From contig NZ_JAFBCJ010000001.1 in NCBI RefSeq assembly GCF_016907675.1, forward strand, positions 744,001 to 808,000: a stretch of DNA of 64,000 nucleotides. The letters are read 5' to 3'. The first letter of the stretch is position 1. Each line of letters starts with the position of its first letter. This document shows positions 1-64,000 of the stretch, in pieces. This stretch comes from Geodermatophilus bullaregiensis. Its GTDB lineage: Bacteria; Actinomycetota; Actinomycetes; Mycobacteriales; Geodermatophilaceae. The translations under genes were made by a program, and so were the position numbers. The notes beneath the pieces are model-generated. The model had not been told where the DNA came from. It made no database searches and was given only the letters and a program-made list of their open reading frames with translations.

Positions 1-1
1 G

Positions 2-289
2 GTCACCCTGGACGCCGAGGCGCTGCCGCTGTGGCTGGAGTCCAAGGGCAGGCCGGCCGACACCCCGGTGGAGGAACTGGTCGACGACCCCGACGTCCGG
101 GCCGAGCTCGACGCCGCCGTCGCCGAGGCCAACCGGGCCGTGTCCCAGGCCGAGGCGATCAAGAGGTACCGCGTGCTCGCCACCGACTTCACCGAGGACA
201 ACGGGATGCTCACCCCGAGCCTGAAGCTCAAGCGCTCGGTGGTCATGAAGGAGTTCGACCCCGAGGTCGAGGCGCTGTACGCCCGGTAG
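2..289 (+). CDS. C-terminal fragment of long-chain fatty acid-CoA ligase (AMP-binding family)
   Basis: Only the last 95 residues are in the window; the gene enters from the left in frame at base 2. The segment has the C-terminal subdomain signature of long-chain acyl-CoA synthetases: an acidic helix, then TDFTEDNGMLTPSLKLKR, in which the Lys-Leu-Lys-Arg stretch corresponds to the conserved region that closes over the adenylate. Such enzymes activate fatty acids with ATP and CoA. Its place next to the mannosyltransferase matches fadD15 (Rv2187) in M. tuberculosis. Substrate range cannot be read from this fragment. Confidence 0.85.
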   Translation, partial: VTLDAEALPLWLESKGRPADTPVEELVDDPDVRAELDAAVAEANRAVSQAEAIKRYRVLATDFTEDNGMLTPSLKLKRSVVMKEFDPEVEALYAR

Positions 290-314
290 GGACCGCCTCA
301 CCGCTCGTGCGATC

Positions 315-342
315 GCGGCGGGCCCTGCACGGGGCCCGCCGC
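315..342. terminator. Bidirectional hairpin between convergent genes
   Basis: An 11-bp GC-only stem (GCGGCGGGCCC with its complement) and a 6-nt loop lie between the convergent acyl-CoA ligase and mannosyltransferase genes. There is no U tract, as is usual for actinobacterial terminators. Confidence 0.7.
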
Positions 343-347
343 GGGGC

Positions 348-1478
348 TCACGGTTCGAGCAGGTCGGCGAAGGTGGCCGCGATCGTCGTCCAGGACCAGC
401 GCTGCTCCACCCACGCCCGCCCGGCGGCGCCCATCGCCCGCGCCCGCGCCGGGTCGTCGAGCAGCGCGGTGACCGCGGCGGCCACCGCCTCCGGGGAGCG
501 GGGCTCGCGGACGACGGTCCCGGTCTCGCCGTCGCGCACCGCCTCGGGCGCTCCGCCCGACGTGCCGCCCACCACCGGCAGCCCGCACGCGGCGGCCTCC
601 AGGTAGACCATCCCCAGCCCCTCGACGTCCAGGCCGCCGCGGCGGGTGCGGCAGGGCATGGCGAAGACGTCGCCCGCGGCGTAGTGCTCCGGCAGCCGCG
701 CGGGCGCGACCGGGCCGGTGAGCACCACCGAGGCGGCCAGCCCGCGGTCGGCCACCGCACGCCGCAGCCGCGCCTCGTCCGGGCCGCCGCCGACCAGCAG
801 CAGCCGCGCGCCGGGGTGCCGGGCCAGCACCGCCGGCCAGGCCGCGACCAGCACGTCCTGCCCCTTGCGCGGCACCAGCCGGGACACGCAGACCACGACC
901 GGGCCCTCCCCCAGCCCGTGCCGCCGGCGCACCGCCGTCCCGTCGACGGCGGGGGCGAACCGGTCGACGTCGACCCCCGGCGGGAGCTGGGCCAGCCGCA
1001 CCCGCCCGCGGAGCGCCGGCGCCAGGCGGCCGCGGGTGTACTCGCTGATGTAGGTCAGCACGTCCAGCCCGCCGGCGATGCGCCGCAGCACGTGCCGCGC
1101 GCCGGGCAGCGCGACCCAGCCCGTCTCGTGGCCGTGCGTGGCGCCGACCAGCCGGCGCACCCCGGCCTCGCGGAGCGCCGGCGCGAGCAGGCCCAGGGGC
1201 GCCGCGGCGCCGAAGAAGGCGGTGTCGCAGCCGTGCCGCCGGGCGAGGGCGGCCGCCGCGCGGGCCACGCCCGGGGTGGGCAGCAGCACCCCGGTCGGGT
1301 GACGCACCACCTCGTACGGCAGCGCCGCGTCGTGGGCCTCCCAGCCGGGCGAGCGGGAGGCCAGCACCACCAGGGAGTCCGGCGGACGCCGGGCGAGCAG
1401 CGCGGCGACGAAGGTCTGGATGCCGCCCTGCCGGGGCGGGAAGTCGTTGGTGACGACGAGGGTCCGCCGGGCGCTCAC
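348..1478 (-). CDS. pimB: GT-B glycosyltransferase, PimB-type phosphatidylinositol mannosyltransferase
   Basis: 376 aa. The N-terminus has the family-4 GT-B start (VVTNDFPPRQGGIQTFV) and the C-terminal half has VSRLVPRKGQD and the donor-site motif EGLGMVYLEAAACGLPVVGG, with the two Glu spaced as in GDP-mannose enzymes. PimB' adds the second mannose to phosphatidylinositol mannoside at the inner face of the membrane. Position beside a fadD15-like gene matches Rv2188c, which supports the specific name; the exact acceptor is inferred. The GTG start overlaps the stop of the upstream M48 protease gene (GTGA), so the two are translationally coupled. Confidence 0.8.
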   Translation of the reverse strand: MSARRTLVVTNDFPPRQGGIQTFVAALLARRPPDSLVVLASRSPGWEAHDAALPYEVVRHPTGVLLPTPGVARAAAALARRHGCDTAFFGAAAPLGLLAPALREAGVRRLVGATHGHETGWVALPGARHVLRRIAGGLDVLTYISEYTRGRLAPALRGRVRLAQLPPGVDVDRFAPAVDGTAVRRRHGLGEGPVVVCVSRLVPRKGQDVLVAAWPAVLARHPGARLLLVGGGPDEARLRRAVADRGLAASVVLTGPVAPARLPEHYAAGDVFAMPCRTRRGGLDVEGLGMVYLEAAACGLPVVGGTSGGAPEAVRDGETGTVVREPRSPEAVAAAVTALLDDPARARAMGAAGRAWVEQRWSWTTIAATFADLLEP

Positions 1479-2755
1479 CGGTCGTCCAGCCGCAGCCAGT
1501 CCTCGGCGAGGGCGATCCGCTGGGCCGCCGTCGGGTGCGAGCCGAAGAACCACTGCCACGGTGCCGGCGGGCTCGGGTCGGACACGTTGGTCTCGGCCAG
1601 CCGGCGCTGCATCTCGATGAAGGCCGCGGCGTCCCCGGTGAGGTCGAGGGCGTGCAGGTCGGCGCGCGCCTCCACGTGCCGGGAGACCAGGTTCTGCACC
1701 GGGGTGCCCACCAGCGAGCCCAGGGCGACGAGCAGCAGGACCAGCGGGACCACGCGCGGGTCGCCCGGGGAGTCCGCCCCCGCCCGCCGCAGCAGCGGCG
1801 GCCAGGTGAGCAGCCAGCCGAGCAGGGCCACCGCGGCGGCCGCGCCGAGCGCGCCGAGCAGCGTGCCGGTGAGGACGTCGTCGGTGGCCACGTGCCCGAG
1901 CTCGTGGGCGACGATCGACTCGACCTCGTCGTCGGGGACGTCGGCCAGCAGCGTGTCGTACAGGACGACGCGGCGGGTGGAGCCGAACCCGGAGACGTAG
2001 GCGTTGAGCGACGTCGTCCGCCGGGAGGCGTCGGCGACGAGCACGTCGTCGACCGGGGTGCCGCTCTCCTCGCCCAGCTCCAGCAGGTCGGTGCGCAGCT
2101 GCCCGGCCGGCAGGGGCGCGAAGCTGTTGAACGCCGGCTCGATGACCACCGGGTAGAGGAAGGAGCCCACCACCACGAGCCCCGCCGCCCCGGCCGCCGC
2201 CCACGCCCACCAGGCGCGCGGCGCCCGACGGGCCAGTGCGACGAGCACGAGCAGGGCGAGCGCGGTGAGGGCGGCGTCGATGGCCGTGGAGACGGCGACG
2301 TCGCGCAGCCACAGCGGCCACGAACGGGTGGACAGGCCGTAGCGGTGCCGCACCACCTCGCCGTAGGCCGACACCGGCAGCGTGGCCAGCCGGCCGACGA
2401 CGACCAGGGCGACCGTGCCGAGCAGCACCTGCCAGACCCAGCGCCCGCCGAGGGGCCGCGCGACGGCGGTCACCAGCCGGCCGCCCAGCCGGGTGAGACC
2501 CAGCAGGGCGGAGGCGGTGAGCCCGAGCAGCAGGCCCACCAGCGACGCGGGCCGGATGTCCGCGGCGAGGGCCTCGGCCCGCCGGAGGGCCTCGGCGGGC
2601 AGCCCCGCGTCGGCGCTGACCGGTGTGGCGCCGCCCGGCGGTGCGGGCAGCAGGGTCCACGGCGTGCGGACGGCGATGACGACCACGAGCGCGGCACCGA
2701 GCACGGCCGCGACCAGCAGGGCGGCGCGAGCGCCTCCCCGGCCCGCCCCGCTCAC
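1475..2755 (-). CDS. M48 family membrane metalloprotease (Ste24/HtpX-like)
   Basis: 426 aa with an N-terminal signal-anchor and several further hydrophobic segments (about residues 12-30, 72-90, 108-122, 160-176, 185-205). The zinc-binding HELGH is at residues 284-288 and the third ligand region EARADLHAL follows about 70 residues later, as in CAAX-type M48 proteases; YGLSTRSW at about 139 resembles the Ste24 FGLS motif. Predicted to cleave membrane proteins. It is the first gene of a two-gene unit with the mannosyltransferase. The GTG start is set by a TAGGAT -10 element exactly 7 nt upstream. Confidence 0.88.
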   Translation of the reverse strand: MSGAGRGGARAALLVAAVLGAALVVVIAVRTPWTLLPAPPGGATPVSADAGLPAEALRRAEALAADIRPASLVGLLLGLTASALLGLTRLGGRLVTAVARPLGGRWVWQVLLGTVALVVVGRLATLPVSAYGEVVRHRYGLSTRSWPLWLRDVAVSTAIDAALTALALLVLVALARRAPRAWWAWAAAGAAGLVVVGSFLYPVVIEPAFNSFAPLPAGQLRTDLLELGEESGTPVDDVLVADASRRTTSLNAYVSGFGSTRRVVLYDTLLADVPDDEVESIVAHELGHVATDDVLTGTLLGALGAAAAVALLGWLLTWPPLLRRAGADSPGDPRVVPLVLLLVALGSLVGTPVQNLVSRHVEARADLHALDLTGDAAAFIEMQRRLAETNVSDPSPPAPWQWFFGSHPTAAQRIALAEDWLRLDDR

Positions 2756-2762
2756 CCGGCCG

Positions 2763-2768
2763 ATCCTA
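2763..2768 (-). promoter_or_regulatory. Leaderless -10 element of the M48 protease gene
   Basis: TAGGAT on the minus strand ends 7 nt before the GTG start, so transcription is expected to begin at or next to the start codon. Confidence 0.6.
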
Positions 2769-2812
2769 GGCGGCGTCCTCCGGGCTCCGGTCCTCCCCCG
2801 CTGCGGACGCGG

Positions 2813-2848
2813 CGAGGGCCGGCGACCCGGGTGGGTCGCCGGCCCTCG
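2813..2848 (-). terminator. Hairpin terminator downstream of the NlpC/P60 gene
   Basis: A perfect 15-bp inverted repeat (CGAGGGCCGGCGACC and complement) with a 6-nt loop lies just past the NlpC/P60 stop codon and before the M48 promoter, separating two same-strand units. Confidence 0.75.
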
Positions 2849-2892
2849 GGCACCCGACTCCGTCCGGAGGGGCCGTCGCCGGACGCCGTCCG

Positions 2893-4140
2893 CTAGACGA
2901 TGCGGCGCATGGCGGTGATGCCGCCCATGGAGTCGACCGACACGACCTTCACCGGCTCGCTGGAGGTCGAGGCGTGCACCATCTGGCCGTTGCCGACGTA
3001 CATCGACACGTGGCTGACCGGGCTGTAGTAGAAGATCAGGTCACCCGGCTGGAGGGCGTCGCGCGAGACGGCGGTGCCCATGCGCGACTGCATGCTGCTG
3101 GAGTGCGGCAGGGTGATCCCCGCCGCGGCGTAGGCGTACTGCGTCAGGCCCGAGCAGTCGAACGCGTCGGGACCGCCGGCGCCCCACACGTAGGCGTCGC
3201 CGACCTGCGCCAGCGCCGTCTGCACCGCCCGCTGGGCCGCCGCACTGCCCCCACCGGCCGGTGCCGGGGCCGGAGCGGCGGGAGCCGCCGCGGCGGCCGG
3301 AGCGGCCGGGGCCGCCGGAGCCGCCGGCGCCGCCGGGGCCGCCGGGGCCGCCGGAGCGGTCGGCGCCGCCGGGGCCGCGGCCACCGGGGCGCTCTCGCCG
3401 ACCGTGCCCGCGGACTGCTGCGCGGCCAGGGCCCGCTGCGCGGCTGCCGCTGCCTCCTGCTGGGCGGCGGTCAGCGCGGCGACCTGCTCGCGGTAGTCGG
3501 CGATGTCCTCCTGGAGCCGCGCCTCCTGGGCGCTCAGGTCCTCCAGGGTGCGCTCGGCGTCGGCCTCGGCGGCCTCGGCGTCGGCCTGTGCCCGCGTCGC
3601 CGCGGCGGCGGCCTCGCCGACCTCGGCCATGACGTCGGTGGTGTGACCGGCGAGCTGGTCGAGCGTGGCGAGCCGGCTGACGAAGTCCTCGGCGGAGGCG
3701 CTGGTCATCAGCAGGTCCAGCTCGGGCATGGTGTCGCCGCCGGTGTAGGCGGTGCGGGCCACCTGCCGGATCCGACCGTCCAGTGCGTCGAGCCGGGTCT
3801 GCGCGTCGGCGGCGGCCCGGTCGGCCTCGTCGGCCTCGGTCTGCTGCTGGGCGAGCACCTCGCGGGCCTCGTTGACCTGCTCGCTGACGACCTCGAGCCG
3901 GTGACCGGCGTCGGCGGCGAGCTGGGCGGCCTGCTCGGGACTGGTGGCCTGCTCGGGGTCGGCCGTCGCGGTGCCGGGCAGCAGGGCCAGCGTCAGACCG
4001 GCGGTGGTGCCCACGAGCGCGACCCGGCCGAGACGGCGGAGCAGCGGGCGGCGGCGGTGCGGGCCGGTGACGGGACCGGCGGTACGGCGGTCGGTGGACT
4101 GTGCGCGCGCATGCCCCAGGGCAGGGCGGGGGGTCGCCAC
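2893..4140 (-). CDS. Secreted NlpC/P60 peptidoglycan endopeptidase with coiled coil
   Basis: About 415 aa. Architecture: basic N-region and hydrophobic signal peptide ending near ALLPGTATA, a long Ala/Glu-rich coiled coil, an Ala-Pro linker, and a C-terminal NlpC/P60 domain of about 110 residues. The catalytic Cys is in FDCSGL, the His in HVSMYVG, and the third polar residue in MVHASTS. RipA-like proteins of this build cleave D-Glu-mDAP stem peptides in the septal wall; the position matches Rv2190c. I place the start at GTG 4140, with GGAGAG 9 nt upstream; an in-frame TTG at 4170 would run into the riboswitch. Expression should depend on c-di-AMP through the upstream leader. Confidence 0.88.
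   Translation of the reverse strand: MATPRPALGHARAQSTDRRTAGPVTGPHRRRPLLRRLGRVALVGTTAGLTLALLPGTATADPEQATSPEQAAQLAADAGHRLEVVSEQVNEAREVLAQQQTEADEADRAAADAQTRLDALDGRIRQVARTAYTGGDTMPELDLLMTSASAEDFVSRLATLDQLAGHTTDVMAEVGEAAAAATRAQADAEAAEADAERTLEDLSAQEARLQEDIADYREQVAALTAAQQEAAAAAQRALAAQQSAGTVGESAPVAAAPAAPTAPAAPAAPAAPAAPAAPAAPAAAAAPAAPAPAPAGGGSAAAQRAVQTALAQVGDAYVWGAGGPDAFDCSGLTQYAYAAAGITLPHSSSMQSRMGTAVSRDALQPGDLIFYYSPVSHVSMYVGNGQMVHASTSSEPVKVVSVDSMGGITAMRRIV
3246..3390 (-). repeat. Ala-Pro linker repeat inside the NlpC/P60 gene
   Basis: Codons for a run of AAP/PAA units repeat many times, giving a rod-like or disordered spacer between the coiled coil and the catalytic domain. The underlying GCCGCCGGG units are near-identical, so copy number probably varies among strains. 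Confidence 0.8.
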
Positions 4141-4170
4141 GGGCGGCGGCTCTCCGTTCTTCCTCAGCAA

Positions 4171-4312
4171 CCGCCTACCGAGTTAGCTGACGGGTTCGGG
4201 CTGGGAAGACGTGCCCTATCTCCGCACGCCGGAGGAGGTCCGGCGCGCACGAGAACTCACCCCAGTGCTGCGGTGGGTCCCCGGCTCACCTCGCGACCGC
4301 CCGAGGGCGGCG
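4171..4312 (-). promoter_or_regulatory. c-di-AMP (ydaO/yuaA-type) riboswitch
   Basis: Read on the minus strand, the leader of the NlpC/P60 gene contains blocks typical of actinobacterial ydaO elements in order: GAGCCGGGGACCCA, GGGGTGAG, TAGGGCACG, and the 3' block CCCGAACCCGTCAGCTAAC followed by TCGGTAGGCGG. The class binds c-di-AMP and usually turns off wall-hydrolase genes. The 5' boundary is approximate. No intrinsic terminator is seen between the aptamer and the start codon. Confidence 0.88.
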
Positions 4313-4383
4313 TCCGGTGACTCGGCGGTGTCCGGCCGAGGCCACCTCGTGTCGGGTGACGACCACCCGGCCGAACGGCGGCC

Positions 4384-4412
4384 ACAGTACGGACGTGATG
4401 CAGTTGTGACAA
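4384..4412 (-). promoter_or_regulatory. Housekeeping-type promoter for the riboswitch transcript
   Basis: On the minus strand TTGTCA is followed after exactly 17 nt by TACTGT, a near-consensus primary sigma factor promoter about 70 nt upstream of the riboswitch. The remaining stretch to 4519 shows nothing I recognise. Confidence 0.7.
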
Positions 4413-4519
4413 ACGGGGCCCCCGGGGACTGTGAGAACACCCACGGTGGGCGATCCCGACACCCCGGTGCGTGCCGAGGTGTCCACAGCGGCGCCCGGTG
4501 TGTCCTCGTCCGGCTCGGC

Positions 4520-4849
4520 TCAGCCGGTGCGGCGACGCCCGGCCGGCCGCCCGCCGCGCGCCTCCTCCCGCCCGGCCGTCGAGGGCCGGTGACGCAGGGG
4601 TGGCACCAGACCGCCCTCGGCGAGTGCCCGGACGGCGCGCCGCTCGACGTCGTCGAACTCCACCACCACGCCGGGTCGCGGGAGGACGACGTCGTCGGGG
4701 CCGGTGCCGCGGGCCGCCGGGACGGGGGGCACCGGCAGCAGCACGGGCGCGGTGTCCCGCTCCCCCGGCGGTGCCCCCAGCAGGGCGGTGACGACGCAGT
4801 CGGCGCAGCCGACGCCGCGCGCGGTGCACGTGTCGCAGTCGATGAGCAT
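4520..4849 (-). CDS. Small conserved Cys-rich actinobacterial protein, function unknown
   Basis: 109 aa. The N-terminus MLIDCDTCTARGVGCADCV has two CxxC pairs six residues apart, which could hold zinc or an Fe-S cluster. The middle (VVEFDDVERRAVRALAEGG) is a predicted helix and the tail is basic and low-complexity. I recognise it as a conserved actinobacterial family usually found next to the NlpC/P60 gene, with no known function. GGAGGGA lies 8 nt before the ATG. A TAGCGT box at about 4933-4938 may be its promoter; if so it has a leader of some 75 nt, unlike many neighbours. Confidence 0.75.
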   Translation of the reverse strand: MLIDCDTCTARGVGCADCVVTALLGAPPGERDTAPVLLPVPPVPAARGTGPDDVVLPRPGVVVEFDDVERRAVRALAEGGLVPPLRHRPSTAGREEARGGRPAGRRRTG

Positions 4850-4959
4850 GGCCGTGTCCCTCCGGTGTCCCGGCCGCGCCGCCCGCTGCCGGGCCGCGGT
4901 CGGGACGGTCTCCCTGTCGGTTGCTGCGCACGCTAGGGACGACCACCGACAGTCCCGGC

Positions 4960-6702
4960 TCAGCCGCCCGCGTACTCCCAGTGCCAGGGCTCCTCGCGGC
5001 CGTTGCCCGGGTCGGCCCACGTCGGGTGCAGCCAGCCGAAGCGGCCGGCGTTGGCGACCATCCACGCGTACTGCGGGGTGCCGAAGGTCTCGATGCCGCC
5101 GCACAGGTCCACCGCCAGGCCCCAGCCGTGGTTGCTGGTGCCGGGGACCGCCGCGAGCGCCGGCTTCTCGCCGTAGAGGCGCACCTGGCCGGCGTAGGTG
5201 CGGTAGGAGTCGGTGATGCAGACCGGCTCGCCGAAGACGTCGGCGAACGCCGCGCTCATCGCCCGCCAGGCCGCCGCCGCGTCGCAGCGCAGCGCGTGGC
5301 CGGACACGCCCAGCGGGCACAGCGCGCTCGGCGGGATCAGCCCGTTGGGGTAGCCGCCCCAGGATCGGCCGCCGGAGGAGCTCGGCGGGTACACGGGGTT
5401 GCCGCACTCGACCGGCAGCGCGCCCCCGGTCGGCCCGGGCGCCGGCTCCTCCGGCCGCGGCCCGAGGCTCGGCCGGCCGACGTGCAGCACCTCGTCTGCG
5501 GGCAGCCGCCGGACGACGACCGCCCCGGCCCGGCCGTCGGCGGCCAGCATCGTCTGCCGGTCCAGGGCGATGCCGACGTGGCCGAGACCGGCCTCCGGCG
5601 TGCCGGGGAACACCAGGTCCCCGGGCAGGACGTCGGCGAGGTCGACCGGCGTGGTGACCGCGTAGAGCCCCGCCTGGTCGTCGGGCAGGTCGATGCCGGC
5701 GGCACCGTAGACCGAGGAGACCAGCGAGCCGCAGTCCCAGGAGTCCGGACCGGCCGTCCCTGGGGCGTACGGCCTGCCCAGGGCGTCCATCGCTGCGGTG
5801 ACCGCCGCGACCGTCTCCGCGGGCAGCACCAGCAGCGACGTCGGCTGCTGCGGCAGCTGCGCGGTACCCGGCTGGACGCCCCCGGCGGCCGCGCCGACCG
5901 GCGCCAGCCCGACCGGCAGGCCGGCCACCGGGTCGAGGAGGGCCGCCGCCGGCGGCGACTGCACGCCGGCCGCGGCCAGCCGGCCGAGGTGCGCCCGCCA
6001 GTTGGCCGCCGTCTGCACGTTGACGTCGGCCTGCTCCCGCTGCAGCCGGGCCAGCTGCCGGTCGACCTCGGCCAGCGCGGCGTCGAGCTCGGCGGTGACC
6101 GCGGCCGCGCTCGCCTCCAGGTCGGCCACCTCCGCGGCCAGCTCGTCGGCCCGGCCCCGCGCCTGCGCCAGCGCCCCGTCAGCGGACTCCCGCTCGGCCA
6201 GCGCCGCCTGCCGCTGCCGCTCGGCCTCGCCCACGACCTGGGCGGTGTGCGCGTCGACCGCCTCGAGGTAGCCGAGCGCGGACACGACGTCACCGGGGTC
6301 CCCGCCGGCGAGCAGGACGGTGAGCGGCGTCAGGGAGCCGCCGTCGCGGTAGGCCGCCGCGGCGTACTGCGCGACCACCGTCCGGTAGCGGGCCAGCTCC
6401 GCCTCGGCGTCGTCCACCGCGGTCCGCGCGGCCTCGACCTCGGCCTCGGCGTCGGTCAGCGCCTGCCGGGCCGCGGCCACCTCGGTCTGGCGCCGCTGGA
6501 GGTCGGCCTGGACCTCCGCGGCGCGCTGCTGCAGCCGGTCGAGCGCCTCGCTGTCGAGCACTCCGCTCGTGCCGCCGGGCTGGTCGCTGGGCGCCGCCGC
6601 CGCCGGGCCGGCCAGGGGGACGGCCACCAGCAGGGCCGCCGCGCCCGCGAGCACCAGCGCCGCCGCCCGCCCGGGAGCGGCCGGCCGGGAGCGGGAGCGC
6701 AT
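4960..6702 (-). CDS. Secreted bifunctional peptidoglycan hydrolase: coiled coil + NlpC/P60 + M15 (VanY-type) peptidase
   Basis: 580 aa. A signal peptide (about residues 13-35) is followed by a coiled coil (about 45-230). An NlpC/P60-like domain (about 300-405) has WDCGSLV with the catalytic Cys and GHVGIALD with the His. A C-terminal M15B domain (about 465-580) has the zinc ligands in SNHGWGLAVDLCGG and the Glu/His pair in EPWHWEY. The first domain would cut within stem peptides; the second resembles D,D- or L,D-carboxypeptidases. Having both on one chain is unusual. The ATG at 6702 has GAGGTGG upstream; a longer in-frame start at 6789 has no signal-peptide logic. Confidence 0.87.
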   Translation of the reverse strand: MRSRSRPAAPGRAAALVLAGAAALLVAVPLAGPAAAAPSDQPGGTSGVLDSEALDRLQQRAAEVQADLQRRQTEVAAARQALTDAEAEVEAARTAVDDAEAELARYRTVVAQYAAAAYRDGGSLTPLTVLLAGGDPGDVVSALGYLEAVDAHTAQVVGEAERQRQAALAERESADGALAQARGRADELAAEVADLEASAAAVTAELDAALAEVDRQLARLQREQADVNVQTAANWRAHLGRLAAAGVQSPPAAALLDPVAGLPVGLAPVGAAAGGVQPGTAQLPQQPTSLLVLPAETVAAVTAAMDALGRPYAPGTAGPDSWDCGSLVSSVYGAAGIDLPDDQAGLYAVTTPVDLADVLPGDLVFPGTPEAGLGHVGIALDRQTMLAADGRAGAVVVRRLPADEVLHVGRPSLGPRPEEPAPGPTGGALPVECGNPVYPPSSSGGRSWGGYPNGLIPPSALCPLGVSGHALRCDAAAAWRAMSAAFADVFGEPVCITDSYRTYAGQVRLYGEKPALAAVPGTSNHGWGLAVDLCGGIETFGTPQYAWMVANAGRFGWLHPTWADPGNGREEPWHWEYAGG

Positions 6703-6856
6703 CGGACCACCTCGACCTGGCCGGGACCACCGTGGCCCGGACCGGAAGCGTGCCGCACCGCCCGCGGCTCGCGCCACAGGTCCGCGCACCCTCCCCCCCG
6801 GCCGGGCGAGACACGGTCCACGGGCGTGCGTCCCCGGGACTGTCCGACCCCCGGCC

Positions 6857-6862
6857 TACCGT
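6857..6862 (+). promoter_or_regulatory. Leaderless -10 element of the exonuclease/GIY-YIG gene
   Basis: TACCGT ends 6 nt before GTG 6869. Confidence 0.55.
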
Positions 6863-6868
6863 CCCGCC

Positions 6869-8761
6869 GTGCCCCTTCCCAGCGCCCGTCCCGGCGGCAC
6901 CGGGTCCCGGCTGCCCCGTCACGCGCAGGCCTCCGCCCACCCCGGCCGGGAGCTCCCCCTCCACCACCAGGGCACGATCGACGAGCTGGGGACGCCGCTG
7001 GCCGGGGTCACGTTCGTCGTCGTCGACCTGGAGACGACCGGCGGCTCGCCCAAGGACTGCGCCATCACCGAGATCGGTGCGGTGAAGGTGCGCGGCGGGG
7101 AGGTGGTCGGGGAGTTCCAGACGCTGGTCGACCCGGGCTGCGAGGTGCCGCCCTACATCAGCGTGCTGACCGGGATCACCACCGCGATGGTGGCCACCGC
7201 CCCGCGGATCGGCTCGGTGCTGCCCGCGTTCCTGGAGTTCGCCCGCGGCGCGGTGCTGGTGGCCCACAACGCGCCGTTCGACCTCGGCTTCCTGCGGGCC
7301 GCCTGCGCGCAGAACGGCGTCGCCTGGCCCGCGGCCGCGTCGGTGGACACCGCCGTCCTCGCCCGCCGGCTGCTCTCCCGCGACGAGGTGCCCAACTGCA
7401 AGCTGGCCACCCTGGCACCGTTCTTCTCCGCCACCACCTCGCCGTGCCACCGGGCGCTGGCCGACGCCCGCGCGACCGTCGACGTCCTGCACGGCCTGTT
7501 CGAACGGCTCGGTCCACTGGGGGTCACCTCGCTCGAGGAGCTCACCGGCCTGACCCGCCAGGTCGACCCCGAGCGCCGCCGCAAGCGGCACCTCGCCGAG
7601 CACCTGCCCTCCGGTCCCGGCGTCTACGTCTTCCGCGGCCCCCGCGACGAGCCCCTCTACGTCGGCACGTCGAACGACCTGCGCACCCGGGTGCGCAGCT
7701 ACTTCTCCTCCAGCGAGCAGCGCAGCCGGATGACCGAGATGGTCGCGCTGGCGCAGCGGGTCGACGCCCTGCCCTGCGCCCACGACCTCGAGGCCGCCGT
7801 CCGGGAGCTGCGGCTGATCGCCGAGCACAAGCCGCGCTACAACCGCCGCTCGCGCTTCCCCGAGCGGGCGCTGTGGCTGCGGCTGACCGAGGAGCCCTTC
7901 CCCCGCCTGTCGGCGGTGCGGCGGGTGCGCCCGGGGGCCGGTGTCTTCCTCGGCCCGTTCGCCGACCGGCGGGCCGCCGCCGCGGCCGCCGCGGCCATCC
8001 ACGAGTCGCTGCCGCTGCGGCAGTGCACGTCCCGGATCTCCCCGCGGGTGCTGACCGCCGCCTGCGCCCTGGCGGGCATGGGCCGCTGCGGCGCCCCCTG
8101 CACCGGCGCGCAGTCGGTCGAGGAGTACGCCGGGATCGCCGCCGTGCTGCGCGCCGCGGTGGCCGGGGACCCGCACGCGCTGGTCGCCCCGCTGCTCGAC
8201 CGCGTCGACCGGCTGGCCGCCGCGGAGCGGTTCGAGGACGCCGCGCTGCTGCGCGACCGGGTCGCCGTCCTGGTGCGTGCCGTCCGCCGCCGGCAGCGCC
8301 TGGAGTCGCTGGCCGGCGTCCCCGAGCTGGTGCTGGCGCGGCCCGACGGCGACGGCGGGTGGCACCTGTCGGTCGTGCGGCGCGGCCGGCTGGTGGCGGC
8401 CGGCGGCGCCGCGCGCGGGGCCTCGGTCCGCGACGCGCTGGCGGGCCTGCGCGCCACCGCCGAGACACCCACCGGGCCCGACGGCGAGCTGGCCGCCTCG
8501 GTCGACGAGACCGAGCTGGTGCTGCGGTGGATGGAGAAGCCGGGCAGCCGGCTGGTCGAGGTGCACGGCACGCTGGCCTGCCCGGCGCCGGGCACCGGCG
8601 GTCTGAGCGGCTTCCTCGCGCGGGTGGAGGCCGGCCGCGCGCTGCGCGACCCGTTCGCCGACGGCCGCCAGCTCGGCACCCGGTCGCGGCCCGAGCGGCT
8701 CGCCCCCGGCACGGTGGGGACCGGCGGTCCCGACGCGGCGCCGCTAGCATCCCGGGCGTGA
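6869..8761 (+). CDS. DEDDh exonuclease fused to UvrC-type GIY-YIG module
   Basis: 630 aa. The N-terminal DnaQ-like 3'-5' exonuclease (about 45-205) has motif I VVDLETTGG, motif II HNAPFDLGFL and motif III HRALADARATVD, so all DEDDh acids are present. A UvrC N-terminal GIY-YIG domain follows (about 235-315: GVYVF, YVGTSNDLRTRVRSYF), then a UvrC-like Cys-containing segment and a UVR-type helix pair (ERFEDAALLRDRV). The UvrC C-terminal RNase H-like and HhH domains are absent. It matches Rv2191. A DNA-repair nuclease is likely; the lesion is unknown. The GTG start follows a leaderless -10. Its stop overlaps the next gene's start (GTGA). Confidence 0.85.
   Translation: MPLPSARPGGTGSRLPRHAQASAHPGRELPLHHQGTIDELGTPLAGVTFVVVDLETTGGSPKDCAITEIGAVKVRGGEVVGEFQTLVDPGCEVPPYISVLTGITTAMVATAPRIGSVLPAFLEFARGAVLVAHNAPFDLGFLRAACAQNGVAWPAAASVDTAVLARRLLSRDEVPNCKLATLAPFFSATTSPCHRALADARATVDVLHGLFERLGPLGVTSLEELTGLTRQVDPERRRKRHLAEHLPSGPGVYVFRGPRDEPLYVGTSNDLRTRVRSYFSSSEQRSRMTEMVALAQRVDALPCAHDLEAAVRELRLIAEHKPRYNRRSRFPERALWLRLTEEPFPRLSAVRRVRPGAGVFLGPFADRRAAAAAAAAIHESLPLRQCTSRISPRVLTAACALAGMGRCGAPCTGAQSVEEYAGIAAVLRAAVAGDPHALVAPLLDRVDRLAAAERFEDAALLRDRVAVLVRAVRRRQRLESLAGVPELVLARPDGDGGWHLSVVRRGRLVAAGGAARGASVRDALAGLRATAETPTGPDGELAASVDETELVLRWMEKPGSRLVEVHGTLACPAPGTGGLSGFLARVEAGRALRDPFADGRQLGTRSRPERLAPGTVGTGGPDAAPLASRA
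8745..8750 (+). promoter_or_regulatory. Leaderless -10 element inside the end of the exonuclease gene
   Basis: TAGCAT ends 7 nt before GTG 8758, so the small Lrp/AsnC-like gene may also have its own transcript. Confidence 0.5.
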
Positions 8762-9045
8762 TCACCGCCATCGTGATGATCGACGCGGCCACCGACGCGA
8801 TCGGCGAGGTGGCGCAGGCGATCGCCGACCTCGAGGGGGTCAGCGAGGTCTACTCCGTCGCCGGCGACGCCGACCTCGTCGCGATCGTGCGGGTCCGCGA
8901 GTTCGAGCAGATCGCCGAGGTGATCGCCGGCCGGATCAACAAGGTGCCCGGCGTGCTCGAGACCGACACGCACATCGCCTTCCGCGCCTACTCGCGGCAC
9001 GACCTCGAGGCGGCCTTCTCCCTCGGCCTCGAACCCAGCGGCTGA
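8758..9045 (+). CDS. Stand-alone Lrp/AsnC ligand-binding (RAM) domain protein
   Basis: 95 aa, wholly the alpha/beta ligand-binding half of Lrp/AsnC regulators (ITAIVMIDAATDAIGEV, VSEVYSVAGDADLVAIV, KVPGVLETDTHIAF) with no helix-turn-helix. Such proteins form dimers or octamers that bind amino acids. The overlap with the nuclease gene upstream argues for co-expression. A DNA-binding role is unlikely unless it pairs with a full-length partner; an amino-acid sensor or scaffold is more plausible, but that is inference. Confidence 0.87.
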   Translation: MITAIVMIDAATDAIGEVAQAIADLEGVSEVYSVAGDADLVAIVRVREFEQIAEVIAGRINKVPGVLETDTHIAFRAYSRHDLEAAFSLGLEPSG

Positions 9046-9072
9046 CGGCCTCCGCTGCTGGGTCCCGGGGCG

Positions 9073-10128
9073 TCACCGGCCGGCGGCCGCCCGGCTGACC
9101 GCCACCCACCGGTCGAGCAGCGCCGCGGCCCGACCGTCGTCGACGGCCGCGGCGGCGCGCGCCACGCCCGCCGCCAGGGACGCCGTCAGCTCGCCGCCCC
9201 GCTCGTCGAAGGCGGCCAGCGCGGCCGCGGCGTTGAGCAGCACGGCGTCGCGCACCGGACCCTGCTCACCGCCCACCACCCGCCGGAAGACGTCGGCGTT
9301 GAACGCCGGGTCGCCGCCGCGCAGTGCGTCGGGCCCGGCGGGGGCGATCCCGAGGTCGGCCGGGTCGACCCGGACGGGCGTCACCGCACCGTCCCGGGCG
9401 ACCCACACCCGCGACGTCGTGGCGGTGGTGAGCTCGTCGAGGCCGTCGTCGCCGCGGAACACCAGCGCGCGGCTGCCGCGGGCGGCGAGCACCGCGGCGA
9501 GGACCGGGGCCATGCGGACGTCGGCGCACCCGACCGCGGCGGCCACCGGCCGGGCCGGGTTGGTCAGCGGCCCGAGGAAGTTGAAGACCGTGCCGATGCC
9601 CATCTCCCGCCGCGCCGCGGCGGTGTGCCGGAACCCCGGGTGGAAGACCGGCGCGAAGAAGAACCCGATCCCGGCCTCCTGCACGCAGCGGGCCACGGCC
9701 GCCGCCGGGAGGTCGATGACGACGCCGAGGGCCTCCAGGACGTCGGCGGCCCCGGACGACGACGACGCCGCGCGGTTGCCGTGCTTGGCGACCGGGGCAC
9801 CGGCTGCCGCGGTGACGACGGCGGCCATGGTGGAGATGTTGACCGTGTGCGCGCCGTCGCCGCCGGTGCCGACGATGTCGACCGTGGCCGCCGGCAGGTC
9901 CACCGGCGTCGCCCGCTCGACCATGGTGGCGGCCAGCCCGGCGACCTCCTCGGGCGACTCCCCCTTGGCCCGCAGCGCGACGGCGAACGCGGCGACCTGG
10001 GCGGGGGTGGCCTCGCCGCTCATCACCTCGCGCATGGCCCAGGCCGTGTCCCCGGCGCTGAGGTCCTCGCGGGCGAGCAGGCGCGTCAGCAGGCCGGGCC
10101 ACGTGGGCCCGGTCGAGCCCGCCCTCAC
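9073..10128 (-). CDS. trpD: Anthranilate phosphoribosyltransferase
   Basis: 351 aa, the usual length. The phosphoribosyl-pyrophosphate site [17 protein letters not shown] and the following [19 protein letters not shown] are intact, as is [12 protein letters not shown]. The enzyme joins PRPP and anthranilate in tryptophan synthesis. No other trp gene is nearby; the same isolated position beside ctaE is found for Rv2192c. Its GTG start overlaps the stop of the upstream receiver-like gene (GTGA), so the pair forms one unit. Confidence 0.93.
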
Positions 10129-10538
10129 CGGGAGACGGGACGACGGCCCGACCGGTCGCGGAGCAGCCCGGCGACGACCTGCGGCGCGGTCAGCGGGTCG
10201 ATCGGCAGGGCCAGCGTGCCGTCGGCGCGCGACCAGTGCGCCAGCCACCGGTCGGGCTGGCGGGCGATGAGGACGCAGATCGCCGGCCGGTCGGCCACCT
10301 CGACGACCATCTGCCGCGACAGCGCCAGACCGCCGGTGGGCTGGGCCTCGCCGTCGAGGACGCACAGGTCCACGCCGCCGCCGTCCACGGTGTCGACGAC
10401 GTCCTCGCCGGTGGCACACTCCACCCACGTCAGCGGGCCGACGTCGGGTGCCGGCCGGCGGCCGACGGCGGTGCGGACGGCCTCGCGGACCTCGGGCCGG
10501 GAGCTGTAGACCAGGACGGTGGCCGGCGCGTCGCTCAC
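10125..10538 (-). CDS. Receiver-like small protein of unknown function
   Basis: 137 aa. The fold pattern is that of a CheY-type receiver: [18 protein letters not shown], then [21 protein letters not shown] with an Asp at the end of strand 3, then [21 protein letters not shown] and [14 protein letters not shown]. The early acidic pair and the strand-5 Lys of true response regulators are not obvious, so phosphorylation may be lost. There is no output domain and no kinase gene nearby. It is translationally coupled to trpD. The GTG start is set by a TAGGCT -10 element 7 nt upstream. Confidence 0.75.
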
Positions 10539-10545
10539 CTGCGGC

Positions 10546-10551
10546 AGCCTA
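10546..10551 (-). promoter_or_regulatory. Leaderless -10 element of the receiver-like gene and trpD
   Basis: TAGGCT on the minus strand ends 7 nt before GTG 10538. Confidence 0.6.
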
Positions 10552-10692
10552 GTGGCAGGCCGGGGACGGCAGCGCCCGCCGCCCGGTGCGGGCGCCCCCC
10601 GATCGGGGGACGGTCTCGGGCCGGTCACGGCGCCGCCGCGCCACCCCACCCGCGGTCGTCGTGTTCCGGAACCCGGTGCCATGATGGGCGTC

Positions 10693-11307
10693 GTGACAAC
10701 GGCCCCCGTGGCGAGCAGCACCTTCGACACCTCGCGGGTGCACTCCCTGACCCGACCGAACATGGTCAGCGTCGGCACGATCATCTGGCTCTCCAGCGAG
10801 CTGATGTTCTTCGCCGGGCTGTTCGCCATGTACTTCACCGCGCGCGCCCGCGCGACCGAGGGCTGGCCCCCGGAACCCACCGAGCTGAACCTGCCGTACG
10901 CGCTGTTCTTCACGCTGATCCTGGTGGCCTCCTCGGTCACCTGCCAGATCGGCGTCTTCGCGGCGGAGAGCGGCAACGTCTACGGCCTGCGCCGGTGGTT
11001 CACCATCACCTTCGTCATGGGCCTGGTGTTCGTCCTGGCCCAGTTCAACGAGTACCGCGTGCTGGTCACCGAGCACGGGACCAGCATCTCCAGCTCGACC
11101 TACGGCTCGGTCTTCTACCTGACGACCGGGTTCCACGCGCTGCACGTCATCGGCGGCCTGGTGGCCTTCGTCTACGTGCTCATCCGGTCCACCATGGGCC
11201 GGTTCACGCCGGCACAGGCGACCTCGGCCATCGTGGTCTCCTACTACTGGCACTTCGTCGACGTCGTGTGGGTCGGGCTCTTCGCCACGATCTACCTGAT
11301 CCGCTAG
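10693..11307 (+). CDS. ctaE: Cytochrome c oxidase subunit III
   Basis: 204 aa with five hydrophobic helices. [19 protein letters not shown] and [16 protein letters not shown] are nearly invariant in actinobacterial CtaE, and HALHVIGG and [11 protein letters not shown] give the C-terminal helices. It is part of the aa3 oxidase in the bc1-aa3 supercomplex. I choose GTG 10693 because it gives the family N-terminal length; two ATGs at 10681 and 10684 fall in a possible CATGAT -10 element 7 nt ahead of it. It is followed after 7 nt by qcrC, starting the ctaE-qcrCAB operon. Confidence 0.92.
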
Positions 11308-11314
11308 GGAACCG

Positions 11315-12196
11315 GTGTCCACCACGAACCCGCAGTCCGACACCCAGCCCGACGAGGGGCCGCGTCGCCGGTCACGCTGGTCGCGGCGTCCGGCCGAGGG
11401 CACCCCGGCGGCCGCCGCCCGTGCCCGGCGGCGCTCCAAGCAGCGGCGCCGGGTCGCCAACGTCGCCGCGCTCATGGCCGGCCTCGTCCTGACCGGCGCC
11501 CTCTACTCGACCCTCGCCCCGGGGGCCCAGGCCGCCGACGAGGGCAGCGAGTCCAGCGCCGAGGCCGCCGGCCGCGAGCTGTACGAGCGCAGCTGCATCA
11601 GCTGCCACGGCGAGAACCTCGAGGGCGTGCCCAACCGCGGGCCCTCGCTGATCGGCGTCGGCGAGGCCTCCGTCTACTTCCAGGTGCACACCGGCCGCAT
11701 GCCGCTGGTGCGCCAGGAGGCGCAGGCCCCCGACAAGCCGGCCATCTTCTCCGACGAGGAGATCGACCAGCTGATGGCCTACGTGCAGGCCAACGGCGGC
11801 GGCCCCACGCTGCCCTCCGGTGACCTGCGCGACGGCGACCTGGCCCTCGGTGGCGAGCTCTTCCGGCTCAACTGCGCCCAGTGCCACAACTTCGTCGGCG
11901 AGGGCGGCGCCCTCTCCTCCGGCAAGTACGCGCCCAGCCTCGAGGACTCCAACGACCTCGAGATCTACGCGGCCATGCTCAGCGGGCCGGAGAACATGCC
12001 GGTCTTCGGGGACAACCAGATCACCCCGGAGGAGAAGCGGTCGATCATCAACTACATCCAGACGATCACCGACATGCCCGACCCGGGTGGCGCGGGCATC
12101 GGCCGCATCGGCCCGGTGAGCGAGGGCCTGGTCATCTGGGTCGTCGGCGTCTCGGCGCTGCTGTTCGGCATCTTCTGGATGGGGAGCAAGGCGTGA
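11315..12196 (+). CDS. qcrC: Cytochrome bc1 complex di-haem cytochrome c subunit
   Basis: 293 aa. A long basic N-tail is followed by one transmembrane helix (about residues 49-68), then two cytochrome c domains with CISCH and CAQCH haem-binding sites and a C-terminal membrane anchor (IWVVGVSALLFGIFW). The fused di-haem cytochrome replaces soluble cytochrome c and passes electrons directly to the oxidase in actinobacteria. AGGGA lies 5 nt before the GTG start. Its stop overlaps the qcrA start. Confidence 0.95.
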   Translation: MSTTNPQSDTQPDEGPRRRSRWSRRPAEGTPAAAARARRRSKQRRRVANVAALMAGLVLTGALYSTLAPGAQAADEGSESSAEAAGRELYERSCISCHGENLEGVPNRGPSLIGVGEASVYFQVHTGRMPLVRQEAQAPDKPAIFSDEEIDQLMAYVQANGGGPTLPSGDLRDGDLALGGELFRLNCAQCHNFVGEGGALSSGKYAPSLEDSNDLEIYAAMLSGPENMPVFGDNQITPEEKRSIINYIQTITDMPDPGGAGIGRIGPVSEGLVIWVVGVSALLFGIFWMGSKA

Positions 12197-13305
12197 GCAC
12201 GCACGACACCCGCCCCGGCTCCACCGGTGGCGCGGACACCCCCGGCCCGCTGCACGGCGGCCCGGACGACGACTACACCCCCGAGCAGCTCGCGACCATC
12301 CCCCGCGAGGACCTCGACCGGCTCGGCGCCCGCTACGACGGCGTGGAGATCCTGCACGTCGAGCCGGGCCCGGAGCCCGGCTCGACCCTGGAGAAGCGCG
12401 CCGTCCGCCAGGTCGGGCTCATGTTCGGCCTCGCCGGGCTGTGCGCCTTCGGGTTCGTCGTCGTCTACGCCGGTGCCGGCTGGTTCCTGCCCGACTGGCA
12501 GTGGGAGCTGGGCAGCAGCTCGTTCAGCGTGCTCTACACGCCGCTGCTGGGGCTGCTCATGGCGCTGGCCTTCACCTTCGTCGGCGTGGGGCTGGTGCTC
12601 TACACCAAGAAGCTGCTGCCGCACGAGACCGCGGTCCAGGACAAGCACGACGGCTCCCACTTCGACCGGGTGACCACCGGCGCCACCCTCGTCGGCGGTC
12701 TGCACGACAGCGGTCTGGCCCGCCGCAAGCTCATCACCCGTTCCCTGGCCTTCATGGGCGGCGGGCTGGGCCTCATGCTCGTCGCCCCGCTCGGCGGCCT
12801 GATCAAGGACCCCAACGAGGGCGACCCGCTGGGCACCACGGAGTGGGCCGAGGGCGTCCGCCTCCTCCGCGACGACGGCACCCCGATCCGCCCCGGCGAC
12901 CAGGAGCCCGGCTCCCTGGAGACGGTCTTCCCGGCCGTCCCGGAGGGCAACCGGCTCGCCGACGCCGCGACGATGCTCATCCGGCTGCGTCCCTCGCAGC
13001 AGGAGTCGGCCGTGCCGCGCAGCGGCCAGGAGGACTTCGGCTACGGCGACTACGTCGCCTACTCCAAGATCTGCACGCACGCCGGCTGCCCGGTGTCGCT
13101 GTACGAGCAGGAGACCAGCCGCATCCTCTGCCCGTGCCACCAGTCGCAGTTCGACGTGACCCAGGGCGCCAAGCCGATCTTCGGCCCTGCCACCCGGTCC
13201 CTCCCGCAGCTGCCCATCACAGTCGACGACGAGGGGTTCTTCGTCGCACGCAGCGACTACATTGAGGCTGTGGGTCCCACCTACTGGAACCGGGAGCGCA
13301 TCTGA
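12193..13305 (+). CDS. qcrA: Cytochrome bc1 complex Rieske iron-sulfur subunit
   Basis: 370 aa. An acidic N-terminal extension precedes hydrophobic helices (about residues 75-95, 110-135, 185-205), an arrangement particular to actinobacteria. The C-terminal Rieske fold has CTHAGC and CPCHQSQFD, supplying two Cys and two His for the 2Fe-2S cluster. It oxidises menaquinol at the Qo site with QcrB. The GTG start overlaps the qcrC stop (GTGA) and the stop overlaps the qcrB ATG (TGATG), so the operon is tightly coupled. Confidence 0.95.
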
Positions 13306-15041
13306 TGGCTCGTAACGCCACCGCGCCGGGGGCGCCGAAGACGCTCCTCGGCAAGGCCGCTCTCGAGGTCGACGACCGGCTCATCGTCGCCGGCCCCCTG
13401 CGCAGGACGCTCAACAAGGTCTTCCCCGACCACTGGTCGTTCCTGCTCGGCGAGATCGCGCTCTACTCGTTCATCATCCTGCTGCTCACCGGCACGTACC
13501 TCACCTTCTTCTTCCAGGCCTCGATGACCGAGGTCGTCTACGACGGTGCGTACGCGCCGCTGCGCGGCGTCGACATGTCGATCGCCTACGCCTCGACGCT
13601 GGACATCTCCTTCGACGTCCGCGGCGGTCTGCTGATCCGGCAGATGCACCACTGGGCGGCCCTGCTCTTCGTCGCCTCGATCGTCGTCCACATGCTGCGG
13701 ATCTTCTTCACCGGCGCCTTCCGCCGGCCGCGGGAGACCAACTGGCTGATCGGTGTCGCGCTGCTGGTGCTGGCCCTGGTCGAGGGCATGACCGGTTACA
13801 CCATGCCCGACGACCTGCTCTCCGGCACCGGTCTCCGGATCATCAGCGCGATCATCCTGTCGATCCCGGTGATCGGGACGTGGGCGCACTGGGCCGTGTT
13901 CGGCGGCGACTACGTCGGTGAGCTGATCGTCGGCCGGTTCTACATCGTCCACGTGCTGCTGATCCCGGCGATCCTGCTCGGCCTGATCGCGGTGCACCTG
14001 CTGATCCTGGTCAAGCAGAAGCACACGCAGTTCCCCGGCCCGGGTCGCACCGAGCACAACGTGGTCGGCAACCGGCTCTTCCCGGCCTTCGCCGGCAAGG
14101 CGACCGGGCTGCTGCTCGTGGTCTTCGGTGTCGTCGCCGCTCTCGGCGGGCTGGTCCAGATCAACCCGGTGTGGCTGTGGGGCCCGTACAACCCCGCGCA
14201 GGTGTCCGCGGCGTCGCAGCCGGACTGGTACGTCATGTTCCTCGACGGGTCGACGCGACTGTTCCCCGCCTGGGACATCTACCTGCCGGGCAACTACAAC
14301 ATCCCGGCACTGTTCTTCCCGACGCTGGTCCTGCCCGGAATCCTCTTCACGCTGCTGGCGGCCTACCCCATGCTGGAGCGGAAGCTGACCGGCGACACCG
14401 CCTCGCACCACCTCCTGCAGCGCCCGCGCGACGTCCCCGTGCGGACCTCGCTGGGCGTCATGGCGCTGTCGTTCTACCTCGTGCTGCTGCTGTCGGGCGG
14501 CAACGACGTCATCGCCGACAAGTTCGACATCAGCCTCAACGCGATGACCTGGATCGGCCGCATCGGCCTGATCATCCTGCCGCCGATCGCCTACGTGGTG
14601 ACCTACCGGATCTGCCTGGGTCTGCAGCAGCACGACCGCGAGGTCCTCGAGCACGGCATCGAGACCGGTGTCATCCGCCGGCTCCCGCACGGTGAGTTCA
14701 TCGAGGTCCACCAGCCGCTCGGCCCGGTCGACCACCACGGTCACGGCGAGCTCGCCTACGGCGGTGCTCCGGTGCCCAAGAAGATGAACCAGGTGGGCGG
14801 TGCCCGCCGCGCCATCCGCGGGTTCTTCTCGCCCATCGAGGAGCCCGCCGCTGTCGAGCTCGAGCAGCGCGGCGAGGAGCGCGGGCTGGCCTCGGCCGAC
14901 CCGCACCGCGAGCTGACCACGAGCGGCCGTCCGGCCGAGGGCGGACGGCCCTCCGAGGGTGGGCGACCGTCCGAGGGCGGGCGTCCCTCCGAGGGTGGGC
15001 GACCGTCCGAGGGTGGGCGGCCGCAGGCGCCGCGCGACTGA
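13305..15041 (+). CDS. qcrB: Cytochrome bc1 complex cytochrome b subunit
   Basis: 578 aa, longer than mitochondrial cytochrome b. Haem-ligand His occur in [19 protein letters not shown] and in [10 protein letters not shown] with [11 protein letters not shown]. The quinol-site motif is QPDWYVMF. Eight or nine transmembrane helices are followed by a cytoplasmic tail of about 125 residues ending in five tandem EGGRPS hexapeptides. It forms the menaquinol-oxidising core with QcrA and QcrC. A strong hairpin follows 15 nt after the stop and ends the operon. Confidence 0.95.
14937..15026 (+). repeat. Five tandem 18-bp units in the 3' end of qcrB
   Basis: Units of 18 bp (GAGGGYGGGCGDCCNTCC type) encode EGGRPS four times and EGGRPQ once. 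Units two and four are identical at the base level and the others differ at a few positions, which suggests recent expansion. The reading frame stays open, so copy number can vary without damage. Confidence 0.9.
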
Positions 15042-15056
15042 CGCACACAGCACTCC

Positions 15057-15096
15057 CAGCAGGGCCCCGGTGGAACCTCCCACCGGGGCCCTGCTG
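15057..15096 (+). terminator. Terminator of the ctaE-qcrCAB operon
   Basis: A perfect 17-bp inverted repeat (CAGCAGGGCCCCGGTGG and complement) with a 6-nt loop. Confidence 0.85.
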
Positions 15097-15751
15097 CATC
15101 CGGACCCGCTGCTCCTGAGGTCGGCCGTCGTACGGCCGGCCCTTCGGGGAACGGGGGCGACGGCGCCGCGTGATCCCGGCGGCGTCCGGGCGTGACCGCC
15201 CGTCCCTACGAGCGGGCTCGGCAGGGGTCGGGTCCCGAGGGGTCCGGAGCGCCGCTCGACCCCTGTCACGCCGTCGGGCACCACCCCACCCGGGAGCAGG
15301 ATCCCCGGCTCGTCGGCCGCCACAGCGCCTCTCAGGCACCGTCCTCGCCGCACGACGCAGACGTGCAGCCGACCGCCCGGTGGTCAGGGCGGCTCCGCGG
15401 TGGCCTGCAGGGCCGCAGACGGACGCCGCCGCCCCGAGTGGGGGGCGACCAGCGGCACCGACCGCAGGGGCCGCGGCGGAGCGGCTCCTGCTCGCGGTGC
15501 TCACCGAGCCGTGACCACCGGTCGGACTCCCGGGTCGTGGTCAGGCCCCGTGGAGGACCGGGGTGTCACCCGGCGGACCAGCCCGCGGCCGGGACGCACG
15601 TGCGCTCGGCACGCGGCCCGGACGGCCGGTCCGCGACAGGGCGTCCCTCGGGACCGGCCGTCCGCGTCACCGGTGACGGCTCCGCCGGTCGACGGTGGCG
15701 CCCGTCGTCAGCGGGCCCCGGTGGGCGACGACGGCGCACCCACCCACGGCA
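15097..15751. other. Gene-free interval between qcrB and ctaF
   Basis: About 650 bp. Open frames here have random, Arg-rich translations and no start signals. In M. tuberculosis this position holds Rv2197c and mmpS3; no trace of either is readable here. I see no repeat, RNA gene or promoter that I can support. Confidence 0.6.
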
Positions 15752-15788
15752 CGAGGGCCCTCCCCGCCGGTGCGGGAGAGGGCCCTCG
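15752..15788 (-). terminator. Terminator of ctaC-ctaF
   Basis: An 11-bp inverted repeat (CGAGGGCCCTC and its complement) with a 15-nt loop just past the ctaF stop. Confidence 0.7.
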
Positions 15789-15803
15789 GGAGCTGCGAGA
15801 CGG

Positions 15804-16208
15804 TCAGCTAGACTGTGCGTTCTGCCCGACGTAGTACTCGAACAGCAGCCCGCCCACGGTGATCAGGATCGCGACGGTGCCGATGAGGATCAGCCACACG
15901 TACCAGTAGGCCAGGCCCAGGCCGGTGATGGCGGCCGAGGAGGCGATGGCGAAGGGCCAGTAGCTGCTCGGGCTGAAGAAGCCGAGCTCACCGGCGCCCT
16001 CGGCGATCTCGGCGTCCTTGCGGTCCTCGGGGCGGGCGTCGATGCGGCGGGACACGAACCAGAAGAACCCGCCGATGAGCCCGGTGAGCCCCGCGGACAG
16101 GACCAGGGCGGTGGTGCCGATCGGCTCGCGCGACCAGAAGCCGTAGACGGCTGCGGCGACGACGCAGAAGATCGCGATGAGGTTGAAGATCAGCGCTTCG
16201 ACCTTCAC
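15804..16208 (-). CDS. ctaF: Cytochrome c oxidase subunit 4
   Basis: 134 aa with four hydrophobic helices (ALIFNLIAIFCVVAAAVYGF, TALVLSAGLTGLIGGFFWF, then two near the C-terminus) and the actinobacterial subunit 4 loop RRIDARPEDRKDAEIAEGAGE with FFSPSSYWPF. It is an accessory subunit of the aa3 oxidase. It lies 55 nt after ctaC on the same strand with a GGGAGGA ribosome site, as in mycobacteria (Rv2200c-Rv2199c). The catalytic subunit ctaD is not in the window. Confidence 0.93.
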   Translation of the reverse strand: MKVEALIFNLIAIFCVVAAAVYGFWSREPIGTTALVLSAGLTGLIGGFFWFVSRRIDARPEDRKDAEIAEGAGELGFFSPSSYWPFAIASSAAITGLGLAYWYVWLILIGTVAILITVGGLLFEYYVGQNAQSS

Positions 16209-16263
16209 GGTCGTCCTCCCTGCTCAACGGTGTCAGCGACGCGTGCGTGGGCCGGCTCGGTCA

Positions 16264-17136
16264 TCAGTCGGCGGCCTGCTGGTAGTACCCGTCACCCACG
16301 CGGAACGGCCGGGTCGTGGTGGCCTCGCCCTCCTGGCCGATGGTCTCGAGGGCCTCGTAGGTGCTCTGGCCGGACTCGCGGGCGGCGAGGTAGGCCTCGT
16401 AGTCCTCGGAGCTGACGGCCCGCACCTCGAAGTTCATGTACGCGTGGTAGCTCCCGCACAGCTCGGCGCACCGGCCGACGTAGGAGCCCTCCTCGTTGAC
16501 GACGACCTCGAAGACGTTGTCCCGGCCGTTGTCGTTACCCGGGATGACGTCGAGCTTGAAGAGGAACTCCGGCACCCAGAACGAGTGGATGACGTCGGCG
16601 GAGGCGACCTCGAAACGGACGGTCTCGTCGGTCGGCATGACCAGGATCGGGATCTCGTCGGTCGTCCCCACGGTGTTGACCGGCTCGCCGTCGTCACCGG
16701 TGGTCTCCGGGTAGACGAACTGCCAGTTCCACTTGAAGGCGTTGACCGCGATCGTCCGGTCGGGCTCGTCGCTGCGCTCGAGCACGTCGTTCTGCACGAC
16801 GACGGTGAAGAAGAACAGACCCGCGATGATGATGAACGGGAAGATCGAGTAGGCGATCTCGAGCGGCAGGTTGTACGCCGTCTGCCGCGGGAGCTCGTCG
16901 CCCTTCTTCTTGTGGAACAGCACCGACCAGATGATCAGGCCCCACACGATGAAGCCGACGATGAGCGCCGCGATCACCGAGCCGGTCCAGAGCTGACGGA
17001 CGCCCTCGGACTGTTCGGTGACGCCCTCGGGGAAACCGAAGCGCCAGAACTCGTTGTTCAGGTCGCACCCGGTGAGGGTGAGCGCCCCCAGGAGACCGAG
17101 CGCGGCGACCCGCGCGAGCCTGCTGCGTCGAGCCAC
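16264..17136 (-). CDS. ctaC: Cytochrome c oxidase subunit II
   Basis: 290 aa. The signal peptide carries a lipobox (LTGC), so the mature protein is probably a lipoprotein with two transmembrane helices (SVIAALIVGFIVWGLIIW and FPFIIIAGLFFFTVVV). The CuA site is complete: HSFWVPEF supplies one His, and CAELCGSYHAYM supplies two Cys, Glu, His and Met. It accepts electrons from QcrC. It runs divergently from the small membrane gene at 17518 and is followed by ctaF. Confidence 0.94.
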   Translation of the reverse strand: MARRSRLARVAALGLLGALTLTGCDLNNEFWRFGFPEGVTEQSEGVRQLWTGSVIAALIVGFIVWGLIIWSVLFHKKKGDELPRQTAYNLPLEIAYSIFPFIIIAGLFFFTVVVQNDVLERSDEPDRTIAVNAFKWNWQFVYPETTGDDGEPVNTVGTTDEIPILVMPTDETVRFEVASADVIHSFWVPEFLFKLDVIPGNDNGRDNVFEVVVNEEGSYVGRCAELCGSYHAYMNFEVRAVSSEDYEAYLAARESGQSTYEALETIGQEGEATTTRPFRVGDGYYQQAAD

Positions 17137-17504
17137 TGCTCGCTGCCTCCTCGTTCCCCCACCCGGGTGACGGGCGGATCCACCGGCGCGACCGCCCGCG
17201 GGGAGCCCCGCAGGTCCGTGCGCCGACCTCAGTCTGGGCCGAGACTAGCCGACCCCGCACGGCGGCCGGCGACCGGAGACGGACGGCGGCGGGTTGGCGC
17301 CACGCCGCCGGACTCCGGGCTCGACCGCGGGCCGGATCGCGGGCCCGACGTGCGAGGGGACGACGTCCGGGGACGACGTCCGCGGCACGGCCCCGGCGAG
17401 CCCGGACCGGCCGCCGCGGCCCCGGTCCGCCCGGGTCCCCGCGGGCGGACCGCGGGTGCCGGTGACGCCCCTCACCGCAGCGCCGCCCCGGCTGTCGCGG
17501 CGGT
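17137..17504. other. Divergent intergenic region upstream of ctaC
   Basis: About 370 bp. It must hold the ctaC promoter on the minus strand. A direct repeat of GGACGACGTCCG-type sequence near 17358-17382 (GGGGACGACGTCC twice, 13 bp apart) is the only structure I notice. No gene is readable. Confidence 0.45.
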
Positions 17505-17510
17505 TAGAGT
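17505..17510 (+). promoter_or_regulatory. Leaderless -10 element of the gene at 17518
   Basis: TAGAGT ends 7 nt before GTG 17518. Confidence 0.6.
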
Positions 17511-17517
17511 CGGAGAC

Positions 17518-17883
17518 GTGTGGACGCGTCTGCTGACCTGGAGGTGGGTGCTCCTGCACCTGCTGGTCGCCGCGCTGTTCGTCGCCACCTTCTTCCTCGG
17601 CTACTGGCAGCTGAGCAAGGCCGAGGACGGCGGCGGCGCGGTCAACTGGAGCTACGCGCTGCAGTGGCCGCTGTACGGCTTCATGGGCCTGTGGTTCTAC
17701 GTGCGCATGGTGCGCGAGGAGCTGCACCGGGACCCCGACGAGGACGAGCCGGGCAACGCCGTCGTCCTCTACCAGCGGCCGCGGATCGACACCACGGGCG
17801 ACCCGGAGCTGGCGGCGTACAACGCCTACCTCGCGGAGCTGAACGAGCGGGCGCTGGGGCAGAAGAGCGCGCATGGCCGCTGA
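17518..17883 (+). CDS. Small conserved membrane protein, SURF1-like N-terminus
   Basis: 121 aa. The first helix region TWRWVLLHLLVAALFVATFF and the following LGYWQLSKAED look like the first transmembrane segment of SURF1 oxidase-assembly proteins; a second helix (WPLYGFMGLWFYVRMV) follows and the rest is acidic and soluble. The large external SURF1 domain is absent. Position next to ctaC would suit an oxidase-related role, but this is inference. The stop lies inside the start of the DUF3817 gene, so the two are co-translated. Confidence 0.75.
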   Translation: MWTRLLTWRWVLLHLLVAALFVATFFLGYWQLSKAEDGGGAVNWSYALQWPLYGFMGLWFYVRMVREELHRDPDEDEPGNAVVLYQRPRIDTTGDPELAAYNAYLAELNERALGQKSAHGR

Positions 17884-18247
17884 GCGCACCGCGGAGCGCA
17901 GCCGGTTGCCGCGCGCGCTCGCCCGCCGGGTCGGGCAGGGCGTCCCCGCCGCTCTCCTCCGCTACCGCGTCATGGCCTGGGTCGTGGGCGTCCTGCTCAT
18001 CGCGCTGGTCCTGGTCGCGGTGCCGGTCAAGTACCTGGCTGACGTCGACGAGCCGGTCGCCGTCATCGGCACCGCGCACGGCTGGCTCTACGCCGTCTTC
18101 TTCGTGACCGCCTGCGACCTCGCCCTGCGCGCCCGCTGGACGCTGCGGGGCACCGTCCTCGTGCTCCTGGCGGGCACCGTGCCCGTCCTGTCCTTCGTCG
18201 CCGAACGGATCGCCACCCGCAAGACCCGCGCCGGCGAGCGCGTCTGA
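17873..18247 (+). CDS. DUF3817 family membrane protein
   Basis: 124 aa. The family pattern is clear: RYRVMAWVVGVLLIALVLVAVPVKY, HGWLYAVFFVTACDLALR and a third helix VLVLLAGTVPVLSFVAER. The His in the HGW motif and the charged RARW loop are typical. Function is unknown; paralogues occur widely in actinobacteria. It overlaps the preceding small membrane gene by 11 nt and lies 56 nt ahead of asnB. Confidence 0.88.
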   Translation: MAAERTAERSRLPRALARRVGQGVPAALLRYRVMAWVVGVLLIALVLVAVPVKYLADVDEPVAVIGTAHGWLYAVFFVTACDLALRARWTLRGTVLVLLAGTVPVLSFVAERIATRKTRAGERV

Positions 18248-18303
18248 CCTGCGTCCCGGCCCCCGCGGCCGGGCTCGAGCCGACCCCCGGAGACCTGCGC
18301 CTC

Positions 18304-20253
18304 ATGTGCGGCCTGCTGGCCTACCTGTCCACCGACGCCCCCCGGGTCGACGACGACCGTGTCGACGGCGTCCGCGAGGCGCTGCACTGCCTGCACCACC
18401 GCGGGCCCGACGACACCGCCGTCTGGGCCGACCCCAACGTGGTCCTCGCCTTCAACCGGTTGTCGATCATCGACGTCGAGGGCAGCCCGCAGCCACTCCC
18501 CTACGCCGCGGACCGCTACCGGATCCTCTTCAACGGCGAGATCTACAACTACGTCGAGCTGCGCGAGGAGCTGGCCGCGGCCGGCGCGCAGCTGACCACG
18601 CACGGCGACACCGAGACGATCGTCGCCGGCTACCACCTGTGGGGCCAGGACGTCGTCCGGCGGCTGCGCGGGATGTTCTCCTTCGTCATCTGGGACACCC
18701 ACACCCGGACCGCCTTCGGCGCCCGCGACCCCTTCGGCATCAAGCCGCTGTTCACCGCGCGCCTGGCCGACGGCGGGCTGGTCCTCAGCTCGGAGAAGAA
18801 GGCGCTGCTGCAGCTGCTCGGCGGCAGCGAGGCCGCCGGCGGCGTCGACCCGGCCTCGCTGCAGCACTACCTGACGCTGCAGTACGTGCCCGAGCCCGCG
18901 ACGCTGCACCGCGGCATCCGCCGGATCGAGAGCGGCACGAGCTTCACCGTCGTCGACGGGGAGCTGGCCACGGCCCGCTACTTCCACCCGTCCTTCCGGC
19001 CGCAGCCGGTCCCCGCCGGGGGCGAGCAGGACCTCTACGACCGCATCGCGGCGGTGCTCGACGAGTCGGTGGCCAAGCACATGCGCGCCGACGTCACCGT
19101 GGGCTCGTTCCTCTCCAGCGGCATCGACTCGACGGCGATCGCCGCACTGGCCCACCGCTACAACCCCGACCTCATGACCTTCACCGTCGGCTTCCAGCGG
19201 CAGGCGCAGTCGGAGGTCGAGATCGCCGCGGAGTCCGCGTCGATCCTCGGCGTCGAGCACGTACCGGTCGAGGTCACCGCCGAGGAGTTCGCCGCGGCCA
19301 TCCCCGAGGTGGTCTGGTACCTCGACGACCCGGTCGCCGACCCCGCACTCGTGCCGCTGTACTTCGTGGCCCGCGAGGCCCGCAAGCACGTCAAGGTGGT
19401 GCTCTCCGGCGAGGGCGCCGACGAGCTGTTCGGCGGCTACACCATCTACCGTGAGCCGATCAGCCTGTCCTGGGCGTCGGCGCTGCCGCCGGCCGGCCGC
19501 CGGGCGATGGCCCGGATCGCCGACCTGCTGCCCGAGGGCGTGCGCGGCCAAGACCTGCTGCGCCGCGCCTCCACCCCGCTCGAGCAGCGCTACTACGGCA
19601 ACGCCCGCAACATGCGCGACGACGAGCTCGCCGCGCTGCTGCCCGGCCGCGACCCCGACCTGTCGCACGTCGCGGTCACCGAGGACCTCTACCGGCGCAC
19701 CCGCGAGGCCGGCTACGACGACGTGACGGCGATGCAGTACGTCGACCTGTTCACCTGGCTGCGCGGCGACATCCTGGTCAAGGCCGACAAGATGACCATG
19801 GCGAACTCCCTCGAGCTGCGGGTGCCCTTCCTCGACCCGGAGGTGTTCGCGATCGCCAGCTCGCTGCCGGTCGAGCAGCGGGTGCCCCGCCGCGGCCCCG
19901 GAGCCAGGGACAGGGCGACGAAGTACGCGCTGCGCCAGGCGATGCGGCAGATCGTGCCGCCGCGGATCATGAACCGGCGCAAGCTCGGCTTCCCCGTGCC
20001 GACGGCGGACTTCCTCGCCGGCCCGCTGCACGACTGGGCCCGCGGCATCGTCACCGACAGCCAGACGCAGGAGTGGCTCGACCGCGACGTCGTCCTCGGG
20101 CTGCTCGACCGGCTGCGCGCCGAGGAGGTGCCGAGCAAGCGCATCGCCCGCCAGCTGTGGTCGGTGCTGGTCTTCATGGTGTGGCACGGGATCTTCGTCG
20201 AGGAGCGGGTCGTCGTCGACGTCCCGGAGACGGTCTACCCGGTCAAGCTGTAG
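18304..20253 (+). CDS. asnB: Asparagine synthase (glutamine-hydrolysing)
   Basis: 649 aa, the usual actinobacterial length. Residue 2 is the Cys nucleophile (MCGLLAYL) of the class II glutaminase domain, with FNGEIYNYVELR and RDPFGIKPLF. The synthetase domain has the pyrophosphate loop SSGIDSTAIAAL and VVLSGEGADELFGGY. It transfers glutamine-derived ammonia to aspartyl-AMP. The position next to the oxidase genes matches Rv2201. GGAGA precedes the ATG by about 11 nt. A perfect hairpin follows the stop. Confidence 0.93.
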   Translation: MCGLLAYLSTDAPRVDDDRVDGVREALHCLHHRGPDDTAVWADPNVVLAFNRLSIIDVEGSPQPLPYAADRYRILFNGEIYNYVELREELAAAGAQLTTHGDTETIVAGYHLWGQDVVRRLRGMFSFVIWDTHTRTAFGARDPFGIKPLFTARLADGGLVLSSEKKALLQLLGGSEAAGGVDPASLQHYLTLQYVPEPATLHRGIRRIESGTSFTVVDGELATARYFHPSFRPQPVPAGGEQDLYDRIAAVLDESVAKHMRADVTVGSFLSSGIDSTAIAALAHRYNPDLMTFTVGFQRQAQSEVEIAAESASILGVEHVPVEVTAEEFAAAIPEVVWYLDDPVADPALVPLYFVAREARKHVKVVLSGEGADELFGGYTIYREPISLSWASALPPAGRRAMARIADLLPEGVRGQDLLRRASTPLEQRYYGNARNMRDDELAALLPGRDPDLSHVAVTEDLYRRTREAGYDDVTAMQYVDLFTWLRGDILVKADKMTMANSLELRVPFLDPEVFAIASSLPVEQRVPRRGPGARDRATKYALRQAMRQIVPPRIMNRRKLGFPVPTADFLAGPLHDWARGIVTDSQTQEWLDRDVVLGLLDRLRAEEVPSKRIARQLWSVLVFMVWHGIFVEERVVVDVPETVYPVKL

Positions 20254-20260
20254 GGACGCC

Positions 20261-20295
20261 GACGGCGCCCGCCCCCAGAGGGGACGGGCGCCGTC
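20261..20295 (+). terminator. Terminator of asnB
   Basis: An 11-bp perfect inverted repeat (GACGGCGCCCG and complement) with a 13-nt loop, 7 nt after the stop. Confidence 0.8.
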
Positions 20296-20313
20296 GTGGT
20301 GACGTGCTGGGGC

Positions 20314-20372
20314 GGCCCCGTCGCGGGGCCCCGGGACTCGCGGAGCGTGTCCCGGGGGGCGACGGGGTCCTT
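20314..20372. repeat. Palindromic intergenic element, divergent copy C
   Basis: Starts with GGCCCCGTC and ends with GACGGGGTCCTT, the same outer arms as the elements at 26470 and 36515. The centre differs and forms its own stem (CCCCGGGAC with GTCCCGGGG). It ends 3 nt before the erpA stop codon and may also end erpA transcription. Confidence 0.6.
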
Positions 20373-20375
20373 ACG

Positions 20376-20732
20376 TCAGTGGAACGAGTCGCCGCACGCG
20401 CAGGAGCCCTGCGCGTTCGGGTTGTCGATCGTGAAACCCTGCTTCTCGATGGTGTCGACGAAGTCGATCACCGCGCCGCCCAGGTACGGGCCGCTCATCC
20501 GGTCGACGATGACCTCGACGCCGCCGAACTCGAAGGTCTGGTCACCGTCGAGGAAGCGCTCGTCGAAGAAGAGCTGGTAGCGCAGGCCGGAGCAGCCACC
20601 GGGCTGGACGGCGATGCGCAGACGCAGGTCGTCGCGGCCCTCCTGGTCCAGCAGCGCCCTGACCTTGGCCGCCGCCGGCTCGCTGAGCAGCACGCCGGTG
20701 CTGCCGGCGGTCTCGGTGTCCTGCACCGTCAT
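20376..20732 (-). CDS. erpA: A-type iron-sulfur cluster insertion protein
   Basis: 118 aa. It has the three conserved Cys of HesB/IscA carriers in GGCSGLRYQLFFDE and GSCACGDSF, about 65 residues apart. It passes Fe-S clusters to apo-enzymes; LipA, QcrA and other Fe-S clients are encoded in the window. It matches Rv2204c. I choose ATG 20732; the longer frame to 20771 lacks family similarity. A GGGAGGACAGA ribosome site lies just upstream. Confidence 0.9.
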   Translation of the reverse strand: MTVQDTETAGSTGVLLSEPAAAKVRALLDQEGRDDLRLRIAVQPGGCSGLRYQLFFDERFLDGDQTFEFGGVEVIVDRMSGPYLGGAVIDFVDTIEKQGFTIDNPNAQGSCACGDSFH

Positions 20733-20873
20733 GTTCTGTCCTCCCACATCCGAGGGCGTCCGCTGCGGCACTCCCTGCAGCGGAGCAACAGCGCCGTGTC
20801 CGGCGCTGTTCCATGGCCGTCGCCCACTGTACGGCGCGCAGCCGGGACGGTCAGTCCCCTGCGCGGACGGACG

Positions 20874-20879
20874 TAGACT
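20874..20879 (+). promoter_or_regulatory. Leaderless -10 element of the DUF3043 gene
   Basis: TAGACT ends 8 nt before GTG 20888. Confidence 0.55.
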
Positions 20880-20887
20880 CCCGGACC

Positions 20888-21496
20888 GTGAAGCTCCGCC
20901 TGCCCGGGCGCCGCAACCGCGCCGAGGCCGCCCCCGACCCCGCCGCCGACCAGACCACGCAGCTGGTCAAGGCGGGTGGGAAGGGCCGGCCCACGCCCAG
21001 GCGCCACGAGGCCCAGGGGCGGCGTCCCGGTCCCCCGCCGCCGCCGCCCACCACCCGCAAGGAGGCCTACCGGCGGATGCGCGAGCAGCAGGCGCTGCGC
21101 AGGTCCGACCCCCGGGCCGGCGGGGGCCGCGGCGACGAGCTGTCCCTGCCCGCCCGCGACCGCGGCCCGGTGCGCAAGCTGGTGCGCGACGTCGTCGACG
21201 CCCGCCGCAACGCCGGCAGCTTCTTCCTCGGCGTGGCCGCGCTCGTCCTGGTCGGCTACTTCATCCCGAACCCGGCGGTGCAGAACTACACCGTCTTCGT
21301 CTGGTTCGCCTTCTTCCTGCTCATCGCCGGCGACTCGGTGTTCCTCGGCCGCCGGATCAAGAAGAAGGTCCTCGAGCGCTTCCCCGACCAGCCGCACCGC
21401 ATGAAGGGGCTGGTCTGGTACGGCATCAGCCGGGCGACCATGATCCGCCGCTGGCGCTTCCCGAAGCCCGAGGTGGCGCTGGGCGCCGAGGTCTGA
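20888..21496 (+). CDS. DUF3043 domain membrane protein
   Basis: 202 aa. A disordered basic and Pro-rich N-tail carries the family motif TTRKEAYRRMREQQALR, then RKLVRDVVDARRNAG, two transmembrane helices (FFLGVAALVLVGYFIP and YTVFVWFAFFLLIAGDSVFL) and a basic C-terminus. The family is restricted to actinobacteria and has no known function. It stands alone between the divergent erpA gene and the aldo/keto reductase. Confidence 0.87.
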   Translation: MKLRLPGRRNRAEAAPDPAADQTTQLVKAGGKGRPTPRRHEAQGRRPGPPPPPPTTRKEAYRRMREQQALRRSDPRAGGGRGDELSLPARDRGPVRKLVRDVVDARRNAGSFFLGVAALVLVGYFIPNPAVQNYTVFVWFAFFLLIAGDSVFLGRRIKKKVLERFPDQPHRMKGLVWYGISRATMIRRWRFPKPEVALGAEV

Positions 21497-21521
21497 GCGG
21501 GTGGGCCCGGTGACGCCGGGC

Positions 21522-21527
21522 TAGCGT
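21522..21527 (+). promoter_or_regulatory. Leaderless -10 element of the aldo/keto reductase gene
   Basis: TAGCGT ends 8 nt before GTG 21536. Confidence 0.55.
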
Positions 21528-21535
21528 CGGGCGAC

Positions 21536-22519
21536 GTGGAGCATCGACGCCTCGGCCGTTCGGGCCTGACCATCTCCGAGATCGCCTACGGCAACTGGCT
21601 CACCCACGGTGGCCAGGTCGAGGAGGACGCCGCGCAGTCCTGCGTGCGCGCCGCCCTGGACGCCGGCATCACGACCTTCGACACCGCCGACGTCTACGCC
21701 GGCACCCGCGCCGAGTCCGTGCTGGGGCGCGCGCTGGCCGGCCAGCGCCGCGAGGGGCTGGAGATCTTCACCAAGGTCTACTGGCCGACCGGTCCCGGCC
21801 CCAACGACCGCGGCCTGGGGCGCAAGCACGTCACCGAGAGCTGCGAGGCCTCGCTGCGCCGGCTGCAGACCGACCACATCGACCTCTACCAGGCCCACCG
21901 GTACGACGAGACGGTGCCGCTGGAGGAGACGATGACCGCCTTCGCCGACCTGGTGCGCGCCGGCAAGGTCCTCTACGTCGGCGTCTCGGAGTGGCGGGCC
22001 GAGGAGATCGCCGCCGGCGCGGCGCTGGCCCGCGACCTCGGCATCCAGCTCATCAGCAACCAGCCCCAGTACTCGATGCTGTGGCGGGTCATCGAGGACG
22101 AGGTCGTCCCCACCTCGCAGCGCGAGGGCGTCTCGCAGATCGTCTGGTCGCCGCTGGCGCAGGGCGTGCTGACCGGCAAGTACCGGCCCGGCGAGCAGCC
22201 GCCGGCCGGCAGCCGGGCCACCGACCCCGAGGCCGGCCGCTTCATCCGCCGGTTCATGGCCGACGACGTCCTCACCCGGGTGCAGGACCTGCGGCCGGTG
22301 GCCGACGACCTGGGCCTGTCGATGGCGCAGCTGGCGGTGGCGTGGGTGCTGCAGAACGAGAACGTGGCCGCGGCGATCATCGGGGCGACCCGCCCGGAGC
22401 AGGTGCACGACAACGTGAAGGCGGCCGGCGTCCGGCTGGAGGCCGACGTCCTGGCCCGGATCGACGAGGTCCTCGGCGACGTCGTCGAGCGCGACCCCGC
22501 CAGGACCGCGAGAGGCTGA
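21536..22519 (+). CDS. Aldo/keto reductase (voltage-gated K+ channel beta-subunit-like group)
   Basis: 327 aa TIM-barrel enzyme. The catalytic tetrad is visible: Asp in [10 protein letters not shown] with Tyr close by, Lys in EIFTKVYW and His in [14 protein letters not shown]-binding ends are [13 protein letters not shown] and [13 protein letters not shown]. It would reduce carbonyl compounds with NADPH; the substrate cannot be named. No co-operonic partner; a hairpin follows the stop. Confidence 0.88.
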
Positions 22520-22527
22520 GGGGAGGA

Positions 22528-22570
22528 CCCCGGCCCGGACCTCGACGTCAGGTCGAGGTTCAGGCCGGGG
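22528..22570. terminator. Bidirectional terminator between convergent genes
   Basis: Nested inverted repeats: CCCCGGCC with GGCCGGGG outside and ACCTCGAC with GTCGAGGT inside, 4-nt loop. It overlaps the last codons of the small gene at 22560. Confidence 0.75.
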
Positions 22571-22772
22571 CGAGCGCCATGGGGCCGTAGACCCGCTGGT
22601 CGCCGTCGAGGAGCGTCACGGTGGCCACGCCACGGCCGAGCAGGTCGCGCCAGTGCTCCCCCAGCCAGGACTCGGCGTCGCCCTGGTTGTCCGACCGCGG
22701 CACCTCGACGCCCAGCACGGCCGGGTCCAGGGTCGCACCGCTCGAGTCCTCCAGTCGCCACGTCCAGCTCAT
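22560..22772 (-). CDS. Small conserved actinobacterial protein, function unknown
   Basis: 70 aa. The pattern MSWTWRLEDSSG, then DAESWLGEHWRDLLGRGV and ATVTLLDGDQRVYGPMAL, is a conserved actinobacterial family of short soluble proteins without a known role. The ATG is supported by TAGCCT 7 nt upstream. It is transcribed divergently from the envelope cluster at 22912. Confidence 0.8.
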   Translation of the reverse strand: MSWTWRLEDSSGATLDPAVLGVEVPRSDNQGDAESWLGEHWRDLLGRGVATVTLLDGDQRVYGPMALAPA

Positions 22773-22779
22773 GTCCGCG

Positions 22780-22785
22780 AGGCTA
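22780..22785 (-). promoter_or_regulatory. Leaderless -10 element of the 70-aa gene
   Basis: TAGCCT on the minus strand ends 7 nt before ATG 22772. Confidence 0.6.
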
Positions 22786-22911
22786 GTGAGCCGACCCGGG
22801 TGGGTCCGGGACCGGCCGTGTCGTGGCCGGGGCGTGACCTCCCCGGGGTTAGCACGGTGATCGGCGGGGGCATGTCAGGTGATCGACCGTCCCGTCACGT
22901 CCGGAGGACCG

Positions 22912-23352
22912 ATGACCACGCCCACGACGGGCGGCGCCTCGCGCGCCGCCCCGCCTCCCCCCTCGACGGAGGAGACCTCCACCGGCCAGCTGGTCAGCCA
23001 GCTAACCGAGCAGGTCTCCCGGCTCGTCCGTGACGAGACCCGCCTGGCGCAGGCCGAGATGACGCAGAAGGCCAAGCGCCTCGGCGTCGGCGCCGGGCTG
23101 TTCGGCGGCGCCGGCCTGTTCGGCTTCCTCGGGCTCTGCGTCCTGGTCGCCACCTTCGTGCTGCTGCTCGACCTGGTCCTGCCCGCCTGGCTGGCCGCGC
23201 TGATCGTCGCGGTCGTGCTGTTCGCGATCGCCGGCGTCCTGGCCCTGGTGGGCAAGAAGGACGTGCAGAAGGGGACGCCGCCGGTGCCCACCGAGGCGAT
23301 CGCGAGCACCAAGGCCGACATCGCCGCGGTGAAGGAGAGTGCACGTCGATGA
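22912..23352 (+). CDS. Phage holin-like (DUF1469/YqjE-type) membrane protein
   Basis: 146 aa. A Thr/Ser/Pro-rich N-tail leads to QLVSQLTEQVSRLVRDETRLAQAEM, an amphipathic helix typical of the family, then two transmembrane helices (about 65-90 and 95-118). Despite the family name it is a chromosomal envelope-stress protein with no phage context. CCGGAGGACCG precedes the ATG. It is first in a four-gene run; its stop overlaps the start of the DUF3618 gene. Confidence 0.88.
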   Translation: MTTPTTGGASRAAPPPPSTEETSTGQLVSQLTEQVSRLVRDETRLAQAEMTQKAKRLGVGAGLFGGAGLFGFLGLCVLVATFVLLLDLVLPAWLAALIVAVVLFAIAGVLALVGKKDVQKGTPPVPTEAIASTKADIAAVKESARR

Positions 23353-23843
23353 GCACCCCCTCCGGGAGCAGCTCGCCGTCCGGCGACGACGCGCGGCCCG
23401 ACGCCGCGGCCGCGGGCCCGACCGACCCCGACGCCATCAAGGCCGACATCGAGGCGACCCGCGAGCAGCTCGGCCGCACCGTCGACGAGCTCAGCCACCG
23501 CCTCGACGTCCCCGCCCGGGCCAAGGAGGGCGCGGCCCGCGCCAAGGACACCGCCGTCGAGACCTACCGCGAGAGCCCGCCGGCCGTCGCCGGCGCCGGC
23601 GCGGCGCTGGCCGGGCTGGTCGGGCTGCTGGTGTGGCGCCGCCGGCGCAAGCGCCGCCGGGCGAGCGCCGAGGCCGCGACCAGCCGGGCCGTCCTGGAGG
23701 CGCGGGCCGAGGCCCGGCGGGCCCGCCGGGACGCCGCCCGGCACGCGGAGAAGGCCCGCAGGGCGGTCGCGAAGAACGCGAAGCGCGCCGCGCGCACGAC
23801 CCGTACGAGGACGCGGAAGACCGCCAGGAGGGCACGCAGGTGA
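23349..23843 (+). CDS. DUF3618 domain protein
   Basis: 164 aa. The DUF3618 core is ADIEATREQLGRTVDELSHRLDVPARAKE, followed by one transmembrane helix (PPAVAGAGAALAGLVGLLVW) and a very basic, Ala/Arg-rich tail of about 80 residues that could bind nucleic acid or acidic lipid. The ATG overlaps the upstream stop (ATGA) and the stop overlaps the next GTG. Function unknown. Confidence 0.88.
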   Translation: MSTPSGSSSPSGDDARPDAAAAGPTDPDAIKADIEATREQLGRTVDELSHRLDVPARAKEGAARAKDTAVETYRESPPAVAGAGAALAGLVGLLVWRRRRKRRRASAEAATSRAVLEARAEARRARRDAARHAEKARRAVAKNAKRAARTTRTRTRKTARRARR

Positions 23844-24115
23844 GCAGCAAGAGCGCCAAGCTGGTCTACCGTCCGGTCGGTCTGGCCGGCGGCATCCTCG
23901 CCGGTGTCGTCTCCGGCGCGGTGTTCAAGCAGATCTGGAAGCGCGTGTCCGGGGAGGACGACGCCCCCGACGCGCTGCAGAGCGAGTACCGGATGCGCGA
24001 GGTCGTGCTCGCCGCGGCCATCCAGGGTGCGATCTTCGCCGCGACCAAGGCCGCCATCGACCGCGCCGGCGCCCGCGGCTTCACCAAGCTGACCGGCAAC
24101 TGGCCGGGCGACTGA
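23840..24115 (+). CDS. DUF4235 family membrane protein
   Basis: 91 aa. It has the family features: KLVYRPVGLAGGILAGVVSG with a first helix, FKQIWKRVSGEDDAPDA, and a second amphipathic helix VVLAAAIQGAIFAATKAAID ending in GARGFTKLTGNWPGD. Small actinobacterial membrane protein of unknown function, translationally coupled to the DUF3618 gene. Confidence 0.9.
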   Translation: MSSKSAKLVYRPVGLAGGILAGVVSGAVFKQIWKRVSGEDDAPDALQSEYRMREVVLAAAIQGAIFAATKAAIDRAGARGFTKLTGNWPGD

Positions 24116-24147
24116 CGCGGCGCACGGAGACGGCGAGGGGGACGGAC

Positions 24148-25284
24148 ATGGCCGGGACCAGGCACCGCGACAGCGCGGTCGACCGGATCCGCGAGCGCGT
24201 CGAGGAGAAGGCGGCCCGGCGTGCGGCCGCGCGGGCGGCCGAGGAGCGGGCCGCCCGCGGTGAGGGCTCCCCGGACCCGGGGCGCGTCCCGCCGGGCGGG
24301 CCCTCCCCGCAGCAGCTGCCTGGGATTCACGCCGAGAAGCCCACGCAGATCCCGGCACGCGGCTGGAAGCAGATCGTCAAGCGGGCGTGGGCGGAGCACA
24401 ACGCCGACAACATGCCGATCATCGGCGGGGGCGTGGCGTTCTTCGCCTTCCTGGCGATCTTCCCCGCCCTGATCGCGACGATCTCGATCTACGGGCTGGT
24501 CGCCAGCCCCGAGACCGTCGCCCGCCAGGTCGAGGACCTCTCCGCCCAGCTGCCGGACGAGGCGGCGAGCCTGATCGGGCAACAGCTCACGGCCATCACG
24601 CAGAACAGTGGTGGAGCGCTCTCGGTGAGCCTGCTCGTCTCGGTCCTCGGTGCGCTGTGGTCGGCGTCGGGCGGCACGGGGAACCTCATCTCCGCGGTCA
24701 ACATCGCCTACGACGAGGTGGAGACCCGGTCGTTCGTCAAGCGCAAGGCGCTCGCACTGGGGCTCACCCTCGGCGCCATCGTCTTCGTGCTGATCACCTT
24801 CGCGCTGGTCGCCGTGGTGCCGGCGGTGCTCGACATGCTGCCTCTCGGCGTCGTCGGGACGGTCCTGGCGCAGGTCCTGCGCTGGGTCCTGCTGCTCGGG
24901 GTCTTCGCCGGGTCCCTCGCCGTGCTGTACCGGGTGGCCCCGGACCGCGACGCCCCGCAGCTGAAGTGGGTCAGCCTCGGCGCGATCGTCGTGACGGTCA
25001 TCTGGGCGCTGGTCAGCCTGGGCTTCAGCTTCTACGTCAACAACTTCGGGTCCTACGACAAGACCTACGGCACCATCGCCGGCGTCATCGTGCTGATGCT
25101 GTGGCTGTACCTCACCTGCTACCTCATCCTGTTCGGCGCGGAGATCAACTCCGAGGCCGAGCACCAGACGGCTCAGGACACCACGGAGGGCGAGCCGGTG
25201 CCGATGGGCCAGCGCAACGCCATGATGGCCGACGAGCTGCCCGACCCGCCCGAGCCGACGAAGGAGTCGAAGCAGCAGGCCTGA
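24148..25284 (+). CDS. YihY/BrkB family membrane protein
   Basis: 378 aa. The charged N-tail of about 75 residues is followed by the BrkB core with six hydrophobic segments; NMPIIGGGVAFFAFLAIFP and the late YGTIAGVIVLMLWLYLTCYLILFGAEIN are family signatures. The C-tail is acidic. Once thought to be RNase BN, these proteins are now seen as transport or envelope-integrity factors of unknown substrate. AGGGGGACGGAC precedes the ATG. It closes the envelope cluster. Confidence 0.88.
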   Translation: MAGTRHRDSAVDRIRERVEEKAARRAAARAAEERAARGEGSPDPGRVPPGGPSPQQLPGIHAEKPTQIPARGWKQIVKRAWAEHNADNMPIIGGGVAFFAFLAIFPALIATISIYGLVASPETVARQVEDLSAQLPDEAASLIGQQLTAITQNSGGALSVSLLVSVLGALWSASGGTGNLISAVNIAYDEVETRSFVKRKALALGLTLGAIVFVLITFALVAVVPAVLDMLPLGVVGTVLAQVLRWVLLLGVFAGSLAVLYRVAPDRDAPQLKWVSLGAIVVTVIWALVSLGFSFYVNNFGSYDKTYGTIAGVIVLMLWLYLTCYLILFGAEINSEAEHQTAQDTTEGEPVPMGQRNAMMADELPDPPEPTKESKQQA

Positions 25285-25285
25285 G

Positions 25286-25301
25286 ACCCCCGTCCGGGGG
25301 C
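25286..25301. terminator. Short hairpin between convergent brkB-like gene and gcvT
   Basis: CCCCCG/TCCGGGGG forms a tight GC hairpin in the 20-nt gap between the two stops. Confidence 0.55.
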
Positions 25302-25304
25302 GCC

Positions 25305-26414
25305 TCAGCGCACGTGCGAGGGGACGAACGGCGGGCGCACCACCGCGACCGGCTGCGGCCGCCCCCGGACGTCGACGGCGAGCGCCGTCCCGTCGGCTAC
25401 CCCGGCCGTGGTGTCGAGCAGGGCCAGCGCGATGCCGGTGCGCAGCGTCGGCGAGAACGTGCCGCTGGTGACCTCGCCGACCCGCGTGCCGTCGGCGTCC
25501 AGGACCGCCATCCCCGGGCGCGGGATGCCGCGGCCCGGAGCCCGCAACCCCCACAGCAGACGGGCGGGGCCGGCCTCCCGCTCGGCCAGGAGCGCCTCGC
25601 GGCCCCAGAACGCCGGCTTGCCCCAGCCGACGGCCCAGCCGCTGCGTGCCTGGTTCGGCGTGATCGACCGCGACAGCTCGTGCCCGTGCAGGGGGTAGCC
25701 CATCTCGGTCCGCAGGGTGTCGCGCGCACCCAGGCCGCACGGCCGGATCCCCTCGGCCGCCCCCGCCTCCAGCAGCCGGTCCCACAGCGCACCCGCCCGG
25801 TCGGCGGCAACCAGCAGCTCGTAGCCGTGCTCGCCGGTGTAGCCGGTCCGGCAGACGGTCACCTCGTCGCCCTCCCCGCCGGCGAAGGCCATGTAGGACA
25901 GGTCGGCGGCCAGCCCGGCCGCGGCGAGGACGGCGGCCGAGCGCGGCCCCTGCAGCGCCAGGACGGCGACCTCCTCGTGGCGGTCGGTCACCGTGACCCC
26001 CGCCGGGGCCGCGGCGGCCAGCCGGGCGAGCACCTCCTGCGCGTTGGCGGCGTTCGGCACCAGCAGGACGTCGTCGGGGCCGTGCAGGTAGACGATGAGG
26101 TCGTCGACCACACCGCCGGCGTCGGGCTCCCCGTCGGGAACGCAGCACAGCGTGTACTGCGCCTGGCCCGGCCGGATGCGCGCGAGGTCGTTGGTCAGGC
26201 AGGCGTCGACGAGGGCGGCGGCGCCGGGGCCGCGGACGGTGCCGGTGCCCAGGTGGGACACGTCGAACAGGCCCACGGCCTCGCGCACCGCGGCGTGCTC
26301 GGCCAGCACCCCTCCCCCGGCGTACTCGATGGGCATCGACCAGCCGCCGAAGTCGGCCAGCTTGGCGCCGGCGACGACGTGCCGCTCGTGCAGGGGCGAG
26401 GTCCGCGCGGTCAC
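25305..26414 (-). CDS. gcvT: Glycine cleavage system T protein (aminomethyltransferase)
   Basis: 369 aa. [26 protein letters not shown] at the N-terminus, [16 protein letters not shown] and the folate-binding centre [12 protein letters not shown] with [17 protein letters not shown] are all present. It transfers the methylene group from lipoyl H protein to tetrahydrofolate. gcvP and gcvH are not in the window, but lipoylation genes are. It matches Rv2211c. The GTG start follows TAGCGT by 6 nt. Confidence 0.93.
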
Positions 26415-26420
26415 CCCCGC

Positions 26421-26426
26421 ACGCTA
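26421..26426 (-). promoter_or_regulatory. Leaderless -10 element of gcvT
   Basis: TAGCGT on the minus strand ends 6 nt before GTG 26414. Confidence 0.6.
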
Positions 26427-26469
26427 TCCGGCGACCTGCTGGAACGGCCTCCGTGCAGGGGCCCGCACC

Positions 26470-26525
26470 GGCCCCGTCCAGAGGTTCGCCCCGAGCCTGC
26501 GAGGGGTGAGGAGGACGGGGTCCTT
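26470..26525. repeat. Palindromic intergenic element, copy A
   Basis: 56 bp with outer arms GGCCCCGTCC and GGACGGGGTCC and the inner sequence CGAGCC-GCGAG. About 86 percent identical by eye to the element at 36515. It lies between divergent gcvT and pepA, ending 7 nt before the pepA -10 box, so it covers the -35 region. Confidence 0.75.
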
Positions 26526-26532
26526 CGACTTC

Positions 26533-26538
26533 TAGGAT
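26533..26538 (+). promoter_or_regulatory. Leaderless -10 element of pepA
   Basis: TAGGAT ends 6 nt before GTG 26545. Confidence 0.6.
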
Positions 26539-26544
26539 CGAGCG

Positions 26545-28056
26545 GTGCCGCCGACGATCACCGCCACCGACCGCCCGCTCGAGAAGACCCCCGCCGACGC
26601 CGTCGTCGTCGGCATCGGGAAGGGCACCTCCGGCCTGCTGCCGACGCCGGGTGCGGAGGCCGTCGACCGGCTGCTCGGCGGCCGCCTCCTGCCCGCCCTG
26701 GCCGACCTCGGCGCCCGCGGCGCCCACGACGAGGTGACCCGGGTGTCCACGCTCGGGCAGGGGCCGTTCCCGGTCGTCGCGGCCGTGGGGCTCGGCGCAC
26801 CCGGGACCACCGGCGGGTACACGACCGAGGCGGTCCGCCGCGCCGCCGGTGCCGCGAGCCGCGCGCTGTCCGGCCGCCGCTCGGTGGTCACGCTGCTCGC
26901 CGCCGTGGGCGGCACGCCCGACGCGGAGCGGCTGCACGCGGTCGGCGAGGGCGCGCTGCTGGGTGCCTACGAGTTCACCGCGTACAAGTCCGACCTGCCC
27001 GCGGACCGCCCGACGCCGCCGCGCGAGTTCACCGTCGTCGTCCCCGACGCCGGTGCCGCCAAGGCGCCGCTGGCCCGCGTGCGGGCGGTCGTCGAGGCCG
27101 TCACGCTCGTGCGCGACCTGGTCAACACCCCGCCCAACGACCTCCACCCCGCCGAGCTGGCCGCCCGCGGCGCCGCCGCCGGCAGGGCCGCGGGCCTGTC
27201 GGTCGAGGTCCTCGACGAGGACGCCCTGGCCGCCGGCGGCTACGGCGGCGTCCTGGCGGTCGGCAGCGGGTCCTCGCGGGGACCGCGGCTGCTGCGCCTG
27301 ACCTACAGCGGGAAGAAGGCGCAGAAGAAGGTCGCGCTGGTGGGCAAGGGCATCACCTTCGACAGCGGCGGTCTGTCGATCAAGCCCGCGCAGAACATGC
27401 ACCACATGACCAGCGACATGGCCGGCGCCGCGGCCGTGATCGCGACTGCGTGCCTCGTGGCGAAGCTGGGCCTGCCGGTCGAGGTGACCGCGACCGTCCC
27501 GATCGCGGAGAACCTGCCGAGCGGCACCGCCTACCGCCCGGCCGACGTGGTCACCTTCCGCAACGGCAAGAAGGCCGAGATCACCAACACCGACGCCGAG
27601 GGGCGCGTGGTCCTGGCCGACGCCATCGCCCGTGCGGCCGAGGACTCCCCCGACGTGCTGCTCGAGACCTCGACGCTGACCGGGGCCCAGCTGGTCGCCC
27701 TGGGCTCGCGCACCGCCGGGGTCATGGGCAGCGACGACCTGCGCGACGCCGTCGTGGCGGCGAGCCGGCGCAGCGGCGAGCCCATGTGGGCCATGCCGAT
27801 GCCCGAGGAGCTGCGCCGGGGCATCGACTCCCCCGTCGCCGACTTCGTCAACGCCAACGCCGACCGGATGGGCGGCATGCTCGTCGGGGCGCACTTCCTC
27901 GCCGAGTTCGTGCCGGCCGGCCTGCCGTGGGCGCACGTCGACATCGCCGGCCCGAGCTACAACACCGGCGCCCCGTGGGGCTACACGCCCAAGGGCGGCA
28001 CCGGGGTGCCGGTGCGCACCCTGCTGGCCACGATCGAGGACCTGCTCGCCCGCTGA
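26545..28056 (+). CDS. pepA: Leucyl aminopeptidase (M17)
   Basis: 503 aa. The M17 catalytic domain has the metal-binding Lys and Asp in GKGITFDSGGLSIKP and the signature NTDAEGRVVLADAI, plus HMTSDMAGAAAV. The N-terminal macrodomain-like half is more divergent, as usual. Cytosolic hexameric two-metal enzyme that removes N-terminal residues. It matches Rv2213 (pepB). It is followed by lpd after about 155 nt. Confidence 0.93.
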   Translation: MPPTITATDRPLEKTPADAVVVGIGKGTSGLLPTPGAEAVDRLLGGRLLPALADLGARGAHDEVTRVSTLGQGPFPVVAAVGLGAPGTTGGYTTEAVRRAAGAASRALSGRRSVVTLLAAVGGTPDAERLHAVGEGALLGAYEFTAYKSDLPADRPTPPREFTVVVPDAGAAKAPLARVRAVVEAVTLVRDLVNTPPNDLHPAELAARGAAAGRAAGLSVEVLDEDALAAGGYGGVLAVGSGSSRGPRLLRLTYSGKKAQKKVALVGKGITFDSGGLSIKPAQNMHHMTSDMAGAAAVIATACLVAKLGLPVEVTATVPIAENLPSGTAYRPADVVTFRNGKKAEITNTDAEGRVVLADAIARAAEDSPDVLLETSTLTGAQLVALGSRTAGVMGSDDLRDAVVAASRRSGEPMWAMPMPEELRRGIDSPVADFVNANADRMGGMLVGAHFLAEFVPAGLPWAHVDIAGPSYNTGAPWGYTPKGGTGVPVRTLLATIEDLLAR

Positions 28057-28213
28057 GGCACCTCCGGCCGGGGCGTGCACGCCGTCTGGCCGCGGGGGCG
28101 CGCCCCGCCGGGATCGGCGCCCTCGGCCTGCGGTTCCGCGGAGTGGCAGGATGGTCGCGGACCACCCCCGCGCCACACGAGCGGGGCAGGCCGAGAGCAT
28201 CGAGGAGCCCGTC

Positions 28214-29593
28214 GTGAGCGCACCCACCTCCCCCGCCGACCTGGTCATCCTCGGTGGTGGCTCGGGTGGCTACGCAGCCGCCCTGCGGGCCGCCGAGCTC
28301 GGGATGTCCGTCGTCCTGGTCGAGAAGGACAAGGTCGGCGGCACCTGCCTGCACCGCGGCTGCATCCCCACCAAGGCCCTGCTGCACAGCGGCGAGATCG
28401 CCGACCAGGCCCGCGAGGGCGAGCAGTTCGGCGTCAAGACCAGCCTGGCCGGCATCGACATGGACGGCGTCAACGCCTACAAGGACGGCGTCGTCGGCCG
28501 GCTCTACAAGGGCCTGCAGGGCCTGATCAAGAGCCGCAAGATCACCTACGTGGAGGGTGAGGGCCGGCTGGTCTCCCCCACCGCCGTCGCCGTGGACGGG
28601 CAGACCTACGAGGGCCGCCACGTCCTGCTGGCCACCGGCTCCTACTCGCGCAGCCTCCCCGGCATCGAGCTCGACGGCTCCCGCGTCATCGACAGCGAGC
28701 AGGCGCTCAGGCTGGACCGCGTCCCGACCTCCGCGGTCGTCCTCGGCGGCGGGGTCATCGGCTGCGAGTTCGCCAGCGCCTGGAAGTCCTTCGGCGTCGA
28801 CGTGACGATCGTGGAGGCGCTGCCGCACCTGGTGCCGCTGGAGGACGAGAGCAGCTCCAAGCTGCTCGAGCGGGCCTTCCGCCGCCGCAAGATCGCCTTC
28901 GAGCTGGGCAGCCGGGTGTCCGGCGTCTCGCACACCGAGAACGGCGTCAAGGTCAGCATGGAGAACGGCAAGGAGTTCGAGGCCGAGATCGTGCTCGTCG
29001 CCGTCGGCCGCGGTCCGGTCAGCCAGGGGCTGGGCTACGAGGAGGCCGGCGTGGCGATGGACCGCGGCTACGTGCTGGTCGACGAGTACTGCCGGACCAA
29101 CGTGCCGACCATCTCCGCCGTCGGCGACCTCATCCCCACCCTGCAGCTCGCCCACGTCGGCTTCGGTGAGGGCATCCTCGTCGCCGAGCGGCTGGCCGGC
29201 CTGCCGGTCGTGCCGATCGACTACGCCGGTGTCCCGCGGGTCACCTACTCCGAGCCCGAGGTCGCCTCCGTGGGCCTCACCGAGGTGCAGGCCCGGGAGA
29301 AGTACGGCGACGTCGAGACGCTGGTCTACGACCTCGGAGGCAACGGGCGCAGCCAGATCCTCAAGACCCAGGGCGCGGTCAAGCTGATCCGCCAGAAGGA
29401 CGGCCCGGTCGTCGGCGTGCACATGGTCGGCAGCCGCGTCGGCGAGCTCATCGCCGAGGCCCAGCTGATCTTCAACTGGGAGGCCCTGCCCGACGAGGTC
29501 GCCGCCCTGATCCACCCGCACCCCACGCAGAGCGAGGCTCTCGGCGAGGCCCACCTGGCCCTCGCCGGCAAGCCGCTGCACGCGCACAGCTGA
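28214..29593 (+). CDS. lpd: Dihydrolipoyl dehydrogenase (E3)
   Basis: 459 aa. FAD site LVILGGGSGGYAAALRAAEL, redox disulfide GGTCLHRGCIPTKALL, NAD site VVLGGGVIGCEFAS and the C-terminal active-site pair HPHPTQSEALGEA are all intact. It reoxidises dihydrolipoyl groups with NAD+. It sits 48 nt upstream of the E2 gene and should form an operon with it. GAGGAG lies 6 nt before the GTG at 28214; the upstream frame to 28151 has no family similarity. Confidence 0.94.
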   Translation: MSAPTSPADLVILGGGSGGYAAALRAAELGMSVVLVEKDKVGGTCLHRGCIPTKALLHSGEIADQAREGEQFGVKTSLAGIDMDGVNAYKDGVVGRLYKGLQGLIKSRKITYVEGEGRLVSPTAVAVDGQTYEGRHVLLATGSYSRSLPGIELDGSRVIDSEQALRLDRVPTSAVVLGGGVIGCEFASAWKSFGVDVTIVEALPHLVPLEDESSSKLLERAFRRRKIAFELGSRVSGVSHTENGVKVSMENGKEFEAEIVLVAVGRGPVSQGLGYEEAGVAMDRGYVLVDEYCRTNVPTISAVGDLIPTLQLAHVGFGEGILVAERLAGLPVVPIDYAGVPRVTYSEPEVASVGLTEVQAREKYGDVETLVYDLGGNGRSQILKTQGAVKLIRQKDGPVVGVHMVGSRVGELIAEAQLIFNWEALPDEVAALIHPHPTQSEALGEAHLALAGKPLHAHS

Positions 29594-29641
29594 TCGACGC
29601 ACCCCACCCATCCGCCCCGCGCCAGAAGGAGCCCTCCCCCG

Positions 29642-31558
29642 ATGCCGACCTCCGTCACCATGCCCGCCCTGGGCGAGAGCGTCACCGAGGGCACGGTCAC
29701 CCGATGGCTCAAGCAGGAGGGTGAGCAGGTCGAGGTCGACGAGCCCCTCCTCGAGGTCTCGACCGACAAGGTCGACACCGAGATCCCCTCGCCGGCCGCC
29801 GGGGTGCTGAGCAAGATCCTCGTCTCGGAGGACGAGACGGTCGAGGTCGGCGCCGAGCTCGCCGTCATCGGTGGCGACGGCGACGGCGGTGCCGCCGCTG
29901 GTCCCGCGTCCGCCGACGACGCGACGACGCCGCAGACCCCGGTCGACCAGGTCGAGGACGCCGCCCCCGGGCCGGCGGACGAGCAGCAGCCGGAGCCGGC
30001 CACCGCGGCCCCGGCGGGCGACGGCGGCCAGGGCGGCGGCGACCAGGGCGGCGGTCAGGGCGGCGGCGAGGGGACGCCGGTCACCATGCCGGCGCTCGGC
30101 GAGAGCGTCACCGAGGGCACCGTCACTCGCTGGCTGAAGGCCGTCGGCGACGAGGTCACCGCCGACGAGCCGCTGCTCGAGGTGTCGACCGACAAGGTCG
30201 ACACCGAGATCCCGGCGCCGGTGTCGGGCACCCTGCTGTCGATCTCGGTCAACGAGGACGAGACGGTCGAGGTCGGCGCCGAGCTCGCCGTCATCGGCAG
30301 CGGCGCCGCCGGCGGTGGCGCCCCCGCCCCGGCCGCTCCGGCTCCCGCCGCGCAGGAGACACCCCAGCAGCAGGCGCCCCGGCAGGAGGAGTCGCCCGTG
30401 CAGGCGGCACCGGCTCCCTCGGCACCTCCCGGCGCCCCGCCCTCGGTCCCCGCCGGTGCCGACTACGGCTCCGGTGCGGCCGAGACCGTCGCCGAGCAGC
30501 AGAAGACCCCGCCGACGCAGCCCTCCCCCGCGCCGGCCGCCGCAGCTGCGTCGTCCCCGGCCCCGGCTGCTCCGGCGCCCGCCCCGGCCGACGGTTCCGG
30601 CACCTACGTCACCCCGCTGGTGCGCCGCCTGGCCGCCGAGCACGGGGTCGACCTGAACTCGGTCACCGGCACCGGCGTCGGTGGGCGGATCCGCAAGCAG
30701 GACGTGCTGGCCGTCGCCGAACAGGCCGCTGCCCCGGCCGAGGCCCCGGCCGCCGCGCCGGCACCGGCGTCCGCACCGGCCGCCGCCGGCCGTCCGGCGA
30801 CGCCGTCGCCGGCGGCGCAGCAGGACACCTCGCTGCGGGGCCGCACGGAGAAGATGCCGCGGCTGCGCAAGGTCATCGCCCAGCGGATGGTCGAGTCGCT
30901 GGCGGTCAGCGCCCAGCTGACCACGGTGGTCGAGGTCGACGTCACCCGTATCGCCAAGCTCCGCGACCGGGCCAAGCGGGACTTCCAGACCCGCGAGGGC
31001 GTCAAGCTCTCGTTCCTGCCGTTCTTCGCCAAGGCGGCGGTCGAGGCGCTCAAGGCCTACCCGTCGGTGAACTCGTCGGTGGACATGGAGGCCGGCACGG
31101 TCACCTACCACGACGCCGAGAACCTCGGCATCGCGGTGGACACCGAGCAGGGGCTGATCGTCCCGGTGATCCACGGCGCCGGGGACCTCAACATCGCCGG
31201 TCTGGCGCGCAAGATCGCCGACCTCGCGGAGCGGACCCGGGGCAAGAAGGTCGCCCCGGACGAGCTCGGTGGCGGCACCTTCACGCTGACCAACACCGGC
31301 AGCCGGGGCGCCCTGTTCGACACGCCGATCATCAACCAGCCGCAGGTGGCGATCCTCGGCACCGGCTCGGTGGTCAAGCGCCCGGTCGTCGTGCAGGACC
31401 CCGACCTCGGCGAGGTCATCGCGGTCCGGTCGATGGTCTACCTGGCCCTCACCTACGACCACCGGATCGTGGACGGCGCCGACGCGGCGCGCTTCCTCAC
31501 CACGGTCAGGGAGCGGCTGGAGGCCGGTCAGTTCGAGGGCGATCTCGGCCTCGCCTGA
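29642..31558 (+). CDS. sucB: 2-oxo acid dehydrogenase E2 (dihydrolipoyl acyltransferase), two lipoyl domains
   Basis: 638 aa. Two lipoyl domains (about 1-80 and 145-222) each carry the modified Lys in [11 protein letters not shown] and are nearly identical around it. A Pro/Ala linker leads to the peripheral-subunit-binding domain ([27 protein letters not shown]), a second linker, and the catalytic domain with [14 protein letters not shown]. The M. tuberculosis counterpart DlaT (Rv2215) serves pyruvate dehydrogenase and peroxide defence, so the sucB name does not fix the substrate. LipB and LipA, which lipoylate it, are encoded downstream. A strong hairpin follows. Confidence 0.93.
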
Positions 31559-31566
31559 TCCGTCCC

Positions 31567-31600
31567 GGTCGGGCCCCGGCGTGCGCGCCGGGGCCCGACC
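31567..31600 (+). terminator. Terminator of lpd-sucB
   Basis: A perfect 15-bp stem (GGTCGGGCCCCGGCG and complement) with a 4-nt loop. Confidence 0.85.
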
Positions 31601-31630
31601 GCGTGCACGCTGCGGGCAACGAGGAGGGTC

Positions 31631-32542
31631 ATGAAGATCGCGGTCACTGGCGCCTCCGGCCTCATCGGCTCGGCGCTGGTCCCGGCCCTGCGCGCCGACG
31701 GCCACGAGGTGGTCCGGCTCGTCCGCCGCACTCCGCGGACCGCCGACGAGCACCGCTGGGACCCCCACCACCGGCAGATCGGCCCGGCGGTGCTCCGTGA
31801 CGTCGACGCCGTGGTCAACCTCGCCGGCACGCCGATCCGGCCGCGTCCCTTCACCGAGAGCTACCGGCAGGCCCTGTTGACCAGCCGCCTGGACAGCACC
31901 GCGACCGTCAGCGAGGCGCTGGCCGCCGCGGTCACCGAGGAGCCCACCCGGCCACGGGTGCTGCTGTCGGCCTCGGCGGTCGGCTACTACGGCGACACGG
32001 GTGACCGGGTCGCCGACGAGCAGGCTCCCCCGGGAGAGGACTTCCTCGCCCGCGTCTGCGTGCAGTGGGAGGAGGCCACCCGCCCCGCGGCCGACGCCGG
32101 CGTGCGCGTGGCCACCCTGCGCACCGGGCTGGTCATCGACCGGGGCGCGATGCTGGTGAGGGTGCTCGGCACGGTGTTCCGCGCCGGTCTGGGAGGCCGG
32201 ATGGGCACCGGCCGGCAGTTCTGGCCGTGGGTGAGCCTGGCCGACGAGGTCGGCGCCATCCGCTTCCTGCTCACCGCCGACGACGTCTCCGGTCCGGTCA
32301 ACATCACCGGCCCCGAGCCGGTGCGCAACGCCGAGTTCGTCCGGGACCTCGCCCGGGCCGTGCACCGGCCGGCGGTGTTCCCAGTGCCCGCCGTGGCCAT
32401 CCGGCTCGCGCTGGGCGAGTTCGGGCGGTCCAGCGTCCTCGCCGGTCAGCGCGCCGTCCCGGCCCGGCTGCAGGCCGCCGGCTACCGGTTTACGCACCCC
32501 GACCTCCCCTCGGCGCTGCACGCGGCGCTCGGCCGGCGCTGA
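31631..32542 (+). CDS. TIGR01777-family SDR epimerase/NAD-binding protein
   Basis: 303 aa. The Rossmann start MKIAVTGASGLIGSALVPALR is followed by VNLAGTPIRPRPFTESY, LLSASAVGYYGDTGDRVADE and WEEATRPA, the marks of TIGR01777 proteins; the C-terminal DUF1731 part has FPVPAVAIRLALGEF. Related to SulA/YfcH; enzymatic role unproven. It matches Rv2216, keeping the E2-epimerase-lipB order. GAGGAGGGTC precedes the ATG. Confidence 0.9.
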   Translation: MKIAVTGASGLIGSALVPALRADGHEVVRLVRRTPRTADEHRWDPHHRQIGPAVLRDVDAVVNLAGTPIRPRPFTESYRQALLTSRLDSTATVSEALAAAVTEEPTRPRVLLSASAVGYYGDTGDRVADEQAPPGEDFLARVCVQWEEATRPAADAGVRVATLRTGLVIDRGAMLVRVLGTVFRAGLGGRMGTGRQFWPWVSLADEVGAIRFLLTADDVSGPVNITGPEPVRNAEFVRDLARAVHRPAVFPVPAVAIRLALGEFGRSSVLAGQRAVPARLQAAGYRFTHPDLPSALHAALGRR

Positions 32543-32552
32543 GCGCCCGAGG

Positions 32553-34415
32553 TCACGTCAGCCGCCCCGCCGACTCGATCCGCCAGCCCGTCGCCGTGTC
32601 GACCAGCTGCACGGCGACGGCGACCTCCCCGCGGCCGGCCTCGGTGCGGCGGGCCGGACCGTCGGGCTCCGTCGCGGCGACGACCTCGTAGGCCGGCCAC
32701 TCGTCGACCAGCCGCACCGTGGCCCGGCCGTCGGCGGTGGGACCCGCGGTGAGGCTGACCTCGACCACGGCGGGACGGAAGCCGCGCAGCACCTCGCCCG
32801 AGGCCGCCAGCCCCGCCAGGTAGGCCAGGTCGGCCTCCAGGAGCGGGCTGCCGGCGGCGTAGACCTCATCCAGCGCCGCCGGCGAGCCGGTGGTGAGGGC
32901 CTGGGCCCGGCGGTCGTAGAGGCCGGTGAGGACCGCCGTCCAGTCGGTGCCGGCCGCGGGGGCGGTCTCGGTGGCGGGCGTTGGCAGAGCCGGCTCGGTG
33001 GCGGGCGCCGGCGGAGCCGGCTCGGTGGCGGGCGCTGGCGGAGCCGGTGGCCGGGCGGGCGTCGGTGTCCCGGGGTCGGGGGACGCGGACGCCGGCGAGT
33101 CCGGCGCCGTCGACGGCGCAGCGTCCGGTGGCGGAGCCGGCCCGGTCGACGACGCACCCGGCGCGGCGGCCGGGGACGAGGCCGCCGACCCCAGCGGCGC
33201 GTCGGCTCCCGCCGTCTGCGCTGCCGGACCCGACCGGCTCCACACCAGGCCGATCCAGACGGCGCCGACGACGAGGGCGACCAGGCCGACCGCCGCCGCG
33301 CCGCGCCGCACGAGCGACCCGGACGACGGGGCACCGGACGACAGAGCACCGGACGACAGCGCACCCGACAGCCGCGCCGCGGGCGTCCGCCGCGCCGGCC
33401 GGACCTCCCGCGGCTCCGGTCGCCGGTGCCGCCCGGGCACCTGGTGGGTGAGCTCGGTGCGCGGGCCGCGGCCGGTGCGGGCGAGGTCGGCGTCGGGCAC
33501 GCCGGCCACGGGCAACCGCACCGGCTCGGGACGGCAGGCGTGCCGCAGGTCGAGGGCGAGCGCCGCCGCCGAGCCCCGGTCGTGCGGGTCCGGCGATAGC
33601 CCGCGCGCGACCACCTCGAGCAGCTCGGGCGGGGCGTCAGGGGCCAGCTCCACCAGGTCGGGCAGCTCCCCCTCGGCGGCGACGGCGAGCGTGTCGGCGG
33701 GCCCGGCCGCGTTCCAGGGCGGCACCCCGGTGAGGGCGTGGAACGCCGCGGCGGCGACGCCGAAGACGTCCGACGCCGGACCGGGCGCCGCTCCGCGGGC
33801 GACCGCGGGGTCGACGTAGGCCGGGGTCACCTCACCGGCGGCGTCCTCACCGAGGACCCGCGCCACCCCGAGGTCGGTGAGCACCGGCCGCCCCTCGGCG
33901 GTGAAGACGACGTTCCCCGGCGAGAGGTCGCCGTGCACGACGCCCCGATCGTGGGCGCAGGCCAGTGCGGCCGCCACCGGCGCCAGGGCCGTGACCACCT
34001 CCCCGGGCCGCAGCCGGCCGCGCCGGGTCAGCAACGCGGCCAGGCTCCCGCCCTCCAGCAGGTCGAGGACCAGGGCCACCCGGGCGGGGCCGCCCCGGCG
34101 CGGTTGGTGGACGACCTCGTGCAGCCGGACGAGGTGCGGGTGGTCGAGCGCGCCGAGCAGCGCCGCCTCCCGGGCCTGCCGCTCGGTGTCGCCGGCGACG
34201 AGGACCTTGACCGCCACGGCCGTTCCACCGGCGCGCGGGCGCGCCCGCCACACCTCCCCGGACCCACCGCGGCCGAGCAGCCGGTCGAGCCGGTAGCCGG
34301 GGACGACCGGCGGCACCGGGTCGCCCGGGCGGTCGGCGGCGGACACAGCGGGATCCGGTGCATCGGGATCCGGTGCATCGGGATCCGGGGCGTCGGGGTC
34401 CGGGGAGGCGGGCAC
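32553..34415 (-). CDS. Membrane serine/threonine protein kinase with extracytoplasmic domain
   Basis: 620 aa. Pentapeptide DPDAP repeats (about 6-22) precede a kinase domain (about 41-300): glycine loop LLGRGGSGEVWRA, Lys70 in AVAVKVL, catalytic VVHGDLSPGNVVF (HGD rather than HRD) and LTDLGVAR in place of DFG. A basic Arg/Pro-rich juxtamembrane segment leads to one helix (AAVGLVALVVGAVWIGLVW), a long Pro/Ala/Thr linker with APATEPAPP repeats, and an external domain of about 110 residues that I do not recognise but which has an NTF2-like look. GTG 34415 follows a TACCGT box by 7 nt; longer starts would run into the divergent gene. It is absent at this position in M. tuberculosis. Confidence 0.85.
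   Translation of the reverse strand: MPASPDPDAPDPDAPDPDAPDPAVSAADRPGDPVPPVVPGYRLDRLLGRGGSGEVWRARPRAGGTAVAVKVLVAGDTERQAREAALLGALDHPHLVRLHEVVHQPRRGGPARVALVLDLLEGGSLAALLTRRGRLRPGEVVTALAPVAAALACAHDRGVVHGDLSPGNVVFTAEGRPVLTDLGVARVLGEDAAGEVTPAYVDPAVARGAAPGPASDVFGVAAAAFHALTGVPPWNAAGPADTLAVAAEGELPDLVELAPDAPPELLEVVARGLSPDPHDRGSAAALALDLRHACRPEPVRLPVAGVPDADLARTGRGPRTELTHQVPGRHRRPEPREVRPARRTPAARLSGALSSGALSSGAPSSGSLVRRGAAAVGLVALVVGAVWIGLVWSRSGPAAQTAGADAPLGSAASSPAAAPGASSTGPAPPPDAAPSTAPDSPASASPDPGTPTPARPPAPPAPATEPAPPAPATEPALPTPATETAPAAGTDWTAVLTGLYDRRAQALTTGSPAALDEVYAAGSPLLEADLAYLAGLAASGEVLRGFRPAVVEVSLTAGPTADGRATVRLVDEWPAYEVVAATEPDGPARRTEAGRGEVAVAVQLVDTATGWRIESAGRLT
34351..34404 (-). repeat. 15-bp tandem repeat in the kinase N-terminus
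   Basis: Three full 15-bp units (GGATCCGGTGCATCG type) and a diverged fourth encode the DPDAP pentapeptide in frame. Confidence 0.85.
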
Positions 34416-34422
34416 GACCGGG

Positions 34423-34428
34423 ACGGTA
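34423..34428 (-). promoter_or_regulatory. Leaderless -10 element of the kinase gene
   Basis: TACCGT on the minus strand ends 7 nt before GTG 34415. Confidence 0.55.
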
Positions 34429-34520
34429 GGGCGCTCGGCCGCCCGGCCGCTCCCGCTGTCCACAGGCCGCCACGGCGTCCACACCCCCGCCCCGGACGGG
34501 TGGCCGGGCCCGACTCGGCC

Positions 34521-34526
34521 TAGGTT
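34521..34526 (+). promoter_or_regulatory. Leaderless -10 element of the FAD oxidoreductase gene
   Basis: TAGGTT ends 7 nt before ATG 34534. Confidence 0.6.
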
Positions 34527-34533
34527 CGGGGCC

Positions 34534-35778
34534 ATGCCGCTGCCCGCCCGTGCCGAGGTCGTCGTCGTGGGCGCGGGTCTGGCCGGCTTGTCCGTGGCCA
34601 CCCGGCTGGCCGCCGCCGGGTGCGACGTCCACGTCCTGGAGGCCGCCGGGCACGCGGGGGGTCGGCTGGCCACCGACCGGGTCGACGGGTTCGTGGTCGA
34701 CCGCGGCTTCCAGGTGTTCAACACCGGCTACCCGCGCGCGGCCGACCTCGACCTCGACACCCTCGACCTCGGGTACTTCGTGCCCGGCGCGGTCGTGCGG
34801 GTCGGGGGCCGGGCGCACCGGGTGGCCGACCCGCGCCGCCGGCCCACGGCGCTGCCGGACACGCTGCGCGCCCCGGTCGGGTCCCTGCCGCGCAAGGTGG
34901 CCATCGCGGCCTTCTCCGCGCGGGCGGGGTACTGGCCGGTGGCGCGGCTGCTGTCCGCCCCGGAGACGACCGCGGCCGAGCACCTGGCCCGGGCCGGGGT
35001 CGGGACGACGGCACGGGAGCGGTTCTTCGGGCCGTTCCTCGCCGGCGTGCTGCTGGAGGACCGGCTGGAGACGTCGAGCCGCTACCTCGACCTGCTGTGG
35101 CGCAGCTTCGCCCGGGGTGCGACGGGGCTGCCTGCCCGCGGGATCCAGGCCGTGGGCGCGCAGCTGGCCGCCCGCACCGGCGCGGAGCGGCTGCACCACG
35201 GCGTCCGCGTCACCGGGGTCTCCGGGACGTCGGTCACCAGCGACGCCGGGGAGGTCCGCGCCGACGCCGTCGTGGTGGCCACCGACCCCGACACCGCGGC
35301 CGCGCTCCTGCCCGCCGTCCGGACGAGCGCCCCCCGGCAGGTGACGACGCACTACCACGTGCTGCCGGCCTCCCCCTGGCCCGAGCCGCTCATCGTCCTG
35401 GGCGCTCCCGGCGGGCGGCTGGTCAACAGCGTGGTGCTCACCGACGCCCAGCCCGCCTACTCCCCCGACGGCCGCGCCCTGGTGGCCAGCAGCTCGCTGG
35501 CGCCGACCCGCGAGGCCGACGTGCGGGAGGAGGTCGCGCGGCTGCACGACGTCGCCGCGACCGACCTCGGGCACCTGACCACCGTCACGGTCACCGGCGC
35601 CCAGCCGGCCGCGCTGCCGCCGCTGCAGCTGCGCCGCCCGGTCGACCTCGGCGGCGGCCTGTACGTGTGCGGCGACCACCGCGACACCCCCTCGATCCAG
35701 GGCGCCATGGCCAGCGGCCGGCGCACCGCCGCCGCGGTCCTGCGCGCCCTGCGGCCGACGACAGCCGGAGCCGCCTGA
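34534..35778 (+). CDS. FAD-dependent oxidoreductase (phytoene desaturase/amine oxidase-like)
   Basis: 414 aa. The FAD fold starts VVVVGAGLAGLSVATRLAAAG and continues VHVLEAAGHAGGRLATDRVDGF, a typical amine-oxidase/desaturase second motif. The C-terminus LYVCGDHRDTPSIQGAMASG closes the FAD site. The substrate is unknown; no carotenoid gene is adjacent. Its stop overlaps the ATG of the S51 peptidase gene (TGATG), so the two are coupled. Confidence 0.88.
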   Translation: MPLPARAEVVVVGAGLAGLSVATRLAAAGCDVHVLEAAGHAGGRLATDRVDGFVVDRGFQVFNTGYPRAADLDLDTLDLGYFVPGAVVRVGGRAHRVADPRRRPTALPDTLRAPVGSLPRKVAIAAFSARAGYWPVARLLSAPETTAAEHLARAGVGTTARERFFGPFLAGVLLEDRLETSSRYLDLLWRSFARGATGLPARGIQAVGAQLAARTGAERLHHGVRVTGVSGTSVTSDAGEVRADAVVVATDPDTAAALLPAVRTSAPRQVTTHYHVLPASPWPEPLIVLGAPGGRLVNSVVLTDAQPAYSPDGRALVASSSLAPTREADVREEVARLHDVAATDLGHLTTVTVTGAQPAALPPLQLRRPVDLGGGLYVCGDHRDTPSIQGAMASGRRTAAAVLRALRPTTAGAA

Positions 35779-36512
35779 TGCCCGCCACCGCGCCCACCGT
35801 CCTGGCCACCAGCATCGGCTTCGACTCCCGCGGCCGGGGCCCCTACGACTGGGCGCCGGGCCCGGTGTTCGACCTGGCCGTCGACCTCGCCGGCGCCCCC
35901 GGGCAGCCGCGGCTGTGCTACCTGGGCACCGCGACCGGCGACGACCCGGTCCGGGTGGCCGGCGTCTACGGCGCCTTCGCCGGCAGCGCCGTGCGGGTCA
36001 GTCACCTGAGCCTGTTCCCCATGCCGACCGTGCCCGACGTGCGGGCCCACCTCCTGGCCCAGGACGTCGTCTGGGTCGGCGGCGGCAGCGTGGCCAACCT
36101 GCTGGCGGTCTGGCGTATGCACGGGCTCGACGAGGTGCTGGCCGAGTGCTGGCGGGCCGGCGTGGTGCTGGGCGGGGTGTCGGCCGGGTCGCTGTGCTGG
36201 CACGTCGGCGGCACCACCGACTCCTACGGCCCCGACCTGCGGCCGGTCACGAACGGCCTGGGGCTGATCCCCACCTCCAACGGCGTGCACCACGACTCCG
36301 AGGAGCAGCGCCGCCCGCTGTACCACCGGCTGGTCGCCGACGGGACGCTGCCGGCCGGGCACGCCACCGACGACGGCGTCGGGCTGGTGTACCGCGGCAC
36401 CGCCCTGGTCGAGGCGGTCGCCGACCGGCCCGGCAAGGCCGCCTACCGGGTGGAGCGCGGGCCCGACGGCACCGCGGTCGAGACCCGGCTCGAGCCCCGC
36501 CGCCTGCGCTAG
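35778..36512 (+). CDS. Peptidase S51-type (dipeptidase E/cyanophycinase-like) protein
   Basis: 244 aa with a class I glutamine amidotransferase-like fold. The nucleophile elbow is GGVSAGSLCW with Ser, preceded by VWVGGGSVANLLAVWR and followed by GVHHDSEEQRR that would supply the His and acidic residue. Peptidase E cleaves N-terminal Asp dipeptides. It is translationally coupled to the oxidoreductase upstream; any functional link is unknown. The ATG overlaps the upstream stop codon by one base. Confidence 0.87.
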   Translation: MPATAPTVLATSIGFDSRGRGPYDWAPGPVFDLAVDLAGAPGQPRLCYLGTATGDDPVRVAGVYGAFAGSAVRVSHLSLFPMPTVPDVRAHLLAQDVVWVGGGSVANLLAVWRMHGLDEVLAECWRAGVVLGGVSAGSLCWHVGGTTDSYGPDLRPVTNGLGLIPTSNGVHHDSEEQRRPLYHRLVADGTLPAGHATDDGVGLVYRGTALVEAVADRPGKAAYRVERGPDGTAVETRLEPRRLR

Positions 36513-36514
36513 GT

Positions 36515-36570
36515 GGCCCCGTCCCGGGGTCCCGCCCGAGCCCGCGAGAGGTGGGGAGGACGGGGTCCTT
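36515..36570. repeat. Palindromic intergenic element, copy B
   Basis: 56 bp starting GGCCCCGTCC and ending GGACGGGGTCCTT, with CGAGCCCGCGAG in the centre. It begins 3 nt after the S51 peptidase stop and ends 5 nt before the lipB -10 box, the same placement relative to a leaderless promoter as copy A. Confidence 0.75.
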
Positions 36571-36575
36571 GTCTC

Positions 36576-36581
36576 TACGCT
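36576..36581 (+). promoter_or_regulatory. Leaderless -10 element of lipB
   Basis: TACGCT ends 6 nt before GTG 36588. Confidence 0.6.
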
Positions 36582-36587
36582 GGGGGC

Positions 36588-37247
36588 GTGAGCGAACTGC
36601 GCGTCGTCCGGGCCGGCACCGTCCCCTACGAGGAGGCGTGGGCGCGCCAGCGCGAGATCCACGCCGCCCGGGTGGCCGGGGAGGGCCCCGACACCCTGCT
36701 GCTGCTGGAGCACCCGTCGGTCTACACCGCCGGCCGGCGCACCGAGCCGCACGAGCGCCCGCTCGACGGCACCCCGGTCGTCGACGTCGACCGGGGCGGC
36801 AAGATCACCTGGCACGGTCCCGGCCAGCTGGTCGGCTACCCGATCGTCGCGCTGCCCGATCCGGTCGACGTCGTCGCGCACGTCCGCCGGCTCGAGGACG
36901 CGCTCATGGAGGTCTGTGCCGGCCTCGGCGTGCAGACCCAGCGGGTCGACGGCCGCAGCGGCGTGTGGCTCCCCGCCGACGCGCCCGGGCCGCAGAGCCG
37001 GTTCCGTCCCGAGCGCAAGATCGCCGCGATCGGCGTCCGGGTCGCGCGCGGCGTCACCATGCACGGCTTCGCGCTCAACTGCGACCCCGACCTGGCGGCG
37101 TTCGGCACCATCGTCCCGTGCGGCATCGTCGACGCGGGCGTGACCTCGCTGTCGGCGGAGCTGGGCCGCGACGTCCCCGTCGCCGAGGTCGTCGACGCGG
37201 TGGAGGCGGCGGTGCGCCGGGTCCTGACCCTCGCGCCGGTCGCCTGA
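36588..37247 (+). CDS. lipB: Lipoyl(octanoyl) transferase
   Basis: 219 aa. Family motifs are [27 protein letters not shown], the catalytic Lys in [14 protein letters not shown] and the acyl-accepting Cys in TIVPCGI. It moves octanoate from acyl carrier protein to E2 and GcvH Lys residues; LipA then adds sulfur. It matches Rv2217. lipA is separated from it here by leuS, a GGDEF gene and a repeat-protein gene, whereas in mycobacteria lipB and lipA adjoin. Confidence 0.93.
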
Positions 37248-37257
37248 CCGGACCGGC

Positions 37258-37641
37258 ATGCCCGAGCTGCCGCACAGCACCTACGTCAGCCTGACCACCT
37301 TCCGCCGCACCGGCGAGCCGGTCCCCACGCCGGTGTGGGCCGCGCCCGACGGCGACGACCTGGTCGTCTGGACCCGCGCCGACTCCGGCAAGGTCAGGCG
37401 GCTGCGGCACACCGCCCGGGTGACGGTGGCGCCGTGCGACATCCGTGGCCGGGTGCACGGCCCCGCGGTCGAGGCGACCGCCGGTCTCGTCGACCGCGCC
37501 GAGTGGCCCCGGGCCCTCGCGGCGCTGCGCCGCGCCTACGGCCTGCGCTTCCGGCTCGGCTACGTGACCTCCCGGCTGTGGACCCGCCTGACCAGGCCGG
37601 GCGCCGAGCGGCACGAGCTCATCCGCATCCGCCCCGCCTGA
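37258..37641 (+). CDS. PPOX-class F420-dependent oxidoreductase
   Basis: 127 aa split beta-barrel flavin/deazaflavin protein: TYVSLTTFRRTGEPVPTPVWAA, DLVVWTRADSGKVRRLRHTARVTVAPCD and RGRVHGPAVEATA are typical of F420-dependent PPOX relatives in actinobacteria. Such proteins bind F420 and act on varied substrates; none can be named. It starts 10 nt after lipB and probably shares its transcript. Confidence 0.88.
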   Translation: MPELPHSTYVSLTTFRRTGEPVPTPVWAAPDGDDLVVWTRADSGKVRRLRHTARVTVAPCDIRGRVHGPAVEATAGLVDRAEWPRALAALRRAYGLRFRLGYVTSRLWTRLTRPGAERHELIRIRPA

Positions 37642-37676
37642 GGCCTCCCCCGTCGACGGTGACGGGGACGCGGTCC

Positions 37677-40568
37677 TCACCCGACGACGAAGTTGACCAG
37701 CCGCCCAGGGACGGCGACGACGCGCCGCACCGTCTTGCCGGCCAGCTGCGCAGCCACCTTCTCCTCGGCCCGTGCCGCCTCCTCCAGCGCCGTGGCATCG
37801 GCATCGGCCGGCACGGTCACCTGCGCCCGCACCTTGCCGTTGACCTGCACGGCGACCTGCACGGTGTCCTCGACCAGCCAGCGCTCGTCGGCGACCGGGA
37901 ACGGCGCCCAGGCCAGCGAGTCGGCGTGCCCGAGCCGCGCCCACAGCTCCTCGCCCAGGTGCGGGGCCAGCGGAGCCACCATCAGCACCAGCGGCTCGGC
38001 CACCGACCGCGGCACGGGCCGCTCGGCGCCATAGGTCGCGGTCAGCGCGTTGGTCAGCTCGGTCACCCGGGCGATGGCGATGTTGAACCGCAGCGTCGTC
38101 ATGCCGTCGCGGACCCCGGCGATCGCCCGGTGCAGCGCCCGCAGCGTGTCCTCGTCCGGCGCGACGTCGTCGGACGCCCGCACCGCGCCGGTCTCCTCGT
38201 CGACGACGACCCGCCAGATCCGCTGCAGCAGCCGCTGCGAGCCGACGACGGCCTTGGTGTCCCACGGCCGCGACTGCTCCAGCGGACCGGTCGACATCTC
38301 GTAGACCCGGAAGGTGTCGGCCCCGTAGGCCCCGATCATCTCGTCGGGCGTGACCATGTTCTTCAGGCTCTTCCCGATCTTGCCGTACTCGCGGTTGACC
38401 GGCCTGCCCTCGTAGAGGAACCGCCCGTCCTCCTCGACCACGTCGGCGGCGGGGACGTAGAAACCGCGCGCGTCGGTGTAGGCGTAGGCCGAGATGTAGC
38501 CCTGGTTGACCAACCGGCGGAACGGCTCCTCGCTGGAGACGTAGCCCAGGTCGTGCAACACCTTGTGCCAGAAGCGGGCGTACAGCAGGTGCAGGACGGC
38601 GTGCTCCATGCCACCGACGTAGAGGTCCACGCCGCCGACGTCGCCCGGCGAGCGCGGGCCCAGCCAGTAGCGCTCCAGCTCCGGGTCGACCATCTGCGCG
38701 TCGTCGGCGGGGTCCAGGTAGCGCAGGTGGTACCAGCACGAGCCGGCCCAGTTGGGCATCGTGTTGGTCTCGCGGCGGTAGGGCCTGAGCCCGTCACCCA
38801 GGTCCAGCTCGACCGTCGTCCACTCGGCCACCCGCGACAGCGGCGGCTCCGGAGCGGACTCGGCGTCGTCGTCGGCGAAGGTCTTGGGCGAGTAGTCGTC
38901 GACCTCGGGCAGCAGCACCGGCAGCAGCGACTCGGGCACCGCGCGCGGCAGGCCGTCGGCGTCGTAGACGATGGGGAACGGCTCGCCCCAGTAGCGCTGC
39001 CGGCTGAACAGCCAGTCGCGCAGCTTGTACGTGGTCGTGGCCTCACCGGAGCCGTCGCGCACCAGCCAGTCGGTGATCGTGGCGATGGCGGTCGCCTTGT
39101 CCAGGCCGTCCAGCGACACCTCGTCGTTCGACGAGTTGATCATCTCGCCGGCGCCGGTCCAGGCGCCGCCGTCCCAGTCGGCCGGCGGCTGCACCGTCCG
39201 GACGACGGGCAGCCCGAACGCCGCGGCGAACTCCCAGTCGCGGGTGTCCTCGCCGGGCACCGCCATGATCGCCCCGGTGCCGTAGCCGGTCAGCACGTAG
39301 TCGGCGATGAACACCGGCAGCTGGCGGCCGTTGACCGGGTTGACGGCGGTGACGCCCAGCCAGACGCCGGTCTTCTCGCGACCGGCGTCCTGGCGGTCCA
39401 GCTCCGAGCGGCGGGAGGCCTGCCGCTGGTACTCCCGCACCGCCTCGCCCGGGGTGGCCGCGCCGCCGGTCCAGCGGGGGTCGGTGCCCGAGGGCCACGC
39501 GGCGGTGGTCAGCGTCTCGACCAGGGGGTGCTCGGGTGCCAGCACCACGTAGGTGGCGCCGAACAGCGTGTCGGGCCGGGTGGTGAAGACCTCGATGGTC
39601 TCGTTCCCGGCGGCGAACCGGATGCGCGCACCGGTGGAGCGGCCGATCCAGTTGCGCTGCATCTGCTTGACCGAGTCCGACCAGTCCAGCCGGTCCAGGT
39701 CGGCCAGCAGCCGCTCGGCGTAGGCGGTGATCCGCATCATCCACTGGGTCAGCGGGCGCCGGAACACCGGGAAGTTGCCCCGCTCGGAACGGCCGTCGGG
39801 GGTGACCTCCTCGTTGGACAGCACCGTGCCCAGGCCCGGGCACCAGTTCACCGGTGCCTCGTGCCGGTAGGCCAGCCGGTGAGCGTCGACGACCTTCCGC
39901 TTGTCGACGTCGGACAGCTCCGCCCATGGCACCCCCGAGGGGTTGGTGCCCGGTGCGGGCTCGCGGGTCCCGGCGTCCAGCTCGGCCACCAGCTCCTCGA
40001 CCGGGCGGGCCCGCCCGGCCGCCTCGTCGAACCAGGCCCCGAAGATCTTCAGGAAGATCCACTGGGTCCACCGGTAGTAGCCCGGGTCGATCGTCGCGAA
40101 GGTCCGGCGCTCGTCGTGGTCGACACCCAGCCGGCGCAGCTGCGCCCGGATGGCGGCGATGTTGGCCTCGGTGGTGACCCGCGGGTGCTGTCCCGTCTGG
40201 ACGGCGTACTGCTCGGCGGGCAGCCCGAAGGCGTCGTAGCCCATCGGGTGCAGCACGTTGTCGCCGTCCATCCGGCGGAACCGGCTGGTGACGTCGGTGC
40301 CCAGGTAGCCCAGCGGGTGGCCGACGTGCAGGCCCGCGCCCGAGGGGTACGGGAACATGTCCATGATGAAGGACTTGGGCCGGTCGGCGACCCGCTCGAA
40401 GCCCTCCGCCAGCCGGCCCGTCGGGTTGGGCGTGTGGAACGTCCCCTCCCGCGCCCACCGGTCCTGCCACTCCAGCTCGATCCGCTGGGCGAGCGCCGGC
40501 GTGTAACGGTGCGGCGGGACACCCTCGTCGGCCGGCTCGGTGGTGGGCCGGCTCACCGTCTGGCTCAT
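37677..40568 (-). CDS. leuS: Leucyl-tRNA synthetase
   Basis: 963 aa class Ia synthetase. The ATP motifs are [12 protein letters not shown] (HIGH) and KIGKSLKN (KMSKS). The CP1 editing domain has [15 protein letters not shown], and the tail ends with [24 protein letters not shown] lies 7 nt before the ATG. The 5' leader carries a peptide with three consecutive Leu codons and a U-rich terminator, so transcription is probably attenuated according to leucyl-tRNA charging. Confidence 0.95.
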
Positions 40569-40603
40569 GGTGGGGATCTCCTCGGCGGTCGTGCGGCGGG
40601 CAG

Positions 40604-40628
40604 AAAAAAACCCCTCACGCAGGAGGGG
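40604..40628 (-). terminator. Intrinsic terminator in the leuS leader (attenuator)
   Basis: On the minus strand CCCCTC, a 6-nt loop CTGCGT and GAGGGG are followed by seven T, one of the few U-tract terminators in the window, 36 nt before the leuS start. It stands upstream of the gene it would block. Confidence 0.85.
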
Positions 40629-40691
40629 TCGCCGTGCTGGTCTGCGTCGGTCAGATCAGCACGGCCGGCGAAGGAGCAGCTGCCCGATCAC
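40629..40691 (-). promoter_or_regulatory. leuS leader RNA: ribosome-sensing hairpin
   Basis: After the Leu codons the minus-strand RNA forms GCCGUGCUG with CAGCACGGC around a 17-nt loop; the 5' arm overlaps the leader-peptide stop. The loop contains ACGCAG, exactly complementary to the CUGCGU loop of the terminator, allowing an alternative helix or loop-loop contact. Confidence 0.75.
40656..40691 (-). CDS. Leucine-rich leader peptide of leuS
   Basis: Eleven codons read M-I-G-Q-L-L-L-R-R-P-C from a GTG, then TGA. The three Leu codons CTG, CTC, CTT are consecutive. It ends within the first arm of the leader hairpin, 28 nt before the terminator stem. A ribosome held at the Leu codons would keep that hairpin open. 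The function is inferred from this arrangement. Confidence 0.8.
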   Translation of the reverse strand: MIGQLLLRRPC

Positions 40692-40829
40692 GCGCGCGAG
40701 CCTACTCCGCGGCTCCTGCCGGGCGCGCGCGGACACCGGGGCGAGCCGGCACCCCCCGCCTCCCCCCAGCGGGTGAGCCCGCCGCCGGAGCCGCTCCACC
40801 CGGGTGCCCGGGCCGCCGAGAAGGGTCGT

Positions 40830-43112
40830 GTGCGATCGATCGAGTCCCGCGGGGGCAACCGGCTGGCGTCCCGGTGGGCCCTGGTCCTGACGGGGGTGAC
40901 CCTCGCACTGTTCACCACCGGGGTGGGGTCCCGCCCGGACGGCGCGGCGTGGGCGTCGGCCTACGACCTCGTCCTCTACAACGCCGTCTACGTGGGCGGC
41001 GCGGTGGTGTGCGTCCTCGCCGCGGTCCGGCACGCCGCCGAGCGCCTCGCCTGGGCGAGCCTGGCCCTCGCCCTGCTGCTGAGCGTGGGCGGCAACCTCG
41101 CCTGGACCCTCGTCCTCGCCCCGATGGGCGAGCCGCCCTACCCCTCGGTCGCGGACGCCTTCTGGATCGCCTACTTCCTGCCGCTCTACGTCGCGCTCAT
41201 CGGCCTGATCCGCACCCGGGTGGGGCGCTTCCACACGAGCATGTGGCTCGACGGGGGCATCGGCGCCCTCGGCGCCACCGCCGTGGCCGTCGCCCTGCTG
41301 CTCGAGCCCGCCCTGCGCCTGACCGAGGGCGACCTCGCCACGGTCGTGACCAACCTGGCCTACCCGCTCGCCGACGTCGTCCTGCTCGCGCTGCTCGTGG
41401 CGGTGTCGGCCATCCTCGGTGTCCGCCGCGACCACACGCTGCTGCTGGTCGGCGGCGGCATCCTGGTCAACCTGGCCGGCGACATCGTCTACCTCGACCT
41501 GGCCACCACGGGCGTCTACGTCGAGGGCGGTCCCCTCGACCTCACCTGGCTGGGCGCCGTCGTGATGATGGCCGTGGCGGCGCACCGCAGCGACCGCGGG
41601 ACGCCGCCGGCACGGGACACCGACACCCAGGTCGGCTGGCGCGTGCTGGCCGTCCCCATGGTCTGCAACCTCGCCAGCCTCGCCGTCCTGGGCATCGGCT
41701 GGGGCGACCAGATGTCGCCCTGGGCGGCCTGGTGCGCGATCGGCTGCGTCCTGGCCGGTGTCGGGCGGACCACCGTCACCTTCCGCGAGGTGCGGGCCCT
41801 CAACGAGGTCCGGCTGGAGGCGCGCACCGACGAGCTGACCGGCCTGCCCAACCGCCGGGCCCTGCTCGAGGCCGCCCGCGCCGTCGTCGCCGAGGCCACC
41901 ACGGCCCGCCCGGCCGCCCTGCTGCTGCTCGACCTCGACGGCTTCAAGGAGGTCAACGACAGCCTCGGTCACGGCGCCGGCGACGAGCTGCTCTGCCAGG
42001 TGGGCCCGCGGCTGGCCCCGGCGCTGCGTCCCGGCGACCTGCTCGCCCGCCTGGGCGGGGACGAGTTCGCCGTCCTGCTGCCCGCGACCGACCTGGTGAC
42101 CGCGGCGGACCGGGCCGGCGTCGTCGACGAGCTGCTGCGCCAGCCCTTCCCCGTCGAGGGCATCCGGCTGCACGTGGGCGTCAGCATCGGCGTCTCGACC
42201 GCGCCCGTCCCCGCCGACGACGTCCAGGAGCTGCTGCGCTGCGCCGACGTGGCGATGTACGCGGCCAAGACCGACCGCAGCGGCGTGCAGGTGTACGTGC
42301 CCGACCCGGGCAGCGGCTCCTCAGAGCGGCTGCGGACGATGGAGGAGCTGCGCACCGCCCTGGTCGAGGGCGAGCTCGACGTCCACCTGCAGCCGCAGGT
42401 CTCGATGGACGACGGGCGGGTCGTCGGCTGCGAGGCGCTGCTGCGCTGGAACCACCCCACCCGCGGGCTGCTCAGCCCCGCCGTCGTGCTGCCCGCCGCC
42501 GAGCAGGCCGGGCTGCTGCGCCCGCTGACCGACGTCGTCCTCGATCGCTCCCTCGACGCGGTCGCGCGGTGGTGGGACACGCACCGGGTGCCGGTCTCGG
42601 TCAACCTGGCCGCGGCCAACGTCGCCGACCTCGACCTGCCGGCCAAGGTGGCCGCGAAGCTCGCCCAGCGGGGCCTGCCGCCGGAGGCCCTGACCCTGGA
42701 GCTGGTCGAGGACACCCTCATGTCCGACCCCGAGCGCGGCCGCACCGTGCTCGGCCAGCTGCGCCGGCTCGGCGTGCGGACGTCGATCGACGACTACGGC
42801 ACCGGCTACAGCTCGCTGGCCTACCTGCGGCACCTGCCGGCCGACGAGCTCAAGCTCGACCGCAGCCTCACCGCCGACGTCGCCCGCGACGAGCGGGCCG
42901 CGGCGATCGTGCGGCACACCGCGGCCCTCGCCCACGACCTGGGCCTGAGCCTGGTCGCCGAGGGCGTGGAGGACCTGGCCACCGGCCGCCGGCTGGCCGA
43001 CCTCGGCTGCGACGTCGCCCAGGGGTACGGCATCGCCCGGCCCATGCCGCTCGCGGCCTTCCTGGGCTGGCTGGCCGGTGAGCGCACCGAGCGGCTCCGC
43101 ACCCCGGTGTGA
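40830..43112 (+). CDS. Membrane-bound diguanylate cyclase/phosphodiesterase (GGDEF-EAL)
   Basis: 760 aa. Eight or nine transmembrane helices (about residues 12-320) form an unassigned sensor. The GGDEF domain (about 330-490) has RLGGDEFAVLLP intact and RPGD five residues upstream as a product-inhibition site. The EAL domain (about 505-755) keeps CEALLRW, NLAAAN, LELVEDTL, DDYGTGYSSLAYL, LKLDRSL and EGVED, the main metal-binding and catalytic residues. It could both make and degrade c-di-GMP. GAGAAGG lies 5 nt before the GTG. It is divergent from leuS and precedes the repeat-protein gene by 123 nt. Confidence 0.9.
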   Translation: MRSIESRGGNRLASRWALVLTGVTLALFTTGVGSRPDGAAWASAYDLVLYNAVYVGGAVVCVLAAVRHAAERLAWASLALALLLSVGGNLAWTLVLAPMGEPPYPSVADAFWIAYFLPLYVALIGLIRTRVGRFHTSMWLDGGIGALGATAVAVALLLEPALRLTEGDLATVVTNLAYPLADVVLLALLVAVSAILGVRRDHTLLLVGGGILVNLAGDIVYLDLATTGVYVEGGPLDLTWLGAVVMMAVAAHRSDRGTPPARDTDTQVGWRVLAVPMVCNLASLAVLGIGWGDQMSPWAAWCAIGCVLAGVGRTTVTFREVRALNEVRLEARTDELTGLPNRRALLEAARAVVAEATTARPAALLLLDLDGFKEVNDSLGHGAGDELLCQVGPRLAPALRPGDLLARLGGDEFAVLLPATDLVTAADRAGVVDELLRQPFPVEGIRLHVGVSIGVSTAPVPADDVQELLRCADVAMYAAKTDRSGVQVYVPDPGSGSSERLRTMEELRTALVEGELDVHLQPQVSMDDGRVVGCEALLRWNHPTRGLLSPAVVLPAAEQAGLLRPLTDVVLDRSLDAVARWWDTHRVPVSVNLAAANVADLDLPAKVAAKLAQRGLPPEALTLELVEDTLMSDPERGRTVLGQLRRLGVRTSIDDYGTGYSSLAYLRHLPADELKLDRSLTADVARDERAAAIVRHTAALAHDLGLSLVAEGVEDLATGRRLADLGCDVAQGYGIARPMPLAAFLGWLAGERTERLRTPV

Positions 43113-43235
43113 CGACCGCACCGCGGGGCGGGACGACCGGACCGTGACGACGGCGCCCGCAGCCGCCCGGGGTGTGCCGACCAGCCGGACCGGGCAGGAT
43201 GACCGGGAGTCGATCAACCCGGAGGTTCAGATCCC

Positions 43236-44417
43236 GTGTTCCGCACACAGTCCCCTGGTCAGGTCATCGGGGCCGAGCTCCAGGAGGGCCTCAGCCACCT
43301 CGGTGCTGCCGCCACCGAGGCCGGCCGGGTCGCCGCGGAGCAACTCGTCCCCCGTGTCGAGGCCGCGCGCGAGGCGGCCGGCCCGGTGCTCGACGCCGCG
43401 CGGGAGGTGCTCGTCCCGAGGATGGCCGCCGCCGCCGCGGTCGCCGGCCCCGCCGTGACCTCGGCGCTCGACGCGCTGACGCCGCGCGTCGAGGCCGCCC
43501 GCGTCGCCGCCGCCCCGACGCTGGAGCTGGCCCGCGACCGGGTCGACGCCGCCGTCGAGGCCCTCATCCCGCGCATCGAGACCGCCCGCAGCACCGCCGG
43601 CCCCGCCGTCAGCTCGGCGCTGACCTCCGCCGGGGCCGCGGCCGCCAAGGCCGCCGCCGACCTCGCGCCCCACGTCGAGTCCGCCCAGGTCGCCACGCGC
43701 CGGGCCCTGACCGACGAGGTCACCCCGCGCGTCCTGGCCGCCCGCGAGGCGCTGGGCCCCGTCCTGGACAGCGCCCGCGGCGCCCTCGCCACCGGTGTCG
43801 CCACCGCGCTGGTAGAGCTCGAGCACCGCCGCGCGGACCTGGTGTCCGGCACCACGAAGGCCACCGCCGACGTCCGCCGGACGACGGCGAGGGCGACGCG
43901 GGACGCCCGCCGGGAGGCGGCGCGGCAGCGCGCCCGGCTGGAGAGGACGGCGGCGAGGACCGCCACGCTGGTCAGGCGCCGGGCCGTCGTCGAGCCCGCG
44001 CCGAGCCGCTGGCCGTGGCTGGTGGCGCTCGTGGCCGCCGTCGCCGCGGCGACGGTGCTCGCGCGCCGCAGGAAGGACGACCCGTGGACGCCGGCACCCG
44101 CCGGTGACGGGCCAGTGCCCAGCTACCGAGAGGACCCCGTGCCCAGCTCCCCGAGCAACGACAACGCCGGCAAGACCGTCTCCTCCGCCCAGATGACCTC
44201 GGGCGACGGCACCCCGCCGGACAGCGACCTCGGCTGGCGGACCGACACCGACCAGCCCGCCGCAGGCAGCGCCACCGCGAACGACCCGGCGCTCGACACC
44301 GCGACCGCCTCGCCCGACGGCAGCCCGCAGATCGCGGAGGCCAACACCGGGTCGGCGCAGAACCCCGACCTCGACCCGACCAACAGCGACATCCAGGACG
44401 GCCCGGCCAAGGCCTGA
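43236..44417 (+). CDS. Membrane-anchored amphipathic repeat protein (apolipoprotein-like 22-residue repeats)
   Basis: 393 aa. Residues about 37-200 consist of helical repeats starting L-x-P-R-V/M/I: LVPRVEAAREAAGPVLDAA, LVPRMAAAAAVAGPAVTSA, LTPRVEAARVAAAPTLELA, LIPRIETARSTAGPAVSSA, LAPHVESAQVATRRALT, then TPRVLAAREALGPVLDSA. The first two are exactly 22 residues; later ones have 7- or 11-residue insertions. A very basic segment, a single helix (PWLVALVAAVAAATVLA) with RRRK after it, and an acidic disordered tail of about 120 residues follow. GGAGG lies 10 nt before the GTG. Related actinobacterial proteins are annotated hypothetical; lipid-surface binding is inference. Confidence 0.8.
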   Translation: MFRTQSPGQVIGAELQEGLSHLGAAATEAGRVAAEQLVPRVEAAREAAGPVLDAAREVLVPRMAAAAAVAGPAVTSALDALTPRVEAARVAAAPTLELARDRVDAAVEALIPRIETARSTAGPAVSSALTSAGAAAAKAAADLAPHVESAQVATRRALTDEVTPRVLAAREALGPVLDSARGALATGVATALVELEHRRADLVSGTTKATADVRRTTARATRDARREAARQRARLERTAARTATLVRRRAVVEPAPSRWPWLVALVAAVAAATVLARRRKDDPWTPAPAGDGPVPSYREDPVPSSPSNDNAGKTVSSAQMTSGDGTPPDSDLGWRTDTDQPAAGSATANDPALDTATASPDGSPQIAEANTGSAQNPDLDPTNSDIQDGPAKA

Positions 44418-44431
44418 CCCTCCCCTGCCGC

Positions 44432-44470
44432 GACGACGGCCCCCGGGCAGCCCGCCCGGGGGCCGTCGTC
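44432..44470 (+). terminator. Terminator downstream of the repeat-protein gene
   Basis: A 17-bp perfect inverted repeat (GACGACGGCCCCCGGGC and complement) with a 5-nt loop. Confidence 0.85.
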
Positions 44471-44497
44471 GTCACCGGGCCGGTCGGAGCACCGGGG

Positions 44498-44503
44498 TAC
44501 CGT
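44498..44503 (+). promoter_or_regulatory. Leaderless -10 element of lipA
   Basis: TACCGT ends 7 nt before GTG 44511. Confidence 0.6.
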
Positions 44504-44510
44504 GGGGATC

Positions 44511-45485
44511 GTGAGCGAGACGGTGACGACCAGCAGCTCCGAGCCGTCGACGATCGGCCCCGCGGGCCGCAAGCTGCTGCGCCTGGAGGTGCGCAACAGC
44601 CAGGTCCCGATCGAGCGCAAGCCGGAGTGGATCAAGACCCGGCTCAAGACCGGCCCGGAGTACACCGAGCTGAAGTCGCTGGTCCGCCGTGAGGGCCTGC
44701 ACACCGTCTGCGAAGAGGCCGGCTGCCCCAACATCTACGAGTGCTGGGAGGACCGGGAGGCCACCTTCCTCATCGGTGGCGACCAGTGCACCCGGCGCTG
44801 CGACTTCTGCCAGATCGACACCGGCAAGCCCGCCGACTTCGACGCCGACGAGCCGCGCCGGGTCGCCGAGAGCGTGGCCACCATGCAGCTGCGCTACGCC
44901 ACCGTCACCGGCGTCGCGCGCGACGACCTGCCCGACGGCGGCGCGTGGCTCTACGCCGAGACCGTGCGGCAGATCCACGCCGCCGTCCCCGGCTGCGGCG
45001 TCGAGCTGCTCATCCCCGACTTCAACGCCGACCCGGCGCAGCTGGCCGAGGTGTTCTCCTCCCGGCCGGAGGTCCTGGCGCACAACGTCGAGACGGTGCC
45101 GCGGATCTTCAAGCGGATCCGGCCCGGCTTCCGCTTCGAGCGCTCGCTGGCCGTGATCACCGCCGCCCGCGAGGCCGGCCTGGTCACCAAGTCCAACCTC
45201 ATCCTGGGCATGGGCGAGGAGCCGCACGAGGTCGTCGAGACCATGCGGGCCCTGCACGAGGCCGGCTGCGACCTGCTGACCATCACCCAGTACCTGCGGC
45301 CCTCGCCGCGGCACCACCCCGTCGTCCGCTGGGTCAAGCCCGACGAGTTCGTCGGCTTCCAGCAGCAGGCCGAGGAGATCGGCTTCCCCGGCGTGCTCGC
45401 CGGACCGCTGGTGCGCAGCTCCTACCGGGCCGGCCGGCTCTACCAGCAGGCCGTCGAGGCCCGCGGGCTGACCCGCTCGATCTGA
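44511..45485 (+). CDS. lipA: Lipoyl synthase (radical SAM)
   Basis: 324 aa. The auxiliary cluster Cys are in [12 protein letters not shown] and the radical SAM cluster Cys in CTRRCDFC; the terminal RSSY Ser ligand is in [11 protein letters not shown]. LipA inserts two sulfur atoms into protein-bound octanoyl groups made by LipB. It matches Rv2218 and keeps the neighbour order lipA-DUF4191-RDD-glnA. The start is chosen from the leaderless -10; the frame also offers GTG 44502. Confidence 0.94.
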
Positions 45486-45492
45486 GGACGTC

Positions 45493-45518
45493 GCGGCCGG
45501 CCCACCGGGGCCGGCCGC
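45493..45518 (+). terminator. Terminator of lipA
   Basis: GCGGCCGGCCC and complement form an 11-bp stem with a 4-nt loop 8 nt after the stop. Confidence 0.7.
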
Positions 45519-45527
45519 GCACGCCCC

Positions 45528-45533
45528 TATCCT
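45528..45533 (+). promoter_or_regulatory. Leaderless -10 element of the DUF4191 gene
   Basis: TATCCT ends 6 nt before ATG 45540. Confidence 0.6.
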
Positions 45534-45539
45534 GGGGGC

Positions 45540-46451
45540 ATGGCACGCAGCAAGCCCACAGACTCCCCCGCCCCCACCGGCAAGGCCGGACGGGGTCCCG
45601 GCACCGCAGGGCGCGGGCGGTCCTCGGGGACTGCGGCCGGTGCGACGGCCTCGGGCGCGACGGCCTCGGGCGCGACGGCCGCGGGCGGCCCGGGCAAGAC
45701 GGGCAAGGCGGGTAAGACGGGCAAGGCGGGTAAGACCAAGCTCGGCAAGGACGGGCAGCCGAAGGTCGGCCGGCTCAGGAAGATCGGCAACCAGGCCCGC
45801 ATGATCAAGCAGGCCTACTCGCTGACGCGCAAGAACGACCCCAAGCTGCCCTGGCTGATGCTCATCGTCTTCGTGGCGGTGGCCGGCGTCGTGGAGCTGC
45901 TGGCCGTCCTCTTCGGCGCCCCGTTCCTCTTCATCCCGATCGCGATCGTCCTCGGGGTGCTGGCCGCGATGATCGTCTTCGGCCGGCGGGCGCAGGGCTC
46001 GGCCTACCGGCAGGTCGAGGGGCAGCCCGGCGCGGCGGCCTGGGTGTTGGAGGGCATGCGCGGCGACTGGCGGGTCTCCGCGGGCGTCGCCGGCACCACC
46101 CAGCTCGACGCCGTCCACCGGGTGCTCGGCCGGCCCGGGATCATCCTCGTCGGGGAGGGCTCCCCCGCCCGGGTCCGCGGCCTGATCGCGCAGGAGAAGA
46201 AGAAGATCGCCCGCGTGGTCGGCGACACCCCGATCTACGACGTCATCGTCGGCGACGAGGAGGGGCAGGTGCCCCTGCGCAAGCTCAGCGCGCACGTGAT
46301 GAAGCTGCCGCGCAACCTGTCCGCCGCGGAGGTCAACAGCCTCGGCCGGCGGATGGCCGCTCTCGGCGGTCCCAAGATGCCCGTCCCGGGCGGCCCGATG
46401 CCGGGCGGGCGGCAGATGACGGTCAGCTCGCGGCAGGTCCGCCGCCGCTGA
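45540..46451 (+). CDS. DUF4191 family membrane protein
   Basis: 303 aa. A 75-residue low-complexity N-tail with GATASGATASGATA and GKTGKAGKTGKAGK repeats leads to the core: RKIGNQARMIKQAYSLTRKND, two helices (WLMLIVFVAVAGVVELLAVLF and FIPIAIVLGVLAAMIVFGRR), then QPGAAAWVLEGMRGDWRV and GDTPIYDVIVGDEEGQVPL. It matches Rv2219. Function unknown. The tail is lineage-specific and basic. Confidence 0.9.
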   Translation: MARSKPTDSPAPTGKAGRGPGTAGRGRSSGTAAGATASGATASGATAAGGPGKTGKAGKTGKAGKTKLGKDGQPKVGRLRKIGNQARMIKQAYSLTRKNDPKLPWLMLIVFVAVAGVVELLAVLFGAPFLFIPIAIVLGVLAAMIVFGRRAQGSAYRQVEGQPGAAAWVLEGMRGDWRVSAGVAGTTQLDAVHRVLGRPGIILVGEGSPARVRGLIAQEKKKIARVVGDTPIYDVIVGDEEGQVPLRKLSAHVMKLPRNLSAAEVNSLGRRMAALGGPKMPVPGGPMPGGRQMTVSSRQVRRR

Positions 46452-46468
46452 CCGACCCGACCCGCCGG

Positions 46469-46548
46469 GATCAGGGGACCTGATCGTGCGGTGTCCTCCC
46501 TGACCGTGGGACGTCGGGGAGGACGCTCGACGACCAGGTCACCTGATC
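46469..46548. repeat. 80-bp imperfect palindrome
   Basis: Two 36-nt arms around an 8-nt centre match at 29 of 36 positions. Each arm begins with its own small palindrome (GATCAGG-GGA-CCTGATC; GATCAGGTGACCTGGTC). It fills the gap between the converging DUF4191 and GNAT genes and may serve as a bidirectional terminator; the size and nested symmetry also suit a dispersed palindromic repeat. Confidence 0.8.
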
Positions 46549-46568
46549 GTCGCCGGGCCCGGGCGGGC

Positions 46569-47126
46569 CTACAGCCGGGCGAAGGGGTCGGCGTAGCGGA
46601 ACGTGCCGCGCTGCTCCGGGCCGGCCAGCCGGCGGGCCTGGAAGTGCACACCCCACGCCGGGTCGGGCGGGGCGACGCCCAGGTCGGTCGAGCGGACGAA
46701 GCCGAAGCGCCCGTAGTAGCCGGGCGACCCCAGCAGCGCCACCAGGTGCTCGCCGGCCGCCTCGGCGACGGCGAGCAGGGCGTGCACCAGCACGGTCCCG
46801 ACGCCCCGGCCCTGCGTCTCGGGGCGCACGCCGAGCGGCCCGAGCCCGAGCGCCGCGGCGCCGAGCGGCTCGAGCCACCCGCGGGTGGCGATGAGGTGGC
46901 CGATGACGTCGTCGCCGTCGGTGGCGACCAGGGACAGGTGCGGCAGGAACCCGGCGTCCTCGCGCAGCTCACCGACCAGCCGCGCCTCGACGACGTCCGA
47001 TTCCCCGTCGGGCGGCCCGAACGCGGCACGGTGCAGGGCGGCGACGGCCGCGTGGTCGGCCGGCCGCTCCCGCCGGACGACCATCGTGCGGGGACCGGCC
47101 GCGAACTCGCGAGCGGTGGGGAGCAC
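46569..47126 (-). CDS. GNAT family N-acetyltransferase
   Basis: 185 aa. The acetyl-CoA loop is [21 protein letters not shown], preceded by GHLIATRGW and followed by [21 protein letters not shown], as in YhbS-type acetyltransferases. The target is unknown. GAGGGA lies just before GTG 47126; an ATG at 47084 has no ribosome site, so the longer form is preferred. It follows the RDD gene after 9 nt and is probably in its operon. Confidence 0.88.
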
Positions 47127-47135
47127 GGGAGTCCC

Positions 47136-47558
47136 TCAGCGGTCGCGGACGACGGCGGTGTCGGTGAGCCGGTCGTGCAGCCCACGACCGTCCGCATCGA
47201 CGACGAGCGCCGGCACGAGCAGCATCAGCAGTCCGGTGCGGACGACGGCACGCCACGGGGCGAGCCGTGCGCCCGGGCTCGGGTGGGCCAGCCGCAGCCC
47301 GAGCAGGCGCATGCCCGGCGTCTGCCCGGCCACGACGAGGAACACCACCGTGACGACGGCGAAGGACAGCAGGCTCCAGTTGCCCGGCAGGCTCGGCGCG
47401 GTGAACAGGCCGGCCACCACCGCGCAGAGGACCGCGTCGACGAGGAAGGCCCCGACCCGGGTGCTGAAGGGCGCCAGCGACCCGGCCCCGTCGGACGGGA
47501 GGCCCAGGGAGGCGCCCCGCCTGCGCTCCTGAGAGGGTGGCTGCGCGTCCCTGACCAT
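47136..47558 (-). CDS. RDD family membrane protein
   Basis: 140 aa. [18 protein letters not shown] with its Arg and Asp, a second helix ([18 protein letters not shown]), [12 protein letters not shown] and the last RDD-box residues in [14 protein letters not shown] define the family. It matches Rv2219A, immediately upstream of and divergent from glnA. Function unknown, possibly transport. The ATG is supported by TACGCT 7 nt upstream. Confidence 0.88.
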
Positions 47559-47565
47559 GTCCACC

Positions 47566-47571
47566 AGCGTA
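47566..47571 (-). promoter_or_regulatory. Leaderless -10 element of the RDD gene
   Basis: TACGCT on the minus strand ends 7 nt before ATG 47558. Confidence 0.6.
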
Positions 47572-47638
47572 GGACCCGCCCGCAGCCCGGCTCCCCGGCC
47601 GAGCAGCGACGACCGTCCGCGACACGCCGACGACCGTT

Positions 47639-47676
47639 GTTACCGCCGCGAAACAGGCGGGACACCGGGGAGCAAC
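47639..47676 (+). promoter_or_regulatory. GlnR-type nitrogen box upstream of glnA
   Basis: GTTAC-6-GAAAC-6-GACAC-6-GCAAC, with spacers of exactly six bases. This fits the actinobacterial GlnR consensus of two gTnAC-n6-GaAAC half-sites, with one mismatch in the last block. It lies about 50 bp before the glnA start. Confidence 0.8.
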
Positions 47677-47726
47677 TCCCCGGCCATAGCGTGCTGAACG
47701 GCTGTCCGCCCACTCCCGGAGGATCG

Positions 47727-49160
<1,434 letters not shown>

Positions 49161-49174
49161 GTCGGACGCAACGA

Positions 49175-49213
49175 CGAGGGGCCGGTGACCTGCGACGGGT
49201 CACCGGCCCCTCG
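49175..49213 (+). terminator. Terminator of glnA
   Basis: A 16-bp perfect inverted repeat (CGAGGGGCCGGTGACC and complement) with a 7-nt loop. It overlaps the end of the integrase remnant on the other strand. Confidence 0.85.
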
Positions 49214-49520
49214 TGCTCGCGAGCTGCTCCCAGTGCGGTCGATCTCCGATTCCTGAGCGAGCACGCAGCACCGCCCCGACGACGGACCGGGTCGCCTCGT
49301 CCCGGTCGGGCCACAGGTGTCCCTAGCCACAGGTGTCCAAGGGTGTTCTGCGTCGTGGTGGCCGAGCGGTGCCGGAGCCGGTGCAGCCCCGTCTCCACGT
49401 CCGGCCCCGAGGCGATCAGCAACGAGGCGTCGGAGTGCCGCAGGTCGTGGAAGCGAGTGCCGTCGGCGAACTCGTCGTGACGGGTCCCGAGGTCGTCCCT
49501 GGTGCCCGGCGCACCGCAGT
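49200..49520 (-). pseudogene. Tyrosine recombinase (phage integrase) C-terminal remnant
   Basis: On the minus strand the frame reads DGTRFHDLRHSDASLL, IASGPDVETGLHRLRH and RSATTTQNTLGHLW, the C-terminal catalytic region of an actinobacterial phage-type integrase with the Arg (HDLRH) and His (LRH) boxes. The nucleophile Tyr before GHLW is Leu. A 16-bp tandem duplication at about 49312-49343 (GGACACCTGTGG plus 4 nt, twice) shifts the frame; without one copy it continues PDRDEATRSVVGAVL to a stop at 49200. The N-terminal two thirds are missing. Confidence 0.82.
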
Positions 49521-49639
49521 CGGGGAGAAGCGCCGGATACCGGGGTCGCCGGCGTGCAGCCGGCCGGCAGCCTCAGCAGGTGGAGCGGGGCCGTCACGAG
49601 CGGTGTGGGCTCGGGCTCACCGACCGGCGGAGCGCGCTG

Positions 49640-50512
49640 TCAGATCGTGTCGATGTGCCGGTTCGTCCCGGGCACCAGCGGGACGAACGGGCTCGCGAAC
49701 TCCATCCGTCCGATGCCTGCTTCGTCGAGCACGTCGGGATGTGGTGTGAAGCGCTCCTGCCAGCCGTCCCGCGGGTCGTCCTCGGTGAACCACAGGAGGG
49801 TGAGGCGCTGGTCGGCGTCGTCGCCGTAGGTGCGGGGGATGCGCCGGGTCCTGTTCGCGAGTTCGTCCGGCAGGTCGGCGTCGAGGCAGACGAGGCACAT
49901 GGCGGCACGGGCCGATCGCAGGTGCGCAGGGATGAAGTCGTGCACGAGCCAGGCGGCGAGCTGCTCGCGGTCGTGTCCCGGCCGTGTGCGCAGGACCTCG
50001 AGCACGACACCGCCGAACGGGTAGTCCAACGCGTGGACGTCGAGCGGGCCGTCGGCGTCCGGAGCGTCGTAGACGGCGCCGACGTAGGGCTGGATCCTGC
50101 TGAAGACGTGACGGCGTGGGATGTCGTCGACGTACATCCGCCCCTCACCGGCCAGGCCGGCGATGGTGTCGCCGAGTGCGGATCCCACGTCGTCCACGTG
50201 CCCCCGGCTGAAGAAGTTGAGGTGGAGGAAGCGGCCGGCCTCCGGAGGCTGGAACGTGCCGTTCCCCTCCGAGATCCGCAGCGCCTGGTGGTCGCGCGGG
50301 CTGACCCAGCGTCGCCCGGCGAAGATCCACGGCAGGCTCATCCCGCCGGCGTAGAAGTGGTCGTCGCCGTACCACTGGTTGAACGCGGCTTCGAAACCGG
50401 CATCGGGCTCCATGAGGCTGACCCAGACCGCGCCGATCTGGACGTGCTGGTCCCGGAGCCGACCTCGTGGAGCCACTGCGTCACGGGTCGTCGTCATGGC
50501 AGGCGTGGGCAT
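49640..50512 (-). CDS. EthD-like/dimeric alpha-beta barrel protein of unknown function
   Basis: 290 aa from GCATGC-adjacent ATG 50512, or 285 aa from ATG 50497; neither has a clear ribosome site. Two halves look alike: VWVSLMEPDAGFEAAFNQWYGDDHFYAGG and a later VVLEVLRTRPGHDREQLAAWLVHDFIP, each strand-helix with acidic and His residues, as in EthD or other ferredoxin-like dimeric barrels. No catalytic motif is recognised. It is transcribed divergently from an IclR regulator with a palindrome between them, which suggests a catabolic role under IclR control. Confidence 0.75.
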   Translation of the reverse strand: MPTPAMTTTRDAVAPRGRLRDQHVQIGAVWVSLMEPDAGFEAAFNQWYGDDHFYAGGMSLPWIFAGRRWVSPRDHQALRISEGNGTFQPPEAGRFLHLNFFSRGHVDDVGSALGDTIAGLAGEGRMYVDDIPRRHVFSRIQPYVGAVYDAPDADGPLDVHALDYPFGGVVLEVLRTRPGHDREQLAAWLVHDFIPAHLRSARAAMCLVCLDADLPDELANRTRRIPRTYGDDADQRLTLLWFTEDDPRDGWQERFTPHPDVLDEAGIGRMEFASPFVPLVPGTNRHIDTI

Positions 50513-50524
50513 GCGCGGACGCTA

Positions 50525-50555
50525 GACAGCGCACAGCCGCACGGTCGACGCTGTC
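50525..50555. promoter_or_regulatory. Candidate IclR operator
   Basis: GACAGCG and CGCTGTC, perfect 7-bp arms with a 17-bp spacer, sit in the 71-bp gap between the divergent EthD-like and IclR genes. Confidence 0.5.
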
Positions 50556-50583
50556 CTCTCACCCAGTGGGAGGCGGGGCGCCG

Positions 50584-51387
50584 GTGTCCGGTCGTGCGAT
50601 CGAAGCGGGCCGTTCGGTCCTGTCGCGAGCGGTGGCGGTGGTGGGCGCCTTCGACGAGGCGCACCGAGAGCTCACCGCGACCGAGGTCGCCGAGCGTGCC
50701 GGGCTGCCGCTGTCCACGACGCACCGCCTACTGGCGGAACTGGTCGGTCACGGGCTCCTGAGGCGGCGCGTCGACCGTTACGGCATCGGCCACCGGCTGT
50801 GGTCGTTGGGACAGCTCGCCCCGGTCCAGACCGGTCTCCGCGACGTCGCCGCACCGTTCCTGCAGGACATCCACACGACCACCCGTGCCACGGTGCACCT
50901 CGCGGTCCGCGACGGGACGTCAGCGCTGTATCTCGACCGCGTGTCGGGTCACACCTCGCTGCGGATCGTCAGCAAGCCGGGCAGCCAGCTGCCCCTCCAC
51001 GCCACCGGCGCGGGCAAGGTCCTGCTGGCCCACGCGCCGGCCGACGTGCGCGACCGAGTCCTCGGCGACCTCCCGCGGATGACCCGCTACACCGTGACGC
51101 ACGCCGGCCGGCTCCGCGACCAGCTGCGCCGGGTGCGCGAGCAGGGGTACGCGACGACGTCGGAGGAGATGACGCTCGGCATGTGCTCGGTGGCGGTTCC
51201 CGTGGTCCGGGGAGCGGGCCCGGGCACCCCGGGTGGCGGGACGTCCCCCGAGGTCGTCGCCGCGGTCGGCGTGGTGGTGTCGACGGTCGGCCGTTCCCGC
51301 CCGCGCCTCGTCGCCGTGCTGCAGGTCGCCGCCCGAGGCATCGGCCGCCAACTGGACTCCGCCGGTCCCCCCACCCGATGGGGCTGA
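50584..51387 (+). CDS. IclR family transcriptional regulator
   Basis: 267 aa. The N-terminal winged helix has SRAVAVVGAF, LTATEVAERAGLPLSTTHRLLAEL and the wing LLRRRVDRYGIGHRLW. The ligand-binding domain has TTRATVHLAVRDGTSALYLDRV, LPLHATGAGKVLLAH and YATTSEEMTLGMCSVAVPV. It probably regulates the divergent EthD-like gene, and perhaps the transporter further right; the effector is unknown. It lies between two integrase remnants. Confidence 0.9.
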   Translation: MSGRAIEAGRSVLSRAVAVVGAFDEAHRELTATEVAERAGLPLSTTHRLLAELVGHGLLRRRVDRYGIGHRLWSLGQLAPVQTGLRDVAAPFLQDIHTTTRATVHLAVRDGTSALYLDRVSGHTSLRIVSKPGSQLPLHATGAGKVLLAHAPADVRDRVLGDLPRMTRYTVTHAGRLRDQLRRVREQGYATTSEEMTLGMCSVAVPVVRGAGPGTPGGGTSPEVVAAVGVVVSTVGRSRPRLVAVLQVAARGIGRQLDSAGPPTRWG

Positions 51388-51639
51388 ACGACCGGGCCGG
51401 ACAGAGTTCCACCCAGGGATCTGGGACCTGGCCGGGTCCGCGACCGTGCGTCCTGCGCAGAGCAAGCTGCCACGGAGACGACCCACGGGTCCACCGGCGA
51501 GAGCCCGTGGTCGACTCACGCTCGGCGCCCATGGTCTGGGTCGACGCAAGCAGATCGAACGGCATGAGAACGCGCTGTACTACGACGGGTCGCCAGCACA
51601 GCAGCGACTCCGGCACGTGAGGACGCGTCGCTGCCCGGC

Positions 51640-51750
51640 CAGCGGTGCCCCGTCGGTGTCGAGCGCCGTCTTGGCGCTGCCGTGCCGTAGCCGGTGCTGG
51701 ACGGCCACCTCGGCCAGGGGGGCACCCGACGCCCACGAGCTCCTGGCACG
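51640..51750 (-). pseudogene. Second tyrosine recombinase C-terminal remnant
   Basis: On the minus strand ASGAPLAEVAVQHRLRHG is followed by SAKTALDTDG, matching the integrase pattern (I)ASG...VQxRLRHxSAKTTLDTYG with the nucleophile Tyr replaced by Asp. No open frame continues on either side. The rest of 51388-51789 holds no readable gene. Confidence 0.6.
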
Positions 51751-51789
51751 TCACGGCGGGACGACGCCGAACACCTGCGCCGCGCCACC

Positions 51790-52245
51790 CTAGGCAGACC
51801 CCTGCTCACTCGGTGGGGCAGGAAGGTGCCCGAGCTGACTCAGGACCGTCGTGTTGTCCCACGTCACCCACAACTCGGCGATCTTGCCGTTCTCCACCCG
51901 CAGGACACCCCCGAAGCTGAACTCCGCCTTCTTCCCTGAAGGCGGGAACGGGCCGAGTCGTCCCGTCTGGGTGCCCTCGTAGGTCGCCCAGATGCCTGCC
52001 ATGTCCCCCTCTGCAACGACGTGCCTGAAGATCTGGACGTTGTCCGGAAAGGACTGCGTGTTCTGTCTGAGGAAGTCCTTGAACTGCTCCAGGGTCCTGA
52101 CGTCGACATCCGGAGTCGCCTCACAATGGCGCACGAAGTCCGGGGCGAGTACCTCGTCGAGGAGGTCCAGCTGACGCGTGTTCATGGCCTGCTCCAGACC
52201 CTGGACCAGTGCCTTGGTCCGCTCGAAGCCACCGTTCACGATCAC
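51790..52245 (-). CDS. SnoaL/NTF2-fold protein (ester cyclase-like)
   Basis: 151 aa. ALVQGLEQAMNTRQLDLLDEVLAPDFVRH, then FPDNVQIFRHVVAEGDMAGIWATYEGTQTG and FSFGGVLRVENGKIAELWVTWDN, is the SnoaL-like cyclase/isomerase fold. GAGAGG lies just before GTG 52245; GTG 52239 is equally possible. Codons such as CAT, TGT, GAT, ACT and AGG, rare elsewhere in the window, cluster here, which points to recent transfer. The substrate is unknown. Confidence 0.8.
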   Translation of the reverse strand: MIVNGGFERTKALVQGLEQAMNTRQLDLLDEVLAPDFVRHCEATPDVDVRTLEQFKDFLRQNTQSFPDNVQIFRHVVAEGDMAGIWATYEGTQTGRLGPFPPSGKKAEFSFGGVLRVENGKIAELWVTWDNTTVLSQLGHLPAPPSEQGSA

Positions 52246-52616
52246 GAACCTCTCGTGGAGAGACGACAAGCCAGTTCGCGGGCACCACGAGGCCATCGGG
52301 CTCGAGCACGCCACCACCGGTAGGACGTCGGCGCCGCTGAGCAGCGTGACCGCAGCAGCGTCGCCGCTGCGATAACGCCTCCACCCGCGGGACCGGCTGG
52401 GCGTCGAGCGGCTCGGAGACCCTCACCGCGTCATCGCGGCTCAGACCTCGTGGCCCGGGAACGATTGGTCGTCGCGTCGTCCTGCGCCATCAGGTGTCCA
52501 ACCGTCGTCGGGTGTACGGACTCGGCCTGGATCTGTCGACCGAGCTGGCCCGGCTTGCGGTCCACCGCTCATCCGCGTCCGCCGACCACCCACGCACCGG
52601 TGCGACGACCCGGCAC
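52246..52616. other. Gene-free interval in the accessory block
   Basis: About 370 bp with visibly lower GC than the core and no convincing coding frame, repeat or RNA gene. It may hold promoter sequences for the SnoaL-like gene to the left and decayed DNA. Confidence 0.5.
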
Positions 52617-53078
52617 TCAGGCGCTCGTCCCCGCGATGGGTGGCAGCACGCCGGCCTTCGTCAGCCAGCCGAGCCAGTCGCCGAGGTGCCAGGCCTCGGA
52701 CACCCTGTCCCCGGACCAGTGCAGGACGTGCGCGCCCTCGGCGGACGTGCGGTTCCCGGTCGGGTCCACCCCCGGTAGCAGCTGCGTCGTCCCGGAGAGC
52801 ACGGCCTCGGCCGTCCAGCGGTGCACCGAGGTGGTCCCGTCGACGACGTGCTCGTGCACCTGGACGTGGATCTCGGTGAAGCCGGTGCGGAACCCGGTGA
52901 TGAACTCCCGCAGCTCGGTCCGGCCCATGTCGGGGAACGGAGGCCCGTGGTACGTGACGTCCTCGGCGAAGACCTCGTCCACGGCCGACACGTCGCCCTG
53001 CTCCCAGGCGGCCATGAAGCGGATCATCGCCTCACGCGCCCGGTCCTTCGAGACCGTCGAGCTCGTGCTCTGGGTCAT
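52617..53078 (-). CDS. SnoaL/NTF2-fold protein (ester cyclase-like)
   Basis: 153 aa. AREAMIRFMAAWEQGDVSAVDEVFAEDVTYHGPPFPDMG, then LREFITGFRTGFTEIHVQVHEHVV and VLHWSGDRVSEAWHLGDWLG, is a second SnoaL-like protein, only distantly similar to the one at 51790. Such proteins act as cyclases, isomerases or hydratases, or simply bind small molecules. GGAGTCG lies 6 nt before the ATG. Codon use here is closer to the core genes. Confidence 0.82.
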   Translation of the reverse strand: MTQSTSSTVSKDRAREAMIRFMAAWEQGDVSAVDEVFAEDVTYHGPPFPDMGRTELREFITGFRTGFTEIHVQVHEHVVDGTTSVHRWTAEAVLSGTTQLLPGVDPTGNRTSAEGAHVLHWSGDRVSEAWHLGDWLGWLTKAGVLPPIAGTSA

Positions 53079-53391
53079 GGCACGACTCCTTCGTTCGAGC
53101 GTCCGCGACGCCCTCATGCTCCCCTCGGACCGACGGGGGGAGCCAGGGTCGTCCGGCCCCGGCTCGGGCCGGCCGCCCAGGGACCTCGCAGGCGCGACAG
53201 CGGGACGGTGCCGTCGAGCGCGGTTGGACGAGCCCGAAGCGGCGGTCGTGGTCCCCGCTGCAGGGCCGTCAGGTCGGGACGGCGGGACCGTGGACCGGTA
53301 GCTCGTGCAGCCGCCTCGCCGTCCAGCCGTTCCGACGGTCCCCGCAGCGGGCGGTGACCCGTCACGGCCGGCCGGGCGGCGCGACCGTCCC
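53079..53391. other. Intergenic stretch before the transporter gene
   Basis: About 310 bp with no readable gene. It must carry the promoter of the SnoaL-like gene on the minus strand; I cannot point to a box. Confidence 0.5.
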
Positions 53392-54795
53392 TCAGCGTCC
53401 GGCGCTGGGCCGCGGGTCGGACGGGGCCACCCCGGTCGTCGACTCCGTCCTGCTCGTGCCGGCACCCGGCCCGCCGCGGATCTCGTCCTTGGTGCGGGTC
53501 TCGCGCAGCACGAACGCCGAGACGAACGTGATCACGCCCATGAGGCAGATGTAGGCCGACACCGAGGCCGAGGTGCCCGTGGCCGCCAGCAGCGCGGTCA
53601 TGAGGAACGGGGTGGCCCCGCTCACGAGGATGGCGGCCAGCTGGTAGGCCAACGAGGCCCCCGAGTAGCGGATCCGCGGCTCGAACAGCTCGGCCAGGTA
53701 GGCGGCCAGGGGGCCGTAGGTGAGGGAGGACCCGATCAGCCCGCCGACGAGCGCCAGGAAGATCAGGGGCAGCGACGCGGTGTCGATGAGCCAGAAGAAC
53801 GGGAACGCCCAGAGGGCGATGACCGCCGCGCCCAGCAGGATCGGGGGCCGGCGGCCTATCCGGTCCGACGCCACCCCGCTGAAGTAGATGACGAAGACGG
53901 AGATCGCCGAGGCGGCGAGCGTGATGGCGAGCAGCTCGTCGCGGTCGACGCCGAGGTCGCGGGTGGCGTAGTCGAGCACTCCGGCGATGCTGATGTAGAA
54001 GATCGCGTTGGTGCCGAACAGCAGTCCCGCGCCCAGCAGCACCGGCCGGCGGTGCTTGCGCACGACCTCCATGATCGGCGCCTGCGCCACCTGGGCCTCG
54101 GGAGCGTGGCCGTGGCGTTCCTGCAGCTGACGGAAGACCGGGGTGTCCTCGACCCGCAGCTGGATGAACATGACCACGGGCAGCAGCACGGCGCTGGCCA
54201 GGAACGGGATGCGCCATCCCCAGGACACGAAGGCCTCGGCGCTCACCGTGGCGCTCACCACCAGGAAGACGACGTTGCCCAAGATGACGCCGAGGGGGAC
54301 GCCCATCTGCCCGAAGGTGCCCGCCCGCCCCTGGCGGTCCCGCCCGGCGTTCTCGGTGAGCAGGAGGATGACCCCGCCCCACTGTCCGCCGACCGCGATG
54401 CCCTGCAGGAAGCGCAGCGTGACCAGCGCGATCGGTGCGAGCACGCCGATCGAGTCGGCCGTGGGCAGCAGGCCGATGAGGAAGGTCGCCGACCCCATCA
54501 GGACCAGGCACGTGACGAGCGCCGGCTTGCGGCCGACCTTGTCCCCGAAGTGGCCGAACACCAGACCGCCGATGGGACGGGCGATGAAGCCGGCCCAGAA
54601 GGTGCTGAAGGCCAGCAACGTGCCGACGAGCGGGGAGGCGTTGGGGAAGAACAGCTCCCCGAACACCAACGCCGCCGCCGTGGCGTAGATGAAGAAGTCG
54701 TACCACTCGATCGAGCTCCCGATGAGCCCCGCGGCCATGAGTCTGCGCAGCGACCGGGGGTCGAGCGCAGGGGTCTCGCTTCGCTGAGTCGTCAT
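53392..54795 (-). CDS. MFS transporter, metabolite:H+ symporter (MHS) group
   Basis: 467 aa with twelve predicted helices. AAGLIGSSIEWYDFFIYATAAALVF at the N-terminus and FGHFGDKVGRKPAL in loop 2-3 are hallmarks of the MHS group (ShiA/ProP/KgtP-like), which takes up carboxylates, betaines or aromatic acids with protons. The repeated loop VASDRIGRRPPIL appears in the second half. ATG 54795 has ACAGGA 7 nt upstream; ATG 54813 has none. The neighbouring SnoaL and EthD-like genes suggest uptake of a catabolised organic acid, which is inference. Confidence 0.9.
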   Translation of the reverse strand: MTTQRSETPALDPRSLRRLMAAGLIGSSIEWYDFFIYATAAALVFGELFFPNASPLVGTLLAFSTFWAGFIARPIGGLVFGHFGDKVGRKPALVTCLVLMGSATFLIGLLPTADSIGVLAPIALVTLRFLQGIAVGGQWGGVILLLTENAGRDRQGRAGTFGQMGVPLGVILGNVVFLVVSATVSAEAFVSWGWRIPFLASAVLLPVVMFIQLRVEDTPVFRQLQERHGHAPEAQVAQAPIMEVVRKHRRPVLLGAGLLFGTNAIFYISIAGVLDYATRDLGVDRDELLAITLAASAISVFVIYFSGVASDRIGRRPPILLGAAVIALWAFPFFWLIDTASLPLIFLALVGGLIGSSLTYGPLAAYLAELFEPRIRYSGASLAYQLAAILVSGATPFLMTALLAATGTSASVSAYICLMGVITFVSAFVLRETRTKDEIRGGPGAGTSRTESTTGVAPSDPRPSAGR

Positions 54796-54968
54796 CGCAG
54801 TTCCTGTCGCCATCGCAGGGGCGCCATCGACCTCGCTGGCAGGCTATGGGTGCGGTGCGGTGCCGGCAAACGCTGGCGAGAACGCGCCGACCGCGCGCCG
54901 GCCCGTCGACGAGCACCCCCGCCGTACCCTGGGGACCCGGTCCGTCGGTCCCGGGAGGACAGCACCGC

Positions 54969-56018
54969 ATGCCCTTCGCGCCGCGTCGCCGCCCGCCCGG
55001 CGACTCCCCGCCCGAGCAGCAGTGGACCGACCGGTCGCCCGCCCGGAGCACGTCGCGGCCGGCGGCCGACGACGACGGGCTCCGGCACCACGAGGACCCG
55101 TGGGCTGCTCCCCCGCCCACCCCTGGGACCCCTCCTCCGCAGGCGCCGCACCGCCCGGACACCCGGTGGCGTGGGGACGACGTCCCGCCCCCGGACGTCC
55201 CGGAGCGCCGGGGACGTCGCCGGCTGCGCCGCGCGGGCCGCATCCTGGTCGTCGCCTTCCTGCTGCAGGCGCTGCTCCTGCTGTCCCTGCGCTGGATCGA
55301 CCCGCCGACGACGGCGTTCATGCTGGCCAACGACCAGGGCGCCATCCAGCAGTCGGTCCCGGTCGAGCACGTGTCGCGCAACTTCCTCGCCGCCGTCATC
55401 GCACACGAGGACCAGCCGCTCCCCTACCGCGACGGCGCCTTCACCTGGGACGAGCTCTCCGGCCGCGCCGAGGCACACCTGCGCGGCGAGGAGGACCCGT
55501 CCGGGTCGACCATCCCCCAGCAGGTGGCGAAGAACCTCTTCCTCAACCAGGAGATGAGCGCCTGGCGCAAGGCGGTCGAGGCCGGCCTGGCGGTGGAGCT
55601 GGCGCTGGTGCTCGACGACCGTCGCATGCTCGAGCTGTACGTCAACCACGCGCAGCTCGGTCCGCGGGTCTACGGCATCTGCTCGGCCAGCTGGTACTAC
55701 TTCGACACCCCGCCGTCCACGCTGACCGTCGACCAGGCCGTGCAGCTGGTCGGCCTGCTGCCCTCACCGGGACACGTCCAGCGGGCGCCCGGCGGCGGGC
55801 TGGACTTCCAGGTGGACGACGGCCTCGGCTGGCTGTCGCGCTCGCACGTGGTCAACGCGCAGAACCGGGTCCCGCGGCACATCGCGGCGCAGGGCTTCCA
55901 GCCGGTCGAGGACGCCGGGATCGAGGGACTCGCCCAGGACCAGCCGGACACCGACGACGACTGCTCGGAGAGGCCCGAGGAGGTCGCCGAGCTCATCGCC
56001 GAGGAGGGCGGGCGGTGA
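54969..56018 (+). CDS. mtgA: Monofunctional biosynthetic peptidoglycan transglycosylase (GT51)
   Basis: 349 aa. A Pro-rich cytoplasmic tail of about 90 residues precedes one membrane helix (ILVVAFLLQALLLLSLRW) and the GT51 domain: AAVIAHEDQPLPYRDG carries the catalytic Glu, then GSTIPQQVAKNLFLNQ, WRKAVEAGLAVEL and MLELYVNHAQLGPRVYGIC. It polymerises lipid II into glycan strands. The usual EDxxFxxHxG motif is altered after the Glu. GGAGGACAG lies upstream of the ATG. No transpeptidase domain. Confidence 0.85.
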   Translation: MPFAPRRRPPGDSPPEQQWTDRSPARSTSRPAADDDGLRHHEDPWAAPPPTPGTPPPQAPHRPDTRWRGDDVPPPDVPERRGRRRLRRAGRILVVAFLLQALLLLSLRWIDPPTTAFMLANDQGAIQQSVPVEHVSRNFLAAVIAHEDQPLPYRDGAFTWDELSGRAEAHLRGEEDPSGSTIPQQVAKNLFLNQEMSAWRKAVEAGLAVELALVLDDRRMLELYVNHAQLGPRVYGICSASWYYFDTPPSTLTVDQAVQLVGLLPSPGHVQRAPGGGLDFQVDDGLGWLSRSHVVNAQNRVPRHIAAQGFQPVEDAGIEGLAQDQPDTDDDCSERPEEVAELIAEEGGR

Positions 56019-56127
56019 GCACCCTGCGCCGGTGAGGCCCCGGCCGCGCAGCTGATCACGGCGGCCGGCAGCGCCGGTGGTCGCAGTCCGGTCGGGACAC
56101 CGGCGTCTCCCGCCATCGCCGACACGG

Positions 56128-56161
56128 GTACGACCGTCTCATTCTTCTGGTACGGTCGTAC
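56128..56161. promoter_or_regulatory. Palindromic operator upstream of the SMR pump
   Basis: GTACGACCGT and ACGGTCGTAC are perfect 10-bp arms with a 14-bp spacer, 28 bp before the SMR start. The gene after the pump encodes a TetR regulator, the obvious ligand. Confidence 0.8.
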
Positions 56162-56189
56162 TGGTCGTCACTCGTGTGGGAGGTGGGAC

Positions 56190-56516
56190 GTGGCCTGGGC
56201 CCTCGTCGTCGTCGCCGGGCTCTTCGAGACCGCCTTCGCGGTGTCGTTGAAGCAGTCGGAGAACTTCACCCGCCTGTGGTGGACGGTCTCCTTCATCGCC
56301 TGCGCCGCGGCCAGCTTCGCGCTCCTGTCCCTGGCGCTGAAGACACTCCCGGTCGGGACGGCCTACGCGGTGTGGACCGGGATCGGCGCCGGCGGCACGG
56401 CCGTCGTCGGGATGTTCTTCCTCGGCGACCCGGTCACGACCGTGCGGATCGTGGCGATCCTGCTCATCCTCGGCGGGGTGCTCGCGCTGCAGCTCGCACC
56501 GTCCGCCGCGCACTGA
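56190..56516 (+). CDS. Small multidrug resistance (SMR) efflux protein
   Basis: 108 aa with four helices. The membrane Glu essential for proton/substrate exchange is in GLFETAFAVSLK, and YAVWTGIGAGGTAVVG with LLILGGVLAL is typical of SugE/Gdx and Emr-like pumps. Gdx-type exporters carry guanidinium; which group this belongs to is not settled by eye. It is co-translated with the TetR gene (TGATG overlap). Confidence 0.9.
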   Translation: MAWALVVVAGLFETAFAVSLKQSENFTRLWWTVSFIACAAASFALLSLALKTLPVGTAYAVWTGIGAGGTAVVGMFFLGDPVTTVRIVAILLILGGVLALQLAPSAAH

Positions 56517-57085
56517 TGACCGGGCTGACGGCCAAGGGCCGGGCCCGCCGCGCCGCGATCGTCGAGACGGCCGCACGGCTGGTGCTGACCGACGGGCCCG
56601 ACGCGCTGTCCCACCGCGCCGTCGCCTCCGCGTCGGGGCTCCCGCTGGCCGCGACCACCTACTACTTCGACAGCCTCGACGACCTGCGGACCGCGGCCGT
56701 CGAGCAGGTGGTCCGGGCCGAGGTCGCGGAGGCCGAGCAGGCGGTCGCCGCCCTCCCCCGGAGGGCGCGCTCGGCCGCCGCCACGGCCAGGCTCGTCGCC
56801 GACGTCGTCCTGGGTCCGGGGCGGCACGGCGACGAGGAGCTCCACTCGCTCTACGAGCGGTTCCTCGCCTGCGGGAGACACCCTGCCCTGCGCCCCGTCC
56901 TCCGGAGCGCCCGCGCCCGGATCGACGCCGCGCTGACGGAGACGCTGGACCGGTGCGGCCACGCCGGCGCGGACGTGACCACGCTGGTCGCGCTCGTCGA
57001 CGGGTCGGTGGTCTCCGCACTCGTCGAGGGAGACGGCTCGGCGCGCCGGCGCGCGGAGGAGGCGGTCACCGCGGCACTGAGCTGA
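56516..57085 (+). CDS. TetR family transcriptional regulator
   Basis: 189 aa. N-terminal HTH: RRAAIVETAARLVLTDGPDALSHRAVASASGLPLAATTYYF, with the turn SGLPLAATTYYF typical of TetR recognition helices. The C-terminal domain is all helical and specific to this subgroup. It overlaps the SMR gene by one base and probably represses the pair through the palindrome upstream of the pump. Confidence 0.9.
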   Translation: MTGLTAKGRARRAAIVETAARLVLTDGPDALSHRAVASASGLPLAATTYYFDSLDDLRTAAVEQVVRAEVAEAEQAVAALPRRARSAAATARLVADVVLGPGRHGDEELHSLYERFLACGRHPALRPVLRSARARIDAALTETLDRCGHAGADVTTLVALVDGSVVSALVEGDGSARRRAEEAVTAALS

Positions 57086-57517
57086 CCGCGCCGGTCCGCC
57101 GGTCCCGTCCCGCCCGGTCGGTGCAGCCGCCGGCGGCCCGGCGGCTGGCTGTCGAACCGCCGGACCTGGGCGCGCCGGGCTGCCGGCGGCTCACCGCGCC
57201 GTGCCCGTTCTGTGCCCCGATCACCGGGGTCCCACGCGCGGTGGTGCACGCGGTCTGCACCCGCCCGAGCCGGTCGCCGCTCGGGACACGACGCGGCCGC
57301 GGCGCCGCGGGCCTGCTGCTGCAGCCGCACCGGCGTGCACGGACCGCCCGACGGACCGCTCCCGGGCAGGGCCGGCGGGTACGGTGGCGGTGACGCCGCA
57401 CCAACGGCTCCTGGCGGGTCACGGCGACCCGGCGGACCGCGGGCCGCTCCAGGGCGGGCCCACTCCGGGGGTCGAGCACCACCGTCGACCGGCCGGACCC
57501 GACGGATCGGACCCGCC
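57086..57517. other. Intergenic region upstream of the GAF-ANTAR gene
   Basis: About 430 bp with no readable gene. The frames here are Arg/Pro-rich noise. No sigma-factor consensus that I can defend. Confidence 0.5.
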
Positions 57518-58270
57518 ATGAGCGCCGATCAGCGACCGTCCGGCCTCCTCGACGTCAACGCCGCCCTCGCGGAACTCGGTCGGCTGTCCTACACGGACAC
57601 GTCGATGGACGCGATGCTGCAGCGGATCGCCGAGCTGTCCAAGCAGGTGATCCCCGGCGTCGCCGAGGCCTCGGTCAGCCTCGTGGCCAACGACAAGGCC
57701 CTCACCGCGGCCTTCACCGGCCGGCTCGCGCTCGACCTCGACGAGTCCCAGTACGGCCGCGGCTACGGCCCCTGCCTGGAGGCCGCCGTCGGCGAGGAGG
57801 TCCGGGAGATCACCGACGCCCGGGAGGAGACGCGCTGGGCCGACTACGCCGAGGCCTGCGTGGCACGGGGCGCCCTCAGCTCGGTGTCCGTGCCGGTGCC
57901 GGTGCGGGCGGGCATCCACGGGGCGCTGAACCTCTACGCGGTCGGGCCGGCGGCGTTCGACGACGCCGCCAAGGAGACCGCCCGGGCCTTCGCCTCCTAC
58001 GCGGCCGTGGCGGTGCACAACGTGCAGCTCTACGAGAGCACCCGCGAGCTGGCCGAGAACCTGGACGCCGCCATGCGGACCCGGGCGGTCATCGAACAGG
58101 CCAAGGGCGTCCTGATGAGCCAGCGCCGCTGCGACGCCACGGAGGCCTTCGCCCTGCTCGCGGGCGCCTCGCAGCGGTCCAACCGGAAGCTGCGGGACAT
58201 CGCACAGGCGATCGTCGACGGCGTCAGTGGCGGCCACGGGCGAGGCGCTGGGGGATCGCCGCCCGCGTGA
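57518..58270 (+). CDS. GAF-ANTAR RNA-binding antiterminator protein
   Basis: 250 aa. The GAF domain (about 15-170) has SVSLVANDKALTAAFTGRLALDLDESQ, GYGPCLEAA and SVSVPVPVRAGIHGALNLYAV. The ANTAR domain (about 180-240) has AMRTRAVIEQAKGVLMSQRRCDATEAFALL and RKLRDIAQAIV. ANTAR domains bind paired hexaloop RNA hairpins and prevent termination. There are no partners in an operon; its target transcripts are unknown. It converges on the MEDS-kinase gene. Confidence 0.92.
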   Translation: MSADQRPSGLLDVNAALAELGRLSYTDTSMDAMLQRIAELSKQVIPGVAEASVSLVANDKALTAAFTGRLALDLDESQYGRGYGPCLEAAVGEEVREITDAREETRWADYAEACVARGALSSVSVPVPVRAGIHGALNLYAVGPAAFDDAAKETARAFASYAAVAVHNVQLYESTRELAENLDAAMRTRAVIEQAKGVLMSQRRCDATEAFALLAGASQRSNRKLRDIAQAIVDGVSGGHGRGAGGSPPA

Positions 58271-58297
58271 GCCACCCGGCGCGGGTGCCCTCCGTGG

Positions 58298-59278
58298 TCA
58301 GGCCCACCGGGTGGACAGCCGCACGCTGCTGCCCCGCTCGTCGCGGCGGATGGCGACGTGGTCGCACAGCTGGCGGGCCAGCCACAGGCCCATGCCGCCG
58401 TGGGAGAGGTCCTCGCCGTGCGCCGGTCCGTAGCCGGCGTACGGGTCGTCGGGACCCGGCCCGGAGTCGCGGATGGTGCAGACCACCCGGCCCGGCGCCG
58501 TCCACAGCCGCAACCCGGCGGGTGACCTCCCGTGCCGGACGGCGTTGGTCACCATCTCGTCCACGGCCATGAGGAAGTCCTCGAGGACGTCGGCCGGCCC
58601 GTCGACGGTGCCGAGGTGCGCCCGGACGGCGTGCCGCAGACCGGGGAAGTCGGCGACGTCGTCGTCGGCCAGCGCCGGCGGCGTCGTCTCCAGCGGCTCG
58701 TCGGGCACCGGCAGGGCGCGCAGGTAGGCGGCCGGGTCGACGTAGTCGGGGTTGGCGACCAGTCCGTCCGCGGCGAGCAGTCGCGGGTGGGTCTGCCGGG
58801 CGGTGGCCACGAGCGGCTCGGGCAGCCGGGAGTTGAACAGGCAGAGCCCCCACAGCGGCAAGGGAGCGAAGGCGGTGTTGAGGACCGCCTCGTAGGCCTG
58901 CCACTCCCGCCAGTCGGCGGCCGTGGTGCCGAAGTCCACCTCCCCGACGACGCGGACGCGCCGTCCGGGGGCGGCGTGCTCGGTGGCGAAGCGGCGGATC
59001 GTCGCGATCGCCGTGGGCGTGCGGGACCGGTACAGGCCGTGCCGGTCGACGACCATCACGCGCGGGTCGTCGCCGGTGGCCTCGCGCAGCGGACCGGTGG
59101 TCTCCGGAGCGGTGGCGATGACGGCGGCGTCCCCGGCGGCCAGGCCGTCCCGGAGCCAGGTGGCCGCGACCGCGGCCACCTGCTCGACGGTGTCGTAGAG
59201 CAGGGCATCGTGCACCAGGCCCGGCGCCGCAGCACCGGCCTCGTCGTGCCCGCCGTCGGCGGTGTCGTGCAGGTGCAC
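58298..59278 (-). CDS. MEDS sensory domain + HATPase anti-sigma/histidine-kinase-like protein
   Basis: 326 aa. The N-terminal MEDS domain (about 20-185) has LVHDALLYDTVEQVAAVAATWLRDGL, VDRHGLYR and RVVGEVDFG. The C-terminal HATPase domain (about 215-325) has VDEMVTNAVRHG (N box), IRDSGPGPDDPY (G1) and GGMGLWLARQLCD (G2). The H box of a true histidine kinase is missing, so it is more likely an RsbW-type anti-sigma factor or switch kinase. GGGGAG lies 5 nt before GTG 59278. It is divergent from the SpoIIE phosphatase gene, a natural partner. Confidence 0.88.
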   Translation of the reverse strand: MHLHDTADGGHDEAGAAAPGLVHDALLYDTVEQVAAVAATWLRDGLAAGDAAVIATAPETTGPLREATGDDPRVMVVDRHGLYRSRTPTAIATIRRFATEHAAPGRRVRVVGEVDFGTTAADWREWQAYEAVLNTAFAPLPLWGLCLFNSRLPEPLVATARQTHPRLLAADGLVANPDYVDPAAYLRALPVPDEPLETTPPALADDDVADFPGLRHAVRAHLGTVDGPADVLEDFLMAVDEMVTNAVRHGRSPAGLRLWTAPGRVVCTIRDSGPGPDDPYAGYGPAHGEDLSHGGMGLWLARQLCDHVAIRRDERGSSVRLSTRWA

Positions 59279-59470
59279 GCGTGCTCCCCCGTCGTGGTCA
59301 CCGGTCTGCCGGCCGTGGACCGAGCCGTCGTCGTCACCGTACGGTCGGGTTTCAGTACCCGTCCCGGCCCGGACTACGCCAGAGGTGGCCACCGGCCGAG
59401 AGTGGCCATCTGGGGGGGACGTCCGGGCGGCGCCGGGGTCGCCCACCACCGCCCCGTGCAGGATGGGGGC

Positions 59471-61399
59471 GTGAGTGCCCGCGACGCCCGTGACGGTGGA
59501 CCTGCCACGGGTCGCGACCTCGCAGCGGACCCGGGGCGGCTGGCCGCGGTGCGCCTGACCCAGCTGCTCGACGCCGGGGCGGAGGAGTCCTTCGACCGGC
59601 TCACACGGATCGCGCAGCGGCTGACCGGCGCACCGCTGGCCTTCATGACCGTGGTGGACGACGCCCGCTCCTACTGGCTGAGCAGCCAGGGCCTGCCGCC
59701 CGGGAGCCCCACGGAGAACGCGGTCGAGCAGTCCTTCTGCCAGTACGTGCTCGACGGGGAGCCGCTGGCCCTGGCCGACGTCACCACCGACGAACGCACC
59801 GCCGGCAACCCGTCGATCACCGGCATGGGCGTGCGGGCGTGGGCCGGCTTCCCCGTCCGGCTGCCCGACGGGCAAGTCCTGGGCAGCTTCTGCGTCGTCG
59901 ACACCACGGTGCACCGGTGGACGGCCGAGGACGTCCAGCTGCTCGACGAGCTGGCCGCGATCGCCTCCCGCGAGGTCGCCCTCCGCCTCGCCACCCTCGA
60001 GGCCGAGCAGGCCAGGGCCACCGCGCGGGCCGAGGCGCAGCGGGCCGGTCTGCTGGCCCGCATCAGCGACCTGCTCACCGCCGACCTCGCCCCGGGCCAC
60101 CTGTGGCAGGCCGTGGTCGCCCTCGCCGTCCCCGACCTCGGCGACTTCGCCTACGTGTGCACCGTCGGCCGCGACGGCGGCCTCGTGCCGGTGGCCTCCC
60201 AGCACCGCGACCCGGCGGAGCTGCCGACCCTGCGCGGGTGGATCGACCGCGCCGGCCGCCGCGTCGGTGAGGCCACCGGCCCGGGGCACGTCGCGGTCAC
60301 CGGGCAGGTGGAGCTGATCGACCTGCCGGAGGCGGCGGGCCTGACCGCCGCCCAGCAGGACGCGGTCCGCCTGCTGGACGTGCGCAGCGCACTCGTCGCG
60401 CCGGTGATCCGCCGCGGGGAGGTGGTCGCCGTCCTCACCATCGGCCGCCTGCGGGGCGCGCCGCCCTACGGCGAGCGGGAGCGCGAGCTGGTCGCGACGC
60501 TCATGACCCGCGCGGGCATGGTGGTGGAGACCGCGCGGGTCGCCTCCTTCGAGAGGGCCGTGTCGGAGACCATGCAGCGCGCGCTGCTGCCGCCGCTGCT
60601 CCCCCAGCCCGACCACCTGCAGCTGGCCTCCCGCTACCTGCCCGCGGAGGACGCGCAGCTGGTCGGCGGGGACTGGTACGACGCCTACCTCGACGCCGCG
60701 CGCACCACCAGCCTGGTCATCGGCGACGTCGCCGGGCACGACATCACGGCCGCGGCCACGATGGGGCAGCTGCGCACCATGCTGCGGATGGCCGGCCACA
60801 CCGGGACGGCCGGTCCGGCCGACGTCCTCACCGCGGTCGACGTCGCCAGCGACACCCTCGGGCACCACGTGTTCGCCACCGCGCTGGTCGCGCGGGTCCA
60901 GCGGTTCCACGCCGACCGCCCCGCCGTCGACCGCTCGATCACCTGGAGCTCGGCCGGCCACCCGCCACCACTGCTGCTGCACCCGGACGGCACGGTCGAC
61001 GTCCTCACCGACCGCGTGGGCCTGCCCCTCGGGGTCGACCCGCACCGGCCCCGCCCCGAGCACCACCTGACCCTGCCGGTGCGCTCGACCCTGCTGCTCT
61101 ACACGGACGGGCTGCTGGAGCAGCACGAGCCCGCTCCCGGCCCGGCTCCGGGCCCGTCCGCCCGGTCCGGCGGCGGGCCGGCACGCTCGGCCGTCCGCGA
61201 CCTCGACACCGGCATGGCGCGGCTGACCGCGCTGCTCGCCGAGAGCACCGACCTCGACCTCGAGGGCTTGTGCGACCGCATCGTCACCACGCTGATCCCC
61301 GAGGGCGGGCCGGCCGACGACGTCGCCCTGATCGCCATCCGCCCCTACTCCGAGGAGCAGCCGCGCCCGGCGCACGCCGGACCCAACGTGCCGACCTGA
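59471..61399 (+). CDS. GAF-GAF-SpoIIE PP2C phosphatase
   Basis: 642 aa. The first GAF domain (about 25-180) has APLAFMTVVDDARSYWLSSQG and FCQYVLDGEPLALADVT. A second GAF (about 205-350) follows a short helical linker. The PPM/SpoIIE domain (about 370-625) has LVGGDWYDAYLD and VIGDVAGHDITAAATMGQLR with the metal-binding Asp, SSAGHPPPLLLHPDG, LLLYTDGLLEQ and GGPADDVALIAI. It would dephosphorylate an anti-anti-sigma factor on sensing a signal. No STAS-domain gene is adjacent. Confidence 0.9.
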   Translation: MSARDARDGGPATGRDLAADPGRLAAVRLTQLLDAGAEESFDRLTRIAQRLTGAPLAFMTVVDDARSYWLSSQGLPPGSPTENAVEQSFCQYVLDGEPLALADVTTDERTAGNPSITGMGVRAWAGFPVRLPDGQVLGSFCVVDTTVHRWTAEDVQLLDELAAIASREVALRLATLEAEQARATARAEAQRAGLLARISDLLTADLAPGHLWQAVVALAVPDLGDFAYVCTVGRDGGLVPVASQHRDPAELPTLRGWIDRAGRRVGEATGPGHVAVTGQVELIDLPEAAGLTAAQQDAVRLLDVRSALVAPVIRRGEVVAVLTIGRLRGAPPYGERERELVATLMTRAGMVVETARVASFERAVSETMQRALLPPLLPQPDHLQLASRYLPAEDAQLVGGDWYDAYLDAARTTSLVIGDVAGHDITAAATMGQLRTMLRMAGHTGTAGPADVLTAVDVASDTLGHHVFATALVARVQRFHADRPAVDRSITWSSAGHPPPLLLHPDGTVDVLTDRVGLPLGVDPHRPRPEHHLTLPVRSTLLLYTDGLLEQHEPAPGPAPGPSARSGGGPARSAVRDLDTGMARLTALLAESTDLDLEGLCDRIVTTLIPEGGPADDVALIAIRPYSEEQPRPAHAGPNVPT

Positions 61400-61436
61400 G
61401 CGCCGGCACCACCGGGGTGCCGGCGCCGCGAGCGCG

Positions 61437-61820
61437 TCAGGCGGCGTCGTCCTCCAGCGCAGCGGTTCCGAAGGCCGGGGAGTCGAGGGCGGCGTCGAAC
61501 GCGGCGGCCTCGTCCTCGAGGCCGACCATGACCTCGTTGGTCTGCAGCGTCACCAGCCAGGCCAGCGCGTGGTCCTCGACCGGCCGGGCGGAGACCTGCG
61601 CGATGGCGTCGAGCTGGGCGGCGACCAGCCCGCGGGCGGCCTGGTAGACGTCGGCGGCGCTCACCGCGACCTGCTGCTCGGCCAGCCAGAGCCGGCCGTC
61701 GGCCAGCACGCGGACCTCGGTCTGGCTGCCGACGCCGAGGTCGGCGGCGGCACTGGTCAGGACGGACATGCCGGCGCGCAGCTCGGTCAGGCGGCGGCTC
61801 GGGTCGTGGGACGACGGCAT
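61437..61820 (-). CDS. Hypothetical protein with acidic C-terminus
   Basis: 127 aa, not recognised. Predicted helical throughout: RLTELRAGMSVLTSAAADLG, ADVYQAARGLVAAQLDAIAQV and TLQTNEVMVGLEDEAAAFDAA, ending EDDAA. No signal peptide or membrane helix. GAGGAG lies 5 nt before ATG 61820, better than the GTG two codons upstream. It converges on the SpoIIE phosphatase gene with a 37-nt gap. Confidence 0.75.
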   Translation of the reverse strand: MPSSHDPSRRLTELRAGMSVLTSAAADLGVGSQTEVRVLADGRLWLAEQQVAVSAADVYQAARGLVAAQLDAIAQVSARPVEDHALAWLVTLQTNEVMVGLEDEAAAFDAALDSPAFGTAALEDDAA

Positions 61821-62074
61821 GGGCACTCCTCGGACGGGCCCGCAGGCCTCGGGAACGTGCTCTCAGAGTCGGCACCGCGCCCGCCCGCCCTGACCCCTGC
61901 TGGGGCGCCGGGGCACCCCTGGGGCGCGCGGGACGAAGCGTTCCCGGAGCGACCCGGACAGGCGGCGCGCGGCAGGGCCTCCCGCCGACGCGGACGTGGC
62001 CTGCGCCACGGACCCGGGCACCGACGGGCCGCTGACCAGTCACGCCGCACCGCCGGCGGCACCCGGGGACCGGG
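61821..62074. other. Intergenic region left of the Rpf regulatory leader
   Basis: About 250 bp without a readable gene. It should hold the promoter of the hypothetical gene on the minus strand; no clear box seen. Confidence 0.45.
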
Positions 62075-62090
62075 TGTGACCGGCGTCACG
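62075..62090. promoter_or_regulatory. CRP-like binding site
   Basis: TGTGA-CCGGCG-TCACG matches the CRP consensus TGTGA-n6-TCACA at all but the last base. Its centre is about 43 bp upstream of the start point predicted from the next promoter, close to a class II activator position. Confidence 0.65.
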
Positions 62091-62119
62091 GCGACAAGTG
62101 CCATAACGGAACGTAGCTT
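62091..62119 (+). promoter_or_regulatory. Promoter of the rpf-like transcript
   Basis: GCGACA, 17 bp, TAGCTT. The weak -35 next to a CRP-like site is typical of an activated promoter. Confidence 0.55.
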
Positions 62120-62129
62120 CTTGGCTGCG

Positions 62130-62326
62130 CTCAGCTAAACACGAGCGTGGCACCGGCCCGCCAAACCCTGCCCACCGGCTGCCTCCCACCGATCCCCAGG
62201 GCAGGGGTGGGGGACCCAGGTCCACGGCGCGGCAGGGCTCTGACGCCTGCGCGCCTCGGGGTGAAGCCGCGTTCCGCGGCCGGGCACCGATCGCCCGAAC
62301 CCGACAGCTCACCTCGCCGGCGGTGA
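62130..62326 (+). promoter_or_regulatory. c-di-AMP (ydaO/yuaA-type) riboswitch
   Basis: The leader contains GTGGGGGACCCA, GGGGTGAAG, CCGGGCACC and the 3' block GCCCGAACCCGACAGCTCAC with CTCGCCGG, all hallmarks of the class. The Rpf-family start codon follows after about a dozen bases with GGAGA as ribosome site. The 5' limit is approximate. Confidence 0.88.
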
Positions 62327-63550
<1,224 letters not shown>

Positions 63551-63566
63551 GCCCCCGGGCCTCCGT

Positions 63567-63610
63567 GACCGCGGCCCCCTGCCCACACCCGTGGGCAGGG
63601 GGCCGCGGTC
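63567..63610. terminator. Bidirectional terminator after the rpf-like gene
   Basis: A 19-bp inverted repeat (GACCGCGGCCCCCTGCCCA and complement) with a 6-nt loop between the convergent rpf-like and ybdD genes. Confidence 0.85.
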
Positions 63611-63617
63611 GTCCGGC

Positions 63618-63824
63618 TCAGCAGCAGCGGCTGACCGGGTTGCGCTCCCGCTCGTCGGCGCGGCGCCGCTCGAACTCCCGCCGGCTCAGCGGCTGGTGCC
63701 CGTGCTCGGCGCAGTGCCGCAGGTGGTCGTCCCAGCGGGCCTCGCCACTGCACTCCCGCAGGTACCACCGCACCCCGCGCCAGGTCCGGACGGCGGCCTC
63801 GCGGACGGTCCCGGCGGCGGTCAC
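63618..63824 (-). CDS. ybdD: YbdD/YjiX family small protein
   Basis: 68 aa. REAAVRTWRGVRWYLREC, WDDHLRHCAEHGHQPLSRREFERRRAD and a C-terminal RCC are typical of the family encoded with CstA pyruvate/peptide transporters, which need it for activity. Its GTG start overlaps the stop of the upstream reading frame (GTGA), the expected position after cstA. Confidence 0.9.
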   Translation of the reverse strand: MTAAGTVREAAVRTWRGVRWYLRECSGEARWDDHLRHCAEHGHQPLSRREFERRRADERERNPVSRCC

Positions 63825-64000
63825 CGGGACGGACCCTCCTCCGTGAAGGTGCCGTGGCCCCGCGCACCCGCACCGACCATCCGCTCCTGCTCGGCCATCA
63901 CGCGCTTCTCCTCCGCGGTGGCGAACAGCCCCGCCGGCTCCACGATGGACGACGGCACGGCCGGCTCCTCGGTGGTGGGGACCGGCCCGCCGGCCCGCAG
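63821..64000 (-). CDS. cstA: C-terminal fragment of a CstA-type carbon starvation transporter
   Basis: Sixty codons are open to the right edge on the minus strand. The sequence (VEPAGLFATAEEKRVMAEQ, then ERMVGAGARGHG) is a hydrophilic tail without membrane helices. The call rests on the coupled ybdD gene downstream and on resemblance to actinobacterial CstA tails; the transporter core lies outside the window. Confidence 0.65.
   Translation of the reverse strand: MRAGGPVPTTEEPAVPSSIVEPAGLFATAEEKRVMAEQERMVGAGARGHGTFTEEGPSR

Follow-up and report, generated by a model that had tools for sequence, protein, structure and literature searches.

Attenuators in front of leuS, the gene of leucyl-tRNA synthetase, have been predicted for Streptomyces coelicolor and S. 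avermitilis (Seliverstov et al. 2005, PMC1262725). In S. lividans a leader peptide, LeuL2 (MRAVRLLLSEPR), annotated in 2021, lies before leuS; the passages of PMC8079986 that concern it describe it as leaderless by RNA-seq, with a hairpin and a U stretch. The main text of a survey of 50 genomes (PMC11109978) does not mention leuS. The putative leuS attenuator that we describe here is of the kind already published for Streptomyces, and the new point is that its two hairpins abut without sharing a base. We found no description of abutment without overlap in titles, abstract openings and selected passages of the accessible literature on leuS leaders, leucine pseudoknots, hairpins upstream of terminators, and adjacent or stacked hairpins.

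The leuS leader of Geodermatophilus bullaregiensis

The window that we analysed is a stretch of 64,000 nucleotides from G. bullaregiensis (contig NZ_JAFBCJ010000001.1, positions 744,001 to 808,000). Its leuS gene (37677..40568, minus strand) encodes 963 amino acids and is identified by NCBIfam TIGR00396 (884.8 bits; cut-off 548.4); the product carries the LeuRS editing domain (Pfam) and was also matched to PDB entry 1h3n. On the other side of the leader region lies a divergent GGDEF-EAL gene (40830..43112, plus strand). The leader itself is read on the minus strand, and all coordinates that follow refer to it. A -10-like TAGGCT (40699..40704) stands 7 nt 5' of a GTG at which the mRNA probably starts leaderless; a scan found no sigma-70 consensus promoter. 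The GTG opens an ORF of 11 sense codons and TGA (40656..40691; GTG ATC GGG CAG CTG CTC CTT CGC CGG CCG TGC TGA) encoding MIGQLLLRRPC*, in which codons 5-7, CTG CTC CTT, form a run of Leu control codons (40671..40679). The TGA sits in the 5' arm of a hairpin, P1 (40631..40665), in which GCCGTGCTG and CAGCACGGC form 9 bp around 17 nt with further inner pairs, as supported by covariation and folding. With a gap of 0, P1 is followed by the terminator hairpin T (40609..40630), recognized from sequence, covariation and a terminator scan, whose arms GACCCCTC and GAGGGGTT form 8 bp around the loop CTGCGT. A U7 tract (40604..40610), two of whose U are also paired in T, completes the predicted terminator, and a Shine-Dalgarno-like GAGGAG (40578..40583) stands 5' of the leuS ATG. 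The scan returned two overlapping terminator-like calls on T versus a mean of 0.1 in shuffles.

An 11-codon ORF with CTG CTC CTT, the hairpin and a terminator with seven U ahead of leuS had been named in a preliminary description of this DNA, together with a complementarity between the loops ACGCAG and CUGCGU, and all of these can be read directly in the window. The minimum free energy fold of the leader holds both P1 and T, at a z-score of -1.92 and with 8 of 200 shuffles equally good; as this is unremarkable, the significance of the structure rests on its conservation. Neither in the window nor in 13 loci did the leader match any Rfam family, T-box included, at the gathering score, the best weak match being Chlorobi-1 on the plus strand (15.9 bits, gathering 50). 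The 64-kb window holds no tRNA genes. It does hold two c-di-AMP riboswitches (RF00379), at 4157-4337 on the minus strand (61.9 bits) and at 62177-62337 on the plus strand (47.2 bits).

Distribution of the leader

Leader DNA was matched in 41 of 61 genomes, that of G. bullaregiensis included, among them all 37 of its own family; in other families there are four matches, all of them short. The element is present at 75 of 80 named LeuS loci (E <= 1e-4). Carriers include Blastococcus, Geodermatophilus, Modestobacter and Klenkia, which also have the closest LeuS proteins, and Streptomyces, Longispora, Saccharothrix and Ornithinimicrobium. The five loci lacking it are L089, L090, L104 (Aeromicrobium), L100 (Promicromonospora) and L048, the last a locus that does not include the gene start.

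We built a covariance model from 39 of the LeuS-locus leaders, all of them with abutting hairpins. At E <= 0.01 it matches 194 of 394 sampled Actinomycetes genomes, some of the matches preceding other genes, and at E <= 1e-4 it matches 27 genomes of a phylum-wide sample of 396, four of these lying in one family outside the class. We also took 40 genomes from a range of families and retrieved 30 LeuS loci from them, of which 12 carry the element (E <= 0.01). This single model covers Geodermatophilaceae and Streptomyces loci alike, which places the window leader with the leuS attenuators of Seliverstov et al. In one family of the window's order (f8), at least 20 genomes are without the leader and two have weak matches; a full-length leuS is present in both f8 genomes that we checked.

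In all, 189 distinct elements were collected, including the 39 model seeds and many from Streptomyces. Setting aside six with another downstream gene (L141, L165, L167, L168, L169, L177) leaves the set of 183 leuS leaders; LeuS follows in 182 of them, as judged by signature motif, tblastn or identity with the query, and in the remaining one (L192) the contig ends. Distance counts leave out L149 and L186, which the model alignment shifts.

A conserved leader peptide with a rare Leu codon

The run of Leu codons is conserved in relatives. In 179 of the 183 leuS leaders a TANNNT box is followed, at 6-7 nt, by an ATG or GTG in frame, a spacing that fits the expectation for leaderless mRNA. The third control codon is CTT in 165 of the 183, and in 46 of 55 in a phylogenetically spread subset. 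CTT is rare in the G. bullaregiensis genome: it makes up 61 of 7,959 Leu codons (0.77%; 78,142 codons in total), a share somewhat lowered by taking usage from 147 ORFs picked for GC-rich third positions.

From the first Leu codon to P1 there are 14 nt in 161 of 181 leaders, and the stop is a TGA four codons after the third Leu codon in 160 of 183. In the 14 leaders with a TAG one codon after the third Leu codon, the distance from the first Leu codon to P1 is 14 nt in nine, 13 in four and 15 in one; the peptide thus ends at varying points, but its Leu codons mostly hold their distance to P1. The distance from the stop to T is at least 16 nt, with a median of 31 (186 elements; L141, L149 and L186 left out).

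Covariation in both hairpins

In an alignment of 62 rows, 96.5% of cells pair and 14 of the 18 pairs show double changes. There are 109 double-change cells, against 25.4 in shuffles (none of 500 reached the observed count) and at most 11 in slid controls; the rows include six leaders of other genes and one 32-nt fragment, and the alignment was fitted to the covariance model, which favours pairing support. The 39-row seed alignment gives 27 double-change cells against 8.9 when shuffled, but only 2 of its 18 pairs have double changes, which is the level of shuffles (mean 1.9). Both P1 and T covary; the preliminary description had proposed this as a check on its reading, along with conservation of the Leu codons, and both are supported by the counts given here.

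Coupling analysis of 55 leuS rows, from which a 32-nt extra match (L156, 621-652) was dropped, as it was from the element set, returned pairs of P1 or T as the top three coupled column pairs, of which the strongest is the second base pair of T as counted from its foot. Eight of the top 30 lie in P1 or T, and the rest are mostly neighbouring or non-complementary columns. A long-range complementary pair at rank 18 (columns 31-192) is isolated, without neighbours. No third helix or alternative antiterminator stands out in the coupling analysis or in partition functions. We note that the loop of T (CTGCGTG, CTGTGCG) is conserved, in the window (40604-40630) and its homologues, beyond the apparent needs of a terminator, as is a thymine two positions 3' of the U tract, present in 38 of 39 seeds (alignment column 124).

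A leader with Leu codons, P1 and a terminator that are all conserved, the hairpins covarying, most likely serves ribosome-mediated attenuation of the synthetase gene, and we regard it as highly probable that the leuS leader is a leucine-sensing transcription attenuator worked by the ribosome. The preliminary description had gone further in calling it a full ribosome-mediated attenuator: the conserved and covarying leader, hairpin and terminator stand, but no antiterminator that shares bases with the terminator is seen in the leaders.

The ribosome is predicted to switch P1, not T

For folding calculations we assumed that the front of the ribosome lies 13 nt from the start of the A-site codon. 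With the ribosome at the first, second or third Leu codon or at the stop, the computed mean probability of P1 is 0.99, 0.77, 0.32 and 0.00 (189 elements; 187 for the stop), and that of T is 0.98, 0.98, 0.97 and 0.94, with no more than 2% of elements giving T a value under 0.5, in a folding model that has neither coaxial stacking nor kinetics. In 182 of 183 leaders P1 is computed as the stronger hairpin of the two.

The two hairpins are in nearly constant contact. The gap between them is 0 in 153 of the 183 leuS leaders, 1 in 14, 2 in 15 and 5 in one, that is 0-1 nt in 167, a count partly selected for because the elements were gathered with a model made from abutting seeds. In the spread subset (n = 55) it is 0 in 44, 1 in 10 and 2 in one. 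Gaps were counted on elements trimmed near the U tract, as bases past the terminator otherwise join the fold; the trimmed counts supersede an untrimmed one, with gap 0 in 149 of 185. An exploratory parse of P1 and T by regular expression missed 16 of 189 elements. P1 and T have no nucleotide in common, and neither tends to grow into the other: a one-pair extension of P1 into T is possible in 9 of 183 leaders, where 17.3 would be expected, and the reverse, an extension of T into P1, in 6 of 153.

Set beside a trp-type attenuator, the leader has the ORF with a codon run, for which translation is predicted, and an intrinsic terminator between ORF and gene, seen in sequence and covariation and predicted to terminate; by computation, a ribosome at the stop blocks the upstream hairpin and a ribosome at the control codons frees it. 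An antiterminator sharing bases with the terminator appears neither in the computed folds nor in the couplings. Since the probability of P1 swings with the ribosome while that of T barely moves, and the two share no bases, the ribosome would act on P1 rather than on T, and we see no sign of classical strand exchange.

A proposed mechanism and its alternatives

We infer the following course of events. RNA polymerase would start at or beside the GTG, and a ribosome would translate the leader at once. If charged tRNA-Leu is scarce, above all, presumably, the isoacceptor for the rare CTT, the ribosome would stall at the Leu codons with its leading edge about flush with P1, and P1 would fold. With ample leucine it would move on to the stop, which usually lies in P1 itself, in the 5' arm, and so keep P1 from folding. 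By pairing rules T should be foldable in both ribosome states. A folded P1, with no spacer to T, would keep the foot of T open in the polymerase exit channel, allowing readthrough into leuS; with P1 unfolded, the 5' flank of T would be single-stranded and T would terminate. For a leucine shortage to raise leuS expression, P1 has to work against T, and as it shares no base with T while being in near-constant contact with its foot, abutment would be the likeliest means of doing so. We favour this explanation as a whole by a modest degree; the last step by itself, a steric block of T by the abutting P1, we put forward tentatively, at a little under an even chance.

Precedents point both ways. In E. 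coli, a ribosome close to the terminator tR2 represses termination according to the relevant passages of PMC4824070, a precedent for a bulky upstream object. In the ilvB1 attenuator of Mycobacterium tuberculosis, the change of LVVI to AAAA is described as giving low, inducer-independent expression (PMC13236596), a precedent for codon control in an actinobacterium. Among the points against the explanation are the lack of a sigma-70 consensus promoter and two results in S. coelicolor that are told in PMC1262725: altered control codons of ilvB were without effect, and those of leuA gave an effect inconsistent with classical attenuation.

The strongest alternative, which we consider unlikely but by no means negligible, is a classical attenuator in which, in the stalled state, P1 or its loop bases transiently pair with an arm of T and so prevent T from forming. 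The authors of PMC1262725 labelled an antiterminator hairpin in the Streptomyces leuS leaders, and for Corynebacterium ilvB a three-base overlap of the hairpins is reported (PMC11857589, in the part on that attenuator), so that shared bases could be usual in other systems. In the leuS leaders, however, the near-constant probability of T in every modelled ribosome state, the lack of a third coupled helix and the scarcity of outward extensions of P1 and T all argue against a base-sharing antiterminator.

Less likely again, and in our view improbable, is that P1 is mainly a pause hairpin, or a second hairpin that aids termination, and that the proximity of the ribosome rather than P1 sets termination. 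The same passages of PMC4824070 have a ribosome near the terminator repress it and termination complete beyond about 27 nt from the stop, to be set beside the stop-to-T distances given above, and clusters of adjacent hairpins have been reported to induce intrinsic termination (PMC8355165, in its relevant part), which would give P1 the sign opposite to our proposal. Yet the ribosome would be nearest to T under ample leucine, so that proximity would turn leuS on when it is unneeded, and a pause hairpin leaves the abutment of P1 and T at 0-1 nt unexplained.

Translational control, in which the Leu run would pair with the Shine-Dalgarno region of leuS as proposed for the LEU element of leuA, is very improbable: in the window CTCCTT could form 6 pairs with GAGGAG, but across the 164 of 183 leaders with a start region found the longest helix averages 5.22, against 5.31 for shuffled codon runs. 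The loop-loop pseudoknot of the preliminary description can be set aside almost entirely, since ACGCAG/CUGCGU-type 6-nt complementarity, present in the window element and L005, occurs at chance (2 of 183 leuS leaders versus a mean of 1.43 for shuffled loops) and, with G-U allowed, runs of at least six are rarer than in shuffles (3 versus 16.8).

Abutting hairpins before cimA, ilvB and leuA, and two LeuS lineages

The covariance model also matched leaders of citramalate synthase (cimA; L141), ilvB (L177) and leuA (L249). The first lies in the G. bullaregiensis genome itself (contig C1, 1482384-1482472, minus strand): a leader MSSTAPVIVIT, with the codons Val-Ile-Val-Ile and a hairpin abutting the terminator, precedes a gene identified as citramalate synthase by TIGR00977 at 551.9 bits. 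In the leuA leader MKHLLLIESARH, at about 1501-1600 of the minus strand of its locus, the layout is likewise one of abutting hairpins, in contrast to the LEU-element pseudoknot reported for leuA.

To avoid selection by the covariance model, we picked further loci through their proteins: for cimA 30 of the 32 listed matches (L257-L286), for ilvB 30 of the 39 listed (L287-L316). A scan found an upstream terminator in 21 cimA and 18 ilvB loci from many families. A hairpin of at least 8 bp with a gap of at most 1 nt precedes the terminator in 15 of the 21 and 12 of the 18, compared with one of the 16 generic terminators that serve as a small control, drawn from 464 kb of the G. bullaregiensis genome, and 6-7% of shuffles. 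Under a looser definition, a 6-bp hairpin at 0-1 nt, the counts are 17 of 21 and 13 of 18, compared with 4 of the 16 generic sites and about 16-18% of shuffles. An earlier generic control with other thresholds, now superseded, had found an 8-bp hairpin at gap 0 at 2 of 24 sites, namely the leuS leader itself and L228. We found no description of a cimA attenuator in the accessible literature on cimA leaders, judged mainly by titles and the openings of abstracts.

Behind the leuS leader stand two forms of LeuS: of the 173 elements in which the motif was located, 141 have PYPSGxGLH and 32 have PYPSGxLH. Identity at the N terminus is 62% or more within forms and does not exceed 53% between them, and mean identity of the leader core is 69% between forms and 81% and 65% within them (161 elements with at least 120 LeuS residues in each case). 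One genome (G266; assembly 93% complete, 2% contamination) has both forms, each with its own leader (L174, L175). Further loci, L145, L150 and L182 among others, were noted for the same combination of one leader and two deeply separate LeuS lineages. The leader may have been duplicated, or it may have stayed in place while the gene behind it was replaced.

Taking these loci together, we suggest with some reserve, as somewhat less probable than the steric step, that leuS, cimA and ilvB of Actinobacteria, and one leuA, share an abutting-hairpin attenuator that blocks by position without base sharing, and that before leuS the leader has also stayed across two deeply separate gene lineages. If P1 blocks T by abutment, an attenuator needs only a gated hairpin beside its terminator, not mutually exclusive structures, and searches that require a base-sharing antiterminator would miss such leaders. 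An abutment rule, if true, would offer a simple test of how intrinsic terminator hairpins close in RNA polymerase; by the same rule, cimA would be expected to have attenuators.

Comparison with known systems

The attenuators of Seliverstov et al. are among the known systems closest to the window leader: they have a leader ORF with Leu codons, a hairpin and a terminator before the same gene in the same phylum. They were predicted in two species and called classical, with an antiterminator, whereas the 183 leaders assembled here span wider taxa and show no base sharing between the hairpins. LeuL2 of S. lividans, which the passages on it in PMC8079986 present as an annotation from RNA-seq, is likewise a leaderless peptide before leuS with a hairpin and a U stretch.

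The LEU element of actinobacterial leuA (PMC1262725) has in common with the leuS leader a Leu codon run and the phylum. It is characterized by a pseudoknot and by pairing of the codons with the Shine-Dalgarno box, neither of which is supported for leuS, and we rejected an assignment of the leuS leader to this element, the pseudoknot being at chance and Shine-Dalgarno pairing showing no excess. As described in the pertinent part of PMC13236596, M. tuberculosis ilvB1 resembles the proposed leuS mechanism in that a stalled ribosome frees a hairpin which a ribosome at the stop masks, and codon dependence has been shown for it; it differs in that its codons are Leu-Val-Val-Ile and that mutually exclusive structures are described. 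The ilvBNC attenuator of Corynebacterium and the ilvB-II motif have, in the passages of PMC11857589 and PMC10272879 that treat them, a leader peptide and adjacent antiterminator and terminator bases, as here. They are reported to have a GCC trinucleotide overlap, or pairing of the P1 loop with the terminator foot, whereas the leuS leaders show no overlap and look like the zero-overlap limit of the Corynebacterium ilvB arrangement.
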